The notes beneath the pieces were generated by a model, which ran no database searches, was not told the DNA's origin, and worked only from the letters and a program-made list of their open reading frames with translations. A stretch of DNA of 64,000 nt from a virus: the IMG/VR virus record IMGVR_UViG_3300021962_000068, positions 16,738 through 80,737 of that record; one strand, 5' to 3'. The number at the start of each line of letters is the position of its first letter. Within the stretch, counting starts at the first letter, position 1. Positions 1 through 64,000 of this stretch are shown here, one piece after another. Made by a program: the position numbers and the translations under genes.

Positions 1-285
1 AATCTTTTAGGTGCAATGGATGCTCAAGACGAGATCCTAAACCGTGGCATCCAAGCCAATATTTTCATGCTGGTACATGATTCTATTGTTGCGCTAGTAA
101 AAGATAGTGATGTAGACGAGTACTGTGAGTTACTAAAAGCCTGTACACAAAAAGATCGTGGCTGTGGTATTCTTGGACACCCAATTGGTGTAGACCAAGA
201 AGTCGGACAAGACTATAGCTTTGGAAAGTTTGAAAAAGTTTACGGTTTACAAAACGGCATTTTAGTAAAAAATGCGGCTGAGTGA
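1..285 (+). CDS. DNA polymerase I family (family A), C-terminal fragment
   Basis: This reading frame is open from the first base of the window and ends at 285, so only the last ~94 residues of the replicative DNA polymerase are present. The segment MLVHDSIVALV matches motif C of the family A palm domain, where the usual sequence is VHDE followed by hydrophobic residues; here the acidic residue after HD is replaced by serine, as in some phage polymerases. The tail IGVDQEVGQDYSFGKFEKVYG-like pattern is typical of the extreme C terminus of this family (seen as IGVDQEVGQDYSFGKFEK). It heads the replication operon, and the next gene overlaps its end by 14 bases. The family is confident; the rest of the gene lies outside the window. 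Confidence 0.85.
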   Translation, partial: NLLGAMDAQDEILNRGIQANIFMLVHDSIVALVKDSDVDEYCELLKACTQKDRGCGILGHPIGVDQEVGQDYSFGKFEKVYGLQNGILVKNAAE

Positions 286-802
286 TATCAACTTCCCGGT
301 ATACTTATTAGGTAAAGAAGAGCCTATGCAGCACGAAGGCATTGCTTTCTATAGTTTTGTAGAGGACATTGACGATGCTGCGCCAATACTACATTACAAG
401 ATATTGGACGATAAAAATTTACCGGGAAGTTCACTTGCTTTGCGAAGGCTAGAAATCCTAAAAAATAAAGGTCAGCTGTATAAGTTAAAAACTGCCATAT
501 TTTTTATTGGTGATTTACTAAAATTTACTCGTGGCGGTACTTGGTTTATTGATAGCAGTGGTAAGATTTTTGAGTATAAAAAATCTAAGAAAGTGCCACT
601 TATATATAAAAAAATATCTAAACTAATACCAATGCCTGCAGGTGGCGTAATAGTAGAAGTTGAAGGTCTACCTTATAGATTTAAATCACTACTACGACCA
701 GTTGTAGAACAAAAATGGGCTGGATTACTAAAAGTAAATCATGGCTATCTGCTATATGGTTTGTATACTAAACCACTAAAAAATACATACAGAATGATAT
801 GA
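272..802 (+). CDS. Hypothetical protein in replication operon
   Basis: This 176-residue basic protein starts inside the end of the polymerase gene (14-base overlap) and ends in an ATGA overlap with the helicase gene, so translation of all three genes is probably coupled. I recognise no catalytic motif, transmembrane segment or signal peptide. The C-terminal half is lysine-rich and has alternating hydrophobic and charged stretches consistent with a small globular alpha/beta protein. From its position between polymerase and helicase it is probably a replication accessory protein, but that is inference only. Confidence 0.75.
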   Translation: MRLSDINFPVYLLGKEEPMQHEGIAFYSFVEDIDDAAPILHYKILDDKNLPGSSLALRRLEILKNKGQLYKLKTAIFFIGDLLKFTRGGTWFIDSSGKIFEYKKSKKVPLIYKKISKLIPMPAGGVIVEVEGLPYRFKSLLRPVVEQKWAGLLKVNHGYLLYGLYTKPLKNTYRMI

Positions 803-2097
803 CTAAAGCAATACTAAGCAACAGAATATACTTTAAACCTAAAGATGCCAATCATTACAAAGAACTAATTAAAACCTTAACGTATAAAATCGAAGGTAAA
901 CCACGACCCGGTAGCAAGATCAAACCAGTAACTATTATCCGAAACTATAAAAGTTTACCTAATGGTATAATCTCTGTGCCGCAAGGTAGACTTGATCTTG
1001 TTCCTGAAGATTATTTAGTTGAGGATAAGCGTTGTTTTAATGAAGTGCCTTTTCCTGAGCCGCGCTTTCAGCTACGCGATTCACAGCAACCAGTTTACGA
1101 CGAAGTTACAGATACGTGCTTTATTAATGCGCTAGTAGGTTGGGGTAAAACATTTACCGCACTTTGGTTAGCTAAGAAATTTGGTCAAAAGACGCTAGTA
1201 GTTACTCATACGGTGGCACTACGAGATCAGTGGTCAAAAGAAGTAGAAAGTCTTTATGGCATTAAGCCAGGAATAATTGGTGCTGGTGTGTTCGACGTAG
1301 CCGATCATTGTATAGTTGTCGGTAATGTACAAACAGTAACAAAGCTAATTCCTAGAATACACAAAGAATTTGGCACAGTTATCTTAGACGAAGCACACCA
1401 CGTACCTGCAGATACTTTTTCGCAAATTATTGATGGTATGTATGCACGTTATAGAATTGCGCTTAGTGGCACAATGAAGCGTACTGATGGCAAACACGTT
1501 ATATTCAAAGATTATTTTGGAGACCGTGTTTATAAACCACCACAGTCCCATACTATGAATCCACTAGTAAAACTAGTGCCAAGCGGCGTATTTTTAACAC
1601 ACGGAGCTATTTGGGCTAAAAAGATTAATGATTTGCTTTATAATCAAGACTATCAGGAATTTATTAGTGAAATAGCTAAACGACATATTTTATTAGGTTA
1701 TAGTGTTTTAATAGTTGCAAGTAGAGTTGAATTTCTAGAAAGTATTAAGGAGAATATAGGTGAGACGTGTGTGCTTGTTACTGGCAAAGTCGTTGGAGAT
1801 GACAGAGACAAAAATCTACAGCAAATCGATTCGGGAGAAAAAATGTGCGTTGCTGCAACCACTCGAATCTTTTCAGAAGGAATCTCAATCAATAGACTTA
1901 GCTGCGTTATACTTGCAGAACCAACATCAAACCCAATTACACTTGAGCAAGTAATCGGAAGAATTATGCGACTACATCCTGATAAAAAGGATCCAGTAGT
2001 AATTGACATTCAGTTTAGCGGTGTGGCGGATAGACGGCAAAACAATGCTCGCTTAGCTTTCTATGCCTCAAAAGATTGGCAGGTGGTTAAAGTTTAA
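799..2097 (+). CDS. SF2 DNA helicase (DEAH type, UvsW/XPB-like)
   Basis: This 432-residue protein is an ATP-dependent superfamily 2 helicase. An arginine/glutamine-containing segment (RDSQQ, ~93-97) precedes the Walker A motif GWGKT (114-118). The DEAH box is at 197-200, motif III is ALSGT (221-225), and the C-terminal RecA-like domain ends with the motif VI sequence QVIGRIMR. The order and spacing resemble T4 UvsW and T5-type phage helicases that remodel forks and recombination intermediates. The start codon overlaps the preceding stop as ATGA, and the gene is followed after ~10 bases by a separate promoter for the next transcript. Helicase assignment is firm; the exact role (replication or recombination) is inference. 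Confidence 0.93.
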   Translation: MTKAILSNRIYFKPKDANHYKELIKTLTYKIEGKPRPGSKIKPVTIIRNYKSLPNGIISVPQGRLDLVPEDYLVEDKRCFNEVPFPEPRFQLRDSQQPVYDEVTDTCFINALVGWGKTFTALWLAKKFGQKTLVVTHTVALRDQWSKEVESLYGIKPGIIGAGVFDVADHCIVVGNVQTVTKLIPRIHKEFGTVILDEAHHVPADTFSQIIDGMYARYRIALSGTMKRTDGKHVIFKDYFGDRVYKPPQSHTMNPLVKLVPSGVFLTHGAIWAKKINDLLYNQDYQEFISEIAKRHILLGYSVLIVASRVEFLESIKENIGETCVLVTGKVVGDDRDKNLQQIDSGEKMCVAATTRIFSEGISINRLSCVILAEPTSNPITLEQVIGRIMRLHPDKKDPVVIDIQFSGVADRRQNNARLAFYASKDWQVVKV

Positions 2098-2107
2098 AAA
2101 TTTACAC

Positions 2108-2136
2108 TTGCACGTGCATATCCAATATGCTATAAT
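2108..2136 (+). promoter_or_regulatory. Sigma70-type promoter upstream of SSB genes
   Basis: TTGCAC (2108-2113) and TATAAT (2131-2136) are separated by 17 bp, and TGC directly before the -10 box makes it an extended -10. The predicted start is near 2143, only ~12 bases ahead of the ATG at 2155. The promoter restarts transcription for the small unknown gene and the SSB gene in the short gap after the helicase. Confidence 0.8.
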
Positions 2137-2154
2137 ATTATTTCTGCATTGATT

Positions 2155-2559
2155 ATGACATTATTTTTTGACATTCAAAAATTAGAGAAACAAGCAAAAG
2201 GTAGTGATCTAAAGTTCTTAGAAATACTTGAGAACCATTATCAAATAAGCAGTTTAAAAAAAGCAAGTTTTAAAAAATTTAAATCAATTAATGGAACTAG
2301 TTATTTACTAAATCCACAAGCTCTATTTACCTTATCTAGATCAATTGATATATCTTATGTAGTTCAGTATGTGCGCTTAGCAGCCAAAAGATTATATAAC
2401 GACTACGCTATGTTTAATGATATAGGTCTAAATATCACATTTTATCCAGATATAGATTTAAATTTGCTAAAATATAACCCACTATTAAAAATTACAAACA
2501 AATATATTTATTTTAAATTCGAGGAAATTTACTATGGCACTAAGCTTCGCAAAGACTAA
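2155..2559 (+). CDS. Hypothetical protein preceding SSB
   Basis: This gene of 134 residues from the ATG at 2155 (a TTG at 2149 would add two residues) overlaps the start of the SSB gene by 26 bases. The protein is rich in lysine, tyrosine and isoleucine with no recognisable motif. It is the first gene of a transcript that starts about 12 bases upstream, so the leader is too short for a normal ribosome-binding site. The tight overlap with SSB suggests co-production with the single-strand binding protein. Function is unknown. Confidence 0.65.
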   Translation: MTLFFDIQKLEKQAKGSDLKFLEILENHYQISSLKKASFKKFKSINGTSYLLNPQALFTLSRSIDISYVVQYVRLAAKRLYNDYAMFNDIGLNITFYPDIDLNLLKYNPLLKITNKYIYFKFEEIYYGTKLRKD

Positions 2560-3166
2560 AGGTAAAGCAATTAAATCATCTTATGAAAGCTATGAGTACA
2601 AAGATGGAGAAAATACAGTACGTTTAGTTGGTGGCATTCTACCACGATACGTTTACTGGCTAAAAGGCACTAATAACAAAGATATTCCAGTTGAGTGCCT
2701 AGCTTTTAATCGCGATAAAGAAAAATTTGATAATCTAGAAAAAGATCACGTACCTGAGTACTTTCCAGACAAAAAATGTTCTTGGGCATACTCAATTAAC
2801 TGTATCGATCCCAAAGACGGTAAAGTAAAGATCCTAAATCTCAAAAAGAAACTATTTGAGCAGATTCTAACAGCTGCTGAAGATTTAGGTGATCCAACCG
2901 ATCCAGACGAGGGATGGGATATTGTGTTTCGTAGGCAAAAAACTGGCCCACTAACATTCAATGTAGAGTATTCTCTAGCTGTTCTCAAGTGCAAAAAACG
3001 TGCACTTAGTGATGACGAGCGTGAAGCAGTTGAAGCTGCTGAAACCATTGATACTAAAGTTCCACGGGCATCTGCTGATGAAATTAAAGCTGCGCTAGAT
3101 AAAATCACTAGTGGCGCTTCAGAAGAATCAGAAGAAGATATTCCAGAAGAAGCCAAAGATCTATAA
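2534..3166 (+). CDS. Single-stranded DNA-binding protein, gp32-like
   Basis: This 210-residue protein has the layout of phage gp32-type SSBs. A short basic N terminus (ALSFAKTKGKAIKSS) likely serves cooperative binding. A central OB-fold region rich in aromatic and lysine residues has the motif CSWAYSINCID and several conserved W/Y positions. A strongly acidic C-terminal tail (EESEEDIPEEAKDL) is the usual docking site for replication partners. It protects single-stranded DNA at the fork. A ribosome-binding site (GAGGAAA) lies just before the ATG inside the end of the previous gene. A strong terminator follows immediately, so it ends its own transcript and is probably made in large amounts. 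Confidence 0.8.
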   Translation: MALSFAKTKGKAIKSSYESYEYKDGENTVRLVGGILPRYVYWLKGTNNKDIPVECLAFNRDKEKFDNLEKDHVPEYFPDKKCSWAYSINCIDPKDGKVKILNLKKKLFEQILTAAEDLGDPTDPDEGWDIVFRRQKTGPLTFNVEYSLAVLKCKKRALSDDEREAVEAAETIDTKVPRASADEIKAALDKITSGASEESEEDIPEEAKDL

Positions 3167-3171
3167 TATTT

Positions 3172-3204
3172 AGCCCCTTGCCTTAATAAGGTCAGGGGCT
3201 TTTT
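3172..3204 (+). terminator. Rho-independent terminator after SSB
   Basis: AGCCCCT and AGGGGCT arms (with inner CCTT/AAGG pairing) form a GC-rich stem followed by TTTTT at 3200-3204. It sits directly between the SSB stop and the ATG of the SbcD gene at 3210, insulating SSB expression from the nuclease genes. Confidence 0.85.
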
Positions 3205-3209
3205 CCACT

Positions 3210-4163
3210 ATGAAGATTTTATTTACAGCTGACATTCATATTAAGCTCGGGCAAAAAAGTGTACCAGTTGCTTGGGCTAAGAATAGATATGCACTGCTAT
3301 TCAAAAATCTGCAAGACATTCAAGAAAATTGTGATATATTTATTGTTGGTGGAGACACATTTGATAGAATCCCAACAATCGAAGAATTAGAATTATTTTT
3401 TGAGTTTGTAGCTGGTTGTAAAATTCCTACTTATATTTATAGTGGGAATCACGAGGCTTTAAAGAAAAATACTACTTTTTTAACTAATTTAAAATCTACA
3501 GTAAACTTACTAAATAAAAAAGTATCAATAGTTGACACACTAACTACTATTGAAGGAATAGATTTTATACCTTATAATAAATTAAAAGAGTGGGTTCAGG
3601 ATAGCATATTGCTAGAAGCAAATAGTAAAATATTATGCACTCATGTACGTGGAGAAATTTTACCTCATGTTAAACCTGAAATTGACTTAGAGCTGTTAAA
3701 AGATTGGGATATAGTATTAGCAGGTGATTTACATAGCTATGAGAACTCTCAGTTAAATATTTTATATCCAGGTAGTCCAGTAACTACTAGCTTTCATAGA
3801 AATAAAGTTGAAACTGGAGTAATTGTACTAGACAGTGAAACACTAAAACATGAATGGATTAAACTAGAACTACCACAGCTTATTCGTAAAACAATTCAAG
3901 TCGGCGATACACCGCAAGCAACAGACTATGACCTAACAGTATACGAAGTTGAAGGTGATATTAGCGAACTAGGGGCTTTAGTAGATTCAGAATTAATTGA
4001 TAAGAAAATCTTGAAAAAAGAGAGTGATACTGCGCTTATACTTTCTCAAGAAATGTCACTAGCAGAAGAAGTATCAGAATATGCAAAATACATACTTCAA
4101 CTAAATGAAGATGTAATTGAACAAATACTAGACGAATTAAACAATAATATAAGTAGGATATAG
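3210..4163 (+). CDS. SbcD/Mre11/gp47-like nuclease subunit
   Basis: This 317-residue metallophosphoesterase has the Mre11-family metal-binding motifs in order: DIH (8-10), GGD (47-49), GNHE (79-82), a CTH histidine (145) and GDLH (172-175). These coordinate two metal ions for phosphodiester cleavage of DNA ends. With the SbcC-like ATPase two genes downstream it would form the SbcCD/gp46-47 complex that processes double-strand ends in phage recombination-dependent replication or degrades host DNA. The ATG lies five bases after the upstream terminator's T-run, with no obvious own promoter, so it may depend on read-through. Confidence 0.92.
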   Translation: MKILFTADIHIKLGQKSVPVAWAKNRYALLFKNLQDIQENCDIFIVGGDTFDRIPTIEELELFFEFVAGCKIPTYIYSGNHEALKKNTTFLTNLKSTVNLLNKKVSIVDTLTTIEGIDFIPYNKLKEWVQDSILLEANSKILCTHVRGEILPHVKPEIDLELLKDWDIVLAGDLHSYENSQLNILYPGSPVTTSFHRNKVETGVIVLDSETLKHEWIKLELPQLIRKTIQVGDTPQATDYDLTVYEVEGDISELGALVDSELIDKKILKKESDTALILSQEMSLAEEVSEYAKYILQLNEDVIEQILDELNNNISRI

Positions 4164-4165
4164 TT

Positions 4166-4399
4166 ATGACAGATAAAGAAATTATTGTATGGTCAAAGAA
4201 TAATTGTCCTGCTTGTACAACAGTAAAAAATTGGTTATCTAGCAAGGGATTTGTATTCGAAGAGCGAAACATAGACGGTCCCGTTTGGTCTAAACTAGAC
4301 TTATTTAAAGATATACCAACAGCTAGAAGCGTACCCCAAACTGTAGTAAATGGAACAGTATTTATGGGTTTAGACGAATTGAGGAAGCATCTTGATTGA
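4166..4399 (+). CDS. Glutaredoxin
   Basis: This 77-residue thioredoxin-fold protein has an N-terminal CPAC redox motif (residues ~12-15) and the cis-proline segment SVPQTV near residue 53. Its length fits the minimal NrdH/phage glutaredoxin type. It would reduce disulfides, and the obvious partner is the ribonucleotide reductase encoded 4 kb downstream, whose C terminus has the matching CX4C shuttle pair. It sits two bases after the SbcD gene and overlaps the SbcC start, which is an unusual place for a redoxin. Confidence 0.9.
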   Translation: MTDKEIIVWSKNNCPACTTVKNWLSSKGFVFEERNIDGPVWSKLDLFKDIPTARSVPQTVVNGTVFMGLDELRKHLD

Positions 4400-6185
4400 G
4401 CTAAAAACATTGGAATGGGGCAATTTATTCTCTTATGGTGATAATAATAAAATAGAGCTTAATAAAAGTCCACTAACTCAAATAGTTGGTGGTAACGGTA
4501 ACGGAAAAAGTTCTATTGCCCTAATTTTAGAAGAAGTTTTATATAATAAAAACTCAAAAGGAATTAAAAAGTCTGATATTCTTAACAGAAACTCTAAAGC
4601 TAAATCTTATTGGATTAAACTAGAGTTTGAAAAAGAAGGTAATACTTATTTAATTCATACTACTCGTGGTAGTTCCCAAACTGTAAAACTTTTAAAAAAT
4701 GGTACAGATATTAGTAGCCATACTGCTACTAGCACTTACTCTATAATTCAAGATTTATTAGGATGCGATCACAAGACTTTTACACAAATTGTTTATCAGT
4801 CCAGTAGTGCTAGTTTAGAATTTCTTACCGCTACTGATAGTAACCGTAAAAAGTTTTTGATTGAATTATTAAACTTAAGTAGATATGTAGAGGCTGGTGA
4901 AACTTTTAAAAGTTTAGTAAAAGAACTAAATGAAAAAGTAACTGCAACTAATAGTAAAATATCAACGATTAATAGTTGGATTGATAAGTACAGTAAAACA
5001 GACTTATCCTATAAAACTATAGAAGAAGTACCAGAACTACCCAAAGATCTAGTAGAAGTTTTGCAAGATCTTAAAAATAAACTAAAAGACATTGATGAGA
5101 TAAATAAAAAGCGTTCTCAAAATAAAGTTTATAAAGACGCTCGCGACAGTATAGAACTAACAATGGATCTTGAAGAGCCTACAGAGGATCTATCAGAGCT
5201 TCAAGCACAAGAAGGCGCACTTAATAAATCTATAGAGGATGCTACAGCATTTATTAAAAAGCTAAATAAACTAGGATCACACTGTCCAACTTGTGAACAA
5301 GAAGTAAATACAGGTACAGTGGCTTCTTTTATTTCAGAAAATAACAATGTAATTGAAGTTAGTACAAAAGAACTACAAGTAGTAAAAGCAACGATTAGTA
5401 ATATTAAAACGCAGCAACGTAAGTGGGACGCTGAACAAAAGAAAGTTAGAGAGTATGAAAAATATCACTCGCTATACGATCCCACTATACCAGAAGAATT
5501 ATTAGATATTGATGAACTAAATAGCGAAATCAATACAAAAAATAATGAGCTCGCCAGCATAGAAGATATTATTAAGACAAAAACGGATAAAAATAATAAG
5601 GCATTTGCACATAATGCAAAAATCGATCTTATTAAAACACAGTTAGACGATCAAAAGTCTGAATTAGCAGCACTGACCCTAGAACTCGAAAGTTATAACA
5701 AAAGATTAAATATTTTACAAATTTTAGTAAAAACATTTAGTTCAACAGGACTAATTGCTTATAAAATTGAATGTTTAATTAAAGACTTAGAGGATACTAC
5801 AAATAACTACTTAACAGAATTAAGTAGTGGTAGGTTTCAAATCACTTTTAGAGTAGAAAGTGACAAACTTAATGTTATTATTACTGATAATGGTAAAGAG
5901 ATAGAAATATCAGCATTAAGTAGTGGAGAACGCGCAAGGGTTAATGCAGCCGCTCTATTGGGTATTAGAAAGCTAATGCAAAGTATTTCTAATAATAGAA
6001 TTAATTTATTGATTCTTGATGAAACTATCGAAAACTTAGATATAGAAGGCAAAGAAAAATTAGTAGAAGTACTCCTACAAGAAGATTTCTTAAATACTTT
6101 CTTAATAAGTCACAGTTTCTCACACCCGTTACTAGAGCGTGTTTATGTTTCCAAATCAAATAACGAGTCAAAAATAGAGAGCTAA
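4392..6185 (+). CDS. SbcC/Rad50/gp46-like ATPase subunit
   Basis: This 597-residue SMC-like ATPase has an N-terminal Walker A GGNGNGKS (33-40), two long coiled-coil arms flanking a zinc-hook CPTC (C298 and C301), an ABC signature LSSGERAR (~509-516) and Walker B LLILDE (D543, E544) followed by a D-loop. This is the complete Rad50/SbcC domain order. It partners the SbcD-like nuclease. The predicted start is a TTG at 4392, preceded by GAGGAAG, inside the end of the glutaredoxin gene. The protein is much shorter than E. coli SbcC but of the size of T4 gp46 and T5-type homologues. Confidence 0.92.
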   Translation: MIELKTLEWGNLFSYGDNNKIELNKSPLTQIVGGNGNGKSSIALILEEVLYNKNSKGIKKSDILNRNSKAKSYWIKLEFEKEGNTYLIHTTRGSSQTVKLLKNGTDISSHTATSTYSIIQDLLGCDHKTFTQIVYQSSSASLEFLTATDSNRKKFLIELLNLSRYVEAGETFKSLVKELNEKVTATNSKISTINSWIDKYSKTDLSYKTIEEVPELPKDLVEVLQDLKNKLKDIDEINKKRSQNKVYKDARDSIELTMDLEEPTEDLSELQAQEGALNKSIEDATAFIKKLNKLGSHCPTCEQEVNTGTVASFISENNNVIEVSTKELQVVKATISNIKTQQRKWDAEQKKVREYEKYHSLYDPTIPEELLDIDELNSEINTKNNELASIEDIIKTKTDKNNKAFAHNAKIDLIKTQLDDQKSELAALTLELESYNKRLNILQILVKTFSSTGLIAYKIECLIKDLEDTTNNYLTELSSGRFQITFRVESDKLNVIITDNGKEIEISALSSGERARVNAAALLGIRKLMQSISNNRINLLILDETIENLDIEGKEKLVEVLLQEDFLNTFLISHSFSHPLLERVYVSKSNNESKIES

Positions 6186-6186
6186 T

Positions 6187-6639
6187 ATGGTCGATAGCCG
6201 TGAAAAAGGTAGTAGAGCTGAAACGGCTGTTCGTAAACTTCTTAAACAAAAAACAGGTTTAAATTGGGAGCGGACACCGGGAAGTGGTGCTTTAAATGAA
6301 AAGCATAAACTAAAAGGTGATATTTATATCCCTGATGCTAAAAATGTTTATTGTGTGGAAGTAAAACATTACAAAGACGATCATTTTAATAGTTCTTTGT
6401 TTACAGGAAAAACTCCACAACTTATTATTTGGTGGGAACAAGCAGTTAGACAAGGACTACAAACAGATCGTAAACCTCTATTAATATTTAAATTTGATAG
6501 AAGTAAGCTGTTTGTAGCCTTTCAAGATATGCCTACTAGTAGCTATAGATACGCATTTCTCAATATTGAGAATCATGAGTTCTATATTGCACTACTAGAG
6601 GATTTTTTAGAGTTTGAAAATCCAAAATTTGTAACTTGA
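6187..6639 (+). CDS. PD-(D/E)XK nuclease, Holliday junction resolvase-like
   Basis: This 150-residue protein has the restriction-enzyme-like fold signature of small archaeal/phage Holliday junction resolvases: an N-terminal GSRAE with E12, the segment ERTPGSG (28-34), the catalytic D45 in GDIYIP, and E58-V-K60 in CVEVKHYK. This would cleave branched DNA made during recombination-dependent replication, fitting its place right after SbcC (one base between stop and start). It could instead be a general nuclease of the VRR/Hjc type. The fold is well supported; the substrate is inference. Confidence 0.75.
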   Translation: MVDSREKGSRAETAVRKLLKQKTGLNWERTPGSGALNEKHKLKGDIYIPDAKNVYCVEVKHYKDDHFNSSLFTGKTPQLIIWWEQAVRQGLQTDRKPLLIFKFDRSKLFVAFQDMPTSSYRYAFLNIENHEFYIALLEDFLEFENPKFVT

Positions 6640-6664
6640 AATTTTTTGGATTATGTAGTATAAT
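6636..6664 (+). promoter_or_regulatory. Sigma70-type promoter for flap endonuclease-dUTPase-RNR genes
   Basis: TTGAAA (6636-6641) and TATAAT (6659-6664) are spaced by 17 bp. The -35 overlaps the stop codon of the nuclease gene. The predicted start near 6671 leaves an ~18-base leader before the ATG at 6689. Confidence 0.8.
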
Positions 6665-6688
6665 ATATGATTCAAAAAGTAAATAAAA

Positions 6689-7543
6689 ATGACTAAAAAA
6701 TTCAACGAATTAACAGAAGCTAACAATACTTTGATGATTGTTGACGGGCTCAACCTTGCATTTAGATGGAAACATAGTGGTGCAACAGAGTTTGTTGATG
6801 ACTATATCAAGACTGTTGAAAGTCTAAAAAAGAGTTATAAAGCTCGCTGGGTAGTAGTTGCCTGTGATAAAGGTAGCAGCGAGTATAGAAAGTCACTATA
6901 TCCAGACTATAAACAAAATAGAAAAGATAAATTCGAGTTACAAACCGAAGAAGATAAAGTTAAGTTTGAATTATTCTTTGAAGAATTTCAAAATACACTA
7001 GATAAGATTGAACAAGACTCTAAATATATTCTATTCAGATTTAATAAAGTAGAGGCGGACGATATTGCTGCTTTTATTGTAAAAAATAAAAAGACTTTTC
7101 CAGCTGTAGATGACATTGTACTAATATCTAGTGATAAAGACTGGGATCTTTTAATTAGTGATAATGTTATGCGTTTTAGTTATGTTACCAGAAAAGAAGT
7201 TTCGGTAGATAACTGGAGCACACACTACGACTGCGAACCTGAAGACTATATTAGTATTAAGTGTTTACAAGGTGATAGTGGCGATAATATTCCAGGCGTT
7301 CCCGGTATTGGTCCTAAAAAAGCATCTGCACTTGTAAAAGAGTATGGATCTACTTATGATATTATTGCTAATATACCAATTCAAAGTAAATATAAATATA
7401 TTCAATCACTAAATGAGTTTGGAGCAGATAATCTGCTTCGTAACTATAGGCTAATGGATCTTTTAGAGTTTTGCGACGAAGCTCTGGGACCCGATAACTG
7501 TAATGCAATACAACAACAGCTCGAGGAAAAATTAAATGTATAA
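6689..7543 (+). CDS. 5'-3' exonuclease / flap endonuclease (T5 D15-like)
   Basis: This 284-residue FEN-family nuclease would remove RNA primers and 5' flaps. The acidic metal ligands are visible in order: D19 in IVDGLNLAFRW, D60 in ACDKGSSEYRK, the E122/D124/D125 cluster in VEADDIAAF, D149/D151 in SSDKDWDLL and D196/D199 in GDSGDNIPG. A helix-hairpin-helix-type DNA-binding segment GVPGIGPKKASAL (203-215) follows. It is the first gene of its own transcript and overlaps the dUTPase start by eight bases. Since many family A phage polymerases lack a 5'-nuclease domain, it probably supplies that activity in trans. Confidence 0.93.
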   Translation: MTKKFNELTEANNTLMIVDGLNLAFRWKHSGATEFVDDYIKTVESLKKSYKARWVVVACDKGSSEYRKSLYPDYKQNRKDKFELQTEEDKVKFELFFEEFQNTLDKIEQDSKYILFRFNKVEADDIAAFIVKNKKTFPAVDDIVLISSDKDWDLLISDNVMRFSYVTRKEVSVDNWSTHYDCEPEDYISIKCLQGDSGDNIPGVPGIGPKKASALVKEYGSTYDIIANIPIQSKYKYIQSLNEFGADNLLRNYRLMDLLEFCDEALGPDNCNAIQQQLEEKLNV

Positions 7544-8024
7544 TCAAGCAGTAGAAGTGCCAACGAACTATAGTCCGGTGCTTTTATATACCAGTGAATC
7601 TCCAGAATTGGCTCCAGTTAGAGCACATCCTTCAGACGCAGGGCTAGATCTAAGAGCTAAACTAGAGTATTTCATCAATCCACATCAGAGAGTTATGGTA
7701 GGCACAGGAATTAGTGTAATGATTCCTTTTGGTTATGTTGGCCTACTATTCGCAAGAAGCTCTCTTAGTAAAAAAGGACTGATACTTGCTAATTCGGTAG
7801 GTGTAATTGATAGTGATTATAGAGGCGAAATAATGGCTCCTCTTATTTTCACTCCAGTATCAGACGAACAGAATTACGCTCACATTGAAAAGTATGAGCG
7901 TATTGTACAACTAGTAATTACACCAATTCAGCTAGCTATACCTGTTGCTCATAGAGGAACAAAAGAACAGTGGTTTAATACTGCGAGAGGAAGCGAGGGC
8001 TTTGGTAGCACAGGAAAAATTTAA
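7536..8024 (+). CDS. dut: dUTP diphosphatase (dUTPase)
   Basis: This 162-residue trimeric-type dUTPase hydrolyses dUTP to dUMP and pyrophosphate, keeping uracil out of phage DNA and supplying dTTP synthesis. Conserved motifs are all present: motif 1 SDAGLDLRA (33-41), motif 2 ARSSLSKKG (73-81), motif 3 NSVGVIDSDYRGE (86-98, catalytic D92), motif 4 around RIVQLVI, and the glycine-rich motif 5 RGSEGFGSTG (151-160) that closes over the active site. It overlaps the exonuclease gene and is followed after two bases by the reductase gene, forming a nucleotide-metabolism unit. Confidence 0.94.
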   Translation: MYNQAVEVPTNYSPVLLYTSESPELAPVRAHPSDAGLDLRAKLEYFINPHQRVMVGTGISVMIPFGYVGLLFARSSLSKKGLILANSVGVIDSDYRGEIMAPLIFTPVSDEQNYAHIEKYERIVQLVITPIQLAIPVAHRGTKEQWFNTARGSEGFGSTGKI

Positions 8025-8026
8025 TT

Positions 8027-9928
8027 ATGCAAGATACTATTTACGAAACTTTTATAGCAAAATCACGATATGCTCGCTATCTAGAAACTGAGCACAGACG
8101 AGAAAATTGGCATGAAACAGTAGCACGCTACTTTGATTTTATGCAGCAGCATTTAAAAAATAAACACGACTATACCCCTGATCCAGCACTAGTAGCAAAG
8201 CTACAAGCAGCTGTAGAGGCTAAAGAAGTTTTACCCAGCATGCGGTCAATTATGACAGCGGGTGAAGCACTAGATCGTGATAATACTGCGGGTTATAACT
8301 GTAGTTATATTCCAGTAGACGATCCTAAATCGTTTGATGAAGCAATGTATATTCTTATGTGTGGTACTGGCGTTGGTTTCTCAGTAGAACGTCAATATAT
8401 TTGTAAACTACCTGAAGTACCTAATAAGATTTATGAGAGTAACACAACTATCCATGTTCACGATTCAAAGGAAGGTTGGTCCAAAGCGTTGCGCCAATTG
8501 ATAGCACTGCTATATGCTGGCGAAGCACCGCAGTGGGATATTTCAAAAGTACGTCCAAGCGGTGCACGTTTAAAAATCTTTGGCGGACGTGCGTCGGGAC
8601 CCGAACCACTAGTAGACTTATTTAAGTTTGTGGTAAAAATCTTTAAAACTGCACAAGGTCGCAGGCTAACTAGCTTAGAGTGTCACGATATTATGTGTAA
8701 GATTGGAGAAGTTGTTGTTGTAGGTGGTGTACGTAGATCGGCTATGATTTCACTATCAAATCTTAGTGATGATCGTATGAGACACGCTAAAGCAGGTGCA
8801 TGGTGGGAGCAAAATGGGCAGAGAGCTCTTGCCAATAATAGTGCTTGTTATACTGAACGTCCCGAAGTAGGCGTATTTATGCAAGAATGGCTTGCACTAT
8901 ACGAATCTAAGAGTGGAGAGCGTGGTATTTTTAATCGCGAAGCAGCCCAGAAAGTAGCAGCGAAAAATGGACGTCGTAATACAGATTGGGATTTTGGTAC
9001 AAATCCTTGTTCGGAAATTATTTTACGTCCTTATCAATTTTGTAATCTCACTAGCGTGGCGGTTAGGGCTGGAGACACTGTTGATATGGTCAGAGAAAAA
9101 TCGAAAATGGCTGCGATTTTGGGAACGTGGCAAGCAACGCTAACCAACTTTCCTTACTTACGCGATGTATGGCAGCACAATACAGAAGAAGAACGTTTAC
9201 TTGGCGTATCAATGACAGGAGCACTAGATAATGCACTATTTAATAACCCTGATGATCCTGAGCTGCCCCAGCGTCTCGAATCAATCAGAGATGCCGCAGT
9301 CACCCAAAATAAAATCACCGCCGCTGAAATTGGCATTTCACAAAGTGTTGCCGTTACAGCAATCAAGCCTGAAGGTACAGTATCTCAGTTAACAGATACT
9401 GCAAGTGGACTACATACTAGACATAGCCCGTACTATATTCGCAGAGTTCGTGGTGATGTAAAAGATCCACTAACACAGTTTATGATTCGTGCTGGCGTAC
9501 CCAGCGAGCCTTGCGTAATGAAGCCAGATACTACAGTAGTATTTAGTTTTGCTAAACGTGCTCCTACTGGTGCGCTGGTGCGTGATGGTTTAACCGCGAT
9601 TCAACATCTTAAACTATGGCTAATGTTTCAACGTCACTACTGTGAGCACAAACCTAGTGTTACTATTAGTGTTAGCGAACGTGAATGGCCTGCAGTAGGT
9701 GCTTTTGTTTGGGAGCACTTTGATGAAATGAGCGGTGTTAGTTTTCTGCCTTATGATGGTGGAAGTTATCGCCAAGCACCTTATGAAGAGTGTACTGAAG
9801 AACAATACCAAGAACTATTAGCTAAAATTCCAGACGACTTAGACTGGGATACTATTATTGAAGATACAGATAATGTAGAAGGAGTGCAAAACTTAGCGTG
9901 TACCGCTGACGGATGCGAAATTATTTAA
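8027..9928 (+). CDS. Class II (B12-dependent) ribonucleotide reductase, monomeric
   Basis: This 633-residue protein reduces ribonucleotides to deoxyribonucleotides with adenosylcobalamin as radical source. It follows the single-subunit Lactobacillus leichmannii RTPR type: first redox cysteine C92 in YNCSYIP, the SGARLKIFGG loop, the thiyl-radical cysteine C328 with E330 in NPCSEI, second redox cysteine C339 in FCNLT, and a C-terminal CX4C shuttle pair (C625 and C630 in ACTADGCEII). No NrdB-like small subunit or NrdD activase is present, consistent with class II. Phage replication would depend on host cobalamin. The nearby glutaredoxin is a plausible electron donor. Confidence 0.93.
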   Translation: MQDTIYETFIAKSRYARYLETEHRRENWHETVARYFDFMQQHLKNKHDYTPDPALVAKLQAAVEAKEVLPSMRSIMTAGEALDRDNTAGYNCSYIPVDDPKSFDEAMYILMCGTGVGFSVERQYICKLPEVPNKIYESNTTIHVHDSKEGWSKALRQLIALLYAGEAPQWDISKVRPSGARLKIFGGRASGPEPLVDLFKFVVKIFKTAQGRRLTSLECHDIMCKIGEVVVVGGVRRSAMISLSNLSDDRMRHAKAGAWWEQNGQRALANNSACYTERPEVGVFMQEWLALYESKSGERGIFNREAAQKVAAKNGRRNTDWDFGTNPCSEIILRPYQFCNLTSVAVRAGDTVDMVREKSKMAAILGTWQATLTNFPYLRDVWQHNTEEERLLGVSMTGALDNALFNNPDDPELPQRLESIRDAAVTQNKITAAEIGISQSVAVTAIKPEGTVSQLTDTASGLHTRHSPYYIRRVRGDVKDPLTQFMIRAGVPSEPCVMKPDTTVVFSFAKRAPTGALVRDGLTAIQHLKLWLMFQRHYCEHKPSVTISVSEREWPAVGAFVWEHFDEMSGVSFLPYDGGSYRQAPYEECTEEQYQELLAKIPDDLDWDTIIEDTDNVEGVQNLACTADGCEII

Positions 9929-10078
9929 ATGAATAAAATAACAGTTGAAATTACAATAGACCAATTAAATTTAATTATAGCAGGATTAGAAAGCAATACA
10001 AAATCTCTAATTACTAATCTTGTACAACAAGCTCAACCACAAATAGCTCAGCAACAAGCAGAAGCTACGAGTGAATAA
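9929..10078 (+). CDS. Small glutamine-rich hypothetical protein
   Basis: This 49-residue ORF starts with ATG immediately after the reductase stop (no gap) and ends at the left arm of the operon terminator. The N-terminal part (MNKITVEITIDQLNLIIAGL) could form a strand and an amphipathic helix. The C-terminal third is rich in glutamine and alanine (QQAQPQIAQQQAEA). The fit between reductase and terminator supports expression as the last gene of the operon. No function recognised. Confidence 0.6.
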   Translation: MNKITVEITIDQLNLIIAGLESNTKSLITNLVQQAQPQIAQQQAEATSE

Positions 10079-10080
10079 AA

Positions 10081-10109
10081 AAAGCCCAGTAGAACATCTA
10101 CTGGGCTTT
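10081..10109. terminator. Bidirectional terminator between convergent operons
   Basis: A perfect 13-bp stem (AAAGCCCAGTAGA / TCTACTGGGCTTT) with an ACA loop is flanked by A-runs on the left and T-runs on the right, so it can end transcription from both sides. It lies between the rightward replication operon and the leftward virion/lysis operon. Confidence 0.95.
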
Positions 10110-10111
10110 TT

Positions 10112-10909
10112 TTACGTCCAAAAGTTATAATTTTTATTTTTTGTAGGAATACCGGTACTTTGATAATGCACATCGCAAAATAGCATAAATAAACGAGGAG
10201 CACTAGTATTATTAGTGTGTAATTTAGTTCTTACTACTATTAAACCATCTGTTTCAATTTGATTGGTGTCTAAGTGAGTAGCATCACCGCCGGCTACAGT
10301 TAGCTTTGTTTCACTAATATGATGGGTTAATGGTGTGGTATTAGCTACTTCACTGACTTGTAGTAGTTTTGCTTCACTATTAAATGCTTGTTGCTGGTAA
10401 CCTTTAGCATATGTACTAGCAAATTCCCAAGTGACTAGACTATTAGGCTGAACACCAAGACTAGTATGCAACCAATGAACATGAATGTATAAGTCGGTGC
10501 CTGGTGCGTAGTCGTGCGGAATATGAAATTGATGATAGCTTTTATCTCCTACTTTAAACTGATAAGCGTGAATATCAGTTACAAATTCAGTAAATGTAGG
10601 CGATTCATTTGCAGGTCCAGTATAAGGAATAGTAGGACTAAGTAGGTCGTGCCATCCAAACTGTGGATTGTCAATATTTAACTTAATACCATCAAACTTT
10701 TGGTTAGAAACTACTGGTTGATAGTAGTTAAATTCGCTAGGATCTTGTCGTGGCTCTTGATTCTTGTACTTATCAAGTAGTGTGCCATCAACACGATCTA
10801 AAAAATCATCAGCAAATCCAAGTGTTACTGATCCGTAAGGTGGAATAACATATAAGCCAACAGTCAGTGTAGTATTAGTACGATTGACATATTTATAAAC
10901 ATCTGTCAT
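10112..10909 (-). CDS. Conserved phage protein, probable virion component
   Basis: This 265-residue protein is the last gene of the leftward operon. It has a beta-rich composition with motifs such as FHIPHDYAPG and YIHVHWLHT followed by a C-terminal HYQSTGI...TKNKNYNFWT ending. I recall similar segments from uncharacterised phage proteins encoded near tail fibres and PhoH, but cannot name a family. The histidine-rich HxHW stretch could bind a metal or carbohydrate. No signal peptide or membrane segment is visible. A virion or fibre-associated role is inferred from composition and position. Confidence 0.6.
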   Translation of the reverse strand: MTDVYKYVNRTNTTLTVGLYVIPPYGSVTLGFADDFLDRVDGTLLDKYKNQEPRQDPSEFNYYQPVVSNQKFDGIKLNIDNPQFGWHDLLSPTIPYTGPANESPTFTEFVTDIHAYQFKVGDKSYHQFHIPHDYAPGTDLYIHVHWLHTSLGVQPNSLVTWEFASTYAKGYQQQAFNSEAKLLQVSEVANTTPLTHHISETKLTVAGGDATHLDTNQIETDGLIVVRTKLHTNNTSAPRLFMLFCDVHYQSTGIPTKNKNYNFWT

Positions 10910-10919
10910 TTTTACTTCC

Positions 10920-11606
10920 TTAGTAGTCTTTGTAGGCTATAATTATTTCTTTGCATAACCTACTGCGAACAATGTCGTCGTCTAAAAATCTTACCGTTTC
11001 AACACCGTTTATTTTTTGTAATCTATAAAGAGCATCGTCTAAACCACTATCTTTAATATCGCACTGATAATCATCGCCGCTAAGTATAATTTTACAATTT
11101 TTACCTATACGGCTAAGCAACATTTTAAACTCAGTTTTAGTCATGTTTTGTACTTCATCAACTAAAACAACACAGTTTTCAAAAGTTAAACCACGCATAA
11201 ATCCAAGTGGTTTAGGTTGTATAGATCCATTTTTTAGTGCATACTCATAAAACCCTTTGCCAAGCGTTTTAGTAAATACACTATCAAAAGGTTCTAAGTA
11301 TGGCAAATATTTTTCTTCTAGAGTACCAGGTAAATACCCTAAACTTTTGCCGACTTCAACATTAGGTCTAGTAAGATAAATTTTCTCTACTTTTCGGTGA
11401 AATAACTGGCTTGCTGCATATGCGGCTGCTACATATGTTTTACCTGTTCCAGCACTGCCTATTCCAAATATAATATCATTATTATATATAGCTTCTAAAT
11501 ATGTTTCTTGTATATAATTAAGTGGTCTAACTTCCCTAAAATCAACATATTGCTCTGTTGTCTGCATTTTAGTACGTCTTACTTTTTTACCACTATTTGT
11601 AGCCAT
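10920..11606 (-). CDS. PhoH-like P-loop ATPase
   Basis: This 228-residue protein is homologous to the ATPase core of bacterial PhoH. It has Walker A GSAGTGKT (50-57) after FGI, a RPNVEVGKSLGYLPG segment (~80-94) typical of PhoH, and Walker B VVLVDE (D150, E151) followed by QNMT. PhoH-like genes are very common in phages; proposed roles include RNA helicase/nuclease activity or phosphate-stress response, and none is settled for phages. Here it lies between endolysin and the terminal gene of the virion operon, so expression is expected to be late. The name is secure, the function is not. Confidence 0.9.
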   Translation of the reverse strand: MATNSGKKVRRTKMQTTEQYVDFREVRPLNYIQETYLEAIYNNDIIFGIGSAGTGKTYVAAAYAASQLFHRKVEKIYLTRPNVEVGKSLGYLPGTLEEKYLPYLEPFDSVFTKTLGKGFYEYALKNGSIQPKPLGFMRGLTFENCVVLVDEVQNMTKTEFKMLLSRIGKNCKIILSGDDYQCDIKDSGLDDALYRLQKINGVETVRFLDDDIVRSRLCKEIIIAYKDY

Positions 11607-11618
11607 ATAGTTCCTTAT

Positions 11619-12098
11619 CTAAGCTAGTAATAATAAGGATTCAGCTTCTCTACGACGAGTAAGGCCTCGCAAAACTCTACCAGCAGCCTTGTTCCATTTT
11701 TTAATCTCGGTAGCAGCTTCATTCCAATTTTTTTCATCTACTCGTTTTTTAAGAGTAGATATTCTATAATTACCAAGACCGCAATTGTAAGCAAAACTTA
11801 CAATTGCAGCAATTTTTTGAGGTTTTTCGTCTAACAGCCCAGGACTTAGTTTTAATACACCACTTAAAAAATAAGTAACGTGTTCACTTAGCGCGTGTTC
11901 TGCTTGTTGTAGTGTCCACACCGTATCTTTGCGTATATCCGGTCCAGTACTGCCCCAACCTATAGTCCAAGGCTTGCCACCTGTACCTGGGTCAGGATAA
12001 GCAGCACAGCCTCCATTGGGTAGTCTACGATGATAACCTTCAAAAGGTTTTATTAAGACATTTTTGGTAATTTCTACAGCTTCTTCTAAATTGGTCAT
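11619..12098 (-). CDS. Endolysin, GH24 lysozyme-type muramidase
   Basis: This 159-residue enzyme cleaves the glycan strands of peptidoglycan at the end of infection. Near the N terminus LIKPFEG carries the catalytic glutamate (E20), followed by AYPDPGTGG (D36) and PWTIGWGSTG (T45), the sequence style of the GH24 phage lysozymes. The C-terminal part has NCGLGNY and the repeated arginine segment GLTRRREAE typical of the family end. There is no signal peptide or SAR segment, so release depends on the holin encoded five bases upstream. Confidence 0.92.
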   Translation of the reverse strand: MTNLEEAVEITKNVLIKPFEGYHRRLPNGGCAAYPDPGTGGKPWTIGWGSTGPDIRKDTVWTLQQAEHALSEHVTYFLSGVLKLSPGLLDEKPQKIAAIVSFAYNCGLGNYRISTLKKRVDEKNWNEAATEIKKWNKAAGRVLRGLTRRREAESLLLLA

Positions 12099-12103
12099 AA
12101 CAA

Positions 12104-12598
12104 CTATTTACCTGTAGTTTTTTCATATTTTTCAATAGAGCGACCAACAAACCAAAAAGTAAGAATCATATTTAGCATACCAAAATCTTCTACAGTCCAA
12201 CTATTTTTTACTATTTCTATCCAAGGAACACCCATAATATATGCTGTATACATTACTGTTACTTTGTATAGAATATACAATCCAAATAGTAGATAAGTAA
12301 TCATTGGTCTTACAAGTGCGCTTAGTGCTGCTACCCACTTATAGCTGGCTTCACTTGTTTTTCGCTGTTCTACAAAAGCTTCTTTAATTGCATCTAGTTG
12401 GGCAACACTATGATCTACATAACGCTCTTCTACACGAAACTCACCCCGCATTTTTTCTAGGTCAGTTTGTAGGTTAAACATTTGTAATTCGTGTTGACGT
12501 TCGTTCTTTTTATCAAAGAACTTTAATACTTCAGGTGCTAAACGAAAAATACCACCAAAAAGTGATCCAATTATACCACTTCCTAAAAATTCTAGCAT
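12104..12598 (-). CDS. Putative holin (3-TM type)
   Basis: The protein is 164 residues from the ATG at 12598, chosen because AAGGAG precedes it at good spacing; an upstream in-frame ATG at 12637 lies inside the preceding gene. It has a hydrophobic N-terminal segment (LGSGIIGSLFGGIF), a long charged helical middle, and two hydrophobic segments (PMITYLLFGLYILY and a C-terminal LNMILTFWFVG). This resembles the GTA/3-TM holin family. It directly precedes the endolysin gene in transcription order, fitting a lysis cassette. It would permeabilise the inner membrane to release the lysozyme. Confidence 0.75.
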   Translation of the reverse strand: MLEFLGSGIIGSLFGGIFRLAPEVLKFFDKKNERQHELQMFNLQTDLEKMRGEFRVEERYVDHSVAQLDAIKEAFVEQRKTSEASYKWVAALSALVRPMITYLLFGLYILYKVTVMYTAYIMGVPWIEIVKNSWTVEDFGMLNMILTFWFVGRSIEKYEKTTGK

Positions 12599-12608
12599 TT
12601 GTACTCCT

Positions 12609-13115
12609 TTATGGTTGAACCGGCCACTGAATAGCAAACGGATCTTGTTGTTGTGTAAGGTCCCTTAATGCTTGACGATATTGAGCCCAAGCAGTATTTA
12701 TAGCTACACTAGTATCAGCAGCACGAATAGACATCCAGTCGGTGTCTTTTAACATCTGATCTCTTTGTTGTCTAATATTTATCCACTGCTCTTCACTACG
12801 TCTAGCTAGATAAGCTTCTTCATGCTGAGCTTTTGTGGTTACATTACCCTCTTCGTCTGTCGTATCGGAGAACATATCTACAACATCGTACTTCTCTACC
12901 CAGTTACCATTGGCGTCTTGTTCAACACCATTACGACGCACTGTTTTGAGAGGATCGGTGTTGGAAGGTTGAGGTGAAGCCATTACTGGATCTACACCTA
13001 AAAAATCAAATACTGAATCGTTCCAGACTTTAGGTAACGATGTATTGGGATTACGACGGCGTAACTCACCTTGTGAGACTAGTTCGCCGGATTCTCTAAT
13101 TCTAAATTCTGCCAT
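12609..13115 (-). CDS. Tail fibre assembly / tail chaperone-like protein
   Basis: This 168-residue soluble protein ends with WINIRQQRDQMLKDTDWM, then AWAQYRQALRDLTQQ and DPFAIQWP. This R..RD..L..TDW and YRQALRD pattern is the hallmark of the C-terminal domain of phage tail-fibre assembly chaperones (Phage_tail_APC type). The middle is polar and low in complexity. It lies right after the fibre genes, as such chaperones usually do, and probably helps fold or attach a fibre. Family assignment rests on the C-terminal pattern only. Confidence 0.65.
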   Translation of the reverse strand: MAEFRIRESGELVSQGELRRRNPNTSLPKVWNDSVFDFLGVDPVMASPQPSNTDPLKTVRRNGVEQDANGNWVEKYDVVDMFSDTTDEEGNVTTKAQHEEAYLARRSEEQWINIRQQRDQMLKDTDWMSIRAADTSVAINTAWAQYRQALRDLTQQQDPFAIQWPVQP

Positions 13116-13167
13116 TTTTAACTCCTTGAATAGTCGGTTTAGTAGATTGAAATTCTCTACTGTTTAT

Positions 13168-13827
13168 TTATGCTATGGCTAAGTAGATGTAAGTTGCACT
13201 GGACACATTAACGTTTGTGGCAGCTACCTGATTTACGATAAACCCTGAAGATACCGGGTCAACGGAATCGTCTGTGGTGACTTCAGCGGCATTAGTATTT
13301 AGACTTAGATGTGGATCGTTAGCCGATACAATACCTCGAGCTGTATCCCAAACGTACCAGTCGCCAGTCGAATCCGTGCGCTTGATTAGAACGAACCTCG
13401 CCCCTGACGTAAACCCGCAGTTAATGGTTTGATTAGTACCATTACCGGTGTATGAGCCGACTTTTGAAATACCGGGGAGCGTGGCGAATAGGTATGTCAC
13501 GTAGTTTTCAGCACTGGTATTCATACCAAAACCGATGGTGCTATCAGCAGTAAACGTAGAGGAACTAACTGAAAAACTGTCTCCTTGTTTTGCTGTGGTT
13601 TCATTAAGTCTTAAAAACCCCGTCATGGTGGATGCTATCCCATTACCCTGAAACACTGTCCAGCCTCGGGTAGACCTCGACTTATTAATTAAAAGTTCCG
13701 GTATAACACCAAGATTGTGGTTGATTACTTGCGTACCGGGACCATTACCCGTATAACAAACCACATCGAAGAAGCCGGGGGCGCGTTTGAAGAAATAGTT
13801 GATATATAAAATCGTATCTATATTACA
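13168..13827 (-). pseudogene. Fibre-tip 3' segment, out of frame with the upstream fibre gene
   Basis: This open frame (198 residues if begun at a GTG at 13764, ~219 codons back to 13827) has no ribosome-binding site or sensible start. Its beginning (YFFKRAPGFFDVVCYTG) and later part (NHNLGVIPELLINK) are homologous to a segment inside the preceding fibre gene (FRKAPKFFDVVTWTG and SHNLGSVPGCIIVK). It continues directly from that gene in the -1 frame at a five-T tract, so the two were almost certainly one fibre protein of ~655 residues. It is either a gene broken by a one-base indel, a frameshifting product, or a sequencing error in the homopolymer. Confidence 0.65.
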
Positions 13828-15134
13828 AAAACCAACCCATCCGCCCCTATTACCACCCCGTCCATTACATCGAATTGTGTGAGGGACGTTAAGCCGGTAC
13901 CGCTTGTACTCCCAGAGGATTCTGCGTCTGTGGAAGAATAACCCCCATAGGTATTAGTAAGCAGAAACTTTTTAGCGCCTCGCAATCTGTCGTGGAAAGC
14001 GTTGAGAGGGTAGGATGTGTGGTTTCTACCTCGGGTCATTACCATGTCAGTCGTGACCCCTGTTCCCGTCAACGCCGTGGTCGCCCCATTCCCTGTGCGA
14101 GCAATCTGACCAAACACCTCCGTAGCGCTCTCCGGCGGCTTCATCGGGCGGCGGATGGCGATGTAGATGTAGGTGTTACTAGGAGACGCTGCAAACTTGA
14201 AACCAGTTGCGGTTAAATCAGTTTCTGACTCTGTGCCTTCGGCTCCAGAGGTATTCGCTAATAACTTACGATTTGCTGAATCTACGGTTAGACCACGCAT
14301 TGAATCTAAAATTTCCCAGTTTGTTCCTGACCCTGTATTTTTATACATAATCCACTGCGGCTCATACCCTAGATTCACCGTAGCGTTACCACTACCATCC
14401 GTCGTAAACGACCCACACGAAATCACATTATCCGTGCCTGACTCACCAAATCCACCGGCGTTGTGGGCGAAGAGGTAGGCAACGTAAGATGTGCTGCTGG
14501 CATTTACGCCAGAATCTACACCCAGAGAAAACACTGTTGAAGTTGGGTCTGTGTTGTTCCAATACGGTGAGGTGTCAACTACGTTTGTCAGATTAAGTCG
14601 CAAAGCTCCAGTATTGCCAACGCTGCGATGATACACATACCAACTGCCAGCACCGTCTGTGCTTTTAACGATAATACAGCCGGGAACGGAGCCAAGATTG
14701 TGCGAGATTGTCCTCGCTGTCATGTTCCCCGTCCACGTCACCACATCAAAAAACTTCGGAGCCTTGCGGAAGGTCCATGAGGCGTAAGTTGTTCCAGAGT
14801 TATTGTGGTTAATGGAAGAATCTAATGTAAAACCTGTTGTGTTAAATGCTGTGTAATTTGTTAAAGGGCCTTGTTGTGAGATAGTATCATTGGTCGTTAA
14901 CCAATAATCACTACCCCTTTCGGTGTCTGTAATGCGGTGTCCATATGTGCTTGCTGACCTTTCTTTAGTCCAAACCAACCCACCTTCACCCGCGAGGTCA
15001 ATCCCGTTGGTGATGGTCTGGGTGCTGCTGTTGCCGGTATAAAGGTAGGTCGAAAAAACGTCCTCGACGTATAGCGCAGAACCAGCAGCACCCGCGTTCC
15101 CCGCAGCGGCTTGAAGTATTTTAGCTAATGTCAT
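13818..15134 (-). CDS. Tail fibre tip / receptor-binding protein (truncated by frameshift)
   Basis: The gene is 438 residues from the ATG at 15134, which overlaps the stop of the large upstream fibre gene as ATGA. The beginning MTLAKILQAAAGNAGAAGSA is typical of receptor-binding tip proteins. The rest holds tandem beta modules with recurring phrases such as FFDVVTWTG, TISHNLGSVPG and YIYIAIRRP. The DNA looks richer in GC than the neighbouring structural genes, suggesting recent exchange. The stop at 13818 falls just after a T5 tract; in the -1 frame the homologous tip sequence continues to 13168. It probably binds the host surface. Confidence 0.75.
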   Translation of the reverse strand: MTLAKILQAAAGNAGAAGSALYVEDVFSTYLYTGNSSTQTITNGIDLAGEGGLVWTKERSASTYGHRITDTERGSDYWLTTNDTISQQGPLTNYTAFNTTGFTLDSSINHNNSGTTYASWTFRKAPKFFDVVTWTGNMTARTISHNLGSVPGCIIVKSTDGAGSWYVYHRSVGNTGALRLNLTNVVDTSPYWNNTDPTSTVFSLGVDSGVNASSTSYVAYLFAHNAGGFGESGTDNVISCGSFTTDGSGNATVNLGYEPQWIMYKNTGSGTNWEILDSMRGLTVDSANRKLLANTSGAEGTESETDLTATGFKFAASPSNTYIYIAIRRPMKPPESATEVFGQIARTGNGATTALTGTGVTTDMVMTRGRNHTSYPLNAFHDRLRGAKKFLLTNTYGGYSSTDAESSGSTSGTGLTSLTQFDVMDGVVIGADGLVFVI

Positions 15135-18100
15135 GCTGCGCTTCCTACATATGCTCCGAAAAGAGTGCTGCCAATTTTCCAAAATATTAAAGTATCGTCT
15201 GCAGTTAAAGTTGGTGCAGTATTGCCTGCTGAAGTTACCCAAGTAATTGTAGGCCAATTAATTGTATAAGTTGATCCGCCTGTTAATCGTAAAGTAACGC
15301 TTTGACCCGTTGATAAATTATCTGTAAAAGTTATAGTTCCAGCAGCGTATACATATACAATTGTTCCTAAACTTGATAATAATGATAAGGTACCACTACT
15401 AGCAAGACCTGCTACACCTTCGGTAAATCCTCCGGTTGCTGTTACTGCTCCTGTAATTGCAGTATTAGAATAGATATTTACTGTACCTGTTGATCCACTC
15501 ACACTTGAACCGATGTTAATATTAGTAATGGAACCAGATGCTCCACTTCCGCCTATATTAATGGTTTTTGTAACACCACTAGCATTTGCACCTGTAGCAA
15601 TATTAAGCGTATGAGCAGATGCAGACCTATCAATGGTCATAGTTCCAGTAGTAGCTGTGCCGCCTAGTGTAAATACTCCACTCGATAAACCGGTTGCTAT
15701 ATTAAATGCACCACTAGAAGTACTTGTACCTACAGATAATGTACTGCTGCCGCTTTGACCATTAAATGTTGGTGCATATGCTGCTCCAAAATATGCAGCA
15801 CCCAATTGACGAATTTCACCGTTAACTTTTAAGTTTCTATTAACAATTAAGCTATTTTTAATAGAGCATAATTGCGATTCAACGGAAAACTTATTTCCTG
15901 TAAATTTAGTTGTTGCGGAATTAATTGTTAGTTCAAAAACTCGGTCGGTATTATAATCTGATACCCATGCTTTACCTACCGCTTCATTAACATACAGTCC
16001 ACTCATGCCACCTATAGTATATAATGTAGTTTCATCTGGTTGCACATAATATAAGTTTACATAATCATTAAAACTTGCAGTTGCAACACTCCAAGGTGTT
16101 GACATTGTAAATTCTGCGATTCTATTATATGTTGTTCCTGCAACCCAAAATTTAGTGCCATCAGAACTAAAAGATAAGGCTTGCGGGCCGGTTTCATATG
16201 CACTAATTGAATACACCGTTGAATATGTAGCAGTGGAAATATCCCAAGCTGTTGATAAATTATATTCATTTACATCATCACCGGAGGTGCCTATAACATA
16301 CATTTTTGTGCCGTCTGGTTTAAAATAAACGGCATTGGGATCTGATTCTTGAGATGTAACTGTAAATGTTCTTGTGTATGATGCAGATGTAATATCCCAT
16401 GCTGAAGAAAGAGTATATTGATAAATGTTATCCCCAGTTGTACCTGCTACATACATTTCTGTTCCGTCTGGTTTAAAATCTAAACCATATGGTGAGCCTT
16501 CTTGAGATGCTATTGAAAATACTACAGGAGAACCAGCAGTAGATACTGACCATGCTGTGCTTAATGTATATTGTGTAATATCATTTCCTGAATTACCAAC
16601 AATATACATTTTTGTACCATCGGAACTAAATGCTAAATCTCTTGGCTCACTCTCATCTGCTGCTACTGAGAAATTATCGCTTACATACCAGGATTCAATT
16701 CCAGTAGCTGCTTCAATAGAACCTTGAGCACCTATTACAGATAAACTTCCTGCATCAATTTGACCTGCTACCCCTAGTTTACCAGCAACATATCCATTTT
16801 GCCCTAGATATAGATTTCCAGTTTTTAATACAACATTGTTTGTATTGCCACTATCGCCACGAATTTCAAATCCGTCTTTAGCTGACCAATAATTTGTTAG
16901 TGTTTCATTTGTGCTGTCATTATAATATAAAATAGCATCATCATTACCAAAACCTATGCTTGTTGCAAATTTTGGATTTAATGTCCAGTTAGCAATCGTT
17001 GTGGTTGTTACTGCTGTTGATGCTGGTTGATAATAGGATCCTTGTTGCCCGTCTAATGTGTCAGCATCTAAGCCAGAACCAGAACCATCATTATTAGAAG
17101 TCCAATAGGTACCGCTGTATCCATCTATATTTGTGGCTGTGGTGGCGTTACCAGATAAACTGCCGCTAAATGTCGTTGCAGATAGAACACCTGCCCGCGA
17201 AAAATCAAATGATCCTGTAGTAACGGAGTCTGTAACTAATATTGAAAACTCTTTAGGATTCGAGGATGTCGATACTGAAATAAGTCTATTGCCGCTTGCG
17301 TTCCCATAAAACGATACATATTGGCTTGCGCTCCTCCCAAACTTCGTGAGAGTCGGGATCGTGCCATCCGCACTTTCATTCGACGCAATCAGCCCATTAG
17401 TAAATGTTGTTACGCCAGATATCGTTTGCGTTGTGTTTGTATAAACACCATTTGTTACTGTACTTGCGTTACCAGCAATATTCATTGACTGGCCCGACAG
17501 TAATGCCGCCGCTGCCGCTGGTGTGTATCCACGCCCAAAACTATCGGTTCCGTTTGTACCCGTGAAGGTCCCCATGCCAGAGGCAAGAGCATTTGCAGGT
17601 AACGGAAAAGTCCCTGCCGCGGTGAAATAAACAGCATATATGTACCCGTTGGCATCTCGCGCCACGACCTTACTTGCTGTCGCCGTGGTAGTCGCATCAA
17701 CTGCCCATGTTGTTGCCGCAGAGCCGTTGAAGTTGCTGCCTGTCAGGTATGAACCACGAGTGAGCGTTGCACTTGTTGCACTTGCTGTGGTAGCTGTCGC
17801 AGCGTTGCCGGTAATGCTAATGCCCCACGTGCCGGAAGCACCTGTGCCTGTTAGTGTGGGGGCGTAGGAGTTGTAGTTATCCGAGCGAAGAACCGTGTTC
17901 CCTTTGTAACTAAATGTATTTAAGTCAGCGTAAAGTGTGGTCGTCCATGTGATTGGGTCGCCAGCGGATTTACCTACCCCACTTGCTGAACGAGTGAAAA
18001 AAGCACCTCCAGCACCACCATTGTTAGCAGTGAGGCTCGCGGCCGCTGCATCTTCATTCCCGTTGGTAAAAGTGGGAGAGTTGCCCCCAAAAGTATTCCA

Positions 18101-20848
18101 ATACCAGTGAATACGACCTGTACCATCCTGTTGCATCCAAGCTGAGTTACCGCTGGCTGTAGTGCGGTTAATGTAGTTATCGACGGTTGTTGTACCGGTA
18201 ACAGATAACGTACTAGAGAAAGATCCTGTTGTTGCGTTAACCGTACCGCCAGATTGGTTGGTAGCGGTAGTGGCTGTCGTGGCGTTGCCGCTCAAGCTCG
18301 CAGTAATAGTTCCTGCCGAGAAATTTCCTGATGCGTCACGCGCCACAACCTTGGAGGCTGTGTTGGCCGAGGTTGCATCTACAGCAATTGTTGGGCTCCA
18401 ACCTTCACCTGCTGTACCAGTAACTAAAATATAACTACCGGCGGTATTACCAGCAACATAGTTACCAGTTGTGTCTGTACCTAATGCAACTGAGTTAGCT
18501 GCTACTGTAGCAGTTAATGTTACGTTAGCACTACCGTCAATAGATACGCTACCTGTTAGGTCACCGCCTAAAGTGATTGTACGACCAGTGGCCCAAGCAT
18601 TTGCTGTACTTGCATTACCAATTAAATCACCGCGGAAATTAGTAGCTTGAATGTCTCCCAATGTTCCACTGAATACTTCAGATGAATTAGTTGCATCAGG
18701 TATGAATGTTAAGTAACCTGTACTATCATCAAATCCAAAGAAGCCGACTTTAGCTGCTGTACCATTGTGCCAACGGAATTCAACACCGCGATCTTTGTTA
18801 TCATCAACTGTTGGAGCAGTATCGCCTCCTAATGTTAATATTGGGTCGTCTAATGTAACTATTGTACTATTAACTGTAGTTGTTGTGCCATTAACTGTTA
18901 GGTTACCACCAACTGCTAGTTCACCTGCAATAGTAACCTTACCAGCACTATCAATTCGCACTCGCTCAGTCGGCGTACTAGCACCATCAGCGGTGGTAGA
19001 GAATACCAACCGTCCCGGCATATCGTTTGTGCCGGGGGTGCCGTCTACTTCAGCCTCAATCCTTGCTGCACGAACAAAAGACGTTCCATCAGAACCTTGA
19101 AAATCCAACAATCCCAAGCGGTCATTAATGGCAACAATACCGCCTGTTTGAGTCCCAACAGTACCAGACTTGGATTTTGCAAATACGATTCCGCCAGCAA
19201 CAGATGTTCCGCTTGTTGACCAATTTGAGATAGCAAAAGTTGAATTGTTTGCACCAGAAGTAGAGGCGTATTGAAGTCTTGTTGATGCAGCCGTTCCTGT
19301 TTGTGGACTGATAACATCAAAAGTGGTGGTGTTGCCAAAAATAGTATTTCCTGATGAGTCAATCACAACCGGGGTCGAATCAGGGTTCGCTGAATCTTCA
19401 ACCACCAGCGCATTACCAGCACCAGTCTGGGTGATTCGCAGCGCGTCGGATGAGCTATTGACACCGATTGCAACATTGCCAGCAATCGCATTGGCATCTT
19501 GATATGCCAGATTTCCAAGATACTGGTTCAGCGGGATTTCGTTTGGTGCGGTGCCGAGGTCGTATTGGCTAACTACAAGGTACTGAGTTCCGCCGACTGT
19601 TTCGCTGATCGTGCCATCCACCACCAGCTTGGAACTGTTGGTGTTTATGGTGCTTGTGCCGTCACGCACGAACACTGTGCCAGAGGAGTCAATGCGAATT
19701 CTCTCGGTCGGCGTATTCGCGCCATCAGCGGTTGTACTGAATACAAGCCTTCCCGGCATATCGTTCGTGCCGGGGGTGCCGTCTACGGCTGCTTGGATTG
19801 CCGCCCCGTATGCGTAGGTTGCGCCATCGTCACCAAGAAAACTCAACTGCCCAAGAACATCGTTGTTTTGAACAATGCCGGTGCCGTTTATGGTCGTTGC
19901 TCGTGATTTATAAAATAACGTCGGAGCCGACGACACATCATTGCTAAATCTTGCTTGTACAAATCCAGAAGTGCTTCCAGACGTACCTAAAATCTGAAAA
20001 GAGTTGGTTACTCCATTAAGAATGGAGTTTGCAGAAGTAAAACCAATAACAACTTTTCCGTTTCCATCAATCACAACCGGCGTCGAATCAGGATTCGCTG
20101 AATCCTCCACCATCAGCGCATTGCCTGTCCCGGTTTGGGTGATCCGCAGGGCGTCGCTGCTGGAGTTGACGCTGATAACAGAGGGGCCTTCCGTATTTAA
20201 TGTAGTAAACGAGCCAGTTGATGGAGTTATAGCCCCAATAGGTGTAGAATTAATTGAAGCAGCACTAAAAGATCCACTTAAATTTAAAGTATTTGACCAG
20301 GTAGCGTCTATACCGTTAGTAGTTAGTACTTCACCTGCGTGATTAGTCCTGTCTGGAACAAAGTCGTAACCATCAATTGTAGTAGTAACATTTCTCCAAT
20401 TTAATATTTCGATCAAATCATCTAAATTTGCAGGAGATGTTAGTACCACTGTATCATTAACTATGCTAAAATCATTATTAGTTAATTTAATTCCATTTAA
20501 ATATACGTCAACAGTACTACTAGGGCTAGGCACACTAAAAGTGGTCTGGCTAGCTGTAGCAGTATATGCATATTTAGTATATATTGCATATGCATACAAT
20601 GAATCATTATTTACCCAGCTTGCAGTAGTACCGTCAGTAGACAGTACTTTGCCACTATTATTAGTTTGGTCTGGTAAAAAAGCCTCAGTCTGACTAATAC
20701 TTGGAAAATAGTTAAGTGTATTAGTATTAGTTCTAAAATATAGTTTACCATCATTATAATTTATAGCTAATTCACCGTATTCTAAATTATTAGGATCTGG
20801 CTCTAATCCACTAACACTAGATTTTTTTAGTTTAATAACTGTTGACAT
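15131..20848 (-). CDS. Giant tail fibre protein with beta-propeller-like repeats
   Basis: This 1905-residue fibre protein starts with a short conserved anchor (VIKLKKSS...YGELAIN...KLYFRTN) shared with the next upstream fibre gene, probably for attachment to the tail tip. Repeated fibre modules follow: two copies of a LRITQTGxGNAL-VEDSANPDSTPVVID unit, two of DGTPGTNDMPGRLVFSTT, and a GLDADTLDGQQGSYY unit. Between about residues 1384 and 1648 there are about five ~45-residue repeats of the type SSDGTKMYIVGNSGNDITQY, which look like beta-propeller blades. The C terminus is a serine/glycine/threonine-rich domain. The middle of the gene looks richer in GC than its ends, indicating mosaic origin. 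Confidence 0.85.
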   Translation of the reverse strand: MSTVIKLKKSSVSGLEPDPNNLEYGELAINYNDGKLYFRTNTNTLNYFPSISQTEAFLPDQTNNSGKVLSTDGTTASWVNNDSLYAYAIYTKYAYTATASQTTFSVPSPSSTVDVYLNGIKLTNNDFSIVNDTVVLTSPANLDDLIEILNWRNVTTTIDGYDFVPDRTNHAGEVLTTNGIDATWSNTLNLSGSFSAASINSTPIGAITPSTGSFTTLNTEGPSVISVNSSSDALRITQTGTGNALMVEDSANPDSTPVVIDGNGKVVIGFTSANSILNGVTNSFQILGTSGSTSGFVQARFSNDVSSAPTLFYKSRATTINGTGIVQNNDVLGQLSFLGDDGATYAYGAAIQAAVDGTPGTNDMPGRLVFSTTADGANTPTERIRIDSSGTVFVRDGTSTINTNSSKLVVDGTISETVGGTQYLVVSQYDLGTAPNEIPLNQYLGNLAYQDANAIAGNVAIGVNSSSDALRITQTGAGNALVVEDSANPDSTPVVIDSSGNTIFGNTTTFDVISPQTGTAASTRLQYASTSGANNSTFAISNWSTSGTSVAGGIVFAKSKSGTVGTQTGGIVAINDRLGLLDFQGSDGTSFVRAARIEAEVDGTPGTNDMPGRLVFSTTADGASTPTERVRIDSAGKVTIAGELAVGGNLTVNGTTTTVNSTIVTLDDPILTLGGDTAPTVDDNKDRGVEFRWHNGTAAKVGFFGFDDSTGYLTFIPDATNSSEVFSGTLGDIQATNFRGDLIGNASTANAWATGRTITLGGDLTGSVSIDGSANVTLTATVAANSVALGTDTTGNYVAGNTAGSYILVTGTAGEGWSPTIAVDATSANTASKVVARDASGNFSAGTITASLSGNATTATTATNQSGGTVNATTGSFSSTLSVTGTTTVDNYINRTTASGNSAWMQQDGTGRIHWYWNTFGGNSPTFTNGNEDAAAASLTANNGGAGGAFFTRSASGVGKSAGDPITWTTTLYADLNTFSYKGNTVLRSDNYNSYAPTLTGTGASGTWGISITGNAATATTASATSATLTRGSYLTGSNFNGSAATTWAVDATTTATASKVVARDANGYIYAVYFTAAGTFPLPANALASGMGTFTGTNGTDSFGRGYTPAAAAALLSGQSMNIAGNASTVTNGVYTNTTQTISGVTTFTNGLIASNESADGTIPTLTKFGRSASQYVSFYGNASGNRLISVSTSSNPKEFSILVTDSVTTGSFDFSRAGVLSATTFSGSLSGNATTATNIDGYSGTYWTSNNDGSGSGLDADTLDGQQGSYYQPASTAVTTTTIANWTLNPKFATSIGFGNDDAILYYNDSTNETLTNYWSAKDGFEIRGDSGNTNNVVLKTGNLYLGQNGYVAGKLGVAGQIDAGSLSVIGAQGSIEAATGIESWYVSDNFSVAADESEPRDLAFSSDGTKMYIVGNSGNDITQYTLSTAWSVSTAGSPVVFSIASQEGSPYGLDFKPDGTEMYVAGTTGDNIYQYTLSSAWDITSASYTRTFTVTSQESDPNAVYFKPDGTKMYVIGTSGDDVNEYNLSTAWDISTATYSTVYSISAYETGPQALSFSSDGTKFWVAGTTYNRIAEFTMSTPWSVATASFNDYVNLYYVQPDETTLYTIGGMSGLYVNEAVGKAWVSDYNTDRVFELTINSATTKFTGNKFSVESQLCSIKNSLIVNRNLKVNGEIRQLGAAYFGAAYAPTFNGQSGSSTLSVGTSTSSGAFNIATGLSSGVFTLGGTATTGTMTIDRSASAHTLNIATGANASGVTKTINIGGSGASGSITNINIGSSVSGSTGTVNIYSNTAITGAVTATGGFTEGVAGLASSGTLSLLSSLGTIVYVYAAGTITFTDNLSTGQSVTLRLTGGSTYTINWPTITWVTSAGNTAPTLTADDTLIFWKIGSTLFGAYVGSAA
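15905..16695 (-). repeat. Tandem ~45-residue beta-propeller-like repeats in fibre gene
   Basis: Within the giant fibre gene about five degenerate repeats each carry the pattern F-x-DGT-K/E-M-Y-V-x-G-T-x-x-D-x-I-x-x-Y-x-L-S-x-A-W. This resembles NHL/YVTN-type propeller blades. The unit would form a compact carbohydrate- or protein-binding disc within an otherwise elongated fibre. Confidence 0.6.
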
Positions 20849-20901
20849 ATTTTTTCCTAAAAAGGTAGTATAAACAGCCTAAAAAGACTGCTAATAAAAA
20901 A

Positions 20902-22662
20902 TCAGAATGTGCCGCCATCAACAGTATTTGACCAGTAGGGGTTACCTGTTGAATCTTGATATAATATACTACCATTAATGGTAGAACCAGCAGTAATACC
21001 AAGAGCACTAGTGCCATTGCCATATAATAAACCGCGGGCAGTAACTGAAGTTAAACCGGTTCCGCCATATGGTACACCAACTGTATTTGCGTTCCAAGTA
21101 CCTTGTGTAACAGTACCTAGAGTTACAATAGTAGCCTGACCAGCATAAGTATTAGCAATATCTATGGAGTCGGCATTAATTGTAATTCTATTTGCAGTAC
21201 CACCTACAGCTAGTACTCCATTTGTTAAGGTTAAACCTGCACCACTTACTGTAGACTTTAGTTGAAGTTGATCAGTAGATATTTCAATACCGCCAGTTGC
21301 AGATACTCCTATATCTAATACACCATCAGTTAAGCTTAAACCTGCACCAGCTACTGTAGATTTAAGCTGAAGTGCATCACTAACTATTTCAATTCCGCCA
21401 GTTGCAGCTACTTGTACGTCAAGAGTATTTCCAGTTTTGGTAAGTGCTGCGCCTGCAACAATTTGACCCGCACCAGAAAATTGAGTAAATATTAAACTAT
21501 CGGTACCAACGGTTAGAGGTGCATCAGAAGTAATAACATAACCATTATCACCATTTAAAGTACCTTGTTCAACAAATAAGAATAGTCCTGGAGATACTTC
21601 GTTTGGTTCGTCAGCATCAGAACTACGAGACCACGCACCTGCTGCAACAACGTAAATACCATTTTGTGAAGTAGTAGTCTGATCTTTAACTAAAACTCGG
21701 TCACCAACAATTAATTCTACAGCATCAATAGTTTGTGTACCTGATAGGGTAATATTTGCTGTTGTTGCTGCACGAACAGATTGTTTAACATCTAGACCTG
21801 CACGAGCTGCATCAACATAAGCTTTTGTTGCAGCATCTTGAGCATCTGTAGGATCCGCAAGACCAGTAATCCTATTAGAACCCATTGCTAAATTATTAGT
21901 TAAAGATATACCTGCAAAAGTTGGTGTAGAACTAGAATCAATATCTATTGTAACAGTATTATTACTTACAGTAGAAACAATACTAGCACCTCCAACAAAT
22001 GTTAATGTATCTGTTAATAAAGCAACAGCATCAGTACCTGTATCACCAGCAATATTTAAATTAGAAGCAACAGAAGCTGTAGATGCTGCTGTTACTTGTC
22101 CCTGCTCATTAATTGTCAGTACAGGAATAGCAGTTGCAGAACCATAAGTAGCAGCATTAACGCCTGTAGCAGTGATAGAAATTGTAGAAGTATTAGCATT
22201 ATCATCTATAGCTACTGTAATTCCTGTACCAGCAGTTATAGCTCCACCGACTGTATCGTAAATATATTCGGCAATAGAAGTTGCACTATCGTCAATATAA
22301 AGATTACTAATTACAGTTTTACCTACTCCATTCGGTGTAATATTTAAATTACCATTAGTATCTGTTGTAGAGATAGTATTGCCGTTTAATTGTAAATTAT
22401 CAATCAATAAGTTATCAATTTTTGAATAACTATCAACTATAATCGCCGCACTAGCTGTTAGTGTTCCTGGCGTATGATTTAAATAGTCAGTATATAGTTT
22501 ACCACCAATTGCTGCAATATTATCTGCTTCGCCAGGGGTAGTCTCAGTACCATAACCTATATATAATTTATTAGAAGCCCATGAATAGGCTAACTCACCA
22601 GATGCTAAAGTATTAGGCGCTACCGTAGTACCTGATTTTTTGATTTTAATAACAGAAGCCAT
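20902..22662 (-). CDS. Tail fibre protein
   Basis: This 586-residue fibre protein shares the N-terminal anchor pattern (VIKIKKSGT...SGELAYSW...KLYIG) with the giant fibre encoded next. The central part has the widely distributed phage fibre segment ATKAYVDAARAGLDVK, followed by TANITLSGTQTIDAV and VGDRVLVKDQTTTSQNGIYV. Repeated GGIEI-S-D-x-LQLKSTV-GAGL units follow (two close copies). The C-terminal sequence ends in a glycine/threonine-rich tip. It is likely part of the adsorption apparatus, and the shared N terminus suggests both fibres dock on the same tail site. Confidence 0.82.
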   Translation of the reverse strand: MASVIKIKKSGTTVAPNTLASGELAYSWASNKLYIGYGTETTPGEADNIAAIGGKLYTDYLNHTPGTLTASAAIIVDSYSKIDNLLIDNLQLNGNTISTTDTNGNLNITPNGVGKTVISNLYIDDSATSIAEYIYDTVGGAITAGTGITVAIDDNANTSTISITATGVNAATYGSATAIPVLTINEQGQVTAASTASVASNLNIAGDTGTDAVALLTDTLTFVGGASIVSTVSNNTVTIDIDSSSTPTFAGISLTNNLAMGSNRITGLADPTDAQDAATKAYVDAARAGLDVKQSVRAATTANITLSGTQTIDAVELIVGDRVLVKDQTTTSQNGIYVVAAGAWSRSSDADEPNEVSPGLFLFVEQGTLNGDNGYVITSDAPLTVGTDSLIFTQFSGAGQIVAGAALTKTGNTLDVQVAATGGIEIVSDALQLKSTVAGAGLSLTDGVLDIGVSATGGIEISTDQLQLKSTVSGAGLTLTNGVLAVGGTANRITINADSIDIANTYAGQATIVTLGTVTQGTWNANTVGVPYGGTGLTSVTARGLLYGNGTSALGITAGSTINGSILYQDSTGNPYWSNTVDGGTF

Positions 22663-22675
22663 TTTTTCCCCTTAG

Positions 22676-23041
22676 TTAGAAAAAGCCTGCGCTAATTATT
22701 TGTTCTTGTAAATTATTAGTCGCTGCCCAGGTATCACTTGATGAGTTATAAATAAGTGTAGCGCCATTAACTAACTGTGATAGATCAGCACTTAGTATTT
22801 TTGTGGCTGATGTATTAGTAGCTGTCCATTTACTAGTATTATTACTATATAAAAGAGTTGAACCATCACTAATTTGTGATATATCAATATCTAAAGCAGT
22901 ATTTATAGTATTAATTCCTCTGGGCCCCATTGCACCAGATAGAATTATTTTATCAGTTGTACCGGTACTAACAATAACTGTATTAGTACTATCGACTATA
23001 ATATTATTATTTACAGTATTGTCTACTACAATAGCACTCAT
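22676..23041 (-). CDS. Small tail-fibre-associated structural protein
   Basis: This 121-residue protein is rich in Asn, Thr, Ser, Val and Ile. It has an N-terminal beta-rich part with a GAMGPRGINT collagen-like short stretch, then two similar units (SQISDGSTLLYSNNTSKWTA and SQLVNGATLIYNSSSDTWAA). This duplicated unit, also common in long fibres, supports a fibre-like structural role. It overlaps the upstream gene's stop by four bases. No enzyme motif is present. Confidence 0.65.
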   Translation of the reverse strand: MSAIVVDNTVNNNIIVDSTNTVIVSTGTTDKIILSGAMGPRGINTINTALDIDISQISDGSTLLYSNNTSKWTATNTSATKILSADLSQLVNGATLIYNSSSDTWAATNNLQEQIISAGFF

Positions 23042-23631
23042 CTTGTCACCTCTTTTTCAAGTACTATGACTCCACCAGCTAAGTTTGTTACATCATTAGT
23101 AACAGTATTAATTAACTCTAGGTCATAAACTGCAGAATTAAAATCAAAATCTTCAGTTACGGTATCTTGAATAACAATAGTTATTGTAGAATAAGCCTGA
23201 TCTATCTCAACCCCACCATTAGCAGTAGTAAGGCTATATAAAACAGCGTCAGATTTAAGTTTAGATCTAATCTGCATTCTACCAGTAAGATTTGCTAAAT
23301 TAACTGGTTGGTTAAATTCGACTACACCGCCCGAGGTATAAGCGGTGTATCCTAAAGAATTTATTTGATTTATAGTTATTGTATCTGCAGTAGCATTGGT
23401 AACAATATGATAAGTATCGTTACTATTAATCTCTTTCATACCAGATACATTTGTTACTTTTACCCTCCATCCCACAGGAATATTATGAGACGGAGCTGTT
23501 ATAACTATAGGGGCACTTTTGGCAATATTTGTAATGGGTACATATACTTTTGTACTTGATTCCCACCTTAAAACTTGCCTATAAGTACTGCCTTGAACTA
23601 TAGTTAAATTTAATTTAACTGGTGAAGTCAT
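23038..23631 (-). CDS. Phage structural protein, fibre-proximal
   Basis: This 197-residue protein has a beta-rich N-terminal half beginning VKLNLTIVQGSTYRQVLRW. The QGSTY...LRW opening followed by a T-rich beta domain with a repeated turn pattern is, in my experience, shared with conserved proteins encoded among tail genes of many phages. It is overlapped by the coiled-coil gene upstream and the small fibre gene downstream. It is probably a virion protein at the tail tip; the function is not known. Confidence 0.6.
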   Translation of the reverse strand: MTSPVKLNLTIVQGSTYRQVLRWESSTKVYVPITNIAKSAPIVITAPSHNIPVGWRVKVTNVSGMKEINSNDTYHIVTNATADTITINQINSLGYTAYTSGGVVEFNQPVNLANLTGRMQIRSKLKSDAVLYSLTTANGGVEIDQAYSTITIVIQDTVTEDFDFNSAVYDLELINTVTNDVTNLAGGVIVLEKEVTR

Positions 23632-23977
23632 CTGGATTTTCCTTAAAATCTTTATGCTTATTAAGTAAGCTCTGCAATCTAGATACCTCTGAACTGAGAT
23701 TGAATACTTGATGATGCAATTCGTTATTTTCTATGGATAAATTTCTTAATTCTTTATTAAGAGTAATTATCTCTAATTGCAACTTATTTAATTCTTCAGC
23801 CAGTAATCTATTTTGTTGACCTACTCTGTCAAGTTCTGTATGCATTAAACTTACAACAGAGTTTTCTGCTGAAGTTATCACCCAGTGTTTTATTAGTTTT
23901 TGAATACCAAGAACAATACCGCCTAAAGCAATAATTCCTGCGGTAATCTCTGTTGCAAAAGAGGTTGCATTATCCAT
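23615..23977 (-). CDS. Membrane-anchored coiled-coil protein (spanin-like or tail accessory)
   Basis: This 120-residue protein has one N-terminal hydrophobic segment (ITAGIIALGGIVLGI, ~11-25) followed by a basic residue cluster, then a long heptad-repeat region (LLAEELNKLQLEIITLNKEL onward) to near the C terminus. This N-in membrane anchor plus periplasmic coiled coil is the architecture of inner-membrane spanins, but no outer-membrane lipoprotein partner is visible and the gene lies among fibres rather than next to the lysis genes. It is the first gene of a transcript with its own promoter and leader hairpin. Confidence 0.6.
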   Translation of the reverse strand: MDNATSFATEITAGIIALGGIVLGIQKLIKHWVITSAENSVVSLMHTELDRVGQQNRLLAEELNKLQLEIITLNKELRNLSIENNELHHQVFNLSSEVSRLQSLLNKHKDFKENPDDFTS

Positions 23978-24029
23978 AAAATCCTCGGTCTTACAGCTGT
24001 ATACCCAGTAGAGTATACTATTAAGTTAC

Positions 24030-24065
24030 AAAAGTACGCAAAGATAAAAATCCATGCGTACTTTT
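24030..24065. other. Stem-loop in the leader after a leftward promoter
   Basis: An 11-bp perfect stem, AAAAGTACGCA (24030-24040) and TGCGTACTTTT (24055-24065), encloses a 14-base loop. It begins about six bases after the predicted leftward start (~24071), so nascent RNA folds at once. It could be a bidirectional terminator, an attenuator or an mRNA-stabilising 5' hairpin. Confidence 0.7.
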
Positions 24066-24077
24066 TGATGTTAGTCT

Positions 24078-24106
24078 ATTATATCACAAAAGGTATGTTT
24101 GTGCAA
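24078..24106 (-). promoter_or_regulatory. Leftward sigma70 promoter upstream of coiled-coil and fibre genes
   Basis: On the minus strand TTGCAC (complement of 24101-24106) and TATAAT (24078-24083) are spaced by 17 bp, with an extended -10 TGA. The context TTTTGTGATATAAT resembles the two other leftward promoters of this phage. It drives the genes from 23977 leftward. Confidence 0.85.
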
Positions 24107-24110
24107 GTTG

Positions 24111-24131
24111 AAAAAATAGAAACCCTATTTT
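24111..24131 (-). terminator. AT-rich terminator after the 24151-24495 gene
   Basis: The minus strand reads AAAATAG-GGTTT-CTATTTTTT: a 7-bp stem with a 5-base loop followed by more T. It lies 20 bases after the stop of the upstream gene and just ahead of the next promoter. The stem is AT-rich, so it may be weak. Confidence 0.55.
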
Positions 24132-24150
24132 AGTATATTTTATGTTTTTA

Positions 24151-24495
24151 TTAGTTTTCACTACTACCTATATCAATTGGTTTATAATTATCACGATTTT
24201 CTGCTGTTTGCATATAAAGTGAATATAGTAATTGATATAAATAAGTTTGACCTACTATAACTCCAGTTTTTTCACCAGTTTGTGGATCACGTAATTCAAT
24301 CCCATCTTGCGGATTAAAATATGCTGTTACAGAGCCAGCATCTGTACTAATAATTTTTTCATTTATACTTACAGCATCTTCTTCTATAAATAGTGCTGTT
24401 TTAGGTAGAGAAGAATGTGCTGGATTATCTATAATTACTTTTTTTGCACGTCGCCAACTAGTTCCTGTACCCGTTATTTCTTTATAGTTTGCCAT
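24151..24495 (-). CDS. Conserved phage structural/accessory protein
   Basis: This 114-residue protein has the readable core SWRRAKKVIIDNP, then ALFIEEDAV and a C-terminal GQTYLYQLLYSLYMQTAENRD. The composition suggests a compact alpha/beta fold with no membrane segment. It ends the transcription unit that carries the large collagen-containing fibre, and a terminator and new promoter follow. A tail-associated role is likely from position; I do not recognise the family. Confidence 0.55.
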   Translation of the reverse strand: MANYKEITGTGTSWRRAKKVIIDNPAHSSLPKTALFIEEDAVSINEKIISTDAGSVTAYFNPQDGIELRDPQTGEKTGVIVGQTYLYQLLYSLYMQTAENRDNYKPIDIGSSEN

Positions 24496-24503
24496 TGTTT
24501 TCC

Positions 24504-26339
24504 TTATAGATATTGGTTATAAAAAATTTCAGTATATTGTATTTGATTTCCTTCTAATACAAATCTAAGTTGGAAGTCATATGCTTGAGAAGTTGCCACT
24601 ATAGGAGGACGTACTTGAGTCTCTGGACTAGCACCATTATTTGCACCAACAGTAACTGGACTCAAAGCTCCACCTGTCCACCCACTCCAAGGCCCCCCTA
24701 CTTGTCTCAGATTATACTGAGTATCAAAAGTTCTGCTTGTTGGCCAAACCTGAGTACTAGTAATTGTAGCATAAATAGTTCTGGTAACTCCAGGTGCGTT
24801 AGTTCCAGCTACCCTTGCACTTACCCCTGTTACAGATACGGTTGCACTATTATTTAAACTTTGACTGGTTGTGCTCGTCCAACCAGTTCCTTGATAGGTA
24901 ATTTGAAAATCTATATTTTGAGGATTGTCTCCGGGGTCGCTTCTAAAATAAACGCTATTACCTGTCCAAAATGCTGGTATACTAATATCATTAGCGGATC
25001 CATTATAAATTGTGGTACTCCAAGTTGAAGTGCCACTAGCACGTTGTTGCCAAAATACTTGAATTGTGCGATCAAGAGGGTATGCAGCTACACTGGTTAC
25101 ATATGCTGCTAGTGCATCGTTATTAGCTGCATAAATAGGAGCACCATTTTGTATAGTTAGAGTATTGGCCCAAAAAGCAGTTCCACTAGTGCTATTAAGA
25201 CGAAAAGTCCAAGTGGTAGTTTCATCGGCTTCAGTTGAACTGTCTTGTTTTGCACTAAAGTAGGTAGTAAGATAGTTACTTGTTAGCTCTACTTCACCAG
25301 TAGTTGTAATACCAGTTCCGTCTAGGTAAATTATCCAATCAGCAGTAAGAGCAGTGCCAGTAATACTATAAAATATTGAGGCAGCTCCGTGCGGAACATA
25401 TTCACTTAAAATTTCGCGTAGCGTATACTCACTTTCTCTTATAGTAGTAGGCGACCATGCAACTGCTACTACAGGCATACGATAGAGTGTAATACTTGGA
25501 CTAGTACCTAGGAGAGCTCCACCAGCGTTATCTAATCTAAATTTTACAAGTACACTTTTATCTATACTAATTGTATTAGTACCGTCCCAGTTTGTTGATC
25601 TAACTGTTAATTGAACTTGTCCTCCACTACCTGTAATTGTTCCGGTTAAGCTAGTGGGTGCATCAATATCAGCACTGGTTAATGTAGCACCGCTAGTATC
25701 TGTGTATACTTCATAGTAAATTGTAGCACCGTCTAAACCACTATATGTCATGGTAACAACACTGGCTCTGTAAGCAGTATCTAAATTTGCATAACGATAT
25801 ATTGTGTCGCGGCTTAGGGTAGGAGTAGTAGTAGTGTACTTATCTGTTACAGTAACTTGATTTGTAGTACCTACTGCATTAGTTCTAGCACTATCGCTAT
25901 AAAATGTTACATCAAAAGTTCCTGGTCCTTCGTAATTACTGTCTAAAACGGGGCTAAATGTGGCAGTTGGCCAAACGCCTAAATAGCTTTCATAGTCTAT
26001 TTGTCCTTGATAAATATTAAAATCTGAATTATCAAGATTATTATAGTTAGTAAGTTTCCAATAAAGTATAGGATAAAGATTTGGATTTGCGTCCGTAATA
26101 GTAATAGTTATGGTACTTTGTTCCTGTACAGTAGAGGGAGTTAGTGTTGCAGTAACATTTGTAACTAGGGTTTTACCTCGCAAATCATTCATGCTTATTT
26201 GACCACTGCTGGGCACGCCGGTTGTGCCGGCAGGCACATAAGCGCCGCCGGCATAGTATTCATTTAAGCCAATAGGATTGGAACCACCAAATTCAGCCTG
26301 AATATCGGTCATAGCAATAGTTCCGGTTGGAGTAGTCAT
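24504..26339 (-). CDS. Tail/fibre structural protein with Ig-like repeats
   Basis: This 611-residue protein is rich in Thr, Ser and Tyr. It has an N-terminal segment (TGTIAMTDIQAEFGGSNPIG...ISMNDLRGKT) that occurs at the start of many phage tail proteins. Several immunoglobulin-like beta domains of ~100 residues follow (for example LTPSTVQEQSTITITITDA). It overlaps the start-side neighbour by four bases. It probably decorates the tail tip or a fibre. No enzymatic motif is seen. Confidence 0.75.
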   Translation of the reverse strand: MTTPTGTIAMTDIQAEFGGSNPIGLNEYYAGGAYVPAGTTGVPSSGQISMNDLRGKTLVTNVTATLTPSTVQEQSTITITITDANPNLYPILYWKLTNYNNLDNSDFNIYQGQIDYESYLGVWPTATFSPVLDSNYEGPGTFDVTFYSDSARTNAVGTTNQVTVTDKYTTTTPTLSRDTIYRYANLDTAYRASVVTMTYSGLDGATIYYEVYTDTSGATLTSADIDAPTSLTGTITGSGGQVQLTVRSTNWDGTNTISIDKSVLVKFRLDNAGGALLGTSPSITLYRMPVVAVAWSPTTIRESEYTLREILSEYVPHGAASIFYSITGTALTADWIIYLDGTGITTTGEVELTSNYLTTYFSAKQDSSTEADETTTWTFRLNSTSGTAFWANTLTIQNGAPIYAANNDALAAYVTSVAAYPLDRTIQVFWQQRASGTSTWSTTIYNGSANDISIPAFWTGNSVYFRSDPGDNPQNIDFQITYQGTGWTSTTSQSLNNSATVSVTGVSARVAGTNAPGVTRTIYATITSTQVWPTSRTFDTQYNLRQVGGPWSGWTGGALSPVTVGANNGASPETQVRPPIVATSQAYDFQLRFVLEGNQIQYTEIFYNQYL

Positions 26340-29300
26340 CTAGTTCTCCTATCCAGTTCTTTAATAGCCTCTATTAAAAGTGGAATTAATTTCTCATAGT
26401 TTACAGCAAGCGTTCCGTCTTTACGAGTAATAACAGCTTCTGGTAGGACTTTTTCAACTTCTTGAGCTATTACACCTATATCGTGTTTTTTAATTAAATC
26501 TGGATGTTCTTTGTGTTGATTATTGTCTAAGTATTCTTGTTTCCAATCGTACTCATACCCACCAAGCTGTGTTAATTTTTCAAGGGGATTGATTAGTTTA
26601 GTAATATTTTCTTTTAAATTAATGTCACTAGTTTGGTATGCTATAACGTTTTGATAAGAAACAATATTTTGGTCTGCGGTAATAGTTCCGGTTATAGTCA
26701 TATTTCCAGCTATACTCATAGCTCCAATAAAATGTGAGTTGCCTTCTGCATATATCGCATATCCACCATATGTCTGGATATTTATGGCATGAACTGCTTT
26801 GCCATTACTTGACTCTGCTTTTAAACCTGTTCCACCAGAACCTGGTATAGTGAGAGGGGTTCCAGGCCCAGAGGCGATGGCGTGCACTCCTATACCTACG
26901 TTATATCCATTAGTATTAAGTGGATTTTGGCTTACTATACCACGTACTCCTTCTACTATAAGGACTGAGCTCACAGGATAAGTTTCTAAATTATTACCAA
27001 GATATCCTACTACACCTATTCCGCCAGGTGATGTACTATCGCCTCCTTGTCCCGCTACTCCAATATTTGCCAGTTTGTTAAAGTTTACATCGCACCCTAC
27101 CGCAAAGGCTTGATAGTTAATACCGGTTCCGCTACCATTAATTACCACATTTCCACGAGCAAAAAATCCGTCGGCAAATACGCTACCATTAGCTTTTGAT
27201 AAATAGTACCCTGCTGTGCCCCAAGTACCAGATTGAGTAATTACAGGCGGAGAACTGCCATTCCAGTTATCACTACGAATATCTTGAAATACACTAGCAG
27301 CAGTTGGTACTGACCACACTGTTGTTAATTGTGGAACTCCGTCTACCGGAACACTATTATTATTAACCCTACCATAACTGTACCATACTATAGTTCCAAC
27401 AGTAGGATTTATAGCAGTAGTTACGGCCGTCCAACCAGAAGGAATTGCAGTATTTGTAGTATTTGCCGGAGTTGATGGGGCTGCCGCAGTTTGGGACAGT
27501 AATATATAAATTATTTTAGTATTAATGCCAAGTAAACCGTTAGTACCATTAGTACCATCAGTACCATCAGTACCATTTAGTCCTGGTAGACCTTGTATAC
27601 CCTGTATACCTTGTTGTCCTTGTAAACCTTGTTTGCTTTTACTAATACTATAACCTATAGAGTAAACAACGCTATTATAAGTAGCTGTAACTGTAAAGCT
27701 CTCTGTATTACTCGTCCAGCTAGTACCACTAAGAGTTATAGCTCCTGCAGCACTAACAGTTAGTGTTAGCCCATTTTTAGTTGTTGTACCAGCATAGGTA
27801 ACTCCAGTAGTTAATAACACTCCGCCTTTATATAGCTTAATACTATTACCTGTGGGTAGTGTATAACCAGTACCGTCATTAGCAGCAGCTACGACGTCTG
27901 CATCATATACTAAATCAATTAAGATTGCATCAGTACCTGCCTTGCTTTTACTAATAGTATATTGAGCAGTATAAGTAATACTACTATAAGTAGCTGTAAC
28001 TGTAAAGCTCTCGGTATCACTCGTCCAGCTAGTACCACTAAGAGTTATAGCCCCGGTACCTGAATCAACAGTTAGTGTTAGTCCATTTTTAGTTGCTGTA
28101 CCAGCATAAGTAACTCCAGTAGTTAATAACACTCCGCCTCTATATAGCTTAATACTATTACCTGTAGGTAGTGCGTAACCAGTACCGTCATTAGCAGCAG
28201 CTATAACATCAGTTTCTGATACTAAATCTATTATTACAGCATCTTTACCGTCTCTAGTTTTAGTAAACAGCATTTTTCTGCTTAGCTGTACATTACCACT
28301 AGGAGTAGTAATGGTAGCAGTAAAAGTAAATTCAGCACTATTTGCACTAAAACTGGTACCACTAATAGTTATAATTCCAGCATTAGTAATACTAGCAGTT
28401 AAACCACTTAAACTAGTTGGAGTAACACTAAAACTAACCTCGGGTTCTGGCGAGCTATCAAGGGGCCAAGCAGTTGTCCCGTATACGTCGGTTCCACGAA
28501 CAACAGCCATACTTCCGCTTACTGGCAGTTGGCCCCCATAAATAGTACCACTACTATTAGCAGTTAGGGTTCTTGATTCATTTGTAATACCCGCTTGGTA
28601 ACTGTCATCACCTTCGGCTATTGAGTAAAGTGTTAGCTGATCAAATGCTGTTACACCACCAGTTCCGGTCGCAACAACCTTTACAAGTTTAGAAGCAACT
28701 GGCGCAAAACTATTTAAAATTAAAGTGTCTATAGTTACGTCTGTTTGCAGTACGTCATCAACATACCAAGCAAAAACGGCATTAGGAATATTAATTTCTG
28801 TAGCTGTAAGTGTTGTTGTGCTAGGATATGGTGTTCCAGTATTTTTTGGTTGCACAAATACTTGAGGTTCTGCTGCAAGTCTTACTATAGGTGCACTAGC
28901 ACCATCAATAGATTTATTAAGTGTAATAGTTTTGCGTACTTCTACAGTACCAACAGTAAAGCTATAAGTAACTTCAGCAAAAGCTTCTGTAATACTATTA
29001 ATAGTAATAACACCAGTAGTAGAATTAATACTACTGGTCATTCCCGTCTCACTGCCAGTGACTTTATCATAAACCACCGCTGGAGTACTTGTACTGCTTA
29101 ATTGTTGAATACCTTGAAATACACCAGTAGTTATAGTTATAGGAAACTGTCCAGCTATGGGCGTACCTGTACTATCACAACTAATAGTTTGATTTTCATT
29201 ACTTAAACCAACAGCAATAGTATCACTGCCTTCTGCGATATGATACACGCTAAAAACATCAAACGCTTGCGTTCCGCCTGTACCACTTACATCAACTTGA

Positions 29301-30844
29301 ACCTTTTTTGCACCAACATCGTCAAAGAAAGGTATTGCATAAGTGGAACTATTAGTTCCTACGGCAACACCATCTACTGTCCATGAATATTCGGGATTAG
29401 TAATATTACTTACTGTTGCAGTTAGTGTTATGTCACCACTATTGGGTGGAATAGTACCACCATTATTTTTTAGTGTAACAAAAGCTAGTCGTGGAGCAGT
29501 AATACTCACCGCTGGAGCACTGGCGCCAACGACACCTTCTTTTGACTTTGCAAAACTTTGTACTACTCTTTGACTTCCTTCTACTCCACTTGTAGTTCTA
29601 TAAAGAATAACATATTCAATATATGCACTATCAGCAGTCATAGTCGCATGAGTATCAAAATTTATAAAATCAGATCCAATAGTAGGGGTCGGGTCCGGAA
29701 TAATATTAATAGGATTAATTTCAAATATGTTCCAGCTACCAAAAGTTTCGTAAGGAGAGGTTGAGTCTACTGGTAAATAGGTATTACCTTGTTTTACTTT
29801 AATTGTAGTGCCGCTTCCCGCATAGTTATCCTCGACTGTAGCTCCATTATTAGCAGCAGGAATTACATGAGCACTATTACTTAGTTCAACAGTAATCTGC
29901 TCAGTACCATCATTAATTCTATAAATAGTAAAACTATCACTAACTGTGCCAATAGTTGCTGTTACTACTACTGCACCAACTGTAACGCCAAGAGCACTAA
30001 ATTGAGCACCTGTAATAGTAATCTGATTACCAGCTTGAGTAAAACTTACACTACCTAAACTAACACCTGCTCTAGTATACGCTTCAGCAGTAAATACAGG
30101 TGTGCCTGTAATATTTTTTAGTGCAGCTGTAAGTACTGTTTGAGAGGTTTCAGGAGTTGTGGCAAATTCATCTTTAAATACAAAATCTATATTAGTTGCA
30201 CTAAGTTGAATTAGTGGAGCACTTGCTCCTGCAACTCCACGATAAACATTCCAAACCTGCTCAACCTCAATACCATCATAAACAGCTAAAAATGTTACGC
30301 TGCCACTGTTTTGGGTCATGCCGGTGCAACTATAAACACCTGTTGTCTCATCTATAGTTGCACCACTTAAGTGATAAACTGAGCCAGTTTTTATACTGTA
30401 AACAGGACCATTGCCGGTTACATCCTGACTCAAACTATAAACTTTAAAAGTACCTGTAGCAAGCGAAAAATCACCACCCGTACCATCTGGTTGGGTAGCT
30501 ATGCCCGTAGGGTCATTTGTTAAGTAACCATATACTCTAACATTTTCATCATAAACTAGTGCTGTTAATTCTTGGGAAACAGTAAAATTACTTGGCTCAA
30601 TAGCGCTAATAAATGCATACTTTACATAGTACCTAGTATTTGGCTCTAAGTTTGATATAGTAATAGAAAGTCCCATACCATCAAATACTGGATTTAATTG
30701 TGTATGATTGAATCCATTGGTAGTAGAAATCCACACCTTAACACCGACGAGATCATCACGAATATCGTCGGTTCTAATAAGGTCGTATGGAGTATCTAAA
30801 ATTAGGTGTAGTGCTTTTATACCGGGATATAAGTTTGCTGCCAT
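26336..30844 (-). CDS. Large tail fibre with collagen-like segment and S74 intramolecular chaperone
   Basis: This 1502-residue fibre begins with a fibronectin-like domain, followed by many Ig-like modules of ~100 residues (GASAPIVRLAAEP-type starts). Two of these are nearly identical neighbours. A collagen-like stretch of Gly-X-Y triplets follows (GLQGQQGIQGIQGLPG, then GTDGTDGTNGTNG). The C-terminal ~100 residues are a peptidase S74 chaperone domain: SDINLKENI with the self-cleaving Ser/Lys pair, GVIAQEVEKVLPEAV, NYEKLIPLLIEAIKEL. S74 domains trimerise the fibre and are then cut off. It is a major adsorption protein. Confidence 0.9.
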   Translation of the reverse strand: MAANLYPGIKALHLILDTPYDLIRTDDIRDDLVGVKVWISTTNGFNHTQLNPVFDGMGLSITISNLEPNTRYYVKYAFISAIEPSNFTVSQELTALVYDENVRVYGYLTNDPTGIATQPDGTGGDFSLATGTFKVYSLSQDVTGNGPVYSIKTGSVYHLSGATIDETTGVYSCTGMTQNSGSVTFLAVYDGIEVEQVWNVYRGVAGASAPLIQLSATNIDFVFKDEFATTPETSQTVLTAALKNITGTPVFTAEAYTRAGVSLGSVSFTQAGNQITITGAQFSALGVTVGAVVVTATIGTVSDSFTIYRINDGTEQITVELSNSAHVIPAANNGATVEDNYAGSGTTIKVKQGNTYLPVDSTSPYETFGSWNIFEINPINIIPDPTPTIGSDFINFDTHATMTADSAYIEYVILYRTTSGVEGSQRVVQSFAKSKEGVVGASAPAVSITAPRLAFVTLKNNGGTIPPNSGDITLTATVSNITNPEYSWTVDGVAVGTNSSTYAIPFFDDVGAKKVQVDVSGTGGTQAFDVFSVYHIAEGSDTIAVGLSNENQTISCDSTGTPIAGQFPITITTGVFQGIQQLSSTSTPAVVYDKVTGSETGMTSSINSTTGVITINSITEAFAEVTYSFTVGTVEVRKTITLNKSIDGASAPIVRLAAEPQVFVQPKNTGTPYPSTTTLTATEINIPNAVFAWYVDDVLQTDVTIDTLILNSFAPVASKLVKVVATGTGGVTAFDQLTLYSIAEGDDSYQAGITNESRTLTANSSGTIYGGQLPVSGSMAVVRGTDVYGTTAWPLDSSPEPEVSFSVTPTSLSGLTASITNAGIITISGTSFSANSAEFTFTATITTPSGNVQLSRKMLFTKTRDGKDAVIIDLVSETDVIAAANDGTGYALPTGNSIKLYRGGVLLTTGVTYAGTATKNGLTLTVDSGTGAITLSGTSWTSDTESFTVTATYSSITYTAQYTISKSKAGTDAILIDLVYDADVVAAANDGTGYTLPTGNSIKLYKGGVLLTTGVTYAGTTTKNGLTLTVSAAGAITLSGTSWTSNTESFTVTATYNSVVYSIGYSISKSKQGLQGQQGIQGIQGLPGLNGTDGTDGTNGTNGLLGINTKIIYILLSQTAAAPSTPANTTNTAIPSGWTAVTTAINPTVGTIVWYSYGRVNNNSVPVDGVPQLTTVWSVPTAASVFQDIRSDNWNGSSPPVITQSGTWGTAGYYLSKANGSVFADGFFARGNVVINGSGTGINYQAFAVGCDVNFNKLANIGVAGQGGDSTSPGGIGVVGYLGNNLETYPVSSVLIVEGVRGIVSQNPLNTNGYNVGIGVHAIASGPGTPLTIPGSGGTGLKAESSNGKAVHAINIQTYGGYAIYAEGNSHFIGAMSIAGNMTITGTITADQNIVSYQNVIAYQTSDINLKENITKLINPLEKLTQLGGYEYDWKQEYLDNNQHKEHPDLIKKHDIGVIAQEVEKVLPEAVITRKDGTLAVNYEKLIPLLIEAIKELDRRTR
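27644..28250 (-). repeat. Recent ~300-bp tandem duplication inside fibre gene
   Basis: Two adjacent units, about 27943-28250 and 27644-27942, encode nearly identical modules (AAANDGTGYxLPTGNSIKLY, then GGVLLTTGVTYAG, then AITLSGTSWTS). The DNA is also nearly identical, with only scattered substitutions, which indicates a recent tandem duplication that lengthened the fibre. Confidence 0.85.
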
Positions 30845-30853
30845 ATTATTCCT

Positions 30854-33800
30854 TTATTGAATTGTCTTAATAACAATTGTACCTAGAGCACTTTCTGCGC
30901 TATATTCATTATTTCTATTTACCCTTCTGCAAGCTACTCTATAAGTTACACCTTGTGCAGAAATTCTTGGATTAGCTTGCTTTAATAGATCAAACCTTGC
31001 TTGAGTTTGGGTTCGTTGAACATCTATTTTATTTGTTACATTAGGCGTTATATCCCAAAAATCTTCTGTTCCAGTATCGCGATACAGTCTATACTCATAA
31101 CATAAAAAGTCATTGGGTTCGTTACCATAAGTAGACAAATCTGCTACTATATAAGTATTTTCTAAATCTAGTGTAATAGATTCAACAATTGATGGTTCTA
31201 TTCCACCTGCTCCAGCTGTAAAAGTATACTCTGAACTCCAGGGACCAAAACTAGTATTATTAGAATTAGTATATCTTGCTCGTACTTTATAAATCTCGTA
31301 GGTTTTAAGACCTGTAAAAGTATATGTACCTAAATTTTTATTTATAATATAAGTATTTGCCGAAGCAACACTAGTAAATAGTTCACTGCCAAGCGCTATT
31401 TCAAATTGTACAAGTTCAGCGTTTTTACTTAATCCAGTAGGGTTAGTAAAACTTAAAGTAGCAGCTGTTTGATAGATGCCTGTAGAAATTTCTTGACTAG
31501 TTCCTCGTTCACTAATTATATTTACTATATTTGGTGCACTATTTATAGTACTATTGATAATTGTATTACTAATGGTAGTTATATCAGCATCATAAACTAG
31601 TTCACCTTCTAAATTAGCAGTATATATTTCCGGACTATAGTCTACCAATGTTAGTTTTGCACTGTTATTTGTACTAGGTTCTACTTTTAGTACTATTAAT
31701 TCATGACTTTCACTTCCTAGTTCACCAACTAGTACAAGATTATCTGTTTCAACTTCAATTGGTAGTGCTGAGGTTAAGGTAATTTCGTCATAGTAACCAC
31801 TTTGATTCACAGTAGTAATAGTTTTACTTACACTACCATCATTAGTACTAGAAATACTATTTGTACGAATTAGAATACTATATGTTCGACCAGTTTCTAA
31901 ATAAACTTCATTATTTAAAGTAATAGCTGTGCCTGTATTATCAATTGATTTAATTCTTCCGCTTCCAACGCCCCATAAAGGAACATCGTGTGTTACGCGA
32001 ACTAGATCACCGCGACTACATACCAAATACTCAAAGTCAGTATTAAAAGTATATTGTTCTGGCCTTAGTTTTATTTGAGCAAGATGCCATCTAGCTAAAT
32101 GAATTGCTTGTGCTTCGTTTGTAACTCCAGGTAGTTGCAGTTCTTCGTATATTTCAGCATTACTACTATTATAACCATAATTATACACATGAATTTCTTT
32201 AGTTTGATAAGCATTATTTTCATCAGGAAAAGTAACTCTAAAAGCATGAGGCAGTATGGGTAATATTTTTGTAGATTCAAATCCCCAGCTGTTATGTGGA
32301 GTAAAATGTTGTACAACGTACTCACGAGGCTTATCAACTACTACGCTCCACTTACCATCTACTAGTGCAGGGCTGGCTTTACCTGCCGCACATATACTGC
32401 GTAGTGTATCCATTATACTTTGAGTAGAAGTTAGTACACTATTATAAGTTAATCTAGGCTTTAATACTGTGCTAGTACCGGGAACATAAGTTACGGTATC
32501 GCAGTATTCATGCCAATTTTGTAGTGCTATTAAATCTATTTTTGAAGGAACATCTGCTTCAGAAATATTATATGCATTAGCAGGATGTGTTAAAATATAT
32601 CTAAATAAACTAGCAGGATTATTAGTAGCTCTAACTGTCCATTCGCTTGAAGCTCTATCCCAATCTAAACAAACTGTTTGAACTAGTGCATTAATACCCT
32701 CTACTTGTCCATTGACTTTATTAGAGCTTTGTACATTAACTACAGTTCTGGCTAGTTTTCCACGTGGTAATTGTCTGAGCGGGGGCTTACTAGTATCATA
32801 CGCAACCATACTATATAAATTAACTTTATGATACTTACGAAACTGTGGTCTATCTTCTGCATCTAGAATTTCTTCTCTGTCATTATTAACCCGTCGTACA
32901 CGAACTGCATACTGTCTGGGCGGTAGGTCTTTTATTGAATACACATAATTAAATGCATCTTTCCATTTAGGAAAGTATCCACCAGTACCAACTGTAATAA
33001 TGTTATTTAATCCTGCATATTGATTACTAGTAGTTCCTTTAACTAGAGTTATCTTACAGGCTATTCCTTTTTCATATCTAACATTATTACCAACTAGCTG
33101 CAATGAATGAGTGCCTGTTTGTAAGTATAAGCTAACTGATACAGTACTACGTCCACCATTTTTTGGTAAACTAAGGGCTCTTCTGCCGTCAATAAATATA
33201 CTGCCATAGTCGTCACAAGCACCTTCTATGTTATATAAAGCACTTTCTGTAACTGTAAAATAAACTGTTTCGGATTCAAAAATATCTCCACCACCAGATG
33301 CCCAGATTCCGCTGGTTTTTAGTAATTCAGACCAATTATCACTTACTGGACCGGTTAAGGTAGTATTAGGTATACTATTTGTAGCAGTATCAAAAACTGG
33401 TACTATTTTTGCTTCAGTTATAGTAGGTTCTTGAGCATTGTATATTTTTCCGCCAGTAATTTCAATTTTAGTGGACGCAGCATACTTAGTAGTAGGTATA
33501 CTTTCTGAATCATAAATTGTTGTAGTATTATCAGTATAAGTTAATACTAGTCCAGTTGAGGACCAGTTATTTAAATAGCTTTGTTCGCTTGAAAGTACGT
33601 ATCCACCAGTACTTAAACAAATTCTATAAATAGGTATAAAACCAACTGGAACAATGGGCAATCTAGCCCAAGTTCTTTCATTGCCTAATAATTCTTGATA
33701 GCTTGTACCCGCATAATAATTATTTATAAATTCTTGAGAAGGGTCAGCGGTTAAACTATGTGTTACAGCGCCTTGAAATACTTCAATACCTCCGCCTTGC

Positions 33801-35350
33801 TTAACGCATATATCATAAAATCTATAACTTGTATGTGGTACACTTATGGTAGTATCTCCACTAGCTTCTTCTGTATACCACGCCGGCGGTGCTGTTAAAA
33901 CTTTGCTAAAACTTATAATGCTGTTATCACCATTACCAGAAGAAAATACTGCGCTATTATCCCAAATCCACTCACCTTGTTGATTTTTTTCAGATGTAGT
34001 TTGTATTTCTATAACTGCAGTGGTTTCGTTTACTTTACCGGCGTCTCTTCCAGCAACAACTAACTCTCTCATGCCCTCTGGAAAATTAAAAACAATATCA
34101 ATTCTATCAATACTGTTTTGAGTAAATGTTACTTCTCTCCAAGGATTACCGTCTGTACTATTATTAACTAGTAATTTAAGTTCTGGAGCCGTTTGCTCTA
34201 CATCTGAGGGATATCTTTCATTAAATTTTTTAACTTCAACTGAATCTTCTTCTTCACTACCACATAAAGTTATAGGTAGTGGTACACTATCGGGTAAATC
34301 TTCAAAATATGCTTTATTTAATTCAACAGTACCTGCACAAATATCATCAATTTCTAGTGGGCCGAATCCCCAAATAATTAAAAGATTAATTATATTAGAA
34401 TTTGTTAGTGTTTCGGTATATGGTACAGCACCAAGAATACCCGTATATCTTATTTTTCCTAAAACTACAGGAATGGCTCCAAATTTATTCATTTGGTTAC
34501 CGGCACCATTGAATAAATTTAAACTTTCTGGTGAGCCGGGATCCGGCTGTTGTTGTGGTGGGCGAATTGGAGCAATAGCATCAACTAGTGCCATACCCAC
34601 TAGTGTTACTCCTAATTTTGCAACAGTAAATCCTATACCTGTGCCTACTCCGGGTATCATTCCTGCAAGTTGTGGGGCTGCAGCAACTACTGCAAGCATT
34701 AGTATCATTCTAAGAGGATTATCTCCTGTTGGTACTACCTTATATCCTATTTTTTGTCCTGCTTCTAGTACAGTTGTAGACCACTTATCCTGTGGAATAC
34801 CAATACCATCAACTACTATTACAAGTTTAGTAGCCAATTTTTTGCTAATTTTATATTTTGTGTGTACAAAATCAACAAAATTTTGTACTGTAGTGCCCGC
34901 AACAGTCCACTCATGAATAATACCAGTTTTTAATGGGTGGGGTGCACCTACTACTTCTACGGTTTGACTAGTATGTTTAAAAAATCCAACGAATCGTTTT
35001 TTCCACTGTGAGCTTTGTAATGAGTCAATTACACTATCTTTACCTTCACGGCTATGTAAAAATTTATTATTACCAATATAAATGCCAACGTGTTGCGGTT
35101 CACCATAGATATTAAATAAGCATAGATCGCCAACTACAGGACTAGTAGTTTCTAACCAATTATTTTTATAACTATTAATTAAACCATGAACTACTGGATC
35201 TCTACTACCTGCGTATAGTTCGGCATAGCTTGGTAATTCAATGCCTAGTTCCTGTGCATAGTATAGACGAGCCAATCCCCAGCAGTCTATTCCCGTGCTG
35301 TCTCTACCGTTTTCTAGATAAGGTAATCCAATATATTTATCGTATGTCAT
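30854..35350 (-). CDS. Fused tail-tip protein: NlpC/P60 peptidase, gpI-like and gpJ-like host specificity
   Basis: This 1498-residue protein combines functions that lambda spreads over gpK, gpI and gpJ. Residues 1-110 are an NlpC/P60 cysteine peptidase (C23 in GIDCWGL, H87 in PQHVGIYIG, H99 in FLHS) that probably cuts cell-wall peptide during entry. About 125-200 is a beta-grasp gpI-like domain (KTGIIHEWTVAG, KLVIVVDGIGIPQDKW), followed by hydrophobic glycine-rich segments (~215-265). The remainder matches the gpJ-type central hub, from FNGAGNQMNKFGAIPVVLGK through IWGFGPLEIDDI to C-terminal fibronectin-like domains. It lies between the minor tail proteins and fibres, as in lambda. Confidence 0.9.
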   Translation of the reverse strand: MTYDKYIGLPYLENGRDSTGIDCWGLARLYYAQELGIELPSYAELYAGSRDPVVHGLINSYKNNWLETTSPVVGDLCLFNIYGEPQHVGIYIGNNKFLHSREGKDSVIDSLQSSQWKKRFVGFFKHTSQTVEVVGAPHPLKTGIIHEWTVAGTTVQNFVDFVHTKYKISKKLATKLVIVVDGIGIPQDKWSTTVLEAGQKIGYKVVPTGDNPLRMILMLAVVAAAPQLAGMIPGVGTGIGFTVAKLGVTLVGMALVDAIAPIRPPQQQPDPGSPESLNLFNGAGNQMNKFGAIPVVLGKIRYTGILGAVPYTETLTNSNIINLLIIWGFGPLEIDDICAGTVELNKAYFEDLPDSVPLPITLCGSEEEDSVEVKKFNERYPSDVEQTAPELKLLVNNSTDGNPWREVTFTQNSIDRIDIVFNFPEGMRELVVAGRDAGKVNETTAVIEIQTTSEKNQQGEWIWDNSAVFSSGNGDNSIISFSKVLTAPPAWYTEEASGDTTISVPHTSYRFYDICVKQGGGIEVFQGAVTHSLTADPSQEFINNYYAGTSYQELLGNERTWARLPIVPVGFIPIYRICLSTGGYVLSSEQSYLNNWSSTGLVLTYTDNTTTIYDSESIPTTKYAASTKIEITGGKIYNAQEPTITEAKIVPVFDTATNSIPNTTLTGPVSDNWSELLKTSGIWASGGGDIFESETVYFTVTESALYNIEGACDDYGSIFIDGRRALSLPKNGGRSTVSVSLYLQTGTHSLQLVGNNVRYEKGIACKITLVKGTTSNQYAGLNNIITVGTGGYFPKWKDAFNYVYSIKDLPPRQYAVRVRRVNNDREEILDAEDRPQFRKYHKVNLYSMVAYDTSKPPLRQLPRGKLARTVVNVQSSNKVNGQVEGINALVQTVCLDWDRASSEWTVRATNNPASLFRYILTHPANAYNISEADVPSKIDLIALQNWHEYCDTVTYVPGTSTVLKPRLTYNSVLTSTQSIMDTLRSICAAGKASPALVDGKWSVVVDKPREYVVQHFTPHNSWGFESTKILPILPHAFRVTFPDENNAYQTKEIHVYNYGYNSSNAEIYEELQLPGVTNEAQAIHLARWHLAQIKLRPEQYTFNTDFEYLVCSRGDLVRVTHDVPLWGVGSGRIKSIDNTGTAITLNNEVYLETGRTYSILIRTNSISSTNDGSVSKTITTVNQSGYYDEITLTSALPIEVETDNLVLVGELGSESHELIVLKVEPSTNNSAKLTLVDYSPEIYTANLEGELVYDADITTISNTIINSTINSAPNIVNIISERGTSQEISTGIYQTAATLSFTNPTGLSKNAELVQFEIALGSELFTSVASANTYIINKNLGTYTFTGLKTYEIYKVRARYTNSNNTSFGPWSSEYTFTAGAGGIEPSIVESITLDLENTYIVADLSTYGNEPNDFLCYEYRLYRDTGTEDFWDITPNVTNKIDVQRTQTQARFDLLKQANPRISAQGVTYRVACRRVNRNNEYSAESALGTIVIKTIQ

Positions 35351-35874
35351 TAGAATAGTCCTGGAAAATATTTTGGGGTAAAATTATAACTAGGAAAAGG
35401 TTCGCGATTATAGTTAATTAGACTTAATGAAAGAGTAATTGAATTAATATTATATGTAGCACTTACAATATAAAATCCAGTAAATTCTGCTTCTACATAA
35501 TCTGGACTACCACTTAGAACTAATTCAATATTTATAGGGGTAGCAGTAGTTAAACTTGAACGAATTAATTCAATAGCTTCTCGAGTTACATAATTTAATA
35601 CAATACTACAGTCTCCGACACCAGAATCATCTTCATTCGGAAGAGTAATTTCTAGAGGTAAGTATACATAGTCATTTCCACGACTAGTTACCCCATATAT
35701 AACTTCTTGATCTGTTGTCGACGCCAAACGGCCCGTAAAACCATTGGCTAGTCTTACGGGCTGTGCAGGCTGTGTAGGATCTGTAATAGTAAGTAAAGTT
35801 ATTAGCTGCTCATCAGTTTCCTGAGAAAACATTGCTCTAATAGCATTTGGACTTAGTGTAGTTAATCGACTCAT
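35350..35874 (-). CDS. Minor tail protein, DUF1833-like (gpL position)
   Basis: This 174-residue beta-rich protein ends with the motif FTGFYIVSATYNINSITLSLS and then REPFPSYNFTPKYFPGLF. The closing EPFP...PGLF pattern is characteristic of the DUF1833 phage tail family. It sits where lambda encodes minor tail protein L, between the M-like gene and the NlpC-containing tip protein, and overlaps both neighbours by 1-4 bases. It is expected to connect the distal tail tube to the hub. Confidence 0.75.
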   Translation of the reverse strand: MSRLTTLSPNAIRAMFSQETDEQLITLLTITDPTQPAQPVRLANGFTGRLASTTDQEVIYGVTSRGNDYVYLPLEITLPNEDDSGVGDCSIVLNYVTREAIELIRSSLTTATPINIELVLSGSPDYVEAEFTGFYIVSATYNINSITLSLSLINYNREPFPSYNFTPKYFPGLF

Positions 35875-36245
35875 GGTAATATTTCAAATTGTGTACTTAC
35901 TGTCCAATATCCTGGAGCTAAGTAGGTTAAGTCATAGTGCTTATCACCTTGCGGAATTACTCGTACTTCTATATAAGCGGCATTAGGATCTGTTGGATAC
36001 CTAGGATTCCTAAAATTAAATCTTAGTACACCTTTTAAAGTGTTTTCTACAAAATCTTCAAAAATGGCTACTTCACTAGTAGTCATAATAAATGAAAGAT
36101 TTAAGTTGCGTGCAGTCTTACTTCTAAAACGTTGTTTGGCGGGGCCACTGTCTGTTTGACTGCGTATAACATTTACGCCACCAGATTCTGTATAACCTTT
36201 TTGGGGTGTTTGAGGAAGTGTAAGGGGCCAAGTAGGAATAGGCAT
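35871..36245 (-). CDS. Minor tail protein (gpM position)
   Basis: This 124-residue protein has a proline-rich start (PIPTWPLTLPQTPQKGY), a central RFRSKTARNLNLSFIMT segment and a beta-rich C terminus ending YWTVSTQFEILP. This is the pattern of small distal-tail proteins encoded right after tape measure genes. By synteny it corresponds to lambda gpM or a distal tail adaptor. It starts one base after the tape measure stop and overlaps the next gene by four bases. Confidence 0.7.
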   Translation of the reverse strand: MPIPTWPLTLPQTPQKGYTESGGVNVIRSQTDSGPAKQRFRSKTARNLNLSFIMTTSEVAIFEDFVENTLKGVLRFNFRNPRYPTDPNAAYIEVRVIPQGDKHYDLTYLAPGYWTVSTQFEILP

Positions 36246-36246
36246 A

Positions 36247-39200
36247 TTATCTCCTTATAGTTGAAGGTTTGGTGCCATAACTTGATCCCATGGCTCTTTG
36301 CATTGGACTATTAGTTCTGGCTACTTCACTTGCAACCATTTCACCAACAATAACTTCAATTTTACGATTTCCACTACTGTCAGTAGTTTCTTTAGTTTCT
36401 GTTTTAGCTCCACTAAAGTTATTTACAACTACTTCTACGTTTTGAGATTGAGTGTTTTGAGCAGTTACTCCTAGTCTGCCGCTATTGTCACGAGTTAGTG
36501 GCATGATAGCTTCAGGGCCTGCTTCACCCATGAGACCGGTGCCGTTGGCGAACTTGAATAGTGTAGGTTGTGAAACAACTGAATTTGTAAACAAACCTCC
36601 CATTCCAAACTTCTTAACTCCCGCATCATATGCTGCACCTTTAGCCGTTATAGCACCAAGAGAGATATTAGTATTAGCTTGGTTAGTTAAATTAGCTAAA
36701 TTAGCACCCTGAGCCATACCATCAAAACCATATGGCGTAATTCCTAAAGCTGTAGCTAAGAAATTACCAAACATGCTCGCACCGCCTTCTTTACCACCAC
36801 TACCTCCAACTAATTTCTGCATTTGTAAACGTATGGTTAGCCTAATAAAATCGCTAATCATTGAGTCTACTAAGTCTTTGAAATTAAACTTACCAGTTTT
36901 AGCAAAATCAGCAATAGCATCGCCCAATTTTTCAAAAGACTGGGATGCAAGATCAGCATACTTCTTTTGTTGATCGGAAACGGAACCCGTTAATCTAGCA
37001 TTCTCAATTTTAGCTGCTGTGCTCTCTTTAATAGCCTTTGTAGCATTTTCAGCTGCAACACTTTCTCTTAACCAAGCTTCTTCAGCAGCTTTTGTAGAAT
37101 CAAGAGACATATTAGGATCTTTTTCTAACGCTTCTTGATATTTGCGTTGTGCTGTATTAATTTTATTTTGTAAATCTTCTTGAGCTCTGCTTTGTTCTAA
37201 TCTAGCTTGCTCAATAGTATAGAGCATAGTTTTATCTTGGATTTCTTGTTCACTGTATCTACTCAGCCCTGCTAAAGTATCAAATCTTGATTTATCTGCA
37301 GTGAGTCGGGCATCTTCTAAGCTACGTTGTGACTGTAATAAGGCTAATCTAGTTTCTTCTTTACGATTAATTTCTGCGTAACGTTGATCAATTTCTTTTA
37401 GTCGTTCTGCTTCTTTTTGTTTTAGTTCTAGTAATTCTTTTTCGCTCTTTCTTCTAGCATCATAACGAACTAAAATTTCTTGCTGTAGTGTATTATTTTG
37501 TTTATAAGACTCTAGTAGTTGCCCACTTATACCGAATTCTTTTGCTGCTGCTTCCAGTGCTGCACTGTTAACTGATTGTGCTGCTAATTTTCGTCTATCT
37601 TTTTCAGTAGTTTTATCAAAGATTTCAGCTTCTACTTTATTAATAGCCTGTAGTTTTTCTAATTCACTGGTATAATTATTTATAGAAATTATATCAAGTT
37701 TTTGCTTATCTTGATTTAATCTAAAAATTTCTTCTTCAGTTTTTCTAATTTCTATATTGGCTTTAGCCAGTAATTCCTGATTAGCTAAACGTACTTTTGC
37801 TACTTTGTCACTATTTTCAAATTCTTGGCGCTGTGCTCGCGCGGCGGCAGTAGCAACAACACTTTGAAAGGTAGAACTAGCAAGTGCGGCTTGCTTTACT
37901 AGATCAGGTGCTCCCGAAAAAGCATTATTTCCACCAACAAAATCAATACCCGCAGGCGCTTGTGCTACATTACCAGTACTAACTATTTTTAAACCCTGCT
38001 GTAACAAAGCAACTCTTGCATCTAGTACTTGTTGCGAAAAGTTTATATCTTGCTCTAGTGTGCGGATACGATCAGCAACTTCTGCTTGACGATCCGCCGG
38101 TCTACTTTTTAACGATTCTAATAGTTGCTCTTTTTGTACTATACTATTTTGCTCTAGTACAAGTGAGTTTTGTTCTATTGATTTTATTAAGTTTATGGTT
38201 TGATCTAGTTGCTGTTTTTGTAGTTGATTTTCTTTAATTGCTATGTCGTATTCTAGAAATGCTTTTGGTAGTTCTTCTTGTACTAATCCTACTAAACCTT
38301 TTTTGAGAACTAAGTTAGCTTTTTCATACGAAGCACTTAAAGCTATTTCTATTGTTTTGGCAAACTGTTGTGCACTAGAAGCTTGTTGTGCCCCTATCTT
38401 TTTATAAACTTCTCTTACTTTATCGTCTATAGTTTTAGTATTAAATAGCTCAATACTGGCTAGTTGAGTCTTATCTTTTTCAATTGTTTCTTTTAGATCT
38501 TTCCACGCACTTAGGTCTGCTGCAGTGCTTATCCCAGATGTAAGAGTTGTTTGTTGTGCTTCTTCTTCTGCTTGTCTGATTCTTTTATTGTATTCTTCTT
38601 CATTTTTTAATATTACTTCACGTAATTTACTAGCTGTAGTAAGAGAAGAATTTCTTTGATCGTATAACTCATTAATTTCTTTTTGTACGTCTAATAGTGC
38701 ATTAACAGTATCGGGACCAAACTTTTTAGCAAGATCAGTACTATTTACTAGCTTTCTGAACTCGTCTAAATTATCAGCACCTTTGGCTAATTCTTTATTT
38801 AAATCATTAACATTCTTAAAACCTTGCATAGCCCATTTAGCTATGCCTGTACTAGGCAGTAAACTAGTTACTATTCCACTAGCTATTTTAGCAGTTTCTG
38901 TTAGCTGATCATTAAAGGCTTTAGTTTCTTCTGTAGCACCTTTAAATTGAGTTGCAATACTTTTTTGAATATCTGATAATTTTACTAATGTTTCAGGTGA
39001 AGCACCCTTTATAGCCTGATTAAATTCCTCAATACTGCTAGTAGCACTAATATTTAATGCTTCAGATGCTTCTTCCTTAAATTTATATAAAAATTTAGTA
39101 TTAGATTCTAGTAATTTAAATGCGACTCCAACAGATTCAATAGATTTAACAGCTAGTTCAGCTTGGGTTCCGAAGCCAAAAAAGTTTTGTACTGCTTCTG

Positions 39201-41133
39201 CGGCTTTATACAACCAATTACCGCTACTTAATTCAGCAGTAGCTTTTTTAGTAACCTCGTCAAAAGATTCTGATAAGGTAAATAGTGCATTTGAAGCAGC
39301 GTAAGCTCCTTCTACTGTTCTTTGTGTTCCACGAGAACCATAGTACTCTAATGTTAAGTTTGCTGCTCTGACCGCTTCAGTTTGTTGTTCAAATGCTTTT
39401 TTAGTTGCTTCAATCGCCTCACTATTACCTCTTATTTTTTCATAAACAGTGGCAAGTATAGGAGCTACCAAGCTAAAAACAGCAATATAAGGACCAAGAG
39501 CACTTAATGCTGTACCGATAGCATTACCGATAGTAACAAATGCACCAGCGCCAACTATTCTAAGTTTATTAAATAAGCCAGATGTTTTAGATGTTTCTTC
39601 CTTAGTTTTAGAAAATCCAGCCATTAAGCCGCCTTCTTCTGCAGCTTTTGAAATATCACTTAAAGATTGTGCCCGTAGAGCACGTTCCTCAGCTCTTTTA
39701 GCTATTTGAATTCGTTGCCACTCTTCACTAAACCTTTTAACGGGCTTATCACTAACTGTTTGTACTTTTTCTTCTCTAATAGCTAAATCAGCTTTAAGTT
39801 TACCCTGCTTATAAACTAAGTCAGCGCGTTGTTTTTCTAAAGCTAAAATTTCTGTTAAAGCTCTTTTTTCGTCCTCTAGCCTTGCTAAATTTTTGGCTTT
39901 GCCACTATCAATTTGTTTTTGTATAGTTTTAATTCTAGAGTCAATAGCCGCTGTTTGCTTAGGATCTAAAGGTTCTGTACTAGATATTACTTCTTTTATA
40001 TTTTTACCGGTGCCTGTAAACGATCTTCCTAGGTCTTTTCTAGTTGAAGCTATCTTTCTATCAATACCCGCTAACTCATTAGTATACTCTTCTCCTTGCT
40101 TACGCAGTGCAGGTATATCAAATAACTTTTCATGTCTAGCAACAAACGATTCACCAAACTTAGTGGCTAAATCTCTAGCAGCTTGGGCAGAATCTTTTGC
40201 AGTTTCTTGTAAATTCTGTCTCCAGCTAGTTACAGCTGGAATTGCTTGTTTTAATAATAATCCTGCTATACCAGCAATTACAGTCGTTAATCCAATAGGG
40301 CTTTCACTTAGTAATCTAGCTATTGGTGCTATTACAGTATTTATTGCCGATAAACCAACTTGAGCAATATCTTTAAAACTTGCTAGTAGCTTTTGATAAG
40401 GATTAGTTTCAATGTTAATTTCTGAAAACTTTTTATTGCCTTCTTCTAGTACGGCTACTGCGAACGCTTGCCTACGCTCAAAGTCGGTAAGTTGACTGCT
40501 TGCTTTACCTATTTTTAAAGCATAAGCATCTACTGCTGGTTCAATCTTAGTAAATATTCCAAGTTCATCTAAGAGTTCAGGCTCTAGTTTAGTGATACCG
40601 CGACTAAGCCTACTTACTGCGTCACTTAAGTCTACACCTAGTGCTTGAGATGCTTTTGTAGCTACTGAAGCAATTTTTAATGTTTGATCGACACCTAAAC
40701 CAGCAGATGTAGCTTTAGTTACTGCTTGTGCAGCTTCGCGAAAACTAATAGCACCTTGTGTTATTTCGGCGAATCTTTTACTTAAGCCACCTAAGGCTAC
40801 ACCGCTAACGGCACCAAGCTGATCCATACCACGAATCATGTTTGTAGTATCCATGGCATTACTAAGTGCGGAAAAGGCGGCTTGTGCAGCAAATAAGTTA
40901 GCAGCAAAAGTAGCGTAAAGACGGACTAAACCGCCAAGACCTTGGGATTGTTTGGCAAAATCTCTTCCTGCCGCTCCAGTACCTACTGCACTGCGGGCAA
41001 CGCCATACTCTTTATTTAGAACTTTTGAACGTTCTAACTCAGAGTTCAATCCTTCAGCATCTTTTCGACGCTGACGCATTGTATTACCTTGATCTCTCAC
41101 AGAGAGATTAATATCGATTTGATTACCTGCCAT
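36247..41133 (-). CDS. Tape measure protein
   Basis: At 1628 residues this is the longest coiled-coil gene in the tail module, fitting a tape measure that sets tail length and is ejected with DNA. The N terminus has INLSVRDQGNTMRQ and hydrophobic helices (LYATFAANLFAAQAAFSAL). The body is heptad-rich with many Gln/Glu/Lys helices and several hydrophobic stretches around 270-300 and 540-570. The C terminus has GEAGPEAIMPLTR, a motif common at tape measure ends. It has its own strong promoter directly upstream and follows the frameshifting chaperone genes. Confidence 0.93.
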   Translation of the reverse strand: MAGNQIDINLSVRDQGNTMRQRRKDAEGLNSELERSKVLNKEYGVARSAVGTGAAGRDFAKQSQGLGGLVRLYATFAANLFAAQAAFSALSNAMDTTNMIRGMDQLGAVSGVALGGLSKRFAEITQGAISFREAAQAVTKATSAGLGVDQTLKIASVATKASQALGVDLSDAVSRLSRGITKLEPELLDELGIFTKIEPAVDAYALKIGKASSQLTDFERRQAFAVAVLEEGNKKFSEINIETNPYQKLLASFKDIAQVGLSAINTVIAPIARLLSESPIGLTTVIAGIAGLLLKQAIPAVTSWRQNLQETAKDSAQAARDLATKFGESFVARHEKLFDIPALRKQGEEYTNELAGIDRKIASTRKDLGRSFTGTGKNIKEVISSTEPLDPKQTAAIDSRIKTIQKQIDSGKAKNLARLEDEKRALTEILALEKQRADLVYKQGKLKADLAIREEKVQTVSDKPVKRFSEEWQRIQIAKRAEERALRAQSLSDISKAAEEGGLMAGFSKTKEETSKTSGLFNKLRIVGAGAFVTIGNAIGTALSALGPYIAVFSLVAPILATVYEKIRGNSEAIEATKKAFEQQTEAVRAANLTLEYYGSRGTQRTVEGAYAASNALFTLSESFDEVTKKATAELSSGNWLYKAAEAVQNFFGFGTQAELAVKSIESVGVAFKLLESNTKFLYKFKEEASEALNISATSSIEEFNQAIKGASPETLVKLSDIQKSIATQFKGATEETKAFNDQLTETAKIASGIVTSLLPSTGIAKWAMQGFKNVNDLNKELAKGADNLDEFRKLVNSTDLAKKFGPDTVNALLDVQKEINELYDQRNSSLTTASKLREVILKNEEEYNKRIRQAEEEAQQTTLTSGISTAADLSAWKDLKETIEKDKTQLASIELFNTKTIDDKVREVYKKIGAQQASSAQQFAKTIEIALSASYEKANLVLKKGLVGLVQEELPKAFLEYDIAIKENQLQKQQLDQTINLIKSIEQNSLVLEQNSIVQKEQLLESLKSRPADRQAEVADRIRTLEQDINFSQQVLDARVALLQQGLKIVSTGNVAQAPAGIDFVGGNNAFSGAPDLVKQAALASSTFQSVVATAAARAQRQEFENSDKVAKVRLANQELLAKANIEIRKTEEEIFRLNQDKQKLDIISINNYTSELEKLQAINKVEAEIFDKTTEKDRRKLAAQSVNSAALEAAAKEFGISGQLLESYKQNNTLQQEILVRYDARRKSEKELLELKQKEAERLKEIDQRYAEINRKEETRLALLQSQRSLEDARLTADKSRFDTLAGLSRYSEQEIQDKTMLYTIEQARLEQSRAQEDLQNKINTAQRKYQEALEKDPNMSLDSTKAAEEAWLRESVAAENATKAIKESTAAKIENARLTGSVSDQQKKYADLASQSFEKLGDAIADFAKTGKFNFKDLVDSMISDFIRLTIRLQMQKLVGGSGGKEGGASMFGNFLATALGITPYGFDGMAQGANLANLTNQANTNISLGAITAKGAAYDAGVKKFGMGGLFTNSVVSQPTLFKFANGTGLMGEAGPEAIMPLTRDNSGRLGVTAQNTQSQNVEVVVNNFSGAKTETKETTDSSGNRKIEVIVGEMVASEVARTNSPMQRAMGSSYGTKPSTIRR

Positions 41134-41174
41134 AAACCCTCCAGGGGTAATAAATTTTTGCTAAAGTTTTGATT

Positions 41175-41203
41175 ATTATAACACAAGGGTTTAAATTTGT
41201 CAA
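41175..41203 (-). promoter_or_regulatory. Perfect-consensus leftward promoter for tape measure and tail-tip genes
   Basis: On the minus strand TTGACA (41198-41203) and TATAAT (41175-41180) are exactly 17 bp apart, with extended -10 TGT. Its sequence is closely similar to the promoter at 59054-59082. A GGAGGG ribosome-binding site precedes the tape measure ATG. Confidence 0.92.
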
Positions 41204-41220
41204 CCATATTTTTTAACAAC

Positions 41221-41256
41221 AAAATAGCCCGCTGTACCAAGAGCACAACGGGCTTT
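41221..41256 (-). terminator. Terminator after tail-assembly chaperone genes
   Basis: AGCCCG/CGGGCT arms (plus inner TGT/ACA) form a stem followed on the minus strand by ATTTTGTT. It ends the transcript of capsid-to-chaperone genes just before the tape measure promoter. Confidence 0.75.
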
Positions 41257-41258
41257 AA

Positions 41259-41630
41259 CTAAGGAGTTTTGGTTCTTGATATATTAGATGCTCTAATATT
41301 GTCAATCATATTTATTAGAACAAACATGATTTTATATTCGCTTTCAATAACTTCCCAAAACTCAAATACTTGTTTAATATTGGTTAAATCTTTGCCCATA
41401 TAAGCACCAGACATAGAATCCCATCTATCTCGAAGATAAGAGTAGATTTCTATAGCTGTCTGGGCTTGATATGGTAAATCTGAAACTTCTACTGGAATCT
41501 CATCTTCAACAGGTTCGGTTCCCATCATTTCGCACATTTCTAAATAGTGCTCTTTTGTTACACCACCAACAGATATATTACCTATATAATTTTCTAATTG
41601 TTTTTCTAAATCTGTTAGTTGTTGTTCGAA
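41259..41630 (-). CDS. Tail assembly chaperone, T extension (made by -1 frameshift, gpGT-like)
   Basis: The ORF with an ATG at 41537 (92 residues) has no ribosome-binding site, and its frame is open upstream to the end of the preceding chaperone gene. A slippery heptamer there joins the two by a -1 shift: the fused product would be 132 residues of the G-like protein plus 123 residues of this extension (255 in all). The junction reads FEQQLTDLEKQLENY. This is the classical lambda G/GT arrangement, in which the longer minor product loads tube subunits onto the tape measure. The gene lies directly before the tape measure, as expected. Confidence 0.85.
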   Translation of the reverse strand, partial: FEQQLTDLEKQLENYIGNISVGGVTKEHYLEMCEMMGTEPVEDEIPVEVSDLPYQAQTAIEIYSYLRDRWDSMSGAYMGKDLTNIKQVFEFWEVIESEYKIMFVLINMIDNIRASNISRTKTP

Positions 41631-42025
41631 AAATTTGCTAAGTCAGCAACTTTCTCAGTTACAAAAGCGTCAAAATCAGAACTGTTCTTCATTAGATACA
41701 AAGCATTTTCTTCTGAGTATGCTAGCTCGTCCTCTAGGTCTAAACCTTCTAGATCTACGGGGGCTAGTTTATCTACATAAGCAAACTTAAGTCCACTCCA
41801 ACCTTTTACTGCATTTTCTACATACAGTTTTAAGAAAGTATCTTCATCAAATTCTTCGGTTGGTTGACGATTTTTATATACAGTTTTTGTTGCTTTTTTT
41901 CTAATACTTATCAAGGTCTCGCGACTGATAAAGTTTAGGGAAAGTTTAAAATCTGGGTAACCAGGATACTCTACTTGTACACTTTTTGATGCAACAAGTA
42001 GATTCTTTAGTGAAACTGTTGACAT
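41615..42025 (-). CDS. Tail assembly chaperone (gpG-like)
   Basis: This 136-residue acidic, helical protein is encoded between tail tube and tape measure, the conserved place of gpG-type chaperones. It starts VSLKNLLVASKSVQVEYPGY and contains FDEDTFLKLYVENAVKGWSG. The stop comes five codons after the slippery site at codons 130-132. It would bind the tape measure and tube protein during tail assembly and is absent from the finished virion. Confidence 0.85.
   Translation of the reverse strand: MSTVSLKNLLVASKSVQVEYPGYPDFKLSLNFISRETLISIRKKATKTVYKNRQPTEEFDEDTFLKLYVENAVKGWSGLKFAYVDKLAPVDLEGLDLEDELAYSEENALYLMKNSSDFDAFVTEKVADLANFSNNN
41630..41636 (-). other. -1 ribosomal frameshift site (A AAT TTT)
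   Basis: Read on the minus strand in the chaperone frame, codon 130 ends in A followed by AAT and TTT, giving the X XXY YYZ heptamer AAATTTT. Shifting back one base continues TTC GAA CAA into the downstream frame, which stays open to 41259. The site lies 12 bases before the stop of the short product, at the same relative place as in lambda G. Confidence 0.85.
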
Positions 42026-42042
42026 TTAATTCCTTTTAATTA

Positions 42043-43203
42043 TTAAGCATTTGGTGAATAGTAAGTAACTACTAGTTCGTTAGTTTGCTCAACGTCAAAC
42101 TCACTTGCACCACTATTCCAGCCTTGAGCTGTAAAGTTAATAGTAGTTGAAATTACTGATTCACTAGAGATTGTTGGGATTTGCACACTGGTATGTGGCA
42201 TATCAAAGTGGATGCGTAGTGGAGCTGCTGCGCCACCGCCAAGATAAATATTTAAGTCCCAATTTGGTTCTGTAGTATTATCAGCATCTACTAGTAGTTG
42301 GCTCATTAGAGGGCCAGTATTTCCTGCACCAGTTTTTAAGTAGGCTGTTAGTGAACCACTAACTGCACGAGTACCGGTAAAGTATGTAATAGGCTTATTA
42401 ACAATACCAAGATTAGCTGGTGTTAGATAAGTAACATTATTAGAAATAGTAATGCTACCACCAGTTAGAGGAATGTTATAAATAGTACCTGCTCCACCCT
42501 TTTGTATAGTAACAGCACTTAATTTATTAGCTAAGTAATGTGCTGCAACATCTTTGGCTTTACAAGAACCAGTATAAGAACCACTTAAAGAACTAACTCC
42601 AGCAACTGGTGTGCCAATAACTAAGTCAGTACCACGACCGGTTAGTTTAGCTGCTCTACCTGTCCACTGAATAGTTGCAATTGCATCAATACCAAAATCA
42701 ATTGTAGCTTGGTCTAAAACACAGTTTTCTAATACATATGTATCATTATCAACTGCCATTAGTAGTACAAATTTTTCTAGTTGGTGCTTATCGCTGTTAT
42801 TCCAGTTAACAGAAGCATTACTTACGCCATCTACGCCATCTGACCAGCCGCTGCCATCATCAGATGAAAGAGCACCCCAAAGAACGCCTTCTTCAGCACC
42901 AATATCTTGACCGCCAACAGTAGCTTTAGTAGGTCTCATGTATGTACTAAAACTAAACTCAACTGGATCTAGTGCTGTATTAAATGTACGCTGACCACGA
43001 ATAGGTTCGTTGCCAGACTCATTTAGTGTGATGGTGTCGCTAGTAGTATTTTGTGAAAAACTAAATCCATCTAGGATTTGAATTTCGTATGCCGTTGTGT
43101 CATCAAGGGTTGGGGAACCTAATAGTTCTCCAGTAACTTGATTAACTGCAGCGGCACCTTTTACTAAAACCATCTTAGTATTACGAATTAGATTAACTGC
43201 CAT
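42043..43203 (-). CDS. Major tail (tube) protein
   Basis: This 386-residue protein starts MAVNLIRNTKMVLVK and contains TSDTITLNESGNEPIRGQRTF followed by PVEFSFSTYMRP, a pattern of the phage tail-tube fold. Late domains include SGSLTAYLKTG and end with a beta strand-rich segment. Its position between terminator and chaperone genes is canonical. The gene has a spaced AAGGAA-type ribosome-binding site and was probably highly expressed. The long C-terminal extension may be an Ig-like decoration. Confidence 0.85.
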   Translation of the reverse strand: MAVNLIRNTKMVLVKGAAAVNQVTGELLGSPTLDDTTAYEIQILDGFSFSQNTTSDTITLNESGNEPIRGQRTFNTALDPVEFSFSTYMRPTKATVGGQDIGAEEGVLWGALSSDDGSGWSDGVDGVSNASVNWNNSDKHQLEKFVLLMAVDNDTYVLENCVLDQATIDFGIDAIATIQWTGRAAKLTGRGTDLVIGTPVAGVSSLSGSYTGSCKAKDVAAHYLANKLSAVTIQKGGAGTIYNIPLTGGSITISNNVTYLTPANLGIVNKPITYFTGTRAVSGSLTAYLKTGAGNTGPLMSQLLVDADNTTEPNWDLNIYLGGGAAAPLRIHFDMPHTSVQIPTISSESVISTTINFTAQGWNSGASEFDVEQTNELVVTYYSPNA

Positions 43204-43258
43204 AGTTATTCCTTTTATGTATTAAATAGTCGCCTATTTAGCTAGATATTTATCTGCG

Positions 43259-43711
43259 TTAATAATTGACTGTGTTTATTGGATATCGGACCTGAACACT
43301 TATTTCACCGACTCCATATGGTGATAATACTCCTTCATCCGTTACTATACTAGTTATTAGTATTTCTGTAGTATCAGAAGAATTATCTGTGTCGTATACG
43401 AGGTTTCTATTTTTGTCGATACACTTTTCTATATCTGACAGTAACATCTCTAATTCTTCTTGAGATTCTTCACCTTTTACATATACTTTAATTCCAATAT
43501 TTAGAAAGCCCCAAGCAAACTGGCTTGGATGGTACTCTCTAACTTCTGAGCCGGGGCTCATATAAATTGATGGAAAATCGTTAATTTCGTCCCAAAATTT
43601 TAACTTTGGATAACTATTATTATAGATATTGGTTTGATAACCATTAGTTCCATCAATCTCTTTTAACTTTTCGGCTAAAGCCTTAATAATACTTGTTCTT
43701 TTAGTACTCAT
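43259..43711 (-). CDS. Tail terminator / tail completion protein
   Basis: This 150-residue protein has the readable pattern DEINDFPSIYMSPGSEVREY, then GFLNIGIKVYVKG and a C-terminal GVGEISVQVRYPI. Lambda gpU-type terminators have a similar N-terminal helix, central FP and paired beta strands, and the gene lies next to the tube gene. It would cap the tail tube and form the joint with the head. It overlaps the upstream gene by four bases. Confidence 0.7.
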   Translation of the reverse strand: MSTKRTSIIKALAEKLKEIDGTNGYQTNIYNNSYPKLKFWDEINDFPSIYMSPGSEVREYHPSQFAWGFLNIGIKVYVKGEESQEELEMLLSDIEKCIDKNRNLVYDTDNSSDTTEILITSIVTDEGVLSPYGVGEISVQVRYPINTVNY

Positions 43712-45303
43712 ACTAAGACCGCCCGCATTCTATTTGCTACCTGTTGGGAAGCAAGTTCTCTTATTGATTTAGATATTAGTAGTCTAGGACTACGTGTACC
43801 TGGAGACCCTTGTTTAAATCCTGGTTCAAAAGTTTGATAAGGATTACGCATATAGGTATAAAAAGCAGTTATCATGCCTTCACGACTTTGCGACATTTTA
43901 GTAACTTTAACGCTTTCAGCAAATCTACCGCTTTGTAAGTTTAGAATATCTCGCCTACTGCCGTCGCCCATGTTCTCTTTAATTTTTTGAGATAAACTCA
44001 TATTAATTAAATTTTGCAATTTAACTAAACTTGGTAATCCTTGCGCTTTAAAATTTATTGAGGAGCTGCTAGGTTTTATACCTACGACTTTTTTACCAGG
44101 TTTAATTATACCAGATAGCGTAGATACTTTTTCTTTTACTGTATTTCTACTTTTTCTTGAAGTAGTAGCTTTAAACGAAGTTACGCGCTCTCCGGCAATG
44201 GTTTTTAAAATTACATTAGTAATATGTTCTTCTAAACTTGGAGAACTTCTACCTTTTAATACTAGTCTACCTAACTTAGACCCCGCACTAGTAAAAGCTT
44301 GTGCTAGTTTGTTTAGTGTAGCCCTATTGACGCCATAAGGAGAGTTTTTTTCAAGAGTTGAACCACGTAGTTGATTTAATACGCTATTTTCAAATTTAAC
44401 TATATTACCACCAAAAGATACAAAGATTTTTACAAAAGAATCAGAAAAATCTTTTGTGATAGTAATGTATTCTTCAACCTGTCTTGATGTATTTATAAAA
44501 TCTTCTGTAGCAAGCATTGCTTTTTTAGCTTTAGCTTCTACCGATCCTTCGCTCTGCATTACATCAAAAATTATAGATACTATTTTTGGAGAATTAAAAC
44601 TTAAAGTTATATTACCTTCTGCATCCGTACTTCCAACCGCAGTATGTCCATAGTCTAGTAGTTTTCCAACGGAGTCTATATCTGTATTTAGACCTCTTAC
44701 TGCAATTAGACCTTCTAAAGAATTAGATAGTGCGTTAGACCAACCTTTATTACTAGCTAATAAATCAAAGGTTGGAAATATATAGAAACTGGCTTGGCTA
44801 CTTGATAGATCTGATAAAAATAAAACTTTATCAAAAATATTTTTAAACTGTTTAATAACTAAGTTAGGGTTTTCCGCACCTACTGTAGCTATAGATTTAA
44901 CTTTTTCTTGTAATACTTTACTATTTGTAGAGGTACTAATACCTTTTAAGTAACTTTCTGCACTTTTAATAGTATCTAGTATAAGATCTATTTCTGCATT
45001 AGTTAGTTTTTTTGCTCTGTTTTTATTTGAAGATGCAAATTCTTCCCCAATAAACTCACTAATAGAAGATTCTAAATTAGTATATTTCTGGAGCTCTCTT
45101 TTTATATTATTATAGTCTATAACAAATAAAGTTGGAAATGTAGCATCAACTACACTTCTAAAAGATAAGTTTTTTCGCTCGTATAATCTTTCGTCTCTGT
45201 AGGACAGACCCTGCTTAACATAAGTACCTATACTTTCTAACAAGTTAGGAGCTAGATTCTGTACAAATTCTGGTGCAGCATAAGTTATTTTACCTGCTGC
45301 CAT
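43708..45303 (-). CDS. Neck / head-tail joining structural protein (HK97 gp10-like C terminus)
   Basis: This 531-residue protein is longer than a typical head closure protein. Its C-terminal ~90 residues (LQSGRFAESVKVTKM, then TAFYTYMRNPYQTFEPG and LISKSIRELA) match the HK97-gp10 style, in which an SGRFA motif and a pYqTFE loop are conserved. The N-terminal 400 residues are helical, lysine-rich and unfamiliar. From position it bridges connector and tail terminator. The large N-terminal extension is unusual. Confidence 0.65.
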   Translation of the reverse strand: MAAGKITYAAPEFVQNLAPNLLESIGTYVKQGLSYRDERLYERKNLSFRSVVDATFPTLFVIDYNNIKRELQKYTNLESSISEFIGEEFASSNKNRAKKLTNAEIDLILDTIKSAESYLKGISTSTNSKVLQEKVKSIATVGAENPNLVIKQFKNIFDKVLFLSDLSSSQASFYIFPTFDLLASNKGWSNALSNSLEGLIAVRGLNTDIDSVGKLLDYGHTAVGSTDAEGNITLSFNSPKIVSIIFDVMQSEGSVEAKAKKAMLATEDFINTSRQVEEYITITKDFSDSFVKIFVSFGGNIVKFENSVLNQLRGSTLEKNSPYGVNRATLNKLAQAFTSAGSKLGRLVLKGRSSPSLEEHITNVILKTIAGERVTSFKATTSRKSRNTVKEKVSTLSGIIKPGKKVVGIKPSSSSINFKAQGLPSLVKLQNLINMSLSQKIKENMGDGSRRDILNLQSGRFAESVKVTKMSQSREGMITAFYTYMRNPYQTFEPGFKQGSPGTRSPRLLISKSIRELASQQVANRMRAVLV

Positions 45304-45305
45304 AT

Positions 45306-45875
45306 TTAATCCCAGCTAGCTTTATAGAGGTTAAGTACGCGAGCAATATGACTAGGAAATTGTGCACTGGTCATATACTCAAGCTGTAAGCTACCACTTG
45401 ATGTAGTTTTTTGCATATGCGAAATTGCATCGCTTTTCATGTAAAAAACCATTAAGTCTAAAACTGCTAATTTTAAATCTTGAGGTATTGTTTCATATCC
45501 AGCAAAATAAGATACTTTATAACCATTAATCTTTTTTGTAAACCCTGAACTAGATAAACTCTGCAAGGTTTGATTTTCTTCATCGAAAGCGTAGTTTACG
45601 TATTCTTCCATGTCTGTGTAGTCTTGACCATAATTTTCACTGGTTTCAAAACTAATAATACGCACAACTGGATATTCTTTAAAGTAGTATGTAGAGCTAC
45701 CGCCACTAAAATACTCAGTTTTAGCCTCATCTAGATGGTCATTAAATCTTCTGCCACAAAAGCTCTTTACTAGCTCACTAACTTTTGGAATTAATGAGTC
45801 GATTATGGCGTCCTGATTTTCGCTATTAATTCCAACATATGCTTTATATTCTTGTCTTGTAATTAAATCGGCCAT
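45306..45875 (-). CDS. Head-tail connector (HK97 gp6-like adaptor)
   Basis: This 189-residue protein opens with the adaptor signature ITRQEYKAYVGINSENQDAII, continues with VSELVKSFCGRRF and the beta segment YFKEYPVVRIISFE, and has C-terminal LKLAVLDLMVFYMKS. This is the DNA-packaging adaptor family that forms a ring under the portal. It directly follows the capsid gene and precedes the neck gene, as in HK97. Confidence 0.82.
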   Translation of the reverse strand: MADLITRQEYKAYVGINSENQDAIIDSLIPKVSELVKSFCGRRFNDHLDEAKTEYFSGGSSTYYFKEYPVVRIISFETSENYGQDYTDMEEYVNYAFDEENQTLQSLSSSGFTKKINGYKVSYFAGYETIPQDLKLAVLDLMVFYMKSDAISHMQKTTSSGSLQLEYMTSAQFPSHIARVLNLYKASWD

Positions 45876-45920
45876 TTTACGACTCCTTGTTATCTTTTTA
45901 TAGATACTCGTAAAAGTACC

Positions 45921-45951
45921 TATAAAAAGATAGGGAGATTTACTCCCTATC
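45921..45951 (-). terminator. Terminator after the capsid gene
   Basis: On the minus strand GATAGGGAG-TAAAT-CTCCCTATC is a 9-bp perfect stem followed by TTTTTATAGG. It lies just beyond the capsid stop and would separate abundant capsid mRNA from the connector genes. Confidence 0.88.
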
Positions 45952-45967
45952 TTAAACCTAATTTAGA

Positions 45968-47887
45968 TTAGGCAACCCAACGTAGAACTGAAAGACCAGC
46001 ACCATGATTGGTGGTGATCTGAGTCATGCCAGTGCGTAAGGAAGCAACTAGTACACGACGCTGAGTTTCGACTAGCTCTTGAGTGTCGAAACGTAGACCA
46101 CGCTGATTACCAACTAAGAAGTTACCTGGGGCAACTGCGATAACAGCAGCTTCGCCGTCAGCTTTAGTGTTGAAAGAAGCTGAAACGATAACTGGAGTGT
46201 TACCAACTGAACCAACTTGACCAGTGATTAAAGTGGCTTGTGCACCAACTTTATCCATTGTTTGGAAAGTGGTATCGTCTAGTAGGTCATAGTAAGCCTC
46301 GGTAGAAACGATATAAGCCATTTCAGCAGGATCTAGACCCCAATAGCCCATATCACGACGTAGGTTACGTAGCATTGATACAGTGATCTTGTCGGCATTA
46401 GAAATGTCGGCAGTAACAGTTGAAGCAGCATCATAAGAAGCTAAACCAGCAACTGGATCAGCACCTGCGCCAGCACCTAATAGGAATGCCTTGTCAACTG
46501 ACTTGGCAACGCGACGAACCATTGCGTCACGAACGATTGGTAGAAGAACTAGTAGTGCGTCTTCTTCCTCTTCGTAGTTTAGGTACTCACGAGTAGCAAC
46601 TTTATAAGCGTTTAGTGTGATTTCGCTTAGTTGATGAGTTTGAGCAGCACCAGCACTGTTTGCGGTACCAAACTGAGCGTTAGTTACCCAAGTGGCATCG
46701 CCAGCTTCTGGGTTGACTGGAATAGTCATAACGTTAGTTTGCATTGTAATGTTACGCATTAATGGTGACACTACTAAACGACGGCGAACCTCGTTTTCCA
46801 TATTCATGGAAACTTCTAGTTCCCAAGTAGCGCTTGGTACGTGTGGGCCAGCTTTTTCAATAATTGAACGACCGTAGTTGGTTGACTCAATTGACTTCTG
46901 AGCAATCTTGCTTAGTAGAACAGCGCTTTCACGCTCGGTGTAAGTTGAGCCTTCGCCTTTGTTGTCAGCAAATTGCATTTTTGATGCTTGAATTTTAGCA
47001 AGCTCATCAGCTTTTTCTTTGATAGCAGCTTCTAGACCAGCTAGAACAGACTTGCTCTCAGCTGACTGCTCTTCTAGGCGCTTGGTGACTTCTTCTAGAA
47101 GACGCTCTGCACCGGTATCAACTGTCTTAACAGTAGCTTCGACGGTTGACTTGATTTTGCTTTCTAGTTCAGCTTGAGCGGCTTGAGCAGCTTTTTCTTG
47201 TGCTTCTTTAGCAGCCTGTGCTTCTAGAATTGATTTAGTTGCCTCTGCGGCAGCTTGCTTAGCTGTAGAAGCTAGCATCTCTTGTAGTTCTTTTGGATCC
47301 ATGTTCCATTCCTTTTTTGTTTCGCTCTTTGCTTCCTTAGAGGACTCTAGCCCTTTAGCTGTTTCGCCTTCGGGTGCAAATTGCTTTTTAAATTGCATAA
47401 TATCATCAGCATCGTCAAATGCCTTTGAAAGACTAAAAAGTGTATTTTGATTAGCTGGTACACTTACTACACTAATCTCAATAAGTTCAAGTTCTTTAAC
47501 TGTAAAAATTTCTGATGCGGCATCGTATGCTGCATCTTTTACTCTAAAACCAACGCTGAAAGCGGTTAGTACACCATCTTTAATTAAACCGAAATACTCT
47601 GCAGCAGCTGAAATTCGTGCTTTAATCCAAAGACCTTTGCTATCTACTTTATGTTCCACCATTCGGCCAATAGGATCTTCATGATCGTGAAAGGCTAGAA
47701 TAATAGGATTTTTTAAGTAGTTATCCATTCCACGTTTCCACACCTGAGGAGGAATAACGTCGCCTACTCTATCTGTATCCATAGTGGAGGCATAGCCTTC
47801 AATATAGATAGAATTTGCTTCATCGGGGGTTGGATCTTCTTTGAGACTAAACGCACTATTAATATATAGTACTTTATTTTTGTCCAT
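45968..47887 (-). CDS. Prohead protease fused to major capsid protein (HK97 type)
   Basis: This 639-residue protein joins two normally separate proteins. Residues ~1-160 are a U35 prohead protease: IEGYASTMDTDRVGDVIPP, then LAFHDHEDPIGR (H67) and AFSVGF (S111). A lysine/glutamate linker and a coiled-coil scaffolding (delta) domain (~195-330) follow. The remainder is the HK97-fold capsid protein, from STYTERES through SPLMRNITMQTNVMTIPVN to the C-terminal FLVGNQRGLRFDTQELVE. The protease would cut itself and the delta domain away during maturation. An internal start at residue 196 may also make protease-free capsid protein. Confidence 0.92.
   Translation of the reverse strand: MDKNKVLYINSAFSLKEDPTPDEANSIYIEGYASTMDTDRVGDVIPPQVWKRGMDNYLKNPIILAFHDHEDPIGRMVEHKVDSKGLWIKARISAAAEYFGLIKDGVLTAFSVGFRVKDAAYDAASEIFTVKELELIEISVVSVPANQNTLFSLSKAFDDADDIMQFKKQFAPEGETAKGLESSKEAKSETKKEWNMDPKELQEMLASTAKQAAAEATKSILEAQAAKEAQEKAAQAAQAELESKIKSTVEATVKTVDTGAERLLEEVTKRLEEQSAESKSVLAGLEAAIKEKADELAKIQASKMQFADNKGEGSTYTERESAVLLSKIAQKSIESTNYGRSIIEKAGPHVPSATWELEVSMNMENEVRRRLVVSPLMRNITMQTNVMTIPVNPEAGDATWVTNAQFGTANSAGAAQTHQLSEITLNAYKVATREYLNYEEEEDALLVLLPIVRDAMVRRVAKSVDKAFLLGAGAGADPVAGLASYDAASTVTADISNADKITVSMLRNLRRDMGYWGLDPAEMAYIVSTEAYYDLLDDTTFQTMDKVGAQATLITGQVGSVGNTPVIVSASFNTKADGEAAVIAVAPGNFLVGNQRGLRFDTQELVETQRRVLVASLRTGMTQITTNHGAGLSVLRWVA
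47302..47314 (-). promoter_or_regulatory. Internal ribosome-binding site and start for the capsid part
   Basis: Within the protease-capsid gene an in-frame ATG at 47302 (residue 196, MDPKELQEML) is preceded at seven bases by AAGGA in an A-rich stretch. It sits exactly where the linker ends and the scaffolding domain starts, so a 444-residue scaffold-capsid protein could be translated separately. Confidence 0.6.
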
Positions 47888-47896
47888 AATCTCCTC

Positions 47897-49078
47897 TTAC
47901 TCAGTTTTAGGTGGAGCCCCACCTTCACTGGGATTTGCTGCTGAACCAGCAATATTTGCAGGAATCCTAACTGTGTCGTTTCCTTCCAGTTCGGGATACC
48001 TAAGTTCAACCCTGGCTTCATTTGGTGTCAAAATACCTGCATTTACTAGTGTAGAATGGTATGAAGCTAAGTCCTTGAGTTCAGGTTGCAAGGCGCTAAC
48101 TTGGTTGGTTATGGGGCTGACGTCATAACCAAAGTATCTCTCTACAGCAGAGACAAATTTTGTAATAATTGGAATAATTGTTTCTAAGTAAAATAGTCTT
48201 AAATTAGGAGTTATATTAGCATTGTTGCCACCGTCTAGTAAAATAGGCGGGACTCCTAATGCTTTTAGTATTTTAGAGTCATGAGTTTTGATTGAAGTAT
48301 CAAAATCCATTTCTTTGAAACTATCAATAATCGAGCCATATGGTTTTAAGCCGCTGTCTAAAATCATAGGACGGCGTGCACCATTTTTAGCTGAATACTT
48401 TTGCATCCAATTTTGAATAGTTTTTTCTTTTGCTACTTGTGAAAGTGTATTATCACTAGTAATAATTAAACTTGAAACTGCACCGTTTTCAAAGAACTGC
48501 TCTTGAAAAGTTTGCATTTTATACATAATAGCAATGTTACGATCAGCACCTTTTAAACGCGAATCTCCGCGGTAAATGCTGCGCGAGCTTAAGTCTTTGA
48601 TGTGTATAATTTCTTGAGGCTTAAACGTAACTGTTTTATTATAATTATACTGCTTAACAAAAGTTTTAGCATCTGGTTCAATTACTACTGAAGCACTAGG
48701 CAAGTGGTAAAGATGCACACCATCCCAGTAAATAAATATATTTCCTTCTAGGATAAAATCCGTAAATATATTTGTGCGAAAATCTTGTGCGCTTTGATAA
48801 GGGTTAGGAGCATAGTTAAGTAGCGTATTCAAAGTTTTTTGTCTAACGCCGCCAACTGTTCCTTCTGTTTTCTTATCTTTAATATCGTAATCAAGGGAGC
48901 TGCAAGCACTAACAAGCATATTAACACCACGATTAACTACTTCTAACTTTTCAAACGCTTGTTGATAGTTAATAGTTTGTGTGGTACCTTGATCTAATCC
49001 TTGTTCGTATTGTATTTCTTCTTGAGCTGGGTTTAATTTTTCGCGAACCCAACCCTTAAAATCTTTTATCAAGGCCAT
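47897..49078 (-). CDS. Portal protein (HK97 family)
   Basis: This 393-residue portal protein is the dodecameric DNA channel of the head. Recognisable parts are ALIKDFKGWVREKLNP at the start, SPYQ-like NPYQSAQDFRTNIFTDFILEG, a YNYNKTVTFKPQEIIHIKDL core and SRLKGADRNI. The C-terminal half has SALQPELKDLASYHSTLVNAG and then TPNEARVELRYPEL, matching the HK97/lambdoid portal family. It lies between terminase/HNH and capsid genes as usual. The C-terminal EGGAPPKTE tail is short. Confidence 0.92.
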   Translation of the reverse strand: MALIKDFKGWVREKLNPAQEEIQYEQGLDQGTTQTINYQQAFEKLEVVNRGVNMLVSACSSLDYDIKDKKTEGTVGGVRQKTLNTLLNYAPNPYQSAQDFRTNIFTDFILEGNIFIYWDGVHLYHLPSASVVIEPDAKTFVKQYNYNKTVTFKPQEIIHIKDLSSRSIYRGDSRLKGADRNIAIMYKMQTFQEQFFENGAVSSLIITSDNTLSQVAKEKTIQNWMQKYSAKNGARRPMILDSGLKPYGSIIDSFKEMDFDTSIKTHDSKILKALGVPPILLDGGNNANITPNLRLFYLETIIPIITKFVSAVERYFGYDVSPITNQVSALQPELKDLASYHSTLVNAGILTPNEARVELRYPELEGNDTVRIPANIAGSAANPSEGGAPPKTE

Positions 49079-49087
49079 AGGGACCCC

Positions 49088-49525
49088 TTAGTAAAATTGG
49101 CTAAAACTCCCCGGTAGCGCTGCTGCTTTTTCGCTGTACAGCTCATCTGGATCGTACTTAGCTCGTTGACGCTCAATCCACTGACCTTGACGACTGGCTG
49201 AATAATTTGACGGAGCTTTACCATAAACGCCATGCAGTTTGACATGATGGTGGTTACATAAGGTATAAACACAATCATAGATCTCGTGATGATGGGTTTC
49301 AATAAATTCGTCTCGAACAGCTAAAATGCCTGCATCTGTTGAAATATCATAATTCTTAGATTTAGCCCAGGCATTGAGTAGTAAGGTAATTGAATGAGTA
49401 TGATGTAATTCTAGGTCTTCGGTGGTATTACAGATATAACAGTGGTCTTTTTTCTCGTAGGCTGCTTTAGCCTTATCTCGAATCCACTTTACTGCTATGC
49501 GTTTATTATCTGTGTTTTTTGCCAC
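49088..49525 (-). CDS. HNH endonuclease
   Basis: This 145-residue HNH nuclease has zinc cysteines in CYIC (29-32) and CVYTLC (C85, C90), the central HH pair in LELHHTHS (H41/H42) and the closing NHHHVKLHG. HNH proteins encoded beside terminase and portal assist DNA packaging or genome end cutting in HK97-like phages; alternatively it may be a free-standing homing endonuclease. The place between large terminase and portal favours the packaging role. It has its own upstream promoter. Confidence 0.88.
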   Translation of the reverse strand: MAKNTDNKRIAVKWIRDKAKAAYEKKDHCYICNTTEDLELHHTHSITLLLNAWAKSKNYDISTDAGILAVRDEFIETHHHEIYDCVYTLCNHHHVKLHGVYGKAPSNYSASRQGQWIERQRAKYDPDELYSEKAAALPGSFSQFY

Positions 49526-49550
49526 TTGAAACTCCCACGAATTTTGAACT

Positions 49551-49579
49551 ATTATAGCATGTTGATGACAAAATGTCCA
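49551..49579 (-). promoter_or_regulatory. Leftward sigma70 promoter for HNH-portal-capsid genes
   Basis: On the minus strand TGGACA (49574-49579) and TATAAT (49551-49556) are spaced by 17 bp with extended -10 TGC. The predicted start near 49544 is ~18 bases upstream of the HNH ATG. It gives the head genes a promoter separate from terminase. Confidence 0.82.
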
Positions 49580-49596
49580 GTCAATTTTTTTATGAC

Positions 49597-50895
49597 CTAT
49601 ATAGTATAGGTATATATCGCATATCTGAGAGCATCAGCAATGTGCGAATGAATATCGTGCAGTGGTTTTTCTTGGATTAACTGTTCAGATTTATTCCACT
49701 GATACTGGTCAAACATAGCCATAGTATGCTTACAACGAGGATCTACTAGTATGCGGTCTTGTTCAACTAGAGTTTGTAAGTAAGCAATACCCTCTAAAAC
49801 CTGTTTTTTACCACGAATAGTAGCAATATTGTACTGGTAAGCTAAGTCCGATGCAAACTGTGCTCCTGCCGAATCTATAAAAATAGCATCTATGCCCCAG
49901 CGATCTATTAGTTGTTGAAAACGTTCAGCATGAGTTTTTGTAGTAGCTTCCGCTTCCAAGTACTCGTCTACAATCCAAAACTTGTCTTGGTTAGCTAAGT
50001 AAGCAACAACTACAAAAGCCGTAGGATCGCGATAGCCAGGGTCTAGTCCAGCAAAGAACTCACAGCCGTCCTCAATCTCAAAATCGCGTATTTGCTCGGA
50101 TTTTAGCTGATAAATCTGTCCTTCAAAGCTAGAGAACGAAGCCATGTACTCTTGCTCAAATTCTTGCTTTGACATTGATCGGCGAGCTTCGGCTACATCG
50201 GAAGCTTGCATACGTGGGTTCTCTAAATAGTCTGCTTGTAGTGAAATCCACTCAGGATAAGCACTATCAAACCCACGATTCCAAAAGGTAGAAAACCAAT
50301 TATTTTTTCCACGAGGTGTTGAAATAAAAATGGCTTTTGCACCAGGGCGATCTAGGGTTGGACGAAGCGAGACATTAAAAGCGGCTTCACCATCACGGCC
50401 TAGTGCAGCCTCATCAAATATAATAAGGTCGTACGATCTGCCCACTGCCGAATCAACTGTTGAGAGAGAGCCCATGCGAATAGTTGAACCATTTTCCAAC
50501 TCGATAACCTTATCTTTTGCATTATCACGAGCAACTTCTAGGTCAAAGTGTTTAATGAATCCACGCTGTAGTTCAAAGCTAATAGAACTAAGGGTATAGT
50601 TGGGAGACATGATAAGCACATTACACTTCGGTATAAGAGTAATAAGCTGACCAATTACATTAGCTATAAAAGTTTTGCCTAGTCTGCGTGAAAGTGCGGC
50701 GCAAATAAAACGGTACTTGGGATCGTTAACTGCGTTGATTAATGCAATTTGGGGACGGTTTAGTTGATTATAAACAGACTCTCCGCCCACAGTTAATAAT
50801 TTTAAATAATTTTGTATGGGCAATTTAATAAAACGTGATTGAGCCGGGTATTCCACTAGCTCTTCACATTCAACAGGTCTACTCACTACCAGCAT
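49597..50895 (-). CDS. Terminase large subunit
   Basis: The gene encodes 432 residues from the ATG at 50895, chosen because AAAGGA lies seven bases upstream; a TTG at 50910 would add five residues. The ATPase domain has Walker A SRRLGKT (~69-75), Walker B LIIFDEA (D161, E162) and coupling motif FISTPRG. The RNase H-like nuclease domain has acidic residues in AGLDPG (D285), IFIDSAG (D341) and a C-terminal HIADALRYA. It powers DNA packaging and cuts the concatemer. It overlaps the small subunit gene. Confidence 0.94.
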   Translation of the reverse strand: MLVVSRPVECEELVEYPAQSRFIKLPIQNYLKLLTVGGESVYNQLNRPQIALINAVNDPKYRFICAALSRRLGKTFIANVIGQLITLIPKCNVLIMSPNYTLSSISFELQRGFIKHFDLEVARDNAKDKVIELENGSTIRMGSLSTVDSAVGRSYDLIIFDEAALGRDGEAAFNVSLRPTLDRPGAKAIFISTPRGKNNWFSTFWNRGFDSAYPEWISLQADYLENPRMQASDVAEARRSMSKQEFEQEYMASFSSFEGQIYQLKSEQIRDFEIEDGCEFFAGLDPGYRDPTAFVVVAYLANQDKFWIVDEYLEAEATTKTHAERFQQLIDRWGIDAIFIDSAGAQFASDLAYQYNIATIRGKKQVLEGIAYLQTLVEQDRILVDPRCKHTMAMFDQYQWNKSEQLIQEKPLHDIHSHIADALRYAIYTYTI

Positions 50896-51349
50896 TAATA
50901 ATCCTTTCAATTAAGTTGCCGTAGTTTGAGCCGCCTACACCATCATTAATTTGTACGTTAACTTGATTTTTGATATGTCCACCACGAAGTTTTTCTAGTT
51001 GAATTTGTTTATCCATATACTCCATAGTCATTTTGTGTGAGAGTGCTAAAATTTCTGTTATATCTTTATTTGATCCAATTCCAGCCTCGTCTAATTCTTG
51101 AAATTTCTTTTGGATAATCATATCCATTGCTTGACGCATTTTGTGACGATTATTAAAGCCTATGTCAAAAAATACGTTATCTAAATAAGCTTTAATTTCT
51201 CGACGGTCTAATACTTCGGCTACCATTTCAGTTGGTAGTCCCAGTTCTTCGCACACTTTAGGAATTGACTGCAGTTGAAGATAGTAGTTAGCAATTTCTA
51301 GTGATTCCGGCGATATAGTGAGCGCTTCCGCAGGATGCTCATTATTCAT
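50879..51349 (-). CDS. Terminase small subunit
   Basis: This 156-residue helical protein has an N-terminal region SIPKVCEELGLPTEMVAEVL that reads as a helix-turn-helix and a central oligomerisation helix pair. The C terminus (NVQINDGVGG...LIERIINAG) probably contacts the large subunit. Its overlap with the large terminase start and its size fit a small terminase that recognises the packaging site. No cos or pac site could be identified around it. Confidence 0.8.
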   Translation of the reverse strand: MNNEHPAEALTISPESLEIANYYLQLQSIPKVCEELGLPTEMVAEVLDRREIKAYLDNVFFDIGFNNRHKMRQAMDMIIQKKFQELDEAGIGSNKDITEILALSHKMTMEYMDKQIQLEKLRGGHIKNQVNVQINDGVGGSNYGNLIERIINAGSE

Positions 51350-51367
51350 TTAATCCTCTCTATATGG

Positions 51368-51392
51368 AAACAAGGGGGTATAGCCCCCTGTT
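51368..51392 (-). terminator. Stem-loop between the 51399-51626 gene and small terminase
   Basis: GGGGG (51374-51378) and CCCCC (51384-51388) with flanking AACA/TGTT pairing form a strong stem. On the minus strand it is followed only by TTCC, so termination efficiency is uncertain. Confidence 0.6.
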
Positions 51393-51398
51393 CTAAAT

Positions 51399-51626
51399 TT
51401 AATTTACTAGTTCACTAGCAACTTCTGGTTTTGTTTCTAATGCTTTTTTCAGCATACCAAAAAAGGCATCGCGTCCAACCTGTAATTGATCTACATTAAA
51501 TCTCGCGGATGCAAGTTTGCGATCTAAATCAGCAACATGGTTTACTAGTACCTGCTGTTGTTGTGTCATGTCTTCAAATTGATACTCAACATCATCAATT
51601 GTAATGGGGGTTTTTGTATTTGCCAT
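51399..51626 (-). CDS. Small conserved phage protein, DUF6447-like
   Basis: This 75-residue protein reads TPITIDDVEYQFEDMTQQQQ followed by VNHVADLDRKLASARFNVDQLQVGRDAF. This Q/L-helical pattern with DLDRK and QLQVG is, as I recall, that of a small family common in aquatic T4-like and other phages (DUF6447). It likely forms a short coiled coil. The function is unknown; it is encoded between two structural genes and terminase. Confidence 0.65.
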   Translation of the reverse strand: MANTKTPITIDDVEYQFEDMTQQQQVLVNHVADLDRKLASARFNVDQLQVGRDAFFGMLKKALETKPEVASELVN

Positions 51627-51661
51627 TATAATTTTATTCCTATATTATATAAAAGTTAAAG

Positions 51662-51961
51662 TTAATTCCAAGGAACGCCAATAATTGGCTCGTTCTTTTG
51701 GTTTTCGATTTGTCCTAGGACATCCTTATTTATACCATCTACATCAATCGAATTAAACACCCACTGTAAAACTAAATCTTCTGTTAGTTGGTCAAAGGGT
51801 ATAAAATCTTCAGAAGTAGCATCGTATTTAAAAGCTGTAGAGCCGTTTAGTGATCCGGTAAAGTTATCCTCTACAGCGCTGCAATTCCATGCAGCAACAA
51901 TTACACCGCCATCTGTTTGATTGCGTTGTAAATTAGTAATTTTCCAAATTGTAGTACTCAT
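51662..51961 (-). CDS. Small conserved phage protein associated with fibre genes
   Basis: This 99-residue protein starts TIWKITNLQRNQTDGGVIVAAWNCSA and closes with IENQKNEPIIGVPWN. Short proteins beginning WKI-x-x-x-x-R with a later P-W-x end are, as I recall, widespread beside tail-fibre genes in aquatic phages, and are of unknown function. Beta-rich, no membrane segment. It lies between the large adhesin-like gene and terminase. Confidence 0.6.
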   Translation of the reverse strand: MSTTIWKITNLQRNQTDGGVIVAAWNCSAVEDNFTGSLNGSTAFKYDATSEDFIPFDQLTEDLVLQWVFNSIDVDGINKDVLGQIENQKNEPIIGVPWN

Positions 51962-51982
51962 ACTGAGTTTCCTTATTAATAT

Positions 51983-54900
51983 TCACGAAAAAAAGTTTAA
52001 AAAATTACCTGAAGGAATATAAAAAATCCAACCAGTATTATTTCCAATATCTATATTTCCGTTTGTTAAATATGCTTGCCACGTTGCACTACCCGTTGCG
52101 TTGTTGTCTCGGATTGAGCAGTAGTTTAAAGATACTGTGCCACTATTTTTAGACAGTGTTGCACGATTTCCTGCTGTACTACTATTAATAGTAACTAAAC
52201 TTCCATTTATTCCTGATAGTGAGAAATTAGAAACTGTTTGAGTAGTTCCAGAAGCCAGTGTTACAGTTGTTGGTCTAGTTGTATTAGTAATGTCATTAAA
52301 AGTATTACTACCACTAATTGTCAAGGCACCTGCCCCGCCTTGATTTAAGCTGCAATTGTAAGTTGACCCGCCGCCGACAAAAGTTTTTGCACTAGCGGAA
52401 GTAAGAGAGATTTTACCGGTTCCTGTACCTGCAGTAGTAGTAAATCCAGAAGGTACTGCATTATTCCATACAGTAGCACCACTGCTAGAAAGATTTAAAG
52501 TTCCACCATTAAAAGTAATATTTTTGGTGCCTGTAGCTGTTGCAAATGTACCAATATTTAATGTTTGACCATTTAAATCTAATGTTCCATTTGTTAAAGT
52601 TAGTAATCGAGTTGAGCCAATTGTTGTTGTACCTAAAAGTCTTACTGTACCACCTACACCATTAACGTTAATAGGAAAATCTAGAGTTTTACCATTAGTA
52701 GTTATATCTTGAGTACCCGATGTACCTCTAAATAAAACTGTAGAACTACTGGCTGCAAGAGTTTGAGTACTTGATAGGGTAAGACTACCATAAATAGTTA
52801 TTCCACCCATGGTTAATTGGTTAGAGTATCCTGAACAATTAATATCTTTAAAATAGCCATTAAATGATAAATTTTGTGGCGCAGAAACTATATTTATACT
52901 TACAGCATTTGCTTCTGTTGCACCACTGCCAGTTCCATGATTAATGATTGCGGCAACTGTTTCTGAAGAATTTAATTCTATTGTTGGTGTACCTGATAAA
53001 CTAAAATTTGTTAAATTAGTGAAACTCCAATAGGATATCCCTCCACCGTTTGATCCAGTAAAGATTATTTTGCCACTTCCAAAATTAATACTTCTAGTTA
53101 CAGTACTGCTAATTAGACTACTATTAGTAATCGTTAAATTATAATTACCGGCCCCTGAATTAGTTAGATCTAATTCTCCTGTATTAAGATAAATATCAGT
53201 ATCTACTACTGAAGATTGAGTGAGAGATACTTTTCCTTGATATGTTCCATCTAATTTTCCAGCTTGAAAAATTAGAGGAATTTTCCAGCTTGGACCAGTA
53301 AATGAAACTTGAACTGTGCTGGAGAGATTAACAAAATTTATTTTTCCTTGAGATGTGTAACCACCAAGGTCGCCAGTTACTCCCGATCCAGCAAGTACTC
53401 CTCCCATACTAACTAAATATTGTGTGCTAGTAGTAAAAGTAACTGGTAAGGTACGGGAACTCATATCAAGTTTACCAAGACAAAAGGGCCATCCTACACC
53501 AAGAGTGGTTCCGCTTGGGAAAGAATTATTATCTATTACTGCTGTATCTTGTAATAAAGGAAAATTATTTGTTGAACTTACTCCAGACCCTCCAGACCCA
53601 GTACCCCAGCCGTAGCCCCCTGTGGCGTTCCAGTATGTTGGGTTTGCTCCACTATAGTAATAAACTGTTTTTGGTGCCGGAAATGTAATGTTTGAGTTTC
53701 CTCCTCCATCTCCAAGTCTAGTTCCAGACCAAGGAAGAGACCCACTACCTGTTACATTAATATCAAAAAAATCAATATCACCAAGATTATTTGGTTGTCC
53801 GCTTGTCATTGATATTGTTGTTGTAGTTCTAATTAAAGTGTCTGAAGTTATGGTACTACTGCGGAAACGGTCCCCACCTAATATAATTAACCTTCTGTAA
53901 CCATACCCAGAATAAGGAAAGGTAATATATCCGGTAAAATTAACTGTTGTGCCAAAAAAAGAAATAAATTTAGTGCCGCCCTGCCGTTGCGCAGCAAAGT
54001 ATAAGTTATAGAATGTAGTATTAGGTTCTAAAATAAAATCAATATATTCTGTCAAGGAGTTACTACTGCCCCACTGACTAAAAGTAAGATTATAAAATGT
54101 ATGTACTTTATTTATTGATTGAAATAAGATAGCAATACTACCGGTATAAGTACAAGTAATAGTTGAACTTCCAGCATTTAATATTAAATTTGGATTGGTA
54201 AAATTAAGTGCAGTAGTATCGCTTAATACAATAGAAGACCAACTAAGATTAATTTGTGCTGATACTGAACCTGTAGCCTGCAATGTGCCTGCAGTTAGTG
54301 AATAGCCTAAAGTATTAAAAATACCTGAAAAGACTTCAAAAATAGTTGTTCCACAGTTAAAGGCCCCATTAAGTGAATAACTAGAATAAGCATCAGATTT
54401 AATGTCTACAGGGCTGTTTATTTGTGCGTTAGAATAAATAGTATGATTTATCGATGGAGAAAAGTTTCTAAAAGTGATTTGACCAGTGGCACTCCAGCCC
54501 GAAATATAAAGATTCATTGAACCATAAATCGTAAATGTAGGACTGGTACCGTTGATAAACGTATAAGATCCAGTTGATGATGTAATATTATTACAAACCA
54601 AAGCACCTGTACAAGTTATAGTTCCGCCACCTGTATCAAATACAGCATTATCACCGACACCTGGTACCGACGCACCACCAGCACCGCCTGAACTTGTTGA
54701 CCAAACCGCTGTATTAGTGGTATCCCATGTTGCTGTACCACCAACCCAATATCGCGTACTAGGGGGTGATGACGTTAATACAAGTGTTACTGCGGCTCCA
54801 GAACTTGATGTAGATGTTGCACCACCCGTTGGTGCATTAATAACGGTTGTTGAATTTTGTGTTCCCGATACCCATCCAGCGTATACGCCAACATCTGACG

Positions 54901-55453
54901 TACTTCCATCGCTTTTAATAGATACAGATCCCCCAGTTAACGCTGCTGGAACCGTGAATGCACTTCCGGAAGTTCCTTGTGTGCCTGCACCAAGAACAAT
55001 AATTTGTGAGTCAGCTACAGTAGGTGTTGCATTAGCAGGAGTTGCTCTAGACGCATTTGTAATTGTAACAACAGGATAAATCTGATTAAAAGCTGTAGTA
55101 TTTTGCCCTCTCCAGACAAGAACAATAGTTCCACCACCATAAGAAGCACTAGAAGTTCTGGTAGCTGTTATTTGTGTGTCTGGAGTTCCCTGCATTACGG
55201 CAAAGCATACAGTTAAATTAGTGTCCCAACTATCGTTGACATAAGCTGTTTGTATTTCAGTATATATACCAAAAGAATTTCCAGTTACAGTTGGAGCATT
55301 CAGCGATGAGCCACCCGCAGCAGAAACAACGATAACAATATCGCCAGCAGCCGGTGAAGAGGCTATACCTCCGGTTAGTGTTCCGGATAAAGAAATATCA
55401 TAGGATGCCCCTGTGCCTGTTCCAGACGTTTGACCAACAAATTCAAGTGCCAT
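51983..55453 (-). CDS. Large beta-helical tail adhesin
   Basis: This 1156-residue protein is made almost entirely of Ser, Thr, Gly, Asn and Ile in short strands (for example TITNSSLISSTVTRSINFGSG). A module RYWVGGTATWDTTNTAVWST and later repeated GTLDLNGQTLNIGTF and SGSNTFNDITNTTRPTTV units resemble autotransporter-type beta-helix passengers. The first ~200 residues form a separate domain (EFVGQTSGTGTGASYD). It is probably a fibre or adhesin that binds the host surface. No S74 domain or hydrolase motif is visible. Confidence 0.75.
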   Translation of the reverse strand: MALEFVGQTSGTGTGASYDISLSGTLTGGIASSPAAGDIVIVVSAAGGSSLNAPTVTGNSFGIYTEIQTAYVNDSWDTNLTVCFAVMQGTPDTQITATRTSSASYGGGTIVLVWRGQNTTAFNQIYPVVTITNASRATPANATPTVADSQIIVLGAGTQGTSGSAFTVPAALTGGSVSIKSDGSTSDVGVYAGWVSGTQNSTTVINAPTGGATSTSSSGAAVTLVLTSSPPSTRYWVGGTATWDTTNTAVWSTSSGGAGGASVPGVGDNAVFDTGGGTITCTGALVCNNITSSTGSYTFINGTSPTFTIYGSMNLYISGWSATGQITFRNFSPSINHTIYSNAQINSPVDIKSDAYSSYSLNGAFNCGTTIFEVFSGIFNTLGYSLTAGTLQATGSVSAQINLSWSSIVLSDTTALNFTNPNLILNAGSSTITCTYTGSIAILFQSINKVHTFYNLTFSQWGSSNSLTEYIDFILEPNTTFYNLYFAAQRQGGTKFISFFGTTVNFTGYITFPYSGYGYRRLIILGGDRFRSSTITSDTLIRTTTTISMTSGQPNNLGDIDFFDINVTGSGSLPWSGTRLGDGGGNSNITFPAPKTVYYYSGANPTYWNATGGYGWGTGSGGSGVSSTNNFPLLQDTAVIDNNSFPSGTTLGVGWPFCLGKLDMSSRTLPVTFTTSTQYLVSMGGVLAGSGVTGDLGGYTSQGKINFVNLSSTVQVSFTGPSWKIPLIFQAGKLDGTYQGKVSLTQSSVVDTDIYLNTGELDLTNSGAGNYNLTITNSSLISSTVTRSINFGSGKIIFTGSNGGGISYWSFTNLTNFSLSGTPTIELNSSETVAAIINHGTGSGATEANAVSINIVSAPQNLSFNGYFKDINCSGYSNQLTMGGITIYGSLTLSSTQTLAASSSTVLFRGTSGTQDITTNGKTLDFPINVNGVGGTVRLLGTTTIGSTRLLTLTNGTLDLNGQTLNIGTFATATGTKNITFNGGTLNLSSSGATVWNNAVPSGFTTTAGTGTGKISLTSASAKTFVGGGSTYNCSLNQGGAGALTISGSNTFNDITNTTRPTTVTLASGTTQTVSNFSLSGINGSLVTINSSTAGNRATLSKNSGTVSLNYCSIRDNNATGSATWQAYLTNGNIDIGNNTGWIFYIPSGNFLNFFS

Positions 55454-55455
55454 TT

Positions 55456-55668
55456 TTATTCACCTGTTAAATTTATACTATCAGCAGAACCAGGATCCTC
55501 AACAGTACTATCAAGTATGGGTGGAGGAGAAACAGCAATAATCCACTGATTTATACGGGCTTGTTTAATTGCTTCAATATCTTCATCACTTAAGTTATGA
55601 TTGTCTGGTAGTACTATACTATCTAGAAATTTACCATACTGGTTTTCAAATTCAAAATCAATTTTCAT
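55456..55668 (-). CDS. Small hypothetical protein between fibre genes
   Basis: This 70-residue acidic protein (FEFENQYGKFLDSIVLPDNHNL, then DEDIEAIKQARINQW) sits with gaps of only two bases on both sides. It has no membrane segment. The KQARINQWI helix resembles small fibre-associated proteins, but I cannot name it. The tight spacing makes it a real gene translated together with the two large fibres. Confidence 0.65.
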   Translation of the reverse strand: MKIDFEFENQYGKFLDSIVLPDNHNLSDEDIEAIKQARINQWIIAVSPPPILDSTVEDPGSADSINLTGE

Positions 55669-55670
55669 AA

Positions 55671-58600
55671 TTATATTTGTGTAGTTACAGCAATAACATC
55701 CCAGGTAACGTTGGCAGCATTATAAATTGCACCAACATATGTTCTTTTACCGGTAGTTGTTACTGCAGGTAAAGAAACTCCAATGGGGGTAAAAATAGCA
55801 TTCCAAGTTATAGCTCGTGATGTATTATTATCTAAGATTCGGAAAAGTAATCTATTTCCGTCTGCAGGCGTTCCGATAGGTGCGTTAATTGTTAGTGCAG
55901 CTGCTTGAGCTGTTAAACAATATTGATCATAGGAAGAAATATCAGGGGTAATAGAAGCTACAGAAGTTGTGGTAAAAACACGAGGATTGATACGAGTTTC
56001 TGTAATTCCACCTGTTGCCACTAGTGAGCCGCTAATATCTACTTTATTAGCCGTTGGGATAGTTGTATCACTTTCTCCATAACCGACTCTAATACCCGAT
56101 GCTACGGTAAGTAAACCGCTGGTTGATAATGCCATAGCACCTTGCGATGGTGCGTGAGCGTTATCTCCCCACCAAAATCCACGAGTATTAGTATTACTAT
56201 TCTGAAAAGTTACCGCCCAGTCATTGAGACCACCATACGTTACTCCGCTCTGAAAGCCCATACCATAAGTAACCTGATCACTATATACAGAATACTTAAC
56301 ACGCTGAGAAGAGGTATCAGTTTTTATATTTCCACCACCAACAGTTATATCACCTGTAGTAGTTAAGTCTACAAATGTTGGAGAGCTAGATGTTAAAACT
56401 GCTTGGTTTAGATAACTATCAAACTGATTGCCGTCCCATAAATCAGCATCTAGTCCGGTACCTGCACCATCATTACCAGTATGCCATATATTACCGTTTG
56501 TACCCCCTAGTGTATATGTTCCAATTAATGTAGCTCCACTATCTGTGCTAATTCCAAAATACATCATAGGTTTTGGATTACTTGATGTAGATACAGAAGT
56601 CATGTAGTTTCCAGCACTACCAGCATGAAACGTCATGTACTGTGATGCGTCTCTACCAAATTTGATTCGGGGGTTTGTAGTAGGTAGATTACTATTAAGT
56701 GACGCTACAAGAACACCATTATTAGTTATTGTACCAGTAAAACTACCATCAACATCACTTCTTAAAAAGCTAGAAGAATCAATACCATCTAGTAAGTCAG
56801 CATCTAATCCCGAACCAGTACCATCATTACCAGCGTGCCAGATTACATTACCACCACCTGTTAAGTCTGCTGAGGTCGACCAATAAGGGTTTCCAGTAGT
56901 ACCAACACCAAACCATCTTTCATGAACGCCTTCTACATTAAAAGACATTCCAACCTGATTTGAAGTTGCTCCTGTTCTACTAATTCTTAGTTGTGAAGCA
57001 TCATTTAGGTTTCTAATTTCTAAATCACCGGTTATTATATCACCAGCTTTATTGACGGGGGTATAGCCTAGTCTAGAAACAATATCTGTATAATAACTTC
57101 CATGTTCTCCATCTAGTAAATCAGCGTCTAATCCCGAACCAGTACCATCATTACCAGCGTGCCAAAGAGTATTACCTTCATAAGTAGGGCTACCAGTATT
57201 TGGTATAACAAGTTTGTCAGTTAAGGTACCCGAATTAGATGTTCTAAATATCAAACGCCCATTTCCAAGGGTGTGTGAAGCACTAGGGTCTTGAGCAGAA
57301 ATTTCAGCAAGTGTATAAGGACTACTTGTTTCATTTCTAAATTGCACCATTGAAATATTTGAGCTACTACTAGCTGTCCTTGCACCACCAATTTTAACTA
57401 ATGCATCTGCACCTGAACCGGTCGTGCTCAGTACTCCAAGCGTAGGGCTACCAGGTTTAGATATTGTTAAATCACCGGTCATTGTATCACCGGATTTGGA
57501 AACTTTAGTAGCTATACTATTAGTAACTGTTGTAGCAAAGTTAGCGTCATCACCTAATGCTGCTGCTAGTTCGTTTAGTGTGTCTAGTGTACTAGGTGCT
57601 GTATCTACTAAGTTAGCAACAGCTGTTTGTACAAACGCTGTTGTAGCTACTGCTGAGCCACTGATATATAATGAGCTGGCATTTAAACTACCATTAACGT
57701 CTAGTGTATAAGCAGGTGAAGCAGTTCCAATACCAACATTTCCTGATCCATCAATAGTCAATCGCACTGTATCATTTGTAGCAACATGATACGGTATATT
57801 AGTGCGGGTGCCCATAACAAATCTTGAAGCAGGAAACGATGACTTTGTGAAAAATGCCGCAGTGTTTGCTTGCGGTAAACCAAAAATAGTTCCGGTATGA
57901 TTTGATCCATACATGCCAAACGATACGTGGCCAGCATCTGCTCTAACTTCAAGTTCAGCACCAACGCCATTTCCTGTAATCGTAGAAGTATTTTGTACAA
58001 CTGCTCTAATATATGTATTAGTATTATCTGTGCTTAAAACGTGTAGCTTTTCAGTGGGCGAGCTAGTACCAATACCTACGTTACCAGCGGAGTCAATGCG
58101 AAGGCGCTCACTACCATTAACAGAAAACGCCATGTAATCGGAAGTGTGATCATAAGTGATTTGCCCCGAACTTGCCGCCGTATCACTAAACAGAATCTTT
58201 TGATTTGATGTAGTCACACCAAGAAACTGCATTCCCATATTTGTTTCGGTACTTTCTATTACAAATTCACCATGGGTTGTAGATGGGCTTGCTCCAGTTG
58301 CTGGCGAATTCCTGACCCGTAAAACTGTTCCTGCAATTTTGTATAAATCTAAAAGGTAATTAGGTATTAAACCAATACCAACATTACCACCACTATCAAT
58401 CCGCATCCGCTCAGTCGGACTTGATGCACCGTCTGGAGTTGTTGAGAACACCAAGCGGCCCGGCATGTCGTTGGTTCCTGGAGTGCCGTCTACTGCTGCG
58501 TAGATCAGAGCGGCATCGACAAAAGACGTACCGTCATGTCCTTGGAAATCAAGTCTGCCTAAATAATCACCTGAGACAACCGAAGTCGGTGCAGCTTCTG

Positions 58601-59030
58601 TTCCACGGGTGCGTTTCAGAGCAAGGCTTGAGGTATATCGTGCCGTTGTTGAGTTTGCGCCAAGTGCGGCAAAAGATGCTACCGTACTACCAGAAGCTGA
58701 GATTTTTGCGACCACGCCGCCGTTATCGTTGGCGGTGCTTAGGGCCGTTGTAGAACCGGCAATTACCGCTCCACTCGCATCAATCACAAACGGCGTAGCA
58801 TCAGGATTCGCTGAATCCTCGACTACTAGTGCATTGCCAGTACCAGTCTGAGTTATGCGTAAGGCATCACTAGACGAGTTTAGGCTGACTACAAATGGAT
58901 CTGTAATCGCTTGTGGAGAGGTAATAATAGGCGAAACTAAAGTTTTATTTGTTAGAGTTTCTGTGCCGGCTAAAGTTGCGGCAAGTGGTGCCTTGTCGGC
59001 AGCGTCTCTGGATTTAGTCATATTATGCAT
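55671..59030 (-). CDS. Large tail fibre protein
   Basis: This 1119-residue fibre is the first gene of the leftward virion operon. It carries units shared with the giant fibre at 15131-20848 (LRITQTGTGNALVVEDSANP and DGTPGTNDMPGRLVFSTT) and at least three WHAGNDGTGSGLDADLLDG units. The C terminus (QAAALTINAPIG, then NRLLFRILDNNTSRAITWN and YVGAIYNAANVTWDVIAV) is a common phage fibre terminal domain. DNA around 58400-58860 looks richer in GC than the rest of the gene, suggesting exchange with other fibre genes. Confidence 0.88.
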   Translation of the reverse strand: MHNMTKSRDAADKAPLAATLAGTETLTNKTLVSPIITSPQAITDPFVVSLNSSSDALRITQTGTGNALVVEDSANPDATPFVIDASGAVIAGSTTALSTANDNGGVVAKISASGSTVASFAALGANSTTARYTSSLALKRTRGTEAAPTSVVSGDYLGRLDFQGHDGTSFVDAALIYAAVDGTPGTNDMPGRLVFSTTPDGASSPTERMRIDSGGNVGIGLIPNYLLDLYKIAGTVLRVRNSPATGASPSTTHGEFVIESTETNMGMQFLGVTTSNQKILFSDTAASSGQITYDHTSDYMAFSVNGSERLRIDSAGNVGIGTSSPTEKLHVLSTDNTNTYIRAVVQNTSTITGNGVGAELEVRADAGHVSFGMYGSNHTGTIFGLPQANTAAFFTKSSFPASRFVMGTRTNIPYHVATNDTVRLTIDGSGNVGIGTASPAYTLDVNGSLNASSLYISGSAVATTAFVQTAVANLVDTAPSTLDTLNELAAALGDDANFATTVTNSIATKVSKSGDTMTGDLTISKPGSPTLGVLSTTGSGADALVKIGGARTASSSSNISMVQFRNETSSPYTLAEISAQDPSASHTLGNGRLIFRTSNSGTLTDKLVIPNTGSPTYEGNTLWHAGNDGTGSGLDADLLDGEHGSYYTDIVSRLGYTPVNKAGDIITGDLEIRNLNDASQLRISRTGATSNQVGMSFNVEGVHERWFGVGTTGNPYWSTSADLTGGGNVIWHAGNDGTGSGLDADLLDGIDSSSFLRSDVDGSFTGTITNNGVLVASLNSNLPTTNPRIKFGRDASQYMTFHAGSAGNYMTSVSTSSNPKPMMYFGISTDSGATLIGTYTLGGTNGNIWHTGNDGAGTGLDADLWDGNQFDSYLNQAVLTSSSPTFVDLTTTGDITVGGGNIKTDTSSQRVKYSVYSDQVTYGMGFQSGVTYGGLNDWAVTFQNSNTNTRGFWWGDNAHAPSQGAMALSTSGLLTVASGIRVGYGESDTTIPTANKVDISGSLVATGGITETRINPRVFTTTSVASITPDISSYDQYCLTAQAAALTINAPIGTPADGNRLLFRILDNNTSRAITWNAIFTPIGVSLPAVTTTGKRTYVGAIYNAANVTWDVIAVTTQI

Positions 59031-59053
59031 CCATTTTAAAAATGTTTAGTAGT

Positions 59054-59082
59054 ATGATAACACAAGTGACTAAATTTGTAAA
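59054..59082 (-). promoter_or_regulatory. Main leftward promoter of the virion operon
   Basis: On the minus strand TTTACA (59077-59082) and TATCAT (59054-59059) are spaced 17 bp with an extended -10 TGT. The segment ACAAATTTA...CTTGTGTTAT is nearly identical to the tape measure promoter. It starts transcription of the first fibre gene. A second, weaker leftward match (TTGACA 59213-59218, GACAAT 59189-59194, 18 bp spacing) lies further upstream. Confidence 0.82.
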
Positions 59083-59286
59083 GAGTCAAAATTTTTTAGG
59101 TGATAAACGGTGCTTGGCATACAAAATGGTTCTGAAAAAATGCCCAAAGTTGCGCGTGTGGGTGGGCCCCCAGGCGTGTCAATTTTCTATTGTCTCATAA
59201 CCGCCCTGTCCGTGTCAAGGGCCTAGTTCCACTGTGCGGAAATAGGTATTAACTATACCAAACCGATAACCGATGAAAAAATACAA
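59083..59286. promoter_or_regulatory. Divergent control region between virion and early operons
   Basis: This non-coding stretch holds a GC-rich block (59155-59178), two leftward TTGACA elements seen as GTGTCAA (59173-59182 and 59211-59221) and a TTCC-N7-GGAA palindrome (59227-59241, TTCCACTGTGCGGAA). It is the first copy of the cassette repeated through the early region, lacking the clear stem-loop. Confidence 0.6.
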
Positions 59287-59315
59287 TTGGCAAAGCAATC
59301 TGAATCATGTATAAT
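59287..59315 (+). promoter_or_regulatory. Rightward early promoter
   Basis: TTGGCA (59287-59292) and TATAAT (59310-59315) are spaced 17 bp. It drives the first regulator-like gene, which has an AGGAGA ribosome-binding site ahead of its ATG. Confidence 0.85.
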
Positions 59316-59358
59316 ATCTTTATTGTTCAACGATGCAAACACATAGGAGATCGCATCA

Positions 59359-59678
59359 TGGCCGATAAAGCTGTCAACTACACTTTCGAGCAAACCCAAC
59401 AAGTTATCACCAGCTATAAAGCAGGCGTTCCGGTTGCTGAGATTGCTGCTGCAATGGGCAAGACTGCCCGCTCGATTATTGCAAAACTCTCGCGTGAGGG
59501 AGTTTACCAGAAAAAAGAATACGTCAGCAAGACTGGCGAGCGTCCGGTTAAAAAAGACGTTCAAGCTGATGAGCTTGCTGCACTGTTCGATTTGACGGAA
59601 GCGGAAGCTGATTCGCTCACTAAGGCGAACAAAACTGCGCTTGCGAAAATCCTTGCAAAATCTCGTGCACTAGCGTAA
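59359..59678 (+). CDS. Small helix-turn-helix-like DNA-binding protein (paralogue 1)
   Basis: This 106-residue protein begins with VNYTFEQTQQVITSYKAGV followed by VAEIAAAMGKTARSIIAKLSRE, which reads as a tri-helical Myb/GcrA-like helix-turn-helix with the recognition helix around KTARSIIAKLSREG. A basic VYQKKEYVSKTGERPVKKD linker and a C-terminal helical domain ending in a TKANKTALAKIL segment follow. The gene at 62522 encodes a close paralogue. It is first in the early region, so an early regulator or host-takeover role is likely. Small proteins with this core occur in many phages without known function. Confidence 0.75.
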
Positions 59679-59689
59679 CATTATGTTTC

Positions 59690-59703
59690 GGGGCTTCGGC
59701 CCC
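59690..59703 (+). other. UUCG-capped intercistronic stem-loop
   Basis: GGGGC-TTCG-GCCCC lies between the stop of the first regulator-like gene and the next ribosome-binding site. No T-run follows, so it probably stabilises or processes the mRNA rather than ending it. Confidence 0.7.
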
Positions 59704-59722
59704 ACTTACTGGAGAAGATACT

Positions 59723-60019
59723 ATGACTGATGCAATGATCCGTGACCTGCAAACTGAACTATGGGATTTTTACAAAGATGTTCACGGCATTCGTCCTCGC
59801 CATTGGACAACTGCCGAATGGGCATCGCTGGATTTCCTGATAGAACAGCGCGCTGTACTGTGCAACATTGTAAACAACATGAGCCCGGAACAAAGGGTTG
59901 AGGAAGGCTGGTATGATAACTACGACGACAGCATGGACGGCGACCATGACTCTGCTCTGGCATCTGCTGGATGGGGCACAGATGAGGATTATGGGCATTT
60001 TGATGACGTAGACTTCTAA
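59723..60019 (+). CDS. Conserved acidic phage protein
   Basis: This 98-residue protein starts with the phrase LQTELWDFYKDVHGIRPRHW and WASLDFL, which I recall from many small uncharacterised phage proteins, and ends in an acidic tail (DNYDDSMDGDHDSA and DEDYGHFDDVDF). GGAGAA precedes the ATG at good spacing. The acidic tail could mimic DNA or bind a basic partner, but this is speculation. It is probably co-transcribed with the regulator-like gene. Confidence 0.75.
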   Translation: MTDAMIRDLQTELWDFYKDVHGIRPRHWTTAEWASLDFLIEQRAVLCNIVNNMSPEQRVEEGWYDNYDDSMDGDHDSALASAGWGTDEDYGHFDDVDF

Positions 60020-60029
60020 GGTTGTCAAG

Positions 60030-60053
60030 CCCTGTTGCTTTTTTGCAACAGGG
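60030..60053. repeat. Cassette stem-loop with T6 loop (copy II)
   Basis: CCCTGTTGC and GCAACAGGG form a perfect 9-bp stem around TTTTTT. It is followed by GGCGCC and the leftward promoter, whose predicted start (~60055) lies at the foot of this stem. There is no T-run on the plus side, so it is not a normal rightward terminator. Confidence 0.8.
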
Positions 60054-60061
60054 CGGCGCCA

Positions 60062-60091
60062 ATTATACCATGTATAATTTGGCCGTGTCAA
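60062..60091 (-). promoter_or_regulatory. Cassette leftward promoter (copy II)
   Basis: On the minus strand TTGACA (60086-60091) and TATAAT (60062-60067) are both perfect, spaced 18 bp, with an extended -10 TGG. The -10 lies in an AATTATAC/GTATAATT palindrome. Transcription would run into the 3' end of the upstream gene on the antisense strand. Confidence 0.7.
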
Positions 60092-60099
60092 GGGGGTCT

Positions 60100-60114
60100 T
60101 TCCATCTACTGGAA
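60100..60114. repeat. TTCC-N7-GGAA palindrome (operator-like)
   Basis: TTCCATCTACTGGAA is one of five such 15-bp elements in the early intergenic regions. It is followed by one copy of the 12-mer GTTGTTTTTTCG (60118-60129). Confidence 0.6.
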
Positions 60115-60147
60115 CGTGTTGTTTTTTCGTCTAAGCCTTTTGGCCTA

Positions 60148-60176
60148 TTGACATTCTGTTAGAACAGGCTCATACT
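60148..60176 (+). promoter_or_regulatory. Rightward early promoter for metallopeptidase operon
   Basis: TTGACA (60148-60153) and CATACT (60171-60176) are 17 bp apart. The predicted start near 60183 leaves a ~66-base leader that can fold (AGCAG/CTGCT hairpin at 60199-60213 and GGTTGA/TCGACC closing pairing at 60186-60191 and 60229-60234). Confidence 0.65.
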
Positions 60177-60248
60177 ACACACATAGGTTGAGAACTGGAG
60201 CAGATGTCCTGCTAGATTGAACTGAAGATCGACCACCAACCAAACACT

Positions 60249-60659
60249 ATGACAAGCAAATTCAAAAACGTATCAGATGCTAGATTTGCAAAGGCGCTCG
60301 CGTTCTACTTGCAAATCCTGAATCTTGGCAATCGCGTATCGATTGAAATTCTGCCGAAAAACTTACGGCGCGGTCCGGTTGAATCACGCGCTTGGGGCTG
60401 GTGTACTCAGGAAGATCCGCTAACGTATACTGTCGAGATCGATCGCGCACTCGCTCCGCGTAACGTCCTCAAGGTTTTAGCACATGAGCTGGTTCATGTC
60501 AAGCAATACTTTACAGGACGTATGCAAGAGCACGAAGATTCTGTTTATTGGCTAGGCGAGATTTGCGAGCTAGACTATGATGAACAGCCTTGGGAAATCG
60601 AAGCGGCTGCAATGGAATCGGTTATGTATGAAGCATTTTTAGCATGGGAAACAAAATGA
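60249..60659 (+). CDS. HExxH zinc metallopeptidase (zincin)
   Basis: This 136-residue protein has the zinc-protease motif AHELVHVKQ (H79, E80, H83) and a downstream glutamate cluster PWEIEAAAM (E116/E118) that could be the third ligand, as in gluzincins. The N-terminal region has no signal peptide, so it acts in the cytoplasm. The target is unknown; small phage zincins may cleave host regulators. The start lacks a clear ribosome-binding site after a structured leader. It is the first of five genes coupled by ATGA overlaps. Confidence 0.75.
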   Translation: MTSKFKNVSDARFAKALAFYLQILNLGNRVSIEILPKNLRRGPVESRAWGWCTQEDPLTYTVEIDRALAPRNVLKVLAHELVHVKQYFTGRMQEHEDSVYWLGEICELDYDEQPWEIEAAAMESVMYEAFLAWETK

Positions 60660-60745
60660 AAATAGATGTTGACAAGATCGTTGGTTATGGTATGATGTTG
60701 TGTATCGGATGTTTGATTGCACTACTCTATACAGGCACAATATGA
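60656..60745 (+). CDS. Tiny membrane peptide
   Basis: This 29-residue ORF starts with an ATG overlapping the upstream stop (ATGA) and stops with TGA overlapping the next start. The sequence MKIDVDKIVGYG is followed by a hydrophobic stretch MMLCIGCLIALLY, so it would be a one-pass membrane peptide. It also contains a TTGACA-16-TATGAT promoter (60669-60696). Position and coupling support expression; function unknown. Confidence 0.55.
   Translation: MKIDVDKIVGYGMMLCIGCLIALLYTGTI
60669..60696 (+). promoter_or_regulatory. Internal rightward promoter
   Basis: TTGACA (60669-60674) and TATGAT (60691-60696) are spaced 16 bp with extended -10 TGG. It lies inside the tiny upstream ORF and would transcribe the membrane-protein gene at 60742 and those after it. 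Confidence 0.65.
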
Positions 60746-60954
60746 AAACACTATCTTGGCTCGGAACTGTTGCAAGCGTGATTGGTTCGTTTGTTGTCGC
60801 GCTGGGCGCGATGCTGGCAGGGTATAGCTTGTTTATCATCGGTTCCGTGTCCTGGCTGATTGTCGCCACAAAACGCAGGGATTTGTCCCTTGCCGTTCTG
60901 AACGGATTTTTCTTTGCTGCTAACATTATCGGACTGTCAAGGGCAATATTATGA
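60742..60954 (+). CDS. Small membrane protein
   Basis: The ATG at 60742 gives 70 residues and was chosen over an earlier in-frame start at 60700 because it forms an ATGA overlap with the previous ORF. Two or three hydrophobic segments are visible (SVIGSFVVALGAMLAGYSLF, then GSVSWLIVAT and LNGFFFAANIIGL) separated by a KRRD turn. It would span the inner membrane. It might alter host membrane transport or superinfection, but nothing in the sequence shows which. Confidence 0.65.
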   Translation: MKTLSWLGTVASVIGSFVVALGAMLAGYSLFIIGSVSWLIVATKRRDLSLAVLNGFFFAANIIGLSRAIL

Positions 60955-61043
60955 AAGACTATGAATTTGATATGACACTAAACAATTATTGTTTTAGACT
61001 TGGGTTTTTCGTTATAACTTACTTTTTTGTGGCGGCAATATGA
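60951..61043 (+). CDS. Tiny hydrophobic peptide
   Basis: This 30-residue ORF (MKDYEFDMTLNNYC, then FRLGFFVITYFFVAAI) overlaps both neighbours by ATGA. The N-terminal half is acidic and the C-terminal half would form one membrane helix. Confidence rests on the unbroken coupling pattern rather than on homology. Confidence 0.5.
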   Translation: MKDYEFDMTLNNYCFRLGFFVITYFFVAAI

Positions 61044-61201
61044 AATACTATATTATTAATATGCTAACATATTCGGCATGGTGGGCCAGCGCAGGCGAAG
61101 CGCGATTATATGCGGCATTTGCCTTACGTCACGAAATGCCATATTTGGTTACTACTGGCCCGGACTCGGCTATGATGATTTCACCTGATGAAATTGCGTA
61201 A
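61040..61201 (+). CDS. Small hypothetical protein closing the coupled chain
   Basis: This 53-residue protein (MKYYIINMLTYSAWW, then AGEARLYAAFALRHEM and PDSAMMISPDEIA) starts in an ATGA overlap and ends seven bases before the third cassette stem-loop. The GEARLYAAFALRHE and PDSAMMI phrases look like an amphipathic helix and a strand. Function unknown. It is the last of the five-gene ATGA chain. Confidence 0.6.
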   Translation: MKYYIINMLTYSAWWASAGEARLYAAFALRHEMPYLVTTGPDSAMMISPDEIA

Positions 61202-61207
61202 TTAAAA

Positions 61208-61231
61208 GACCGTTGTTTTTTCGCAACGGTC
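61208..61231. repeat. Cassette stem-loop with T6 loop (copy III)
   Basis: GACCGTTG and CAACGGTC form an 8-bp stem around TTTTTTCG. On the minus strand the stem is followed by TTTTAATT, so this copy could terminate a leftward transcript. The 12-mer GTTGTTTTTTCG at 61212-61223 is shared with 60118-60129 and 61297-61308. Confidence 0.75.
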
Positions 61232-61240
61232 GCGGCGCCA

Positions 61241-61270
61241 ATTTTATCATTAAAATTGCGGCCGTGTCAA
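61241..61270 (-). promoter_or_regulatory. Cassette leftward promoter (copy III)
   Basis: On the minus strand TTGACA (61265-61270) and TAAAAT (61241-61246) are spaced 18 bp with extended -10 TGA. Its predicted start near 61234 lies at the foot of the stem-loop, as in copies II and IV. Confidence 0.6.
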
Positions 61271-61292
61271 GAAAAAAATTGTAACAATTTGT

Positions 61293-61365
61293 AACTGTTG
61301 TTTTTTCGCACAGTTCCACTAGGCGGAATTTAGGGGTTGACAGTAGCGCACAATTAGATCATACT
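61293..61365 (+). promoter_or_regulatory. Operator-like region and rightward promoter (copy III)
   Basis: A second T6-loop stem (AACTGT/ACAGTT, 61293-61315) overlaps a TTCC-N7-GGAA palindrome (61314-61328). TTGACA follows at 61337-61342 and CATACT at 61360-61365 (17 bp). The 28 bases 61314-61341 recur exactly at 62439-62466. The ATG at 61372 falls at the predicted start, so that mRNA may be leaderless. Confidence 0.65.
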
Positions 61366-61371
61366 AACAAC

Positions 61372-61488
61372 ATGAAATTCACAGCAAAACAACACCGAAA
61401 ATTTCAAGCCTGGGCTCGGGCTAGGGGCTTGACATTCGCAACCATTGCAGAATATAATTCTGCTATAGCAACATTTTTTGAGGTTTGA
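61372..61488 (+). CDS. Small ORF, possibly leaderless
   Basis: This 38-residue basic ORF (MKFTAKQHRKFQAWARARGL, then TFATIAEYNSAIATFFEV) has its ATG exactly where the promoter predicts the transcript start. It also contains a complete promoter for the following gene, so it could be incidental coding inside a control region. The KQHRKFQAWARARGLT helix pattern is compatible with a small nucleic-acid-binding peptide. Low confidence. Confidence 0.4.
   Translation: MKFTAKQHRKFQAWARARGLTFATIAEYNSAIATFFEV
61429..61458 (+). promoter_or_regulatory. Perfect-hexamer promoter for the HAD phosphatase gene
   Basis: TTGACA (61429-61434) and TATAAT (61453-61458) are spaced 18 bp. The predicted start near 61465 leads into a leader with GAGG ahead of the ATG at 61492. 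Confidence 0.8.
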
Positions 61489-61491
61489 GCA

Positions 61492-61965
61492 ATGCAAATT
61501 AAGCGTGTTTCGATTTATGACATGGACGGCACGATTGTCGATAGCTTGCACAGGTATCGCACAATCGTTGACGATAATGGCGAACGAATCGACCTAGAAT
61601 ATTGGCGCGAGAATGAATATCGCGCAATGCAAGATAGCTTGCTGCCAATGGCAGAACAATATAAACGCGATATTCAAGATTCAGAATGTTATGTTATTAT
61701 TGCAACTGCTAGGGTTATGAATGAGCCCGATTGGGAATTTGTCGAGCGTAATTTAGGATTGCCTGATTACTTTATATCCCGTCCAAAAGATTCTAATATC
61801 TCAGGCAAAACTCTCAAGATTAATGGTTTGGCAAAATTCTTTAACTTGGTTAATTTCAAGGATGCCGAATTTACATTCTATGAGGATAATATCCAATATC
61901 TCAAAGCGGTTTGCGATAGGTTTAATATTCGAGGCGTATATGTTCCAAGCAAGCAAGGCCATTAA
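61492..61965 (+). CDS. HAD-superfamily phosphatase
   Basis: This 157-residue protein carries the HAD motif I DMDGT (nucleophile D10, acid D12), motif II in IIATAR with a threonine, a motif III lysine in the GKTLKI segment and motif IV YEDN. The small size and short cap suggest a nucleotidase or the phosphatase type found in polynucleotide kinases, but no kinase domain is present. It would act in nucleotide or RNA-end metabolism. It has its own promoter, and a small ORF overlaps its end. Confidence 0.85.
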   Translation: MQIKRVSIYDMDGTIVDSLHRYRTIVDDNGERIDLEYWRENEYRAMQDSLLPMAEQYKRDIQDSECYVIIATARVMNEPDWEFVERNLGLPDYFISRPKDSNISGKTLKINGLAKFFNLVNFKDAEFTFYEDNIQYLKAVCDRFNIRGVYVPSKQGH

Positions 61966-62074
61966 AACTGGCAGGGTTATTATCTTGTGTCTTTATTTAT
62001 TATCTAATAAAAAGCTAGAAGATAATATCGAACCTTATTCGAAATGGGAGCGTGATATATGGGTCACAGCATAA
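61940..62074 (+). CDS. Small overlapping ORF
   Basis: This 44-residue ORF (MFQASKAIKTGRVIILCLYL, then LSNKKLEDNIEPYSKW) overlaps the end of the phosphatase gene by 26 bases and the start of the PQ-loop gene by 16. It fills an otherwise empty 93-base gap and has one hydrophobic stretch. It may link translation of the two neighbours. No ribosome-binding site is obvious. Confidence 0.4.
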   Translation: MFQASKAIKTGRVIILCLYLLSNKKLEDNIEPYSKWERDIWVTA

Positions 62075-62313
62075 TTGGTTATATTGGTGGATTTTTATTG
62101 GCCGTTTGCGGATTACCGCAAGCAATAGAATGTGCGCGTACTGGTCACGCAAACGGCTTAAATTGGATGTTTTTGCTGGCTTGGTTTTTTGGCGAGGTTT
62201 TTATGTTCGCTTATGTTATCCAATCCGGTGATATTCCACTAATAATGAATATCACTTTTAACTTGATACTGGTTATTATTATCTTGCGATATAAAATGCA
62301 TCCACGCGAATAA
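62059..62313 (+). CDS. PQ-loop (semiSWEET-like) small membrane protein
   Basis: This 84-residue protein has three hydrophobic helices. The first ends with the PQ-loop signature AVCGLPQAIECART, the second is GLNWMFLLAWFFGEVFMFAYV, and a third runs near the C terminus (NITFNLILVIIIL). Length, helix number and PQ motif match single-repeat semiSWEET transporters or MtN3-like proteins, which dimerise to pass small sugars or other solutes. GGGAG lies upstream of the ATG. A transporter-like protein is unusual in a phage early region. Confidence 0.75.
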   Translation: MGHSIIGYIGGFLLAVCGLPQAIECARTGHANGLNWMFLLAWFFGEVFMFAYVIQSGDIPLIMNITFNLILVIIILRYKMHPRE

Positions 62314-62321
62314 TATAAATT

Positions 62322-62348
62322 GAATATGCCTATTTTTTAGGCATATTC
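62322..62348. repeat. Cassette stem-loop (copy IV)
   Basis: GAATATGCCTA and TAGGCATATTC form a perfect 11-bp stem around TTTTT. The foot at 62348 coincides with the predicted start of the adjacent leftward promoter. Confidence 0.8.
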
Positions 62349-62354
62349 GCGCCA

Positions 62355-62384
62355 ATTTTACTATAGTAAAATTGGCCGTGTCAA
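62355..62384 (-). promoter_or_regulatory. Cassette leftward promoter within a 26-bp palindrome (copy IV)
   Basis: On the minus strand TTGACA (62379-62384) and TAAAAT (62355-62360) are spaced 18 bp. The -10 is inside a perfect palindrome (62351-62376, GCCAATTTTAC/GTAAAATTGGC around TATA), a likely protein-binding site. A second GC-rich palindrome follows at 62385-62396. Confidence 0.6.
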
Positions 62385-62402
62385 GCGCGGCCGCGCGAAC
62401 TG

Positions 62403-62490
62403 TTCCACCTGTTGGAAATTGTTGTTTGTTAGCCACAATTCCACTAGGCGGAATTTAGGGGTTGACCGCAGCGATATTATGGGCGATAAT
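62403..62490 (+). promoter_or_regulatory. Two operator-like palindromes and rightward promoter (copy IV)
   Basis: TTCC-N7-GGAA elements at 62403-62417 and 62439-62453 precede TTGACC (62462-62467) and GATAAT (62485-62490), spaced 17 bp. The second element plus promoter start is the exact 28-bp duplicate of 61314-61341. It drives the second regulator-like gene (AAGGA before its ATG). Confidence 0.7.
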
Positions 62491-62521
62491 ATATCTTTAA
62501 ACGCAACTAAGGAATTGCAAA

Positions 62522-62848
62522 ATGGCTACGAAAACCATTAATTATACTCCGGAACAAACTCTGAAAATCGTTACCGATTATCAATCGGGTATTTCCGTCG
62601 AAACCCTTGCCGAAACTTTTGGCAAAACTACTCGCTCGATTATTGCTAAATTGTCGCGCGAAGGCGTATATCAGAAAAAAGAATATGTTTCAAAAACTGG
62701 CGATAAGCCTGTTAAAAAAGATACTGTAGCTGATGCAATTGGCGCAATTTTGCGACTAACAGAATCAGAAACAGAATCGCTTACAAAAGCTAATAAAACG
62801 GCATTAAATAAAATCTTTAATGCCCTGGCTAATTCTAAGCCGTTGTAA
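62522..62848 (+). CDS. Small helix-turn-helix-like DNA-binding protein (paralogue 2)
   Basis: This 108-residue paralogue of the protein at 59359-59678 shares INYTPEQTLKIVTDY, FGKTTRSIIAKLSREGVYQK, KEYVSKTGDKPVKKD and LTKANKTALNKI with it. The DNA has diverged in codon use, being more AT-rich here, so the duplication is old or the copies come from different phages. It follows a region with two TTCC-N7-GGAA elements, consistent with self-regulation. Core structure is expected to be a tri-helical DNA-binding domain with a C-terminal helix. Confidence 0.75.
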   Translation: MATKTINYTPEQTLKIVTDYQSGISVETLAETFGKTTRSIIAKLSREGVYQKKEYVSKTGDKPVKKDTVADAIGAILRLTESETESLTKANKTALNKIFNALANSKPL

Positions 62849-62857
62849 ATAAACAAC

Positions 62858-62893
62858 ATGGGTATTGACAAAAAATCAATACCCATTTATACT
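62858..62893 (+). promoter_or_regulatory. Promoter overlapped by an inverted repeat
   Basis: TTGACA (62865-62870) and TATACT (62888-62893) are 17 bp apart. The -35 and spacer lie within an 11-bp inverted repeat ATGGGTATTGA/TCAATACCCAT (62858-62868, 62876-62886), so a bound protein or an RNA hairpin could block it. Confidence 0.75.
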
Positions 62894-62916
62894 TTGTTTT
62901 TTACTTGGATACTTTA

Positions 62917-63612
62917 ATGGCTAAACCACAATATTTTCTGATTGTCGATACCGAAACCACGATTCAAGATACCGTGTTTGATTTTGCTGCGGTACTGGTA
63001 AATCGTCGCGGCGATATCGTCAAGCAATGCGCGGTTATTGTACGCGAATCCCTTAATACTGAATTGTTTTTTGACTCCAATGCAGACTCGCACTTCTCGA
63101 AAAAATCACTTACTCGTCGCCACGATAATTATAATCGTATGCTTGATAATGGTTCGCGTATTATCGCTTCTGCTGCTGCAATTAATCGCTGGCTCGAGCG
63201 TGTTAATACCCAATATAAGCCCGAATTGACTGCATATAATCTTGCTTTCGATTTGACTAAATCTCGTAATACTGGTATTGACCTAGATATTTTTGCAAAG
63301 CGATTTTGCCTTTGGCAATTAGCTGTCGGGCATTTTGCTAAAACCCATAAATACCGCAGATTTGTTTTGCAAAACCACCTATTTAATCCGCCGACTAAAC
63401 ACGGCAATATGACCTACAAAACCAATGCCGAGGTTATGTCGAGTTTTGTTTGCGGCGAAATGTTACCGCCCGAACCGCATACCGCATTGGAAGATATTAT
63501 TCATTATGAATTGCCGATTTTGGTTGCAATTGCCAAACGTGATAACTGGCGCGAGCGTGCTACTAATTATGATTGGCAGCAATTTCAAGTAAAAGATAAC
63601 TTTGGGATTTAA
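62917..63612 (+). CDS. DEDDh 3'-5' exonuclease (RNase T/ExoX-like)
   Basis: This 231-residue protein from the ATG at 62917 (a TTG at 62905 would add four residues) has the DEDDh motifs: Exo I IVDTET (D11, E13), Exo II AYNLAFDL with a conserved N and D, and Exo III HTALEDI with histidine and aspartate. Such enzymes trim 3' ends of DNA or RNA. It differs from a polymerase proofreading domain in being free-standing. It lies between the regulator-like gene and a metallopeptidase, in an apparent operon with its own promoter. Confidence 0.85.
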   Translation: MAKPQYFLIVDTETTIQDTVFDFAAVLVNRRGDIVKQCAVIVRESLNTELFFDSNADSHFSKKSLTRRHDNYNRMLDNGSRIIASAAAINRWLERVNTQYKPELTAYNLAFDLTKSRNTGIDLDIFAKRFCLWQLAVGHFAKTHKYRRFVLQNHLFNPPTKHGNMTYKTNAEVMSSFVCGEMLPPEPHTALEDIIHYELPILVAIAKRDNWRERATNYDWQQFQVKDNFGI

Positions 63613-63613
63613 T

Positions 63614-63940
63614 ATGCAACAATTTATTTTTGATTTAATCCACGAATTAGAAATTCGCAAACCCGTTGATATTAAATTATCAACCCGTCGCTCTAAAATA
63701 TCCGGATTATATGATCCTATATATTCTGATTCGGGCCGGCTAAAATCACATAAGATAACCATTTGGCTAGATAAAGATAATCGCCCATTAAAAACTTTAA
63801 TTGCTCACGAATTAATCCATGCCTGGCAGGAAGAAAATAAAAAGCAGGATATACATGGAGAATCTTTTCGAGATTTGGCGCAATATCTAGAATCTAAATA
63901 TAATATGCGCGATATATTCGATCCTGAATTAGACGATTAA
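63614..63940 (+). CDS. SprT-like zinc metallopeptidase
   Basis: This 108-residue protein from the ATG at 63614 has AHELIHAWQ (H65, E66, H69) and a second motif IHGESF (H81) typical of SprT/WLM-type metallopeptidases, which often act on DNA-bound proteins. It is smaller than bacterial SprT. Together with the zincin at 60249 this region encodes two unrelated-looking HExxH enzymes. Zinc binding is well supported; substrate unknown. It begins right after the exonuclease stop. Confidence 0.8.
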   Translation: MQQFIFDLIHELEIRKPVDIKLSTRRSKISGLYDPIYSDSGRLKSHKITIWLDKDNRPLKTLIAHELIHAWQEENKKQDIHGESFRDLAQYLESKYNMRDIFDPELDD

Positions 63941-63946
63941 TCACAC

Positions 63947-63973
63947 AAAACCCGGTTATTTCCGGGTTTTATT
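63947..63973 (+). terminator. Rho-independent terminator
   Basis: AAAACCCGG and CCGGGTTTT form a 9-bp stem with a TTATTT loop and a T-rich tail. It ends the exonuclease-metallopeptidase transcript. Confidence 0.88.
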
Positions 63974-64000
63974 TTGCCTATTTTTTAGGCAAAATGGCGC
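63971..64000. repeat. Start of a further cassette (copy V, cut by window end)
   Basis: ATTTTGCCTA and TAGGCAAAAT form a 10-bp stem around TTTTT, followed by GGCGC at the window edge, the same order as in copies II-IV. The rest of the cassette should lie just beyond 64000. Confidence 0.65.

Follow-up and report, generated by a model that had tools for sequence, protein, structure and literature searches.

The gaps between early genes of this phage carry a repeated cassette whose conserved core, throughout a whole clade of uncultured phages and judged from its sequence, is a promoter that points against the genes. Read along the sense strand, the cassette has a hairpin just past the final gene of a unit, then a strong, near-consensus backward promoter (a -35 and a partly extended -10 set 18 bp apart, with an A-rich upstream element and a GC discriminator) and in many cases the sense promoter that serves the following unit. 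Our tentative reading is that the cassette is a unit-boundary element in which polymerases from the opposing promoter may end or dampen upstream transcription by collision, perhaps with a contribution from antisense RNA.

Three complete copies are present in the window (the whole 64,000-nucleotide stretch that was analysed). The first begins with a stem-loop at 60030-60053 (+ strand; 9-bp stem, T6 loop), which we read as a hairpin at the 3' end of the sense mRNA from the upstream gene (59723-60019). A leftward sigma70-type promoter occupies 60056-60091 on the minus strand, with its -35 TTGACA at 60091-60086, an 18-bp spacer, its -10 TATAAT at 60067-60062, an NGGCGC discriminator at 60061-60056 and a predicted start at about 60055. 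An AT palindrome, AATTATAC-CAT-GTATAATT (60061-60079), overlaps the -10; a TTCC-N7-GGAA palindrome (60100-60114) and a sense promoter-like site, TTGACA-17-CATACT (60148-60176, + strand; hexamer score 10/12), lie to its right. Copy 2 consists of a stem-loop (61208-61231, + strand), the minus-strand leftward promoter TTGACA-18-TAAAAT-TGGCGC (61235-61270; -35 at 61265-61270, predicted start about 61234), an AT palindrome around the -10 (61240-61257), one TTCC-N7-GGAA palindrome (61314-61328) and the plus-strand promoter-like site TTGACA-17-CATACT (61337-61365). Copy 3 has a stem-loop with an 11-bp stem (62322-62348, + strand), the minus-strand promoter TTGACA-18-TAAAAT-TGGCGC (62349-62384; -35 at 62379-62384, predicted start about 62348), the perfect palindrome GCCAATTTTACTATAGTAAAATTGGC (62351-62376), two TTCC-N7-GGAA palindromes (62403-62417 and 62439-62453) and the plus-strand site TTGACC-17-GATAAT (62462-62490). 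The record ends inside a fourth copy (63971-64000, + strand; stem-loop at 63971-63995, then GGCGC), directly before which lies a canonical sense terminator (63947-63970, + strand). The initial annotation had described such a gap cassette with a leftward promoter set against the genes, and its coordinates were exact in all three complete gaps; its placing of a copy in every main gap was overstated, the short intra-unit gaps of the window (59678-59723, 60659-60742, 61965-62059 and 62848-62917) having none and a site at 59208 being a degenerate look-alike only.

The leftward promoter is, by its sequence, a genuine promoter of the sigma70 type. In all three complete gaps TTGACA stands on the minus strand exactly 18 bp from TATAAT or TAAAAT, followed by NGGCGC, and the predicted starts near 60055, 61234 and 62348 fall at the stem-loop, both as first annotated. 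The three sites have hexamer scores of 12, 11 and 11 of 12 and are among the four top-listed of 30 promoter-like sites in 54-64 kb. When the GGCGC discriminator is included in the pattern, nothing else in the 80.7-kb record matches, even with 2 mismatches allowed (a control gave 0 matches). A search on palindrome and discriminator that ignored the -35 recovered exact TTGACA at 18 bp in 37/43 copies in new loci, so that the sigma70-type arrangement (-35, 16-18 bp spacer, -10) emerged from a search blind to the -35. The copies were also enriched in an extended -10 TG and in A-rich sequence upstream, though neither was part of the search. Degenerate copies are rare, and even copies that have lost the palindrome keep a near-invariant promoter core, which points to function.

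Searched as a DNA pattern against 2.9 million viral contigs, the motif occurs almost only in one uncultured phage clade. By its sequences this clade is T5-like, not T4-like (TerL 48% and DnaB 38-39% to Demerecviridae phages, D5-like regulators by profile matches, and T5-like replication and terminase proteins), and it has no close cultured relative; its early exonuclease-like protein matched none of 50,697 phage records. The cassette is not a T5-wide feature, with 0 copies in T5 and in Vibrio phages 234P1 and VPG01, even at 2 mismatches. In 257 Gb of prokaryote genomes there was one match to one strict form of the motif, on which ground a mimic of host rRNA/tRNA promoters or a host-derived sequence was rejected for the exact motif. 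All copies fall within one cluster adjoining the terminase genes, which by position would correspond to the rightward pre-early block of T5 before the injection stop signal. Neither the clade-wide conservation of the opposing promoter nor the T5-like rather than T4-like nature of the clade had been noticed in the initial annotation.

The orientation of the cassette is nearly absolute. Copies lie on one strand only, against the early genes, in 120/120 loci; the per-gene figures are 46:0 for PQ-loop genes, 40:0 for gene-60700 homologues, 22:0 for SprT-like, 71:3 for HAD and 70:4 for exonuclease-like genes, and an extended pattern gave 397 antisense copies and 1 sense. As to placement, 197 copies lie between two early genes and 28 after the last early gene, and in 76/85 loci the divergent gap that precedes the first early gene is without a cassette; this scarcity in the first gap, taken with the positions between and after early genes, suggests that the cassette needs a gene to oppose. 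The promoter sits just outside a gene, past its 3' end, and is aimed into it, a placement of the Brophy-Voigt type. That it might serve leftward genes was rejected, since no leftward gene consistently follows inside the early block. The operon-internal EXO-PQ junction has no cassette in any of 42 loci (42/42), and the HAD-EXO junction has one in 23 loci and none in 22, the gap in these 22 being mostly short or occupied by a variant copy. Gene order varies among relatives and the cassettes remain at unit boundaries; this variation, together with the HAD-EXO junction that occurs both with and without a cassette, bears out the association with module shuffling, like that of T4-type PeSL cassettes, first suggested for the element. 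The rightward promoter of the initial annotation stands in part: sense sites were found, but they are variable and, in the window, weaker than the leftward ones. A sense TATAAT occurs in many relatives, where its position peaks 50-100 bp rightward of the cassette and its -35 matches are poor; the sense -35s of the window are good. In about one-third of gaps a canonical sense terminator-like site stands to the left of the cassette.

The hairpin is conserved as a structure. The tandem hairpins in the sense RNA of copies 1, 2 and 3 gave folding z values of -4.1, -5.3 and -7.9, and for 68% of 488 copies (in 67 sequence clusters) the hairpin lay above the 99th percentile of shuffles. The hairpin sequences are unrelated between copies with the pairing kept, much as the stems of the window had been seen to differ in sequence with the same geometry, and examination of stem covariation in relatives likewise favoured structure. 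Non-Watson-Crick pairs in the stems are mostly A.C on the leftward strand, equivalent to G.U in the sense transcript (47 vs 10; by sequence cluster 13 vs 3, P = 0.02, with few independent hairpin clusters). Because the G.U pairs fall on the sense RNA, the hairpin is better read, and probably serves, as a 3'-end element of the sense mRNA; the same bias, as moderate evidence, argues against the earlier view of it as a 5' hairpin or leader of a leftward RNA. It does not have the form of an intrinsic (rho-independent) terminator, having GGCGC and no U-tract on its sense side, and a known RNA family was rejected, with no Rfam match near the gathering threshold. A promoter with an immediate leftward terminator, yielding an RNA of about 40 nt, is attractive in some relatives but was rejected as the general case, a leftward U-tract (at least 5 T of 8) standing beside only 16% of hairpins; on account of these 16%, some leftward RNAs may stop at once.

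The palindromes are less uniform. The TTCC-N7-GGAA palindrome is real in this phage, with five sites, and private to it: 0/477 cassette copies in relatives have one beside them, which places it outside the conserved cassette. For the same reason the matches of an initial DNA pattern that included it were not cassette copies. The -10 lies inside the AT palindrome in half of distinct copies, and the arms of this palindrome differ in length with compensating changes and strong covariation. Its loop varies from 3 to 6 nt, which is unusual for dimeric-repressor sites and makes such a role doubtful; with neither fixed half-site spacing nor conserved half-sites, a simple dimeric-repressor operator at the -10 was rejected, though single copies may still qualify. 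The operator proposed in the initial annotation is thus doubtful for both palindromes. Collision alone does not account for this palindrome at the -10, which counts against a collision model.

In the boundary reading, host RNA polymerase would start leftward from the cassette and collide head-on with the polymerase completing the upstream unit. Such collisions would end or dampen sense transcription at the unit boundary, shield the next promoter from read-through and reduce expression of the upstream genes, with a possible contribution of antisense RNA. Since the hairpin has no U-tract after it, it would furnish the sense mRNA with a protected 3' end. Since each gene unit carries its own boundary, units could be exchanged as modules. 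A collision terminator would be partly redundant, given the canonical sites in about one-third of gaps. In a synthetic gene/terminator/antisense-promoter part, repression was proportional to the strength of the antisense promoter, and collisions and antisense RNA contributed about equally (PMC4731013). Taken as a whole this reading is plausible, if somewhat short of an even chance: the cassette would stand at the 3' boundary of an early unit in these uncultured T5-like phages, the unit being probably pre-early and first-step-transfer, and would act there by collision. More speculatively, nearly every early unit in the whole T5-like clade might have its own head-on promoter as boundary, dimmer and off-switch, with collision as the standard unit ending.

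We consider it unlikely that the leftward promoters mainly yield cis-antisense RNAs for a timed shut-off of early (pre-early) genes, with collision secondary. The promoter is always antisense to the upstream gene, no strong leftward terminator lies between the copy 1 start and the gene at 59723-60019 in the window, and T5 pre-early genes are, by annotation, shut off by A1; but the G.U pairs of the hairpin at the supposed antisense 5' end belong to the sense strand, a leftward U-tract in some copies would stop the RNA at about 40 nt, and the antisense RNA yielded no further conserved element. A mobile regulatory cassette of the PeSL kind, conserved for phage recombination and module shuffling with the backward promoter as by-product or relic, would fit the varying gene order, the constant boundary positions and the mixed HAD-EXO junction (23 with, 22 without); we hold it quite improbable, since hairpin and palindrome sequences vary between copies with pairing kept, which lowers homology, and the near-invariant core, kept even without the palindrome, speaks for function.

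The strong leftward promoter might instead aid a weaker adjacent sense promoter, by way of negative supercoiling or of an upstream element common to both, as the nearby sense TATAAT with its poor -35 could suggest. This has a slim chance: 28 copies after the last early gene have no sense gene directly downstream, the divergent first gap also needs a sense promoter yet mostly lacks the cassette, and the window has good sense -35s. Slimmer still are the prospects of an element acting as DNA or as a factor sink (by forming hairpins in single strands, controlling DNA entry during first-step transfer, or titrating host polymerase). The single cluster beside the terminase genes, its T5-like position and the variable, covarying palindrome loop are in its favour; a polymerase sink, however, has no need to oppose genes or avoid the first gap, and we know of no single-stranded stage in T5-like entry, which counts against a DNA element.

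Antisense transcription and head-on polymerase collision are widespread in bacteria, and the share of selected function versus noise is disputed. Here comparative sequence alone shows strong selection, with hundreds of copies in a single orientation, a near-invariant promoter core and conserved hairpins of unrelated sequence. The cassette offers a compact natural test system, a library of natural gene-tuning parts, and a sequence signature by which a large clade of uncultured phages can be recognised.

To our knowledge, no phage equivalent of a backward promoter plus hairpin at early unit ends has been described. The opposing promoters of temperate phages that regulate by transcriptional interference (lambda pRE/paQ, 186 pR-pL) are single regulatory switches, whereas the cassette is a boundary element repeated through one early region. 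Stable-RNA promoters such as rrn P1 have a GC-rich discriminator, and the cassette shares with rrn P1 full-consensus hexamers, an A-rich upstream element and the GGCGC discriminator; unlike rrn P1, it encodes no stable RNA (no Rfam match above threshold). The pre-early, first-step-transfer region of T5 (AY543070) appears, by position, to be alike in lying near late genes with rightward small early genes, a repeat-rich gap and a leftward block, and differs in having no cassette copy at the same tolerance of 2 mismatches. The synthetic part of Brophy and Voigt 2016 (PMC4731013) has the same order of gene, hairpin element and constitutive promoter back into the gene, is likewise placed 3' of the coding sequence, and tunes its own gene, as by analogy the phage cassette would. 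It is synthetic and uses natural E. coli terminators, whereas the phage hairpin has no sense U-tract and the cassette recurs through the early region, in many cases with its -10 in a palindrome and with a sense promoter following.

The PeSL (promoter early stem-loop) cassettes of T4-type lytic phages too combine a stem-loop with a host-type early promoter and lie in the gaps that separate shuffled early modules, and the phage cassette shares both this position and the association with module shuffling. The PeSL promoter, however, reportedly points with the genes. The conserved promoter of the cassette opposes the genes (397:1), the sense TATAAT being frequent but variable, and its bearers are T5-like rather than T4-type. 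If the boundary reading is true, T5-like phages would insulate their modules by means other than the PeSL cassettes of T4-type phages.

The gaps between early genes at 60030-60176, 61208-61365 and 62322-62490 of the window each carry, in the rightward (sense) direction of those genes, a hairpin, GGCGC(C), an AT palindrome, GTGTCAAG and a rightward promoter-like site, and the minus strand of all three reads TTGACA-N18-TATAAT/TAAAAT-NGGCGC. The initial annotation had proposed this order and a leftward promoter with an 18-bp spacer, and the sequence bears out both: the promoters score 12, 11 and 11 of 12, their predicted starts (60055, 61234 and 62348) agree with the positions it had named, and with up to 2 mismatches they are the sole matches in the record (opposite strand, 0; control, 0). 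A fourth copy is interrupted by the end of the record, an IMG/VR virus entry 80,737 bases long, of which the window covers 16738-80737 and so reaches the last base. The TTCC-N7-GGAA palindrome, also proposed as a cassette part, does occur at five sites in this phage but lies beside 0 of 477 copies elsewhere, and is thus outside the conserved unit. In several sense promoters (window 61337-61380; relatives L033, L058 and L133) an ATG lies about 6-8 bases past the -10, which suggests that these early mRNAs may be leaderless. A separate hairpin, ATGGGTATTGACAAAAAATCAATACCCAT, is found at 62858-62886, with one arm that includes the -35 of the promoter of the exonuclease-like gene.

The phage itself is T5-like; its DnaB shares 38-39% identity, and its TerL at most 48%, with those of Demerecviridae phages, it has more than one D5-like regulator, and its DNA ligase, read from translations, is apparently split across two reading frames. 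A search with two early genes returned no cultured-phage matches for their proteins. Two small D5-like DNA-binding proteins encoded in the early block (59358-59678 and 62522-62848) are candidate regulators of the cassettes; look-alikes are also present in the related locus L005, which carries tRNA-Arg, tRNA-Met and a tmRNA-like gene (tag ANDEVFALAA) at 1105-1180, 3224-3301 and 7372-7705.

The cassette recurs throughout a clade of phages. One relative, identified through a protein match (57% identity), has six matching promoters, all on one strand, five of them inside the early-gene block and opposing its genes. Searching 2.9 million viral contigs with TTGACA-N18-TAWAAT-NGGCGC alone matched at least 119 stretches, and many of these held 2-6 copies. 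Proteins homologous to the D5-like, exonuclease-like, HAD or terminase proteins of this phage are encoded in nearly all fetched loci (145 with a match). Copies were confined to one strand in 120/120 loci, with early genes opposite rather than parallel to them (PQ-loop 46:0, 60700 40:0, SprT-like 22:0, HAD 71:3, exonuclease-like 70:4) and terminase genes in the same direction (158:0); widening the discriminator to 1-4 bases before GGCGC gave 397 antisense copies vs 1 sense. T5 and the Vibrio phages 234P1 and VPG01 had 0 copies, and 257 Gb of prokaryote genomes held a single match to one strict form of the motif.

The leftward promoter reading also survives an unbiased test on sequence, a second scan that used the palindrome and discriminator as query and ignored the -35: exact TTGACA stood at exactly 18 bp in 37 of 43 copies from new loci, where the chance expectation is about 1 in 4096 per position. 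Two features absent from the query were enriched, the TG of an extended -10 (81% and 63%) and, upstream of the -35, an A-rich stretch. The promoter core is retained in copies without the AT palindrome. Relaxing to 2 mismatches added no copies within whole records. Some relatives (e.g., L077, L144 and L089) have a variant with a longer palindrome, CCAAAATTATA..TATAATTTTGG, in which the discriminator lengthens along with the palindrome arm and the 18-bp spacer is unchanged.

Both the palindrome and the main hairpin are under selection. The sequence around the -10 is palindromic in 143 of 287 unique cores, vs 0.8% for shuffled spacers; arm bases flanking the -10 complement each other in 241 of 243 cases, where column composition predicts 213, and in 142/143 the third base of the -10, which is variable, matches its partner. 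The loop of the palindrome ranges from 3 to 6 bases, which speaks for a fold-back structure over a classical dimeric operator. In 68% of 488 copies the hairpin, which directly adjoins the predicted leftward start, lies above the 99th percentile of shuffles; the hairpins form 67 sequence clusters, in keeping with the earlier remark that the stems differ in sequence while their geometry is kept. Where its pairing departs from Watson-Crick, the leftward strand has A.C and the sense RNA G.U (47 vs 10; counted per cluster, 13 vs 3, P = 0.02), and for this reason the hairpin seems to act as a 3' element of the sense mRNA, with support that is moderate given the small independent sample. A normal intrinsic terminator is ruled out, as the sense side runs into GGCGC and a leftward U-tract is found in only 16%. 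In 25 of 488 hairpin regions, from divergent phages (e.g., L051, L058, L064, L082, L105 and L109), there is a palindrome, AATGAGAAT-N-ATTCTCATT, which we take to resemble a Fur box, the site of the host iron regulator; TGTTTCACGTGAAACA or variants, presumably akin to the host chromosome-partition site parS, lie beside the hairpin in 24/488 copies (e.g., L048, L066, L081 and L101).

By mechanical gene calls, which make the counts noisy, most cassettes fall between two early genes (197) or past the last of them (28); by the same calls, no cassette is present in the divergent gap ahead of the first early gene in 76/85 loci. Within units, junctions carry no cassette (EXO-PQ, 42/42 cases), and HAD-EXO has one in 23 and none in 22, the latter gaps being mostly short or containing a variant form. 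As gene order varies among relatives, the cassettes mark the limits of shuffled units. Copies form one cluster in every record examined, adjoined by the terminase genes where these were seen. By position, we infer that the T5 counterpart is the rightward pre-early block preceding the injection stop signal. The non-coding gap at which the early block ends convergently (L028, 11040-11880, and the matching gap in relatives) is rich in repeats, with tandem ones of the TTGCACT..GGCGCAG type, and would correspond by position to that signal.

While the sequence, orientation, selection and location of the cassette are directly shown, the explanation that we tentatively favor goes further. Host polymerase would fire leftward and meet head-on the polymerase completing the upstream unit, the collision would end or dampen that unit at its boundary, and the sense hairpin would protect the mRNA end. 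In a synthetic terminator plus antisense-promoter part with the same layout, repression of the gene rises in proportion to the strength of the antisense promoter, collisions and antisense RNA contributing about equally (Brophy and Voigt; PMC4731013). Antisense RNA as the main agent ranks first among the rival explanations and is, in our judgment, unlikely. Recombination like that of PeSL, the promoter early stem-loop cassettes of T4-type phages, ranks second and seems decidedly improbable. A sense TATAAT is often found 50-100 bp past the cassette, and coupling of the leftward promoter to a sense promoter, third in rank, is more doubtful again. DNA-level roles of the cassette come fourth and are the least probable.

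No description of a repeated opposing promoter of this sort was found in the open-licence literature. The comparison with PeSL cassettes made at the outset holds for layout and module shuffling but fails on two defining features, promoter direction and phage type, and we rate the cassette as a variation on an already known kind of element, itself new.
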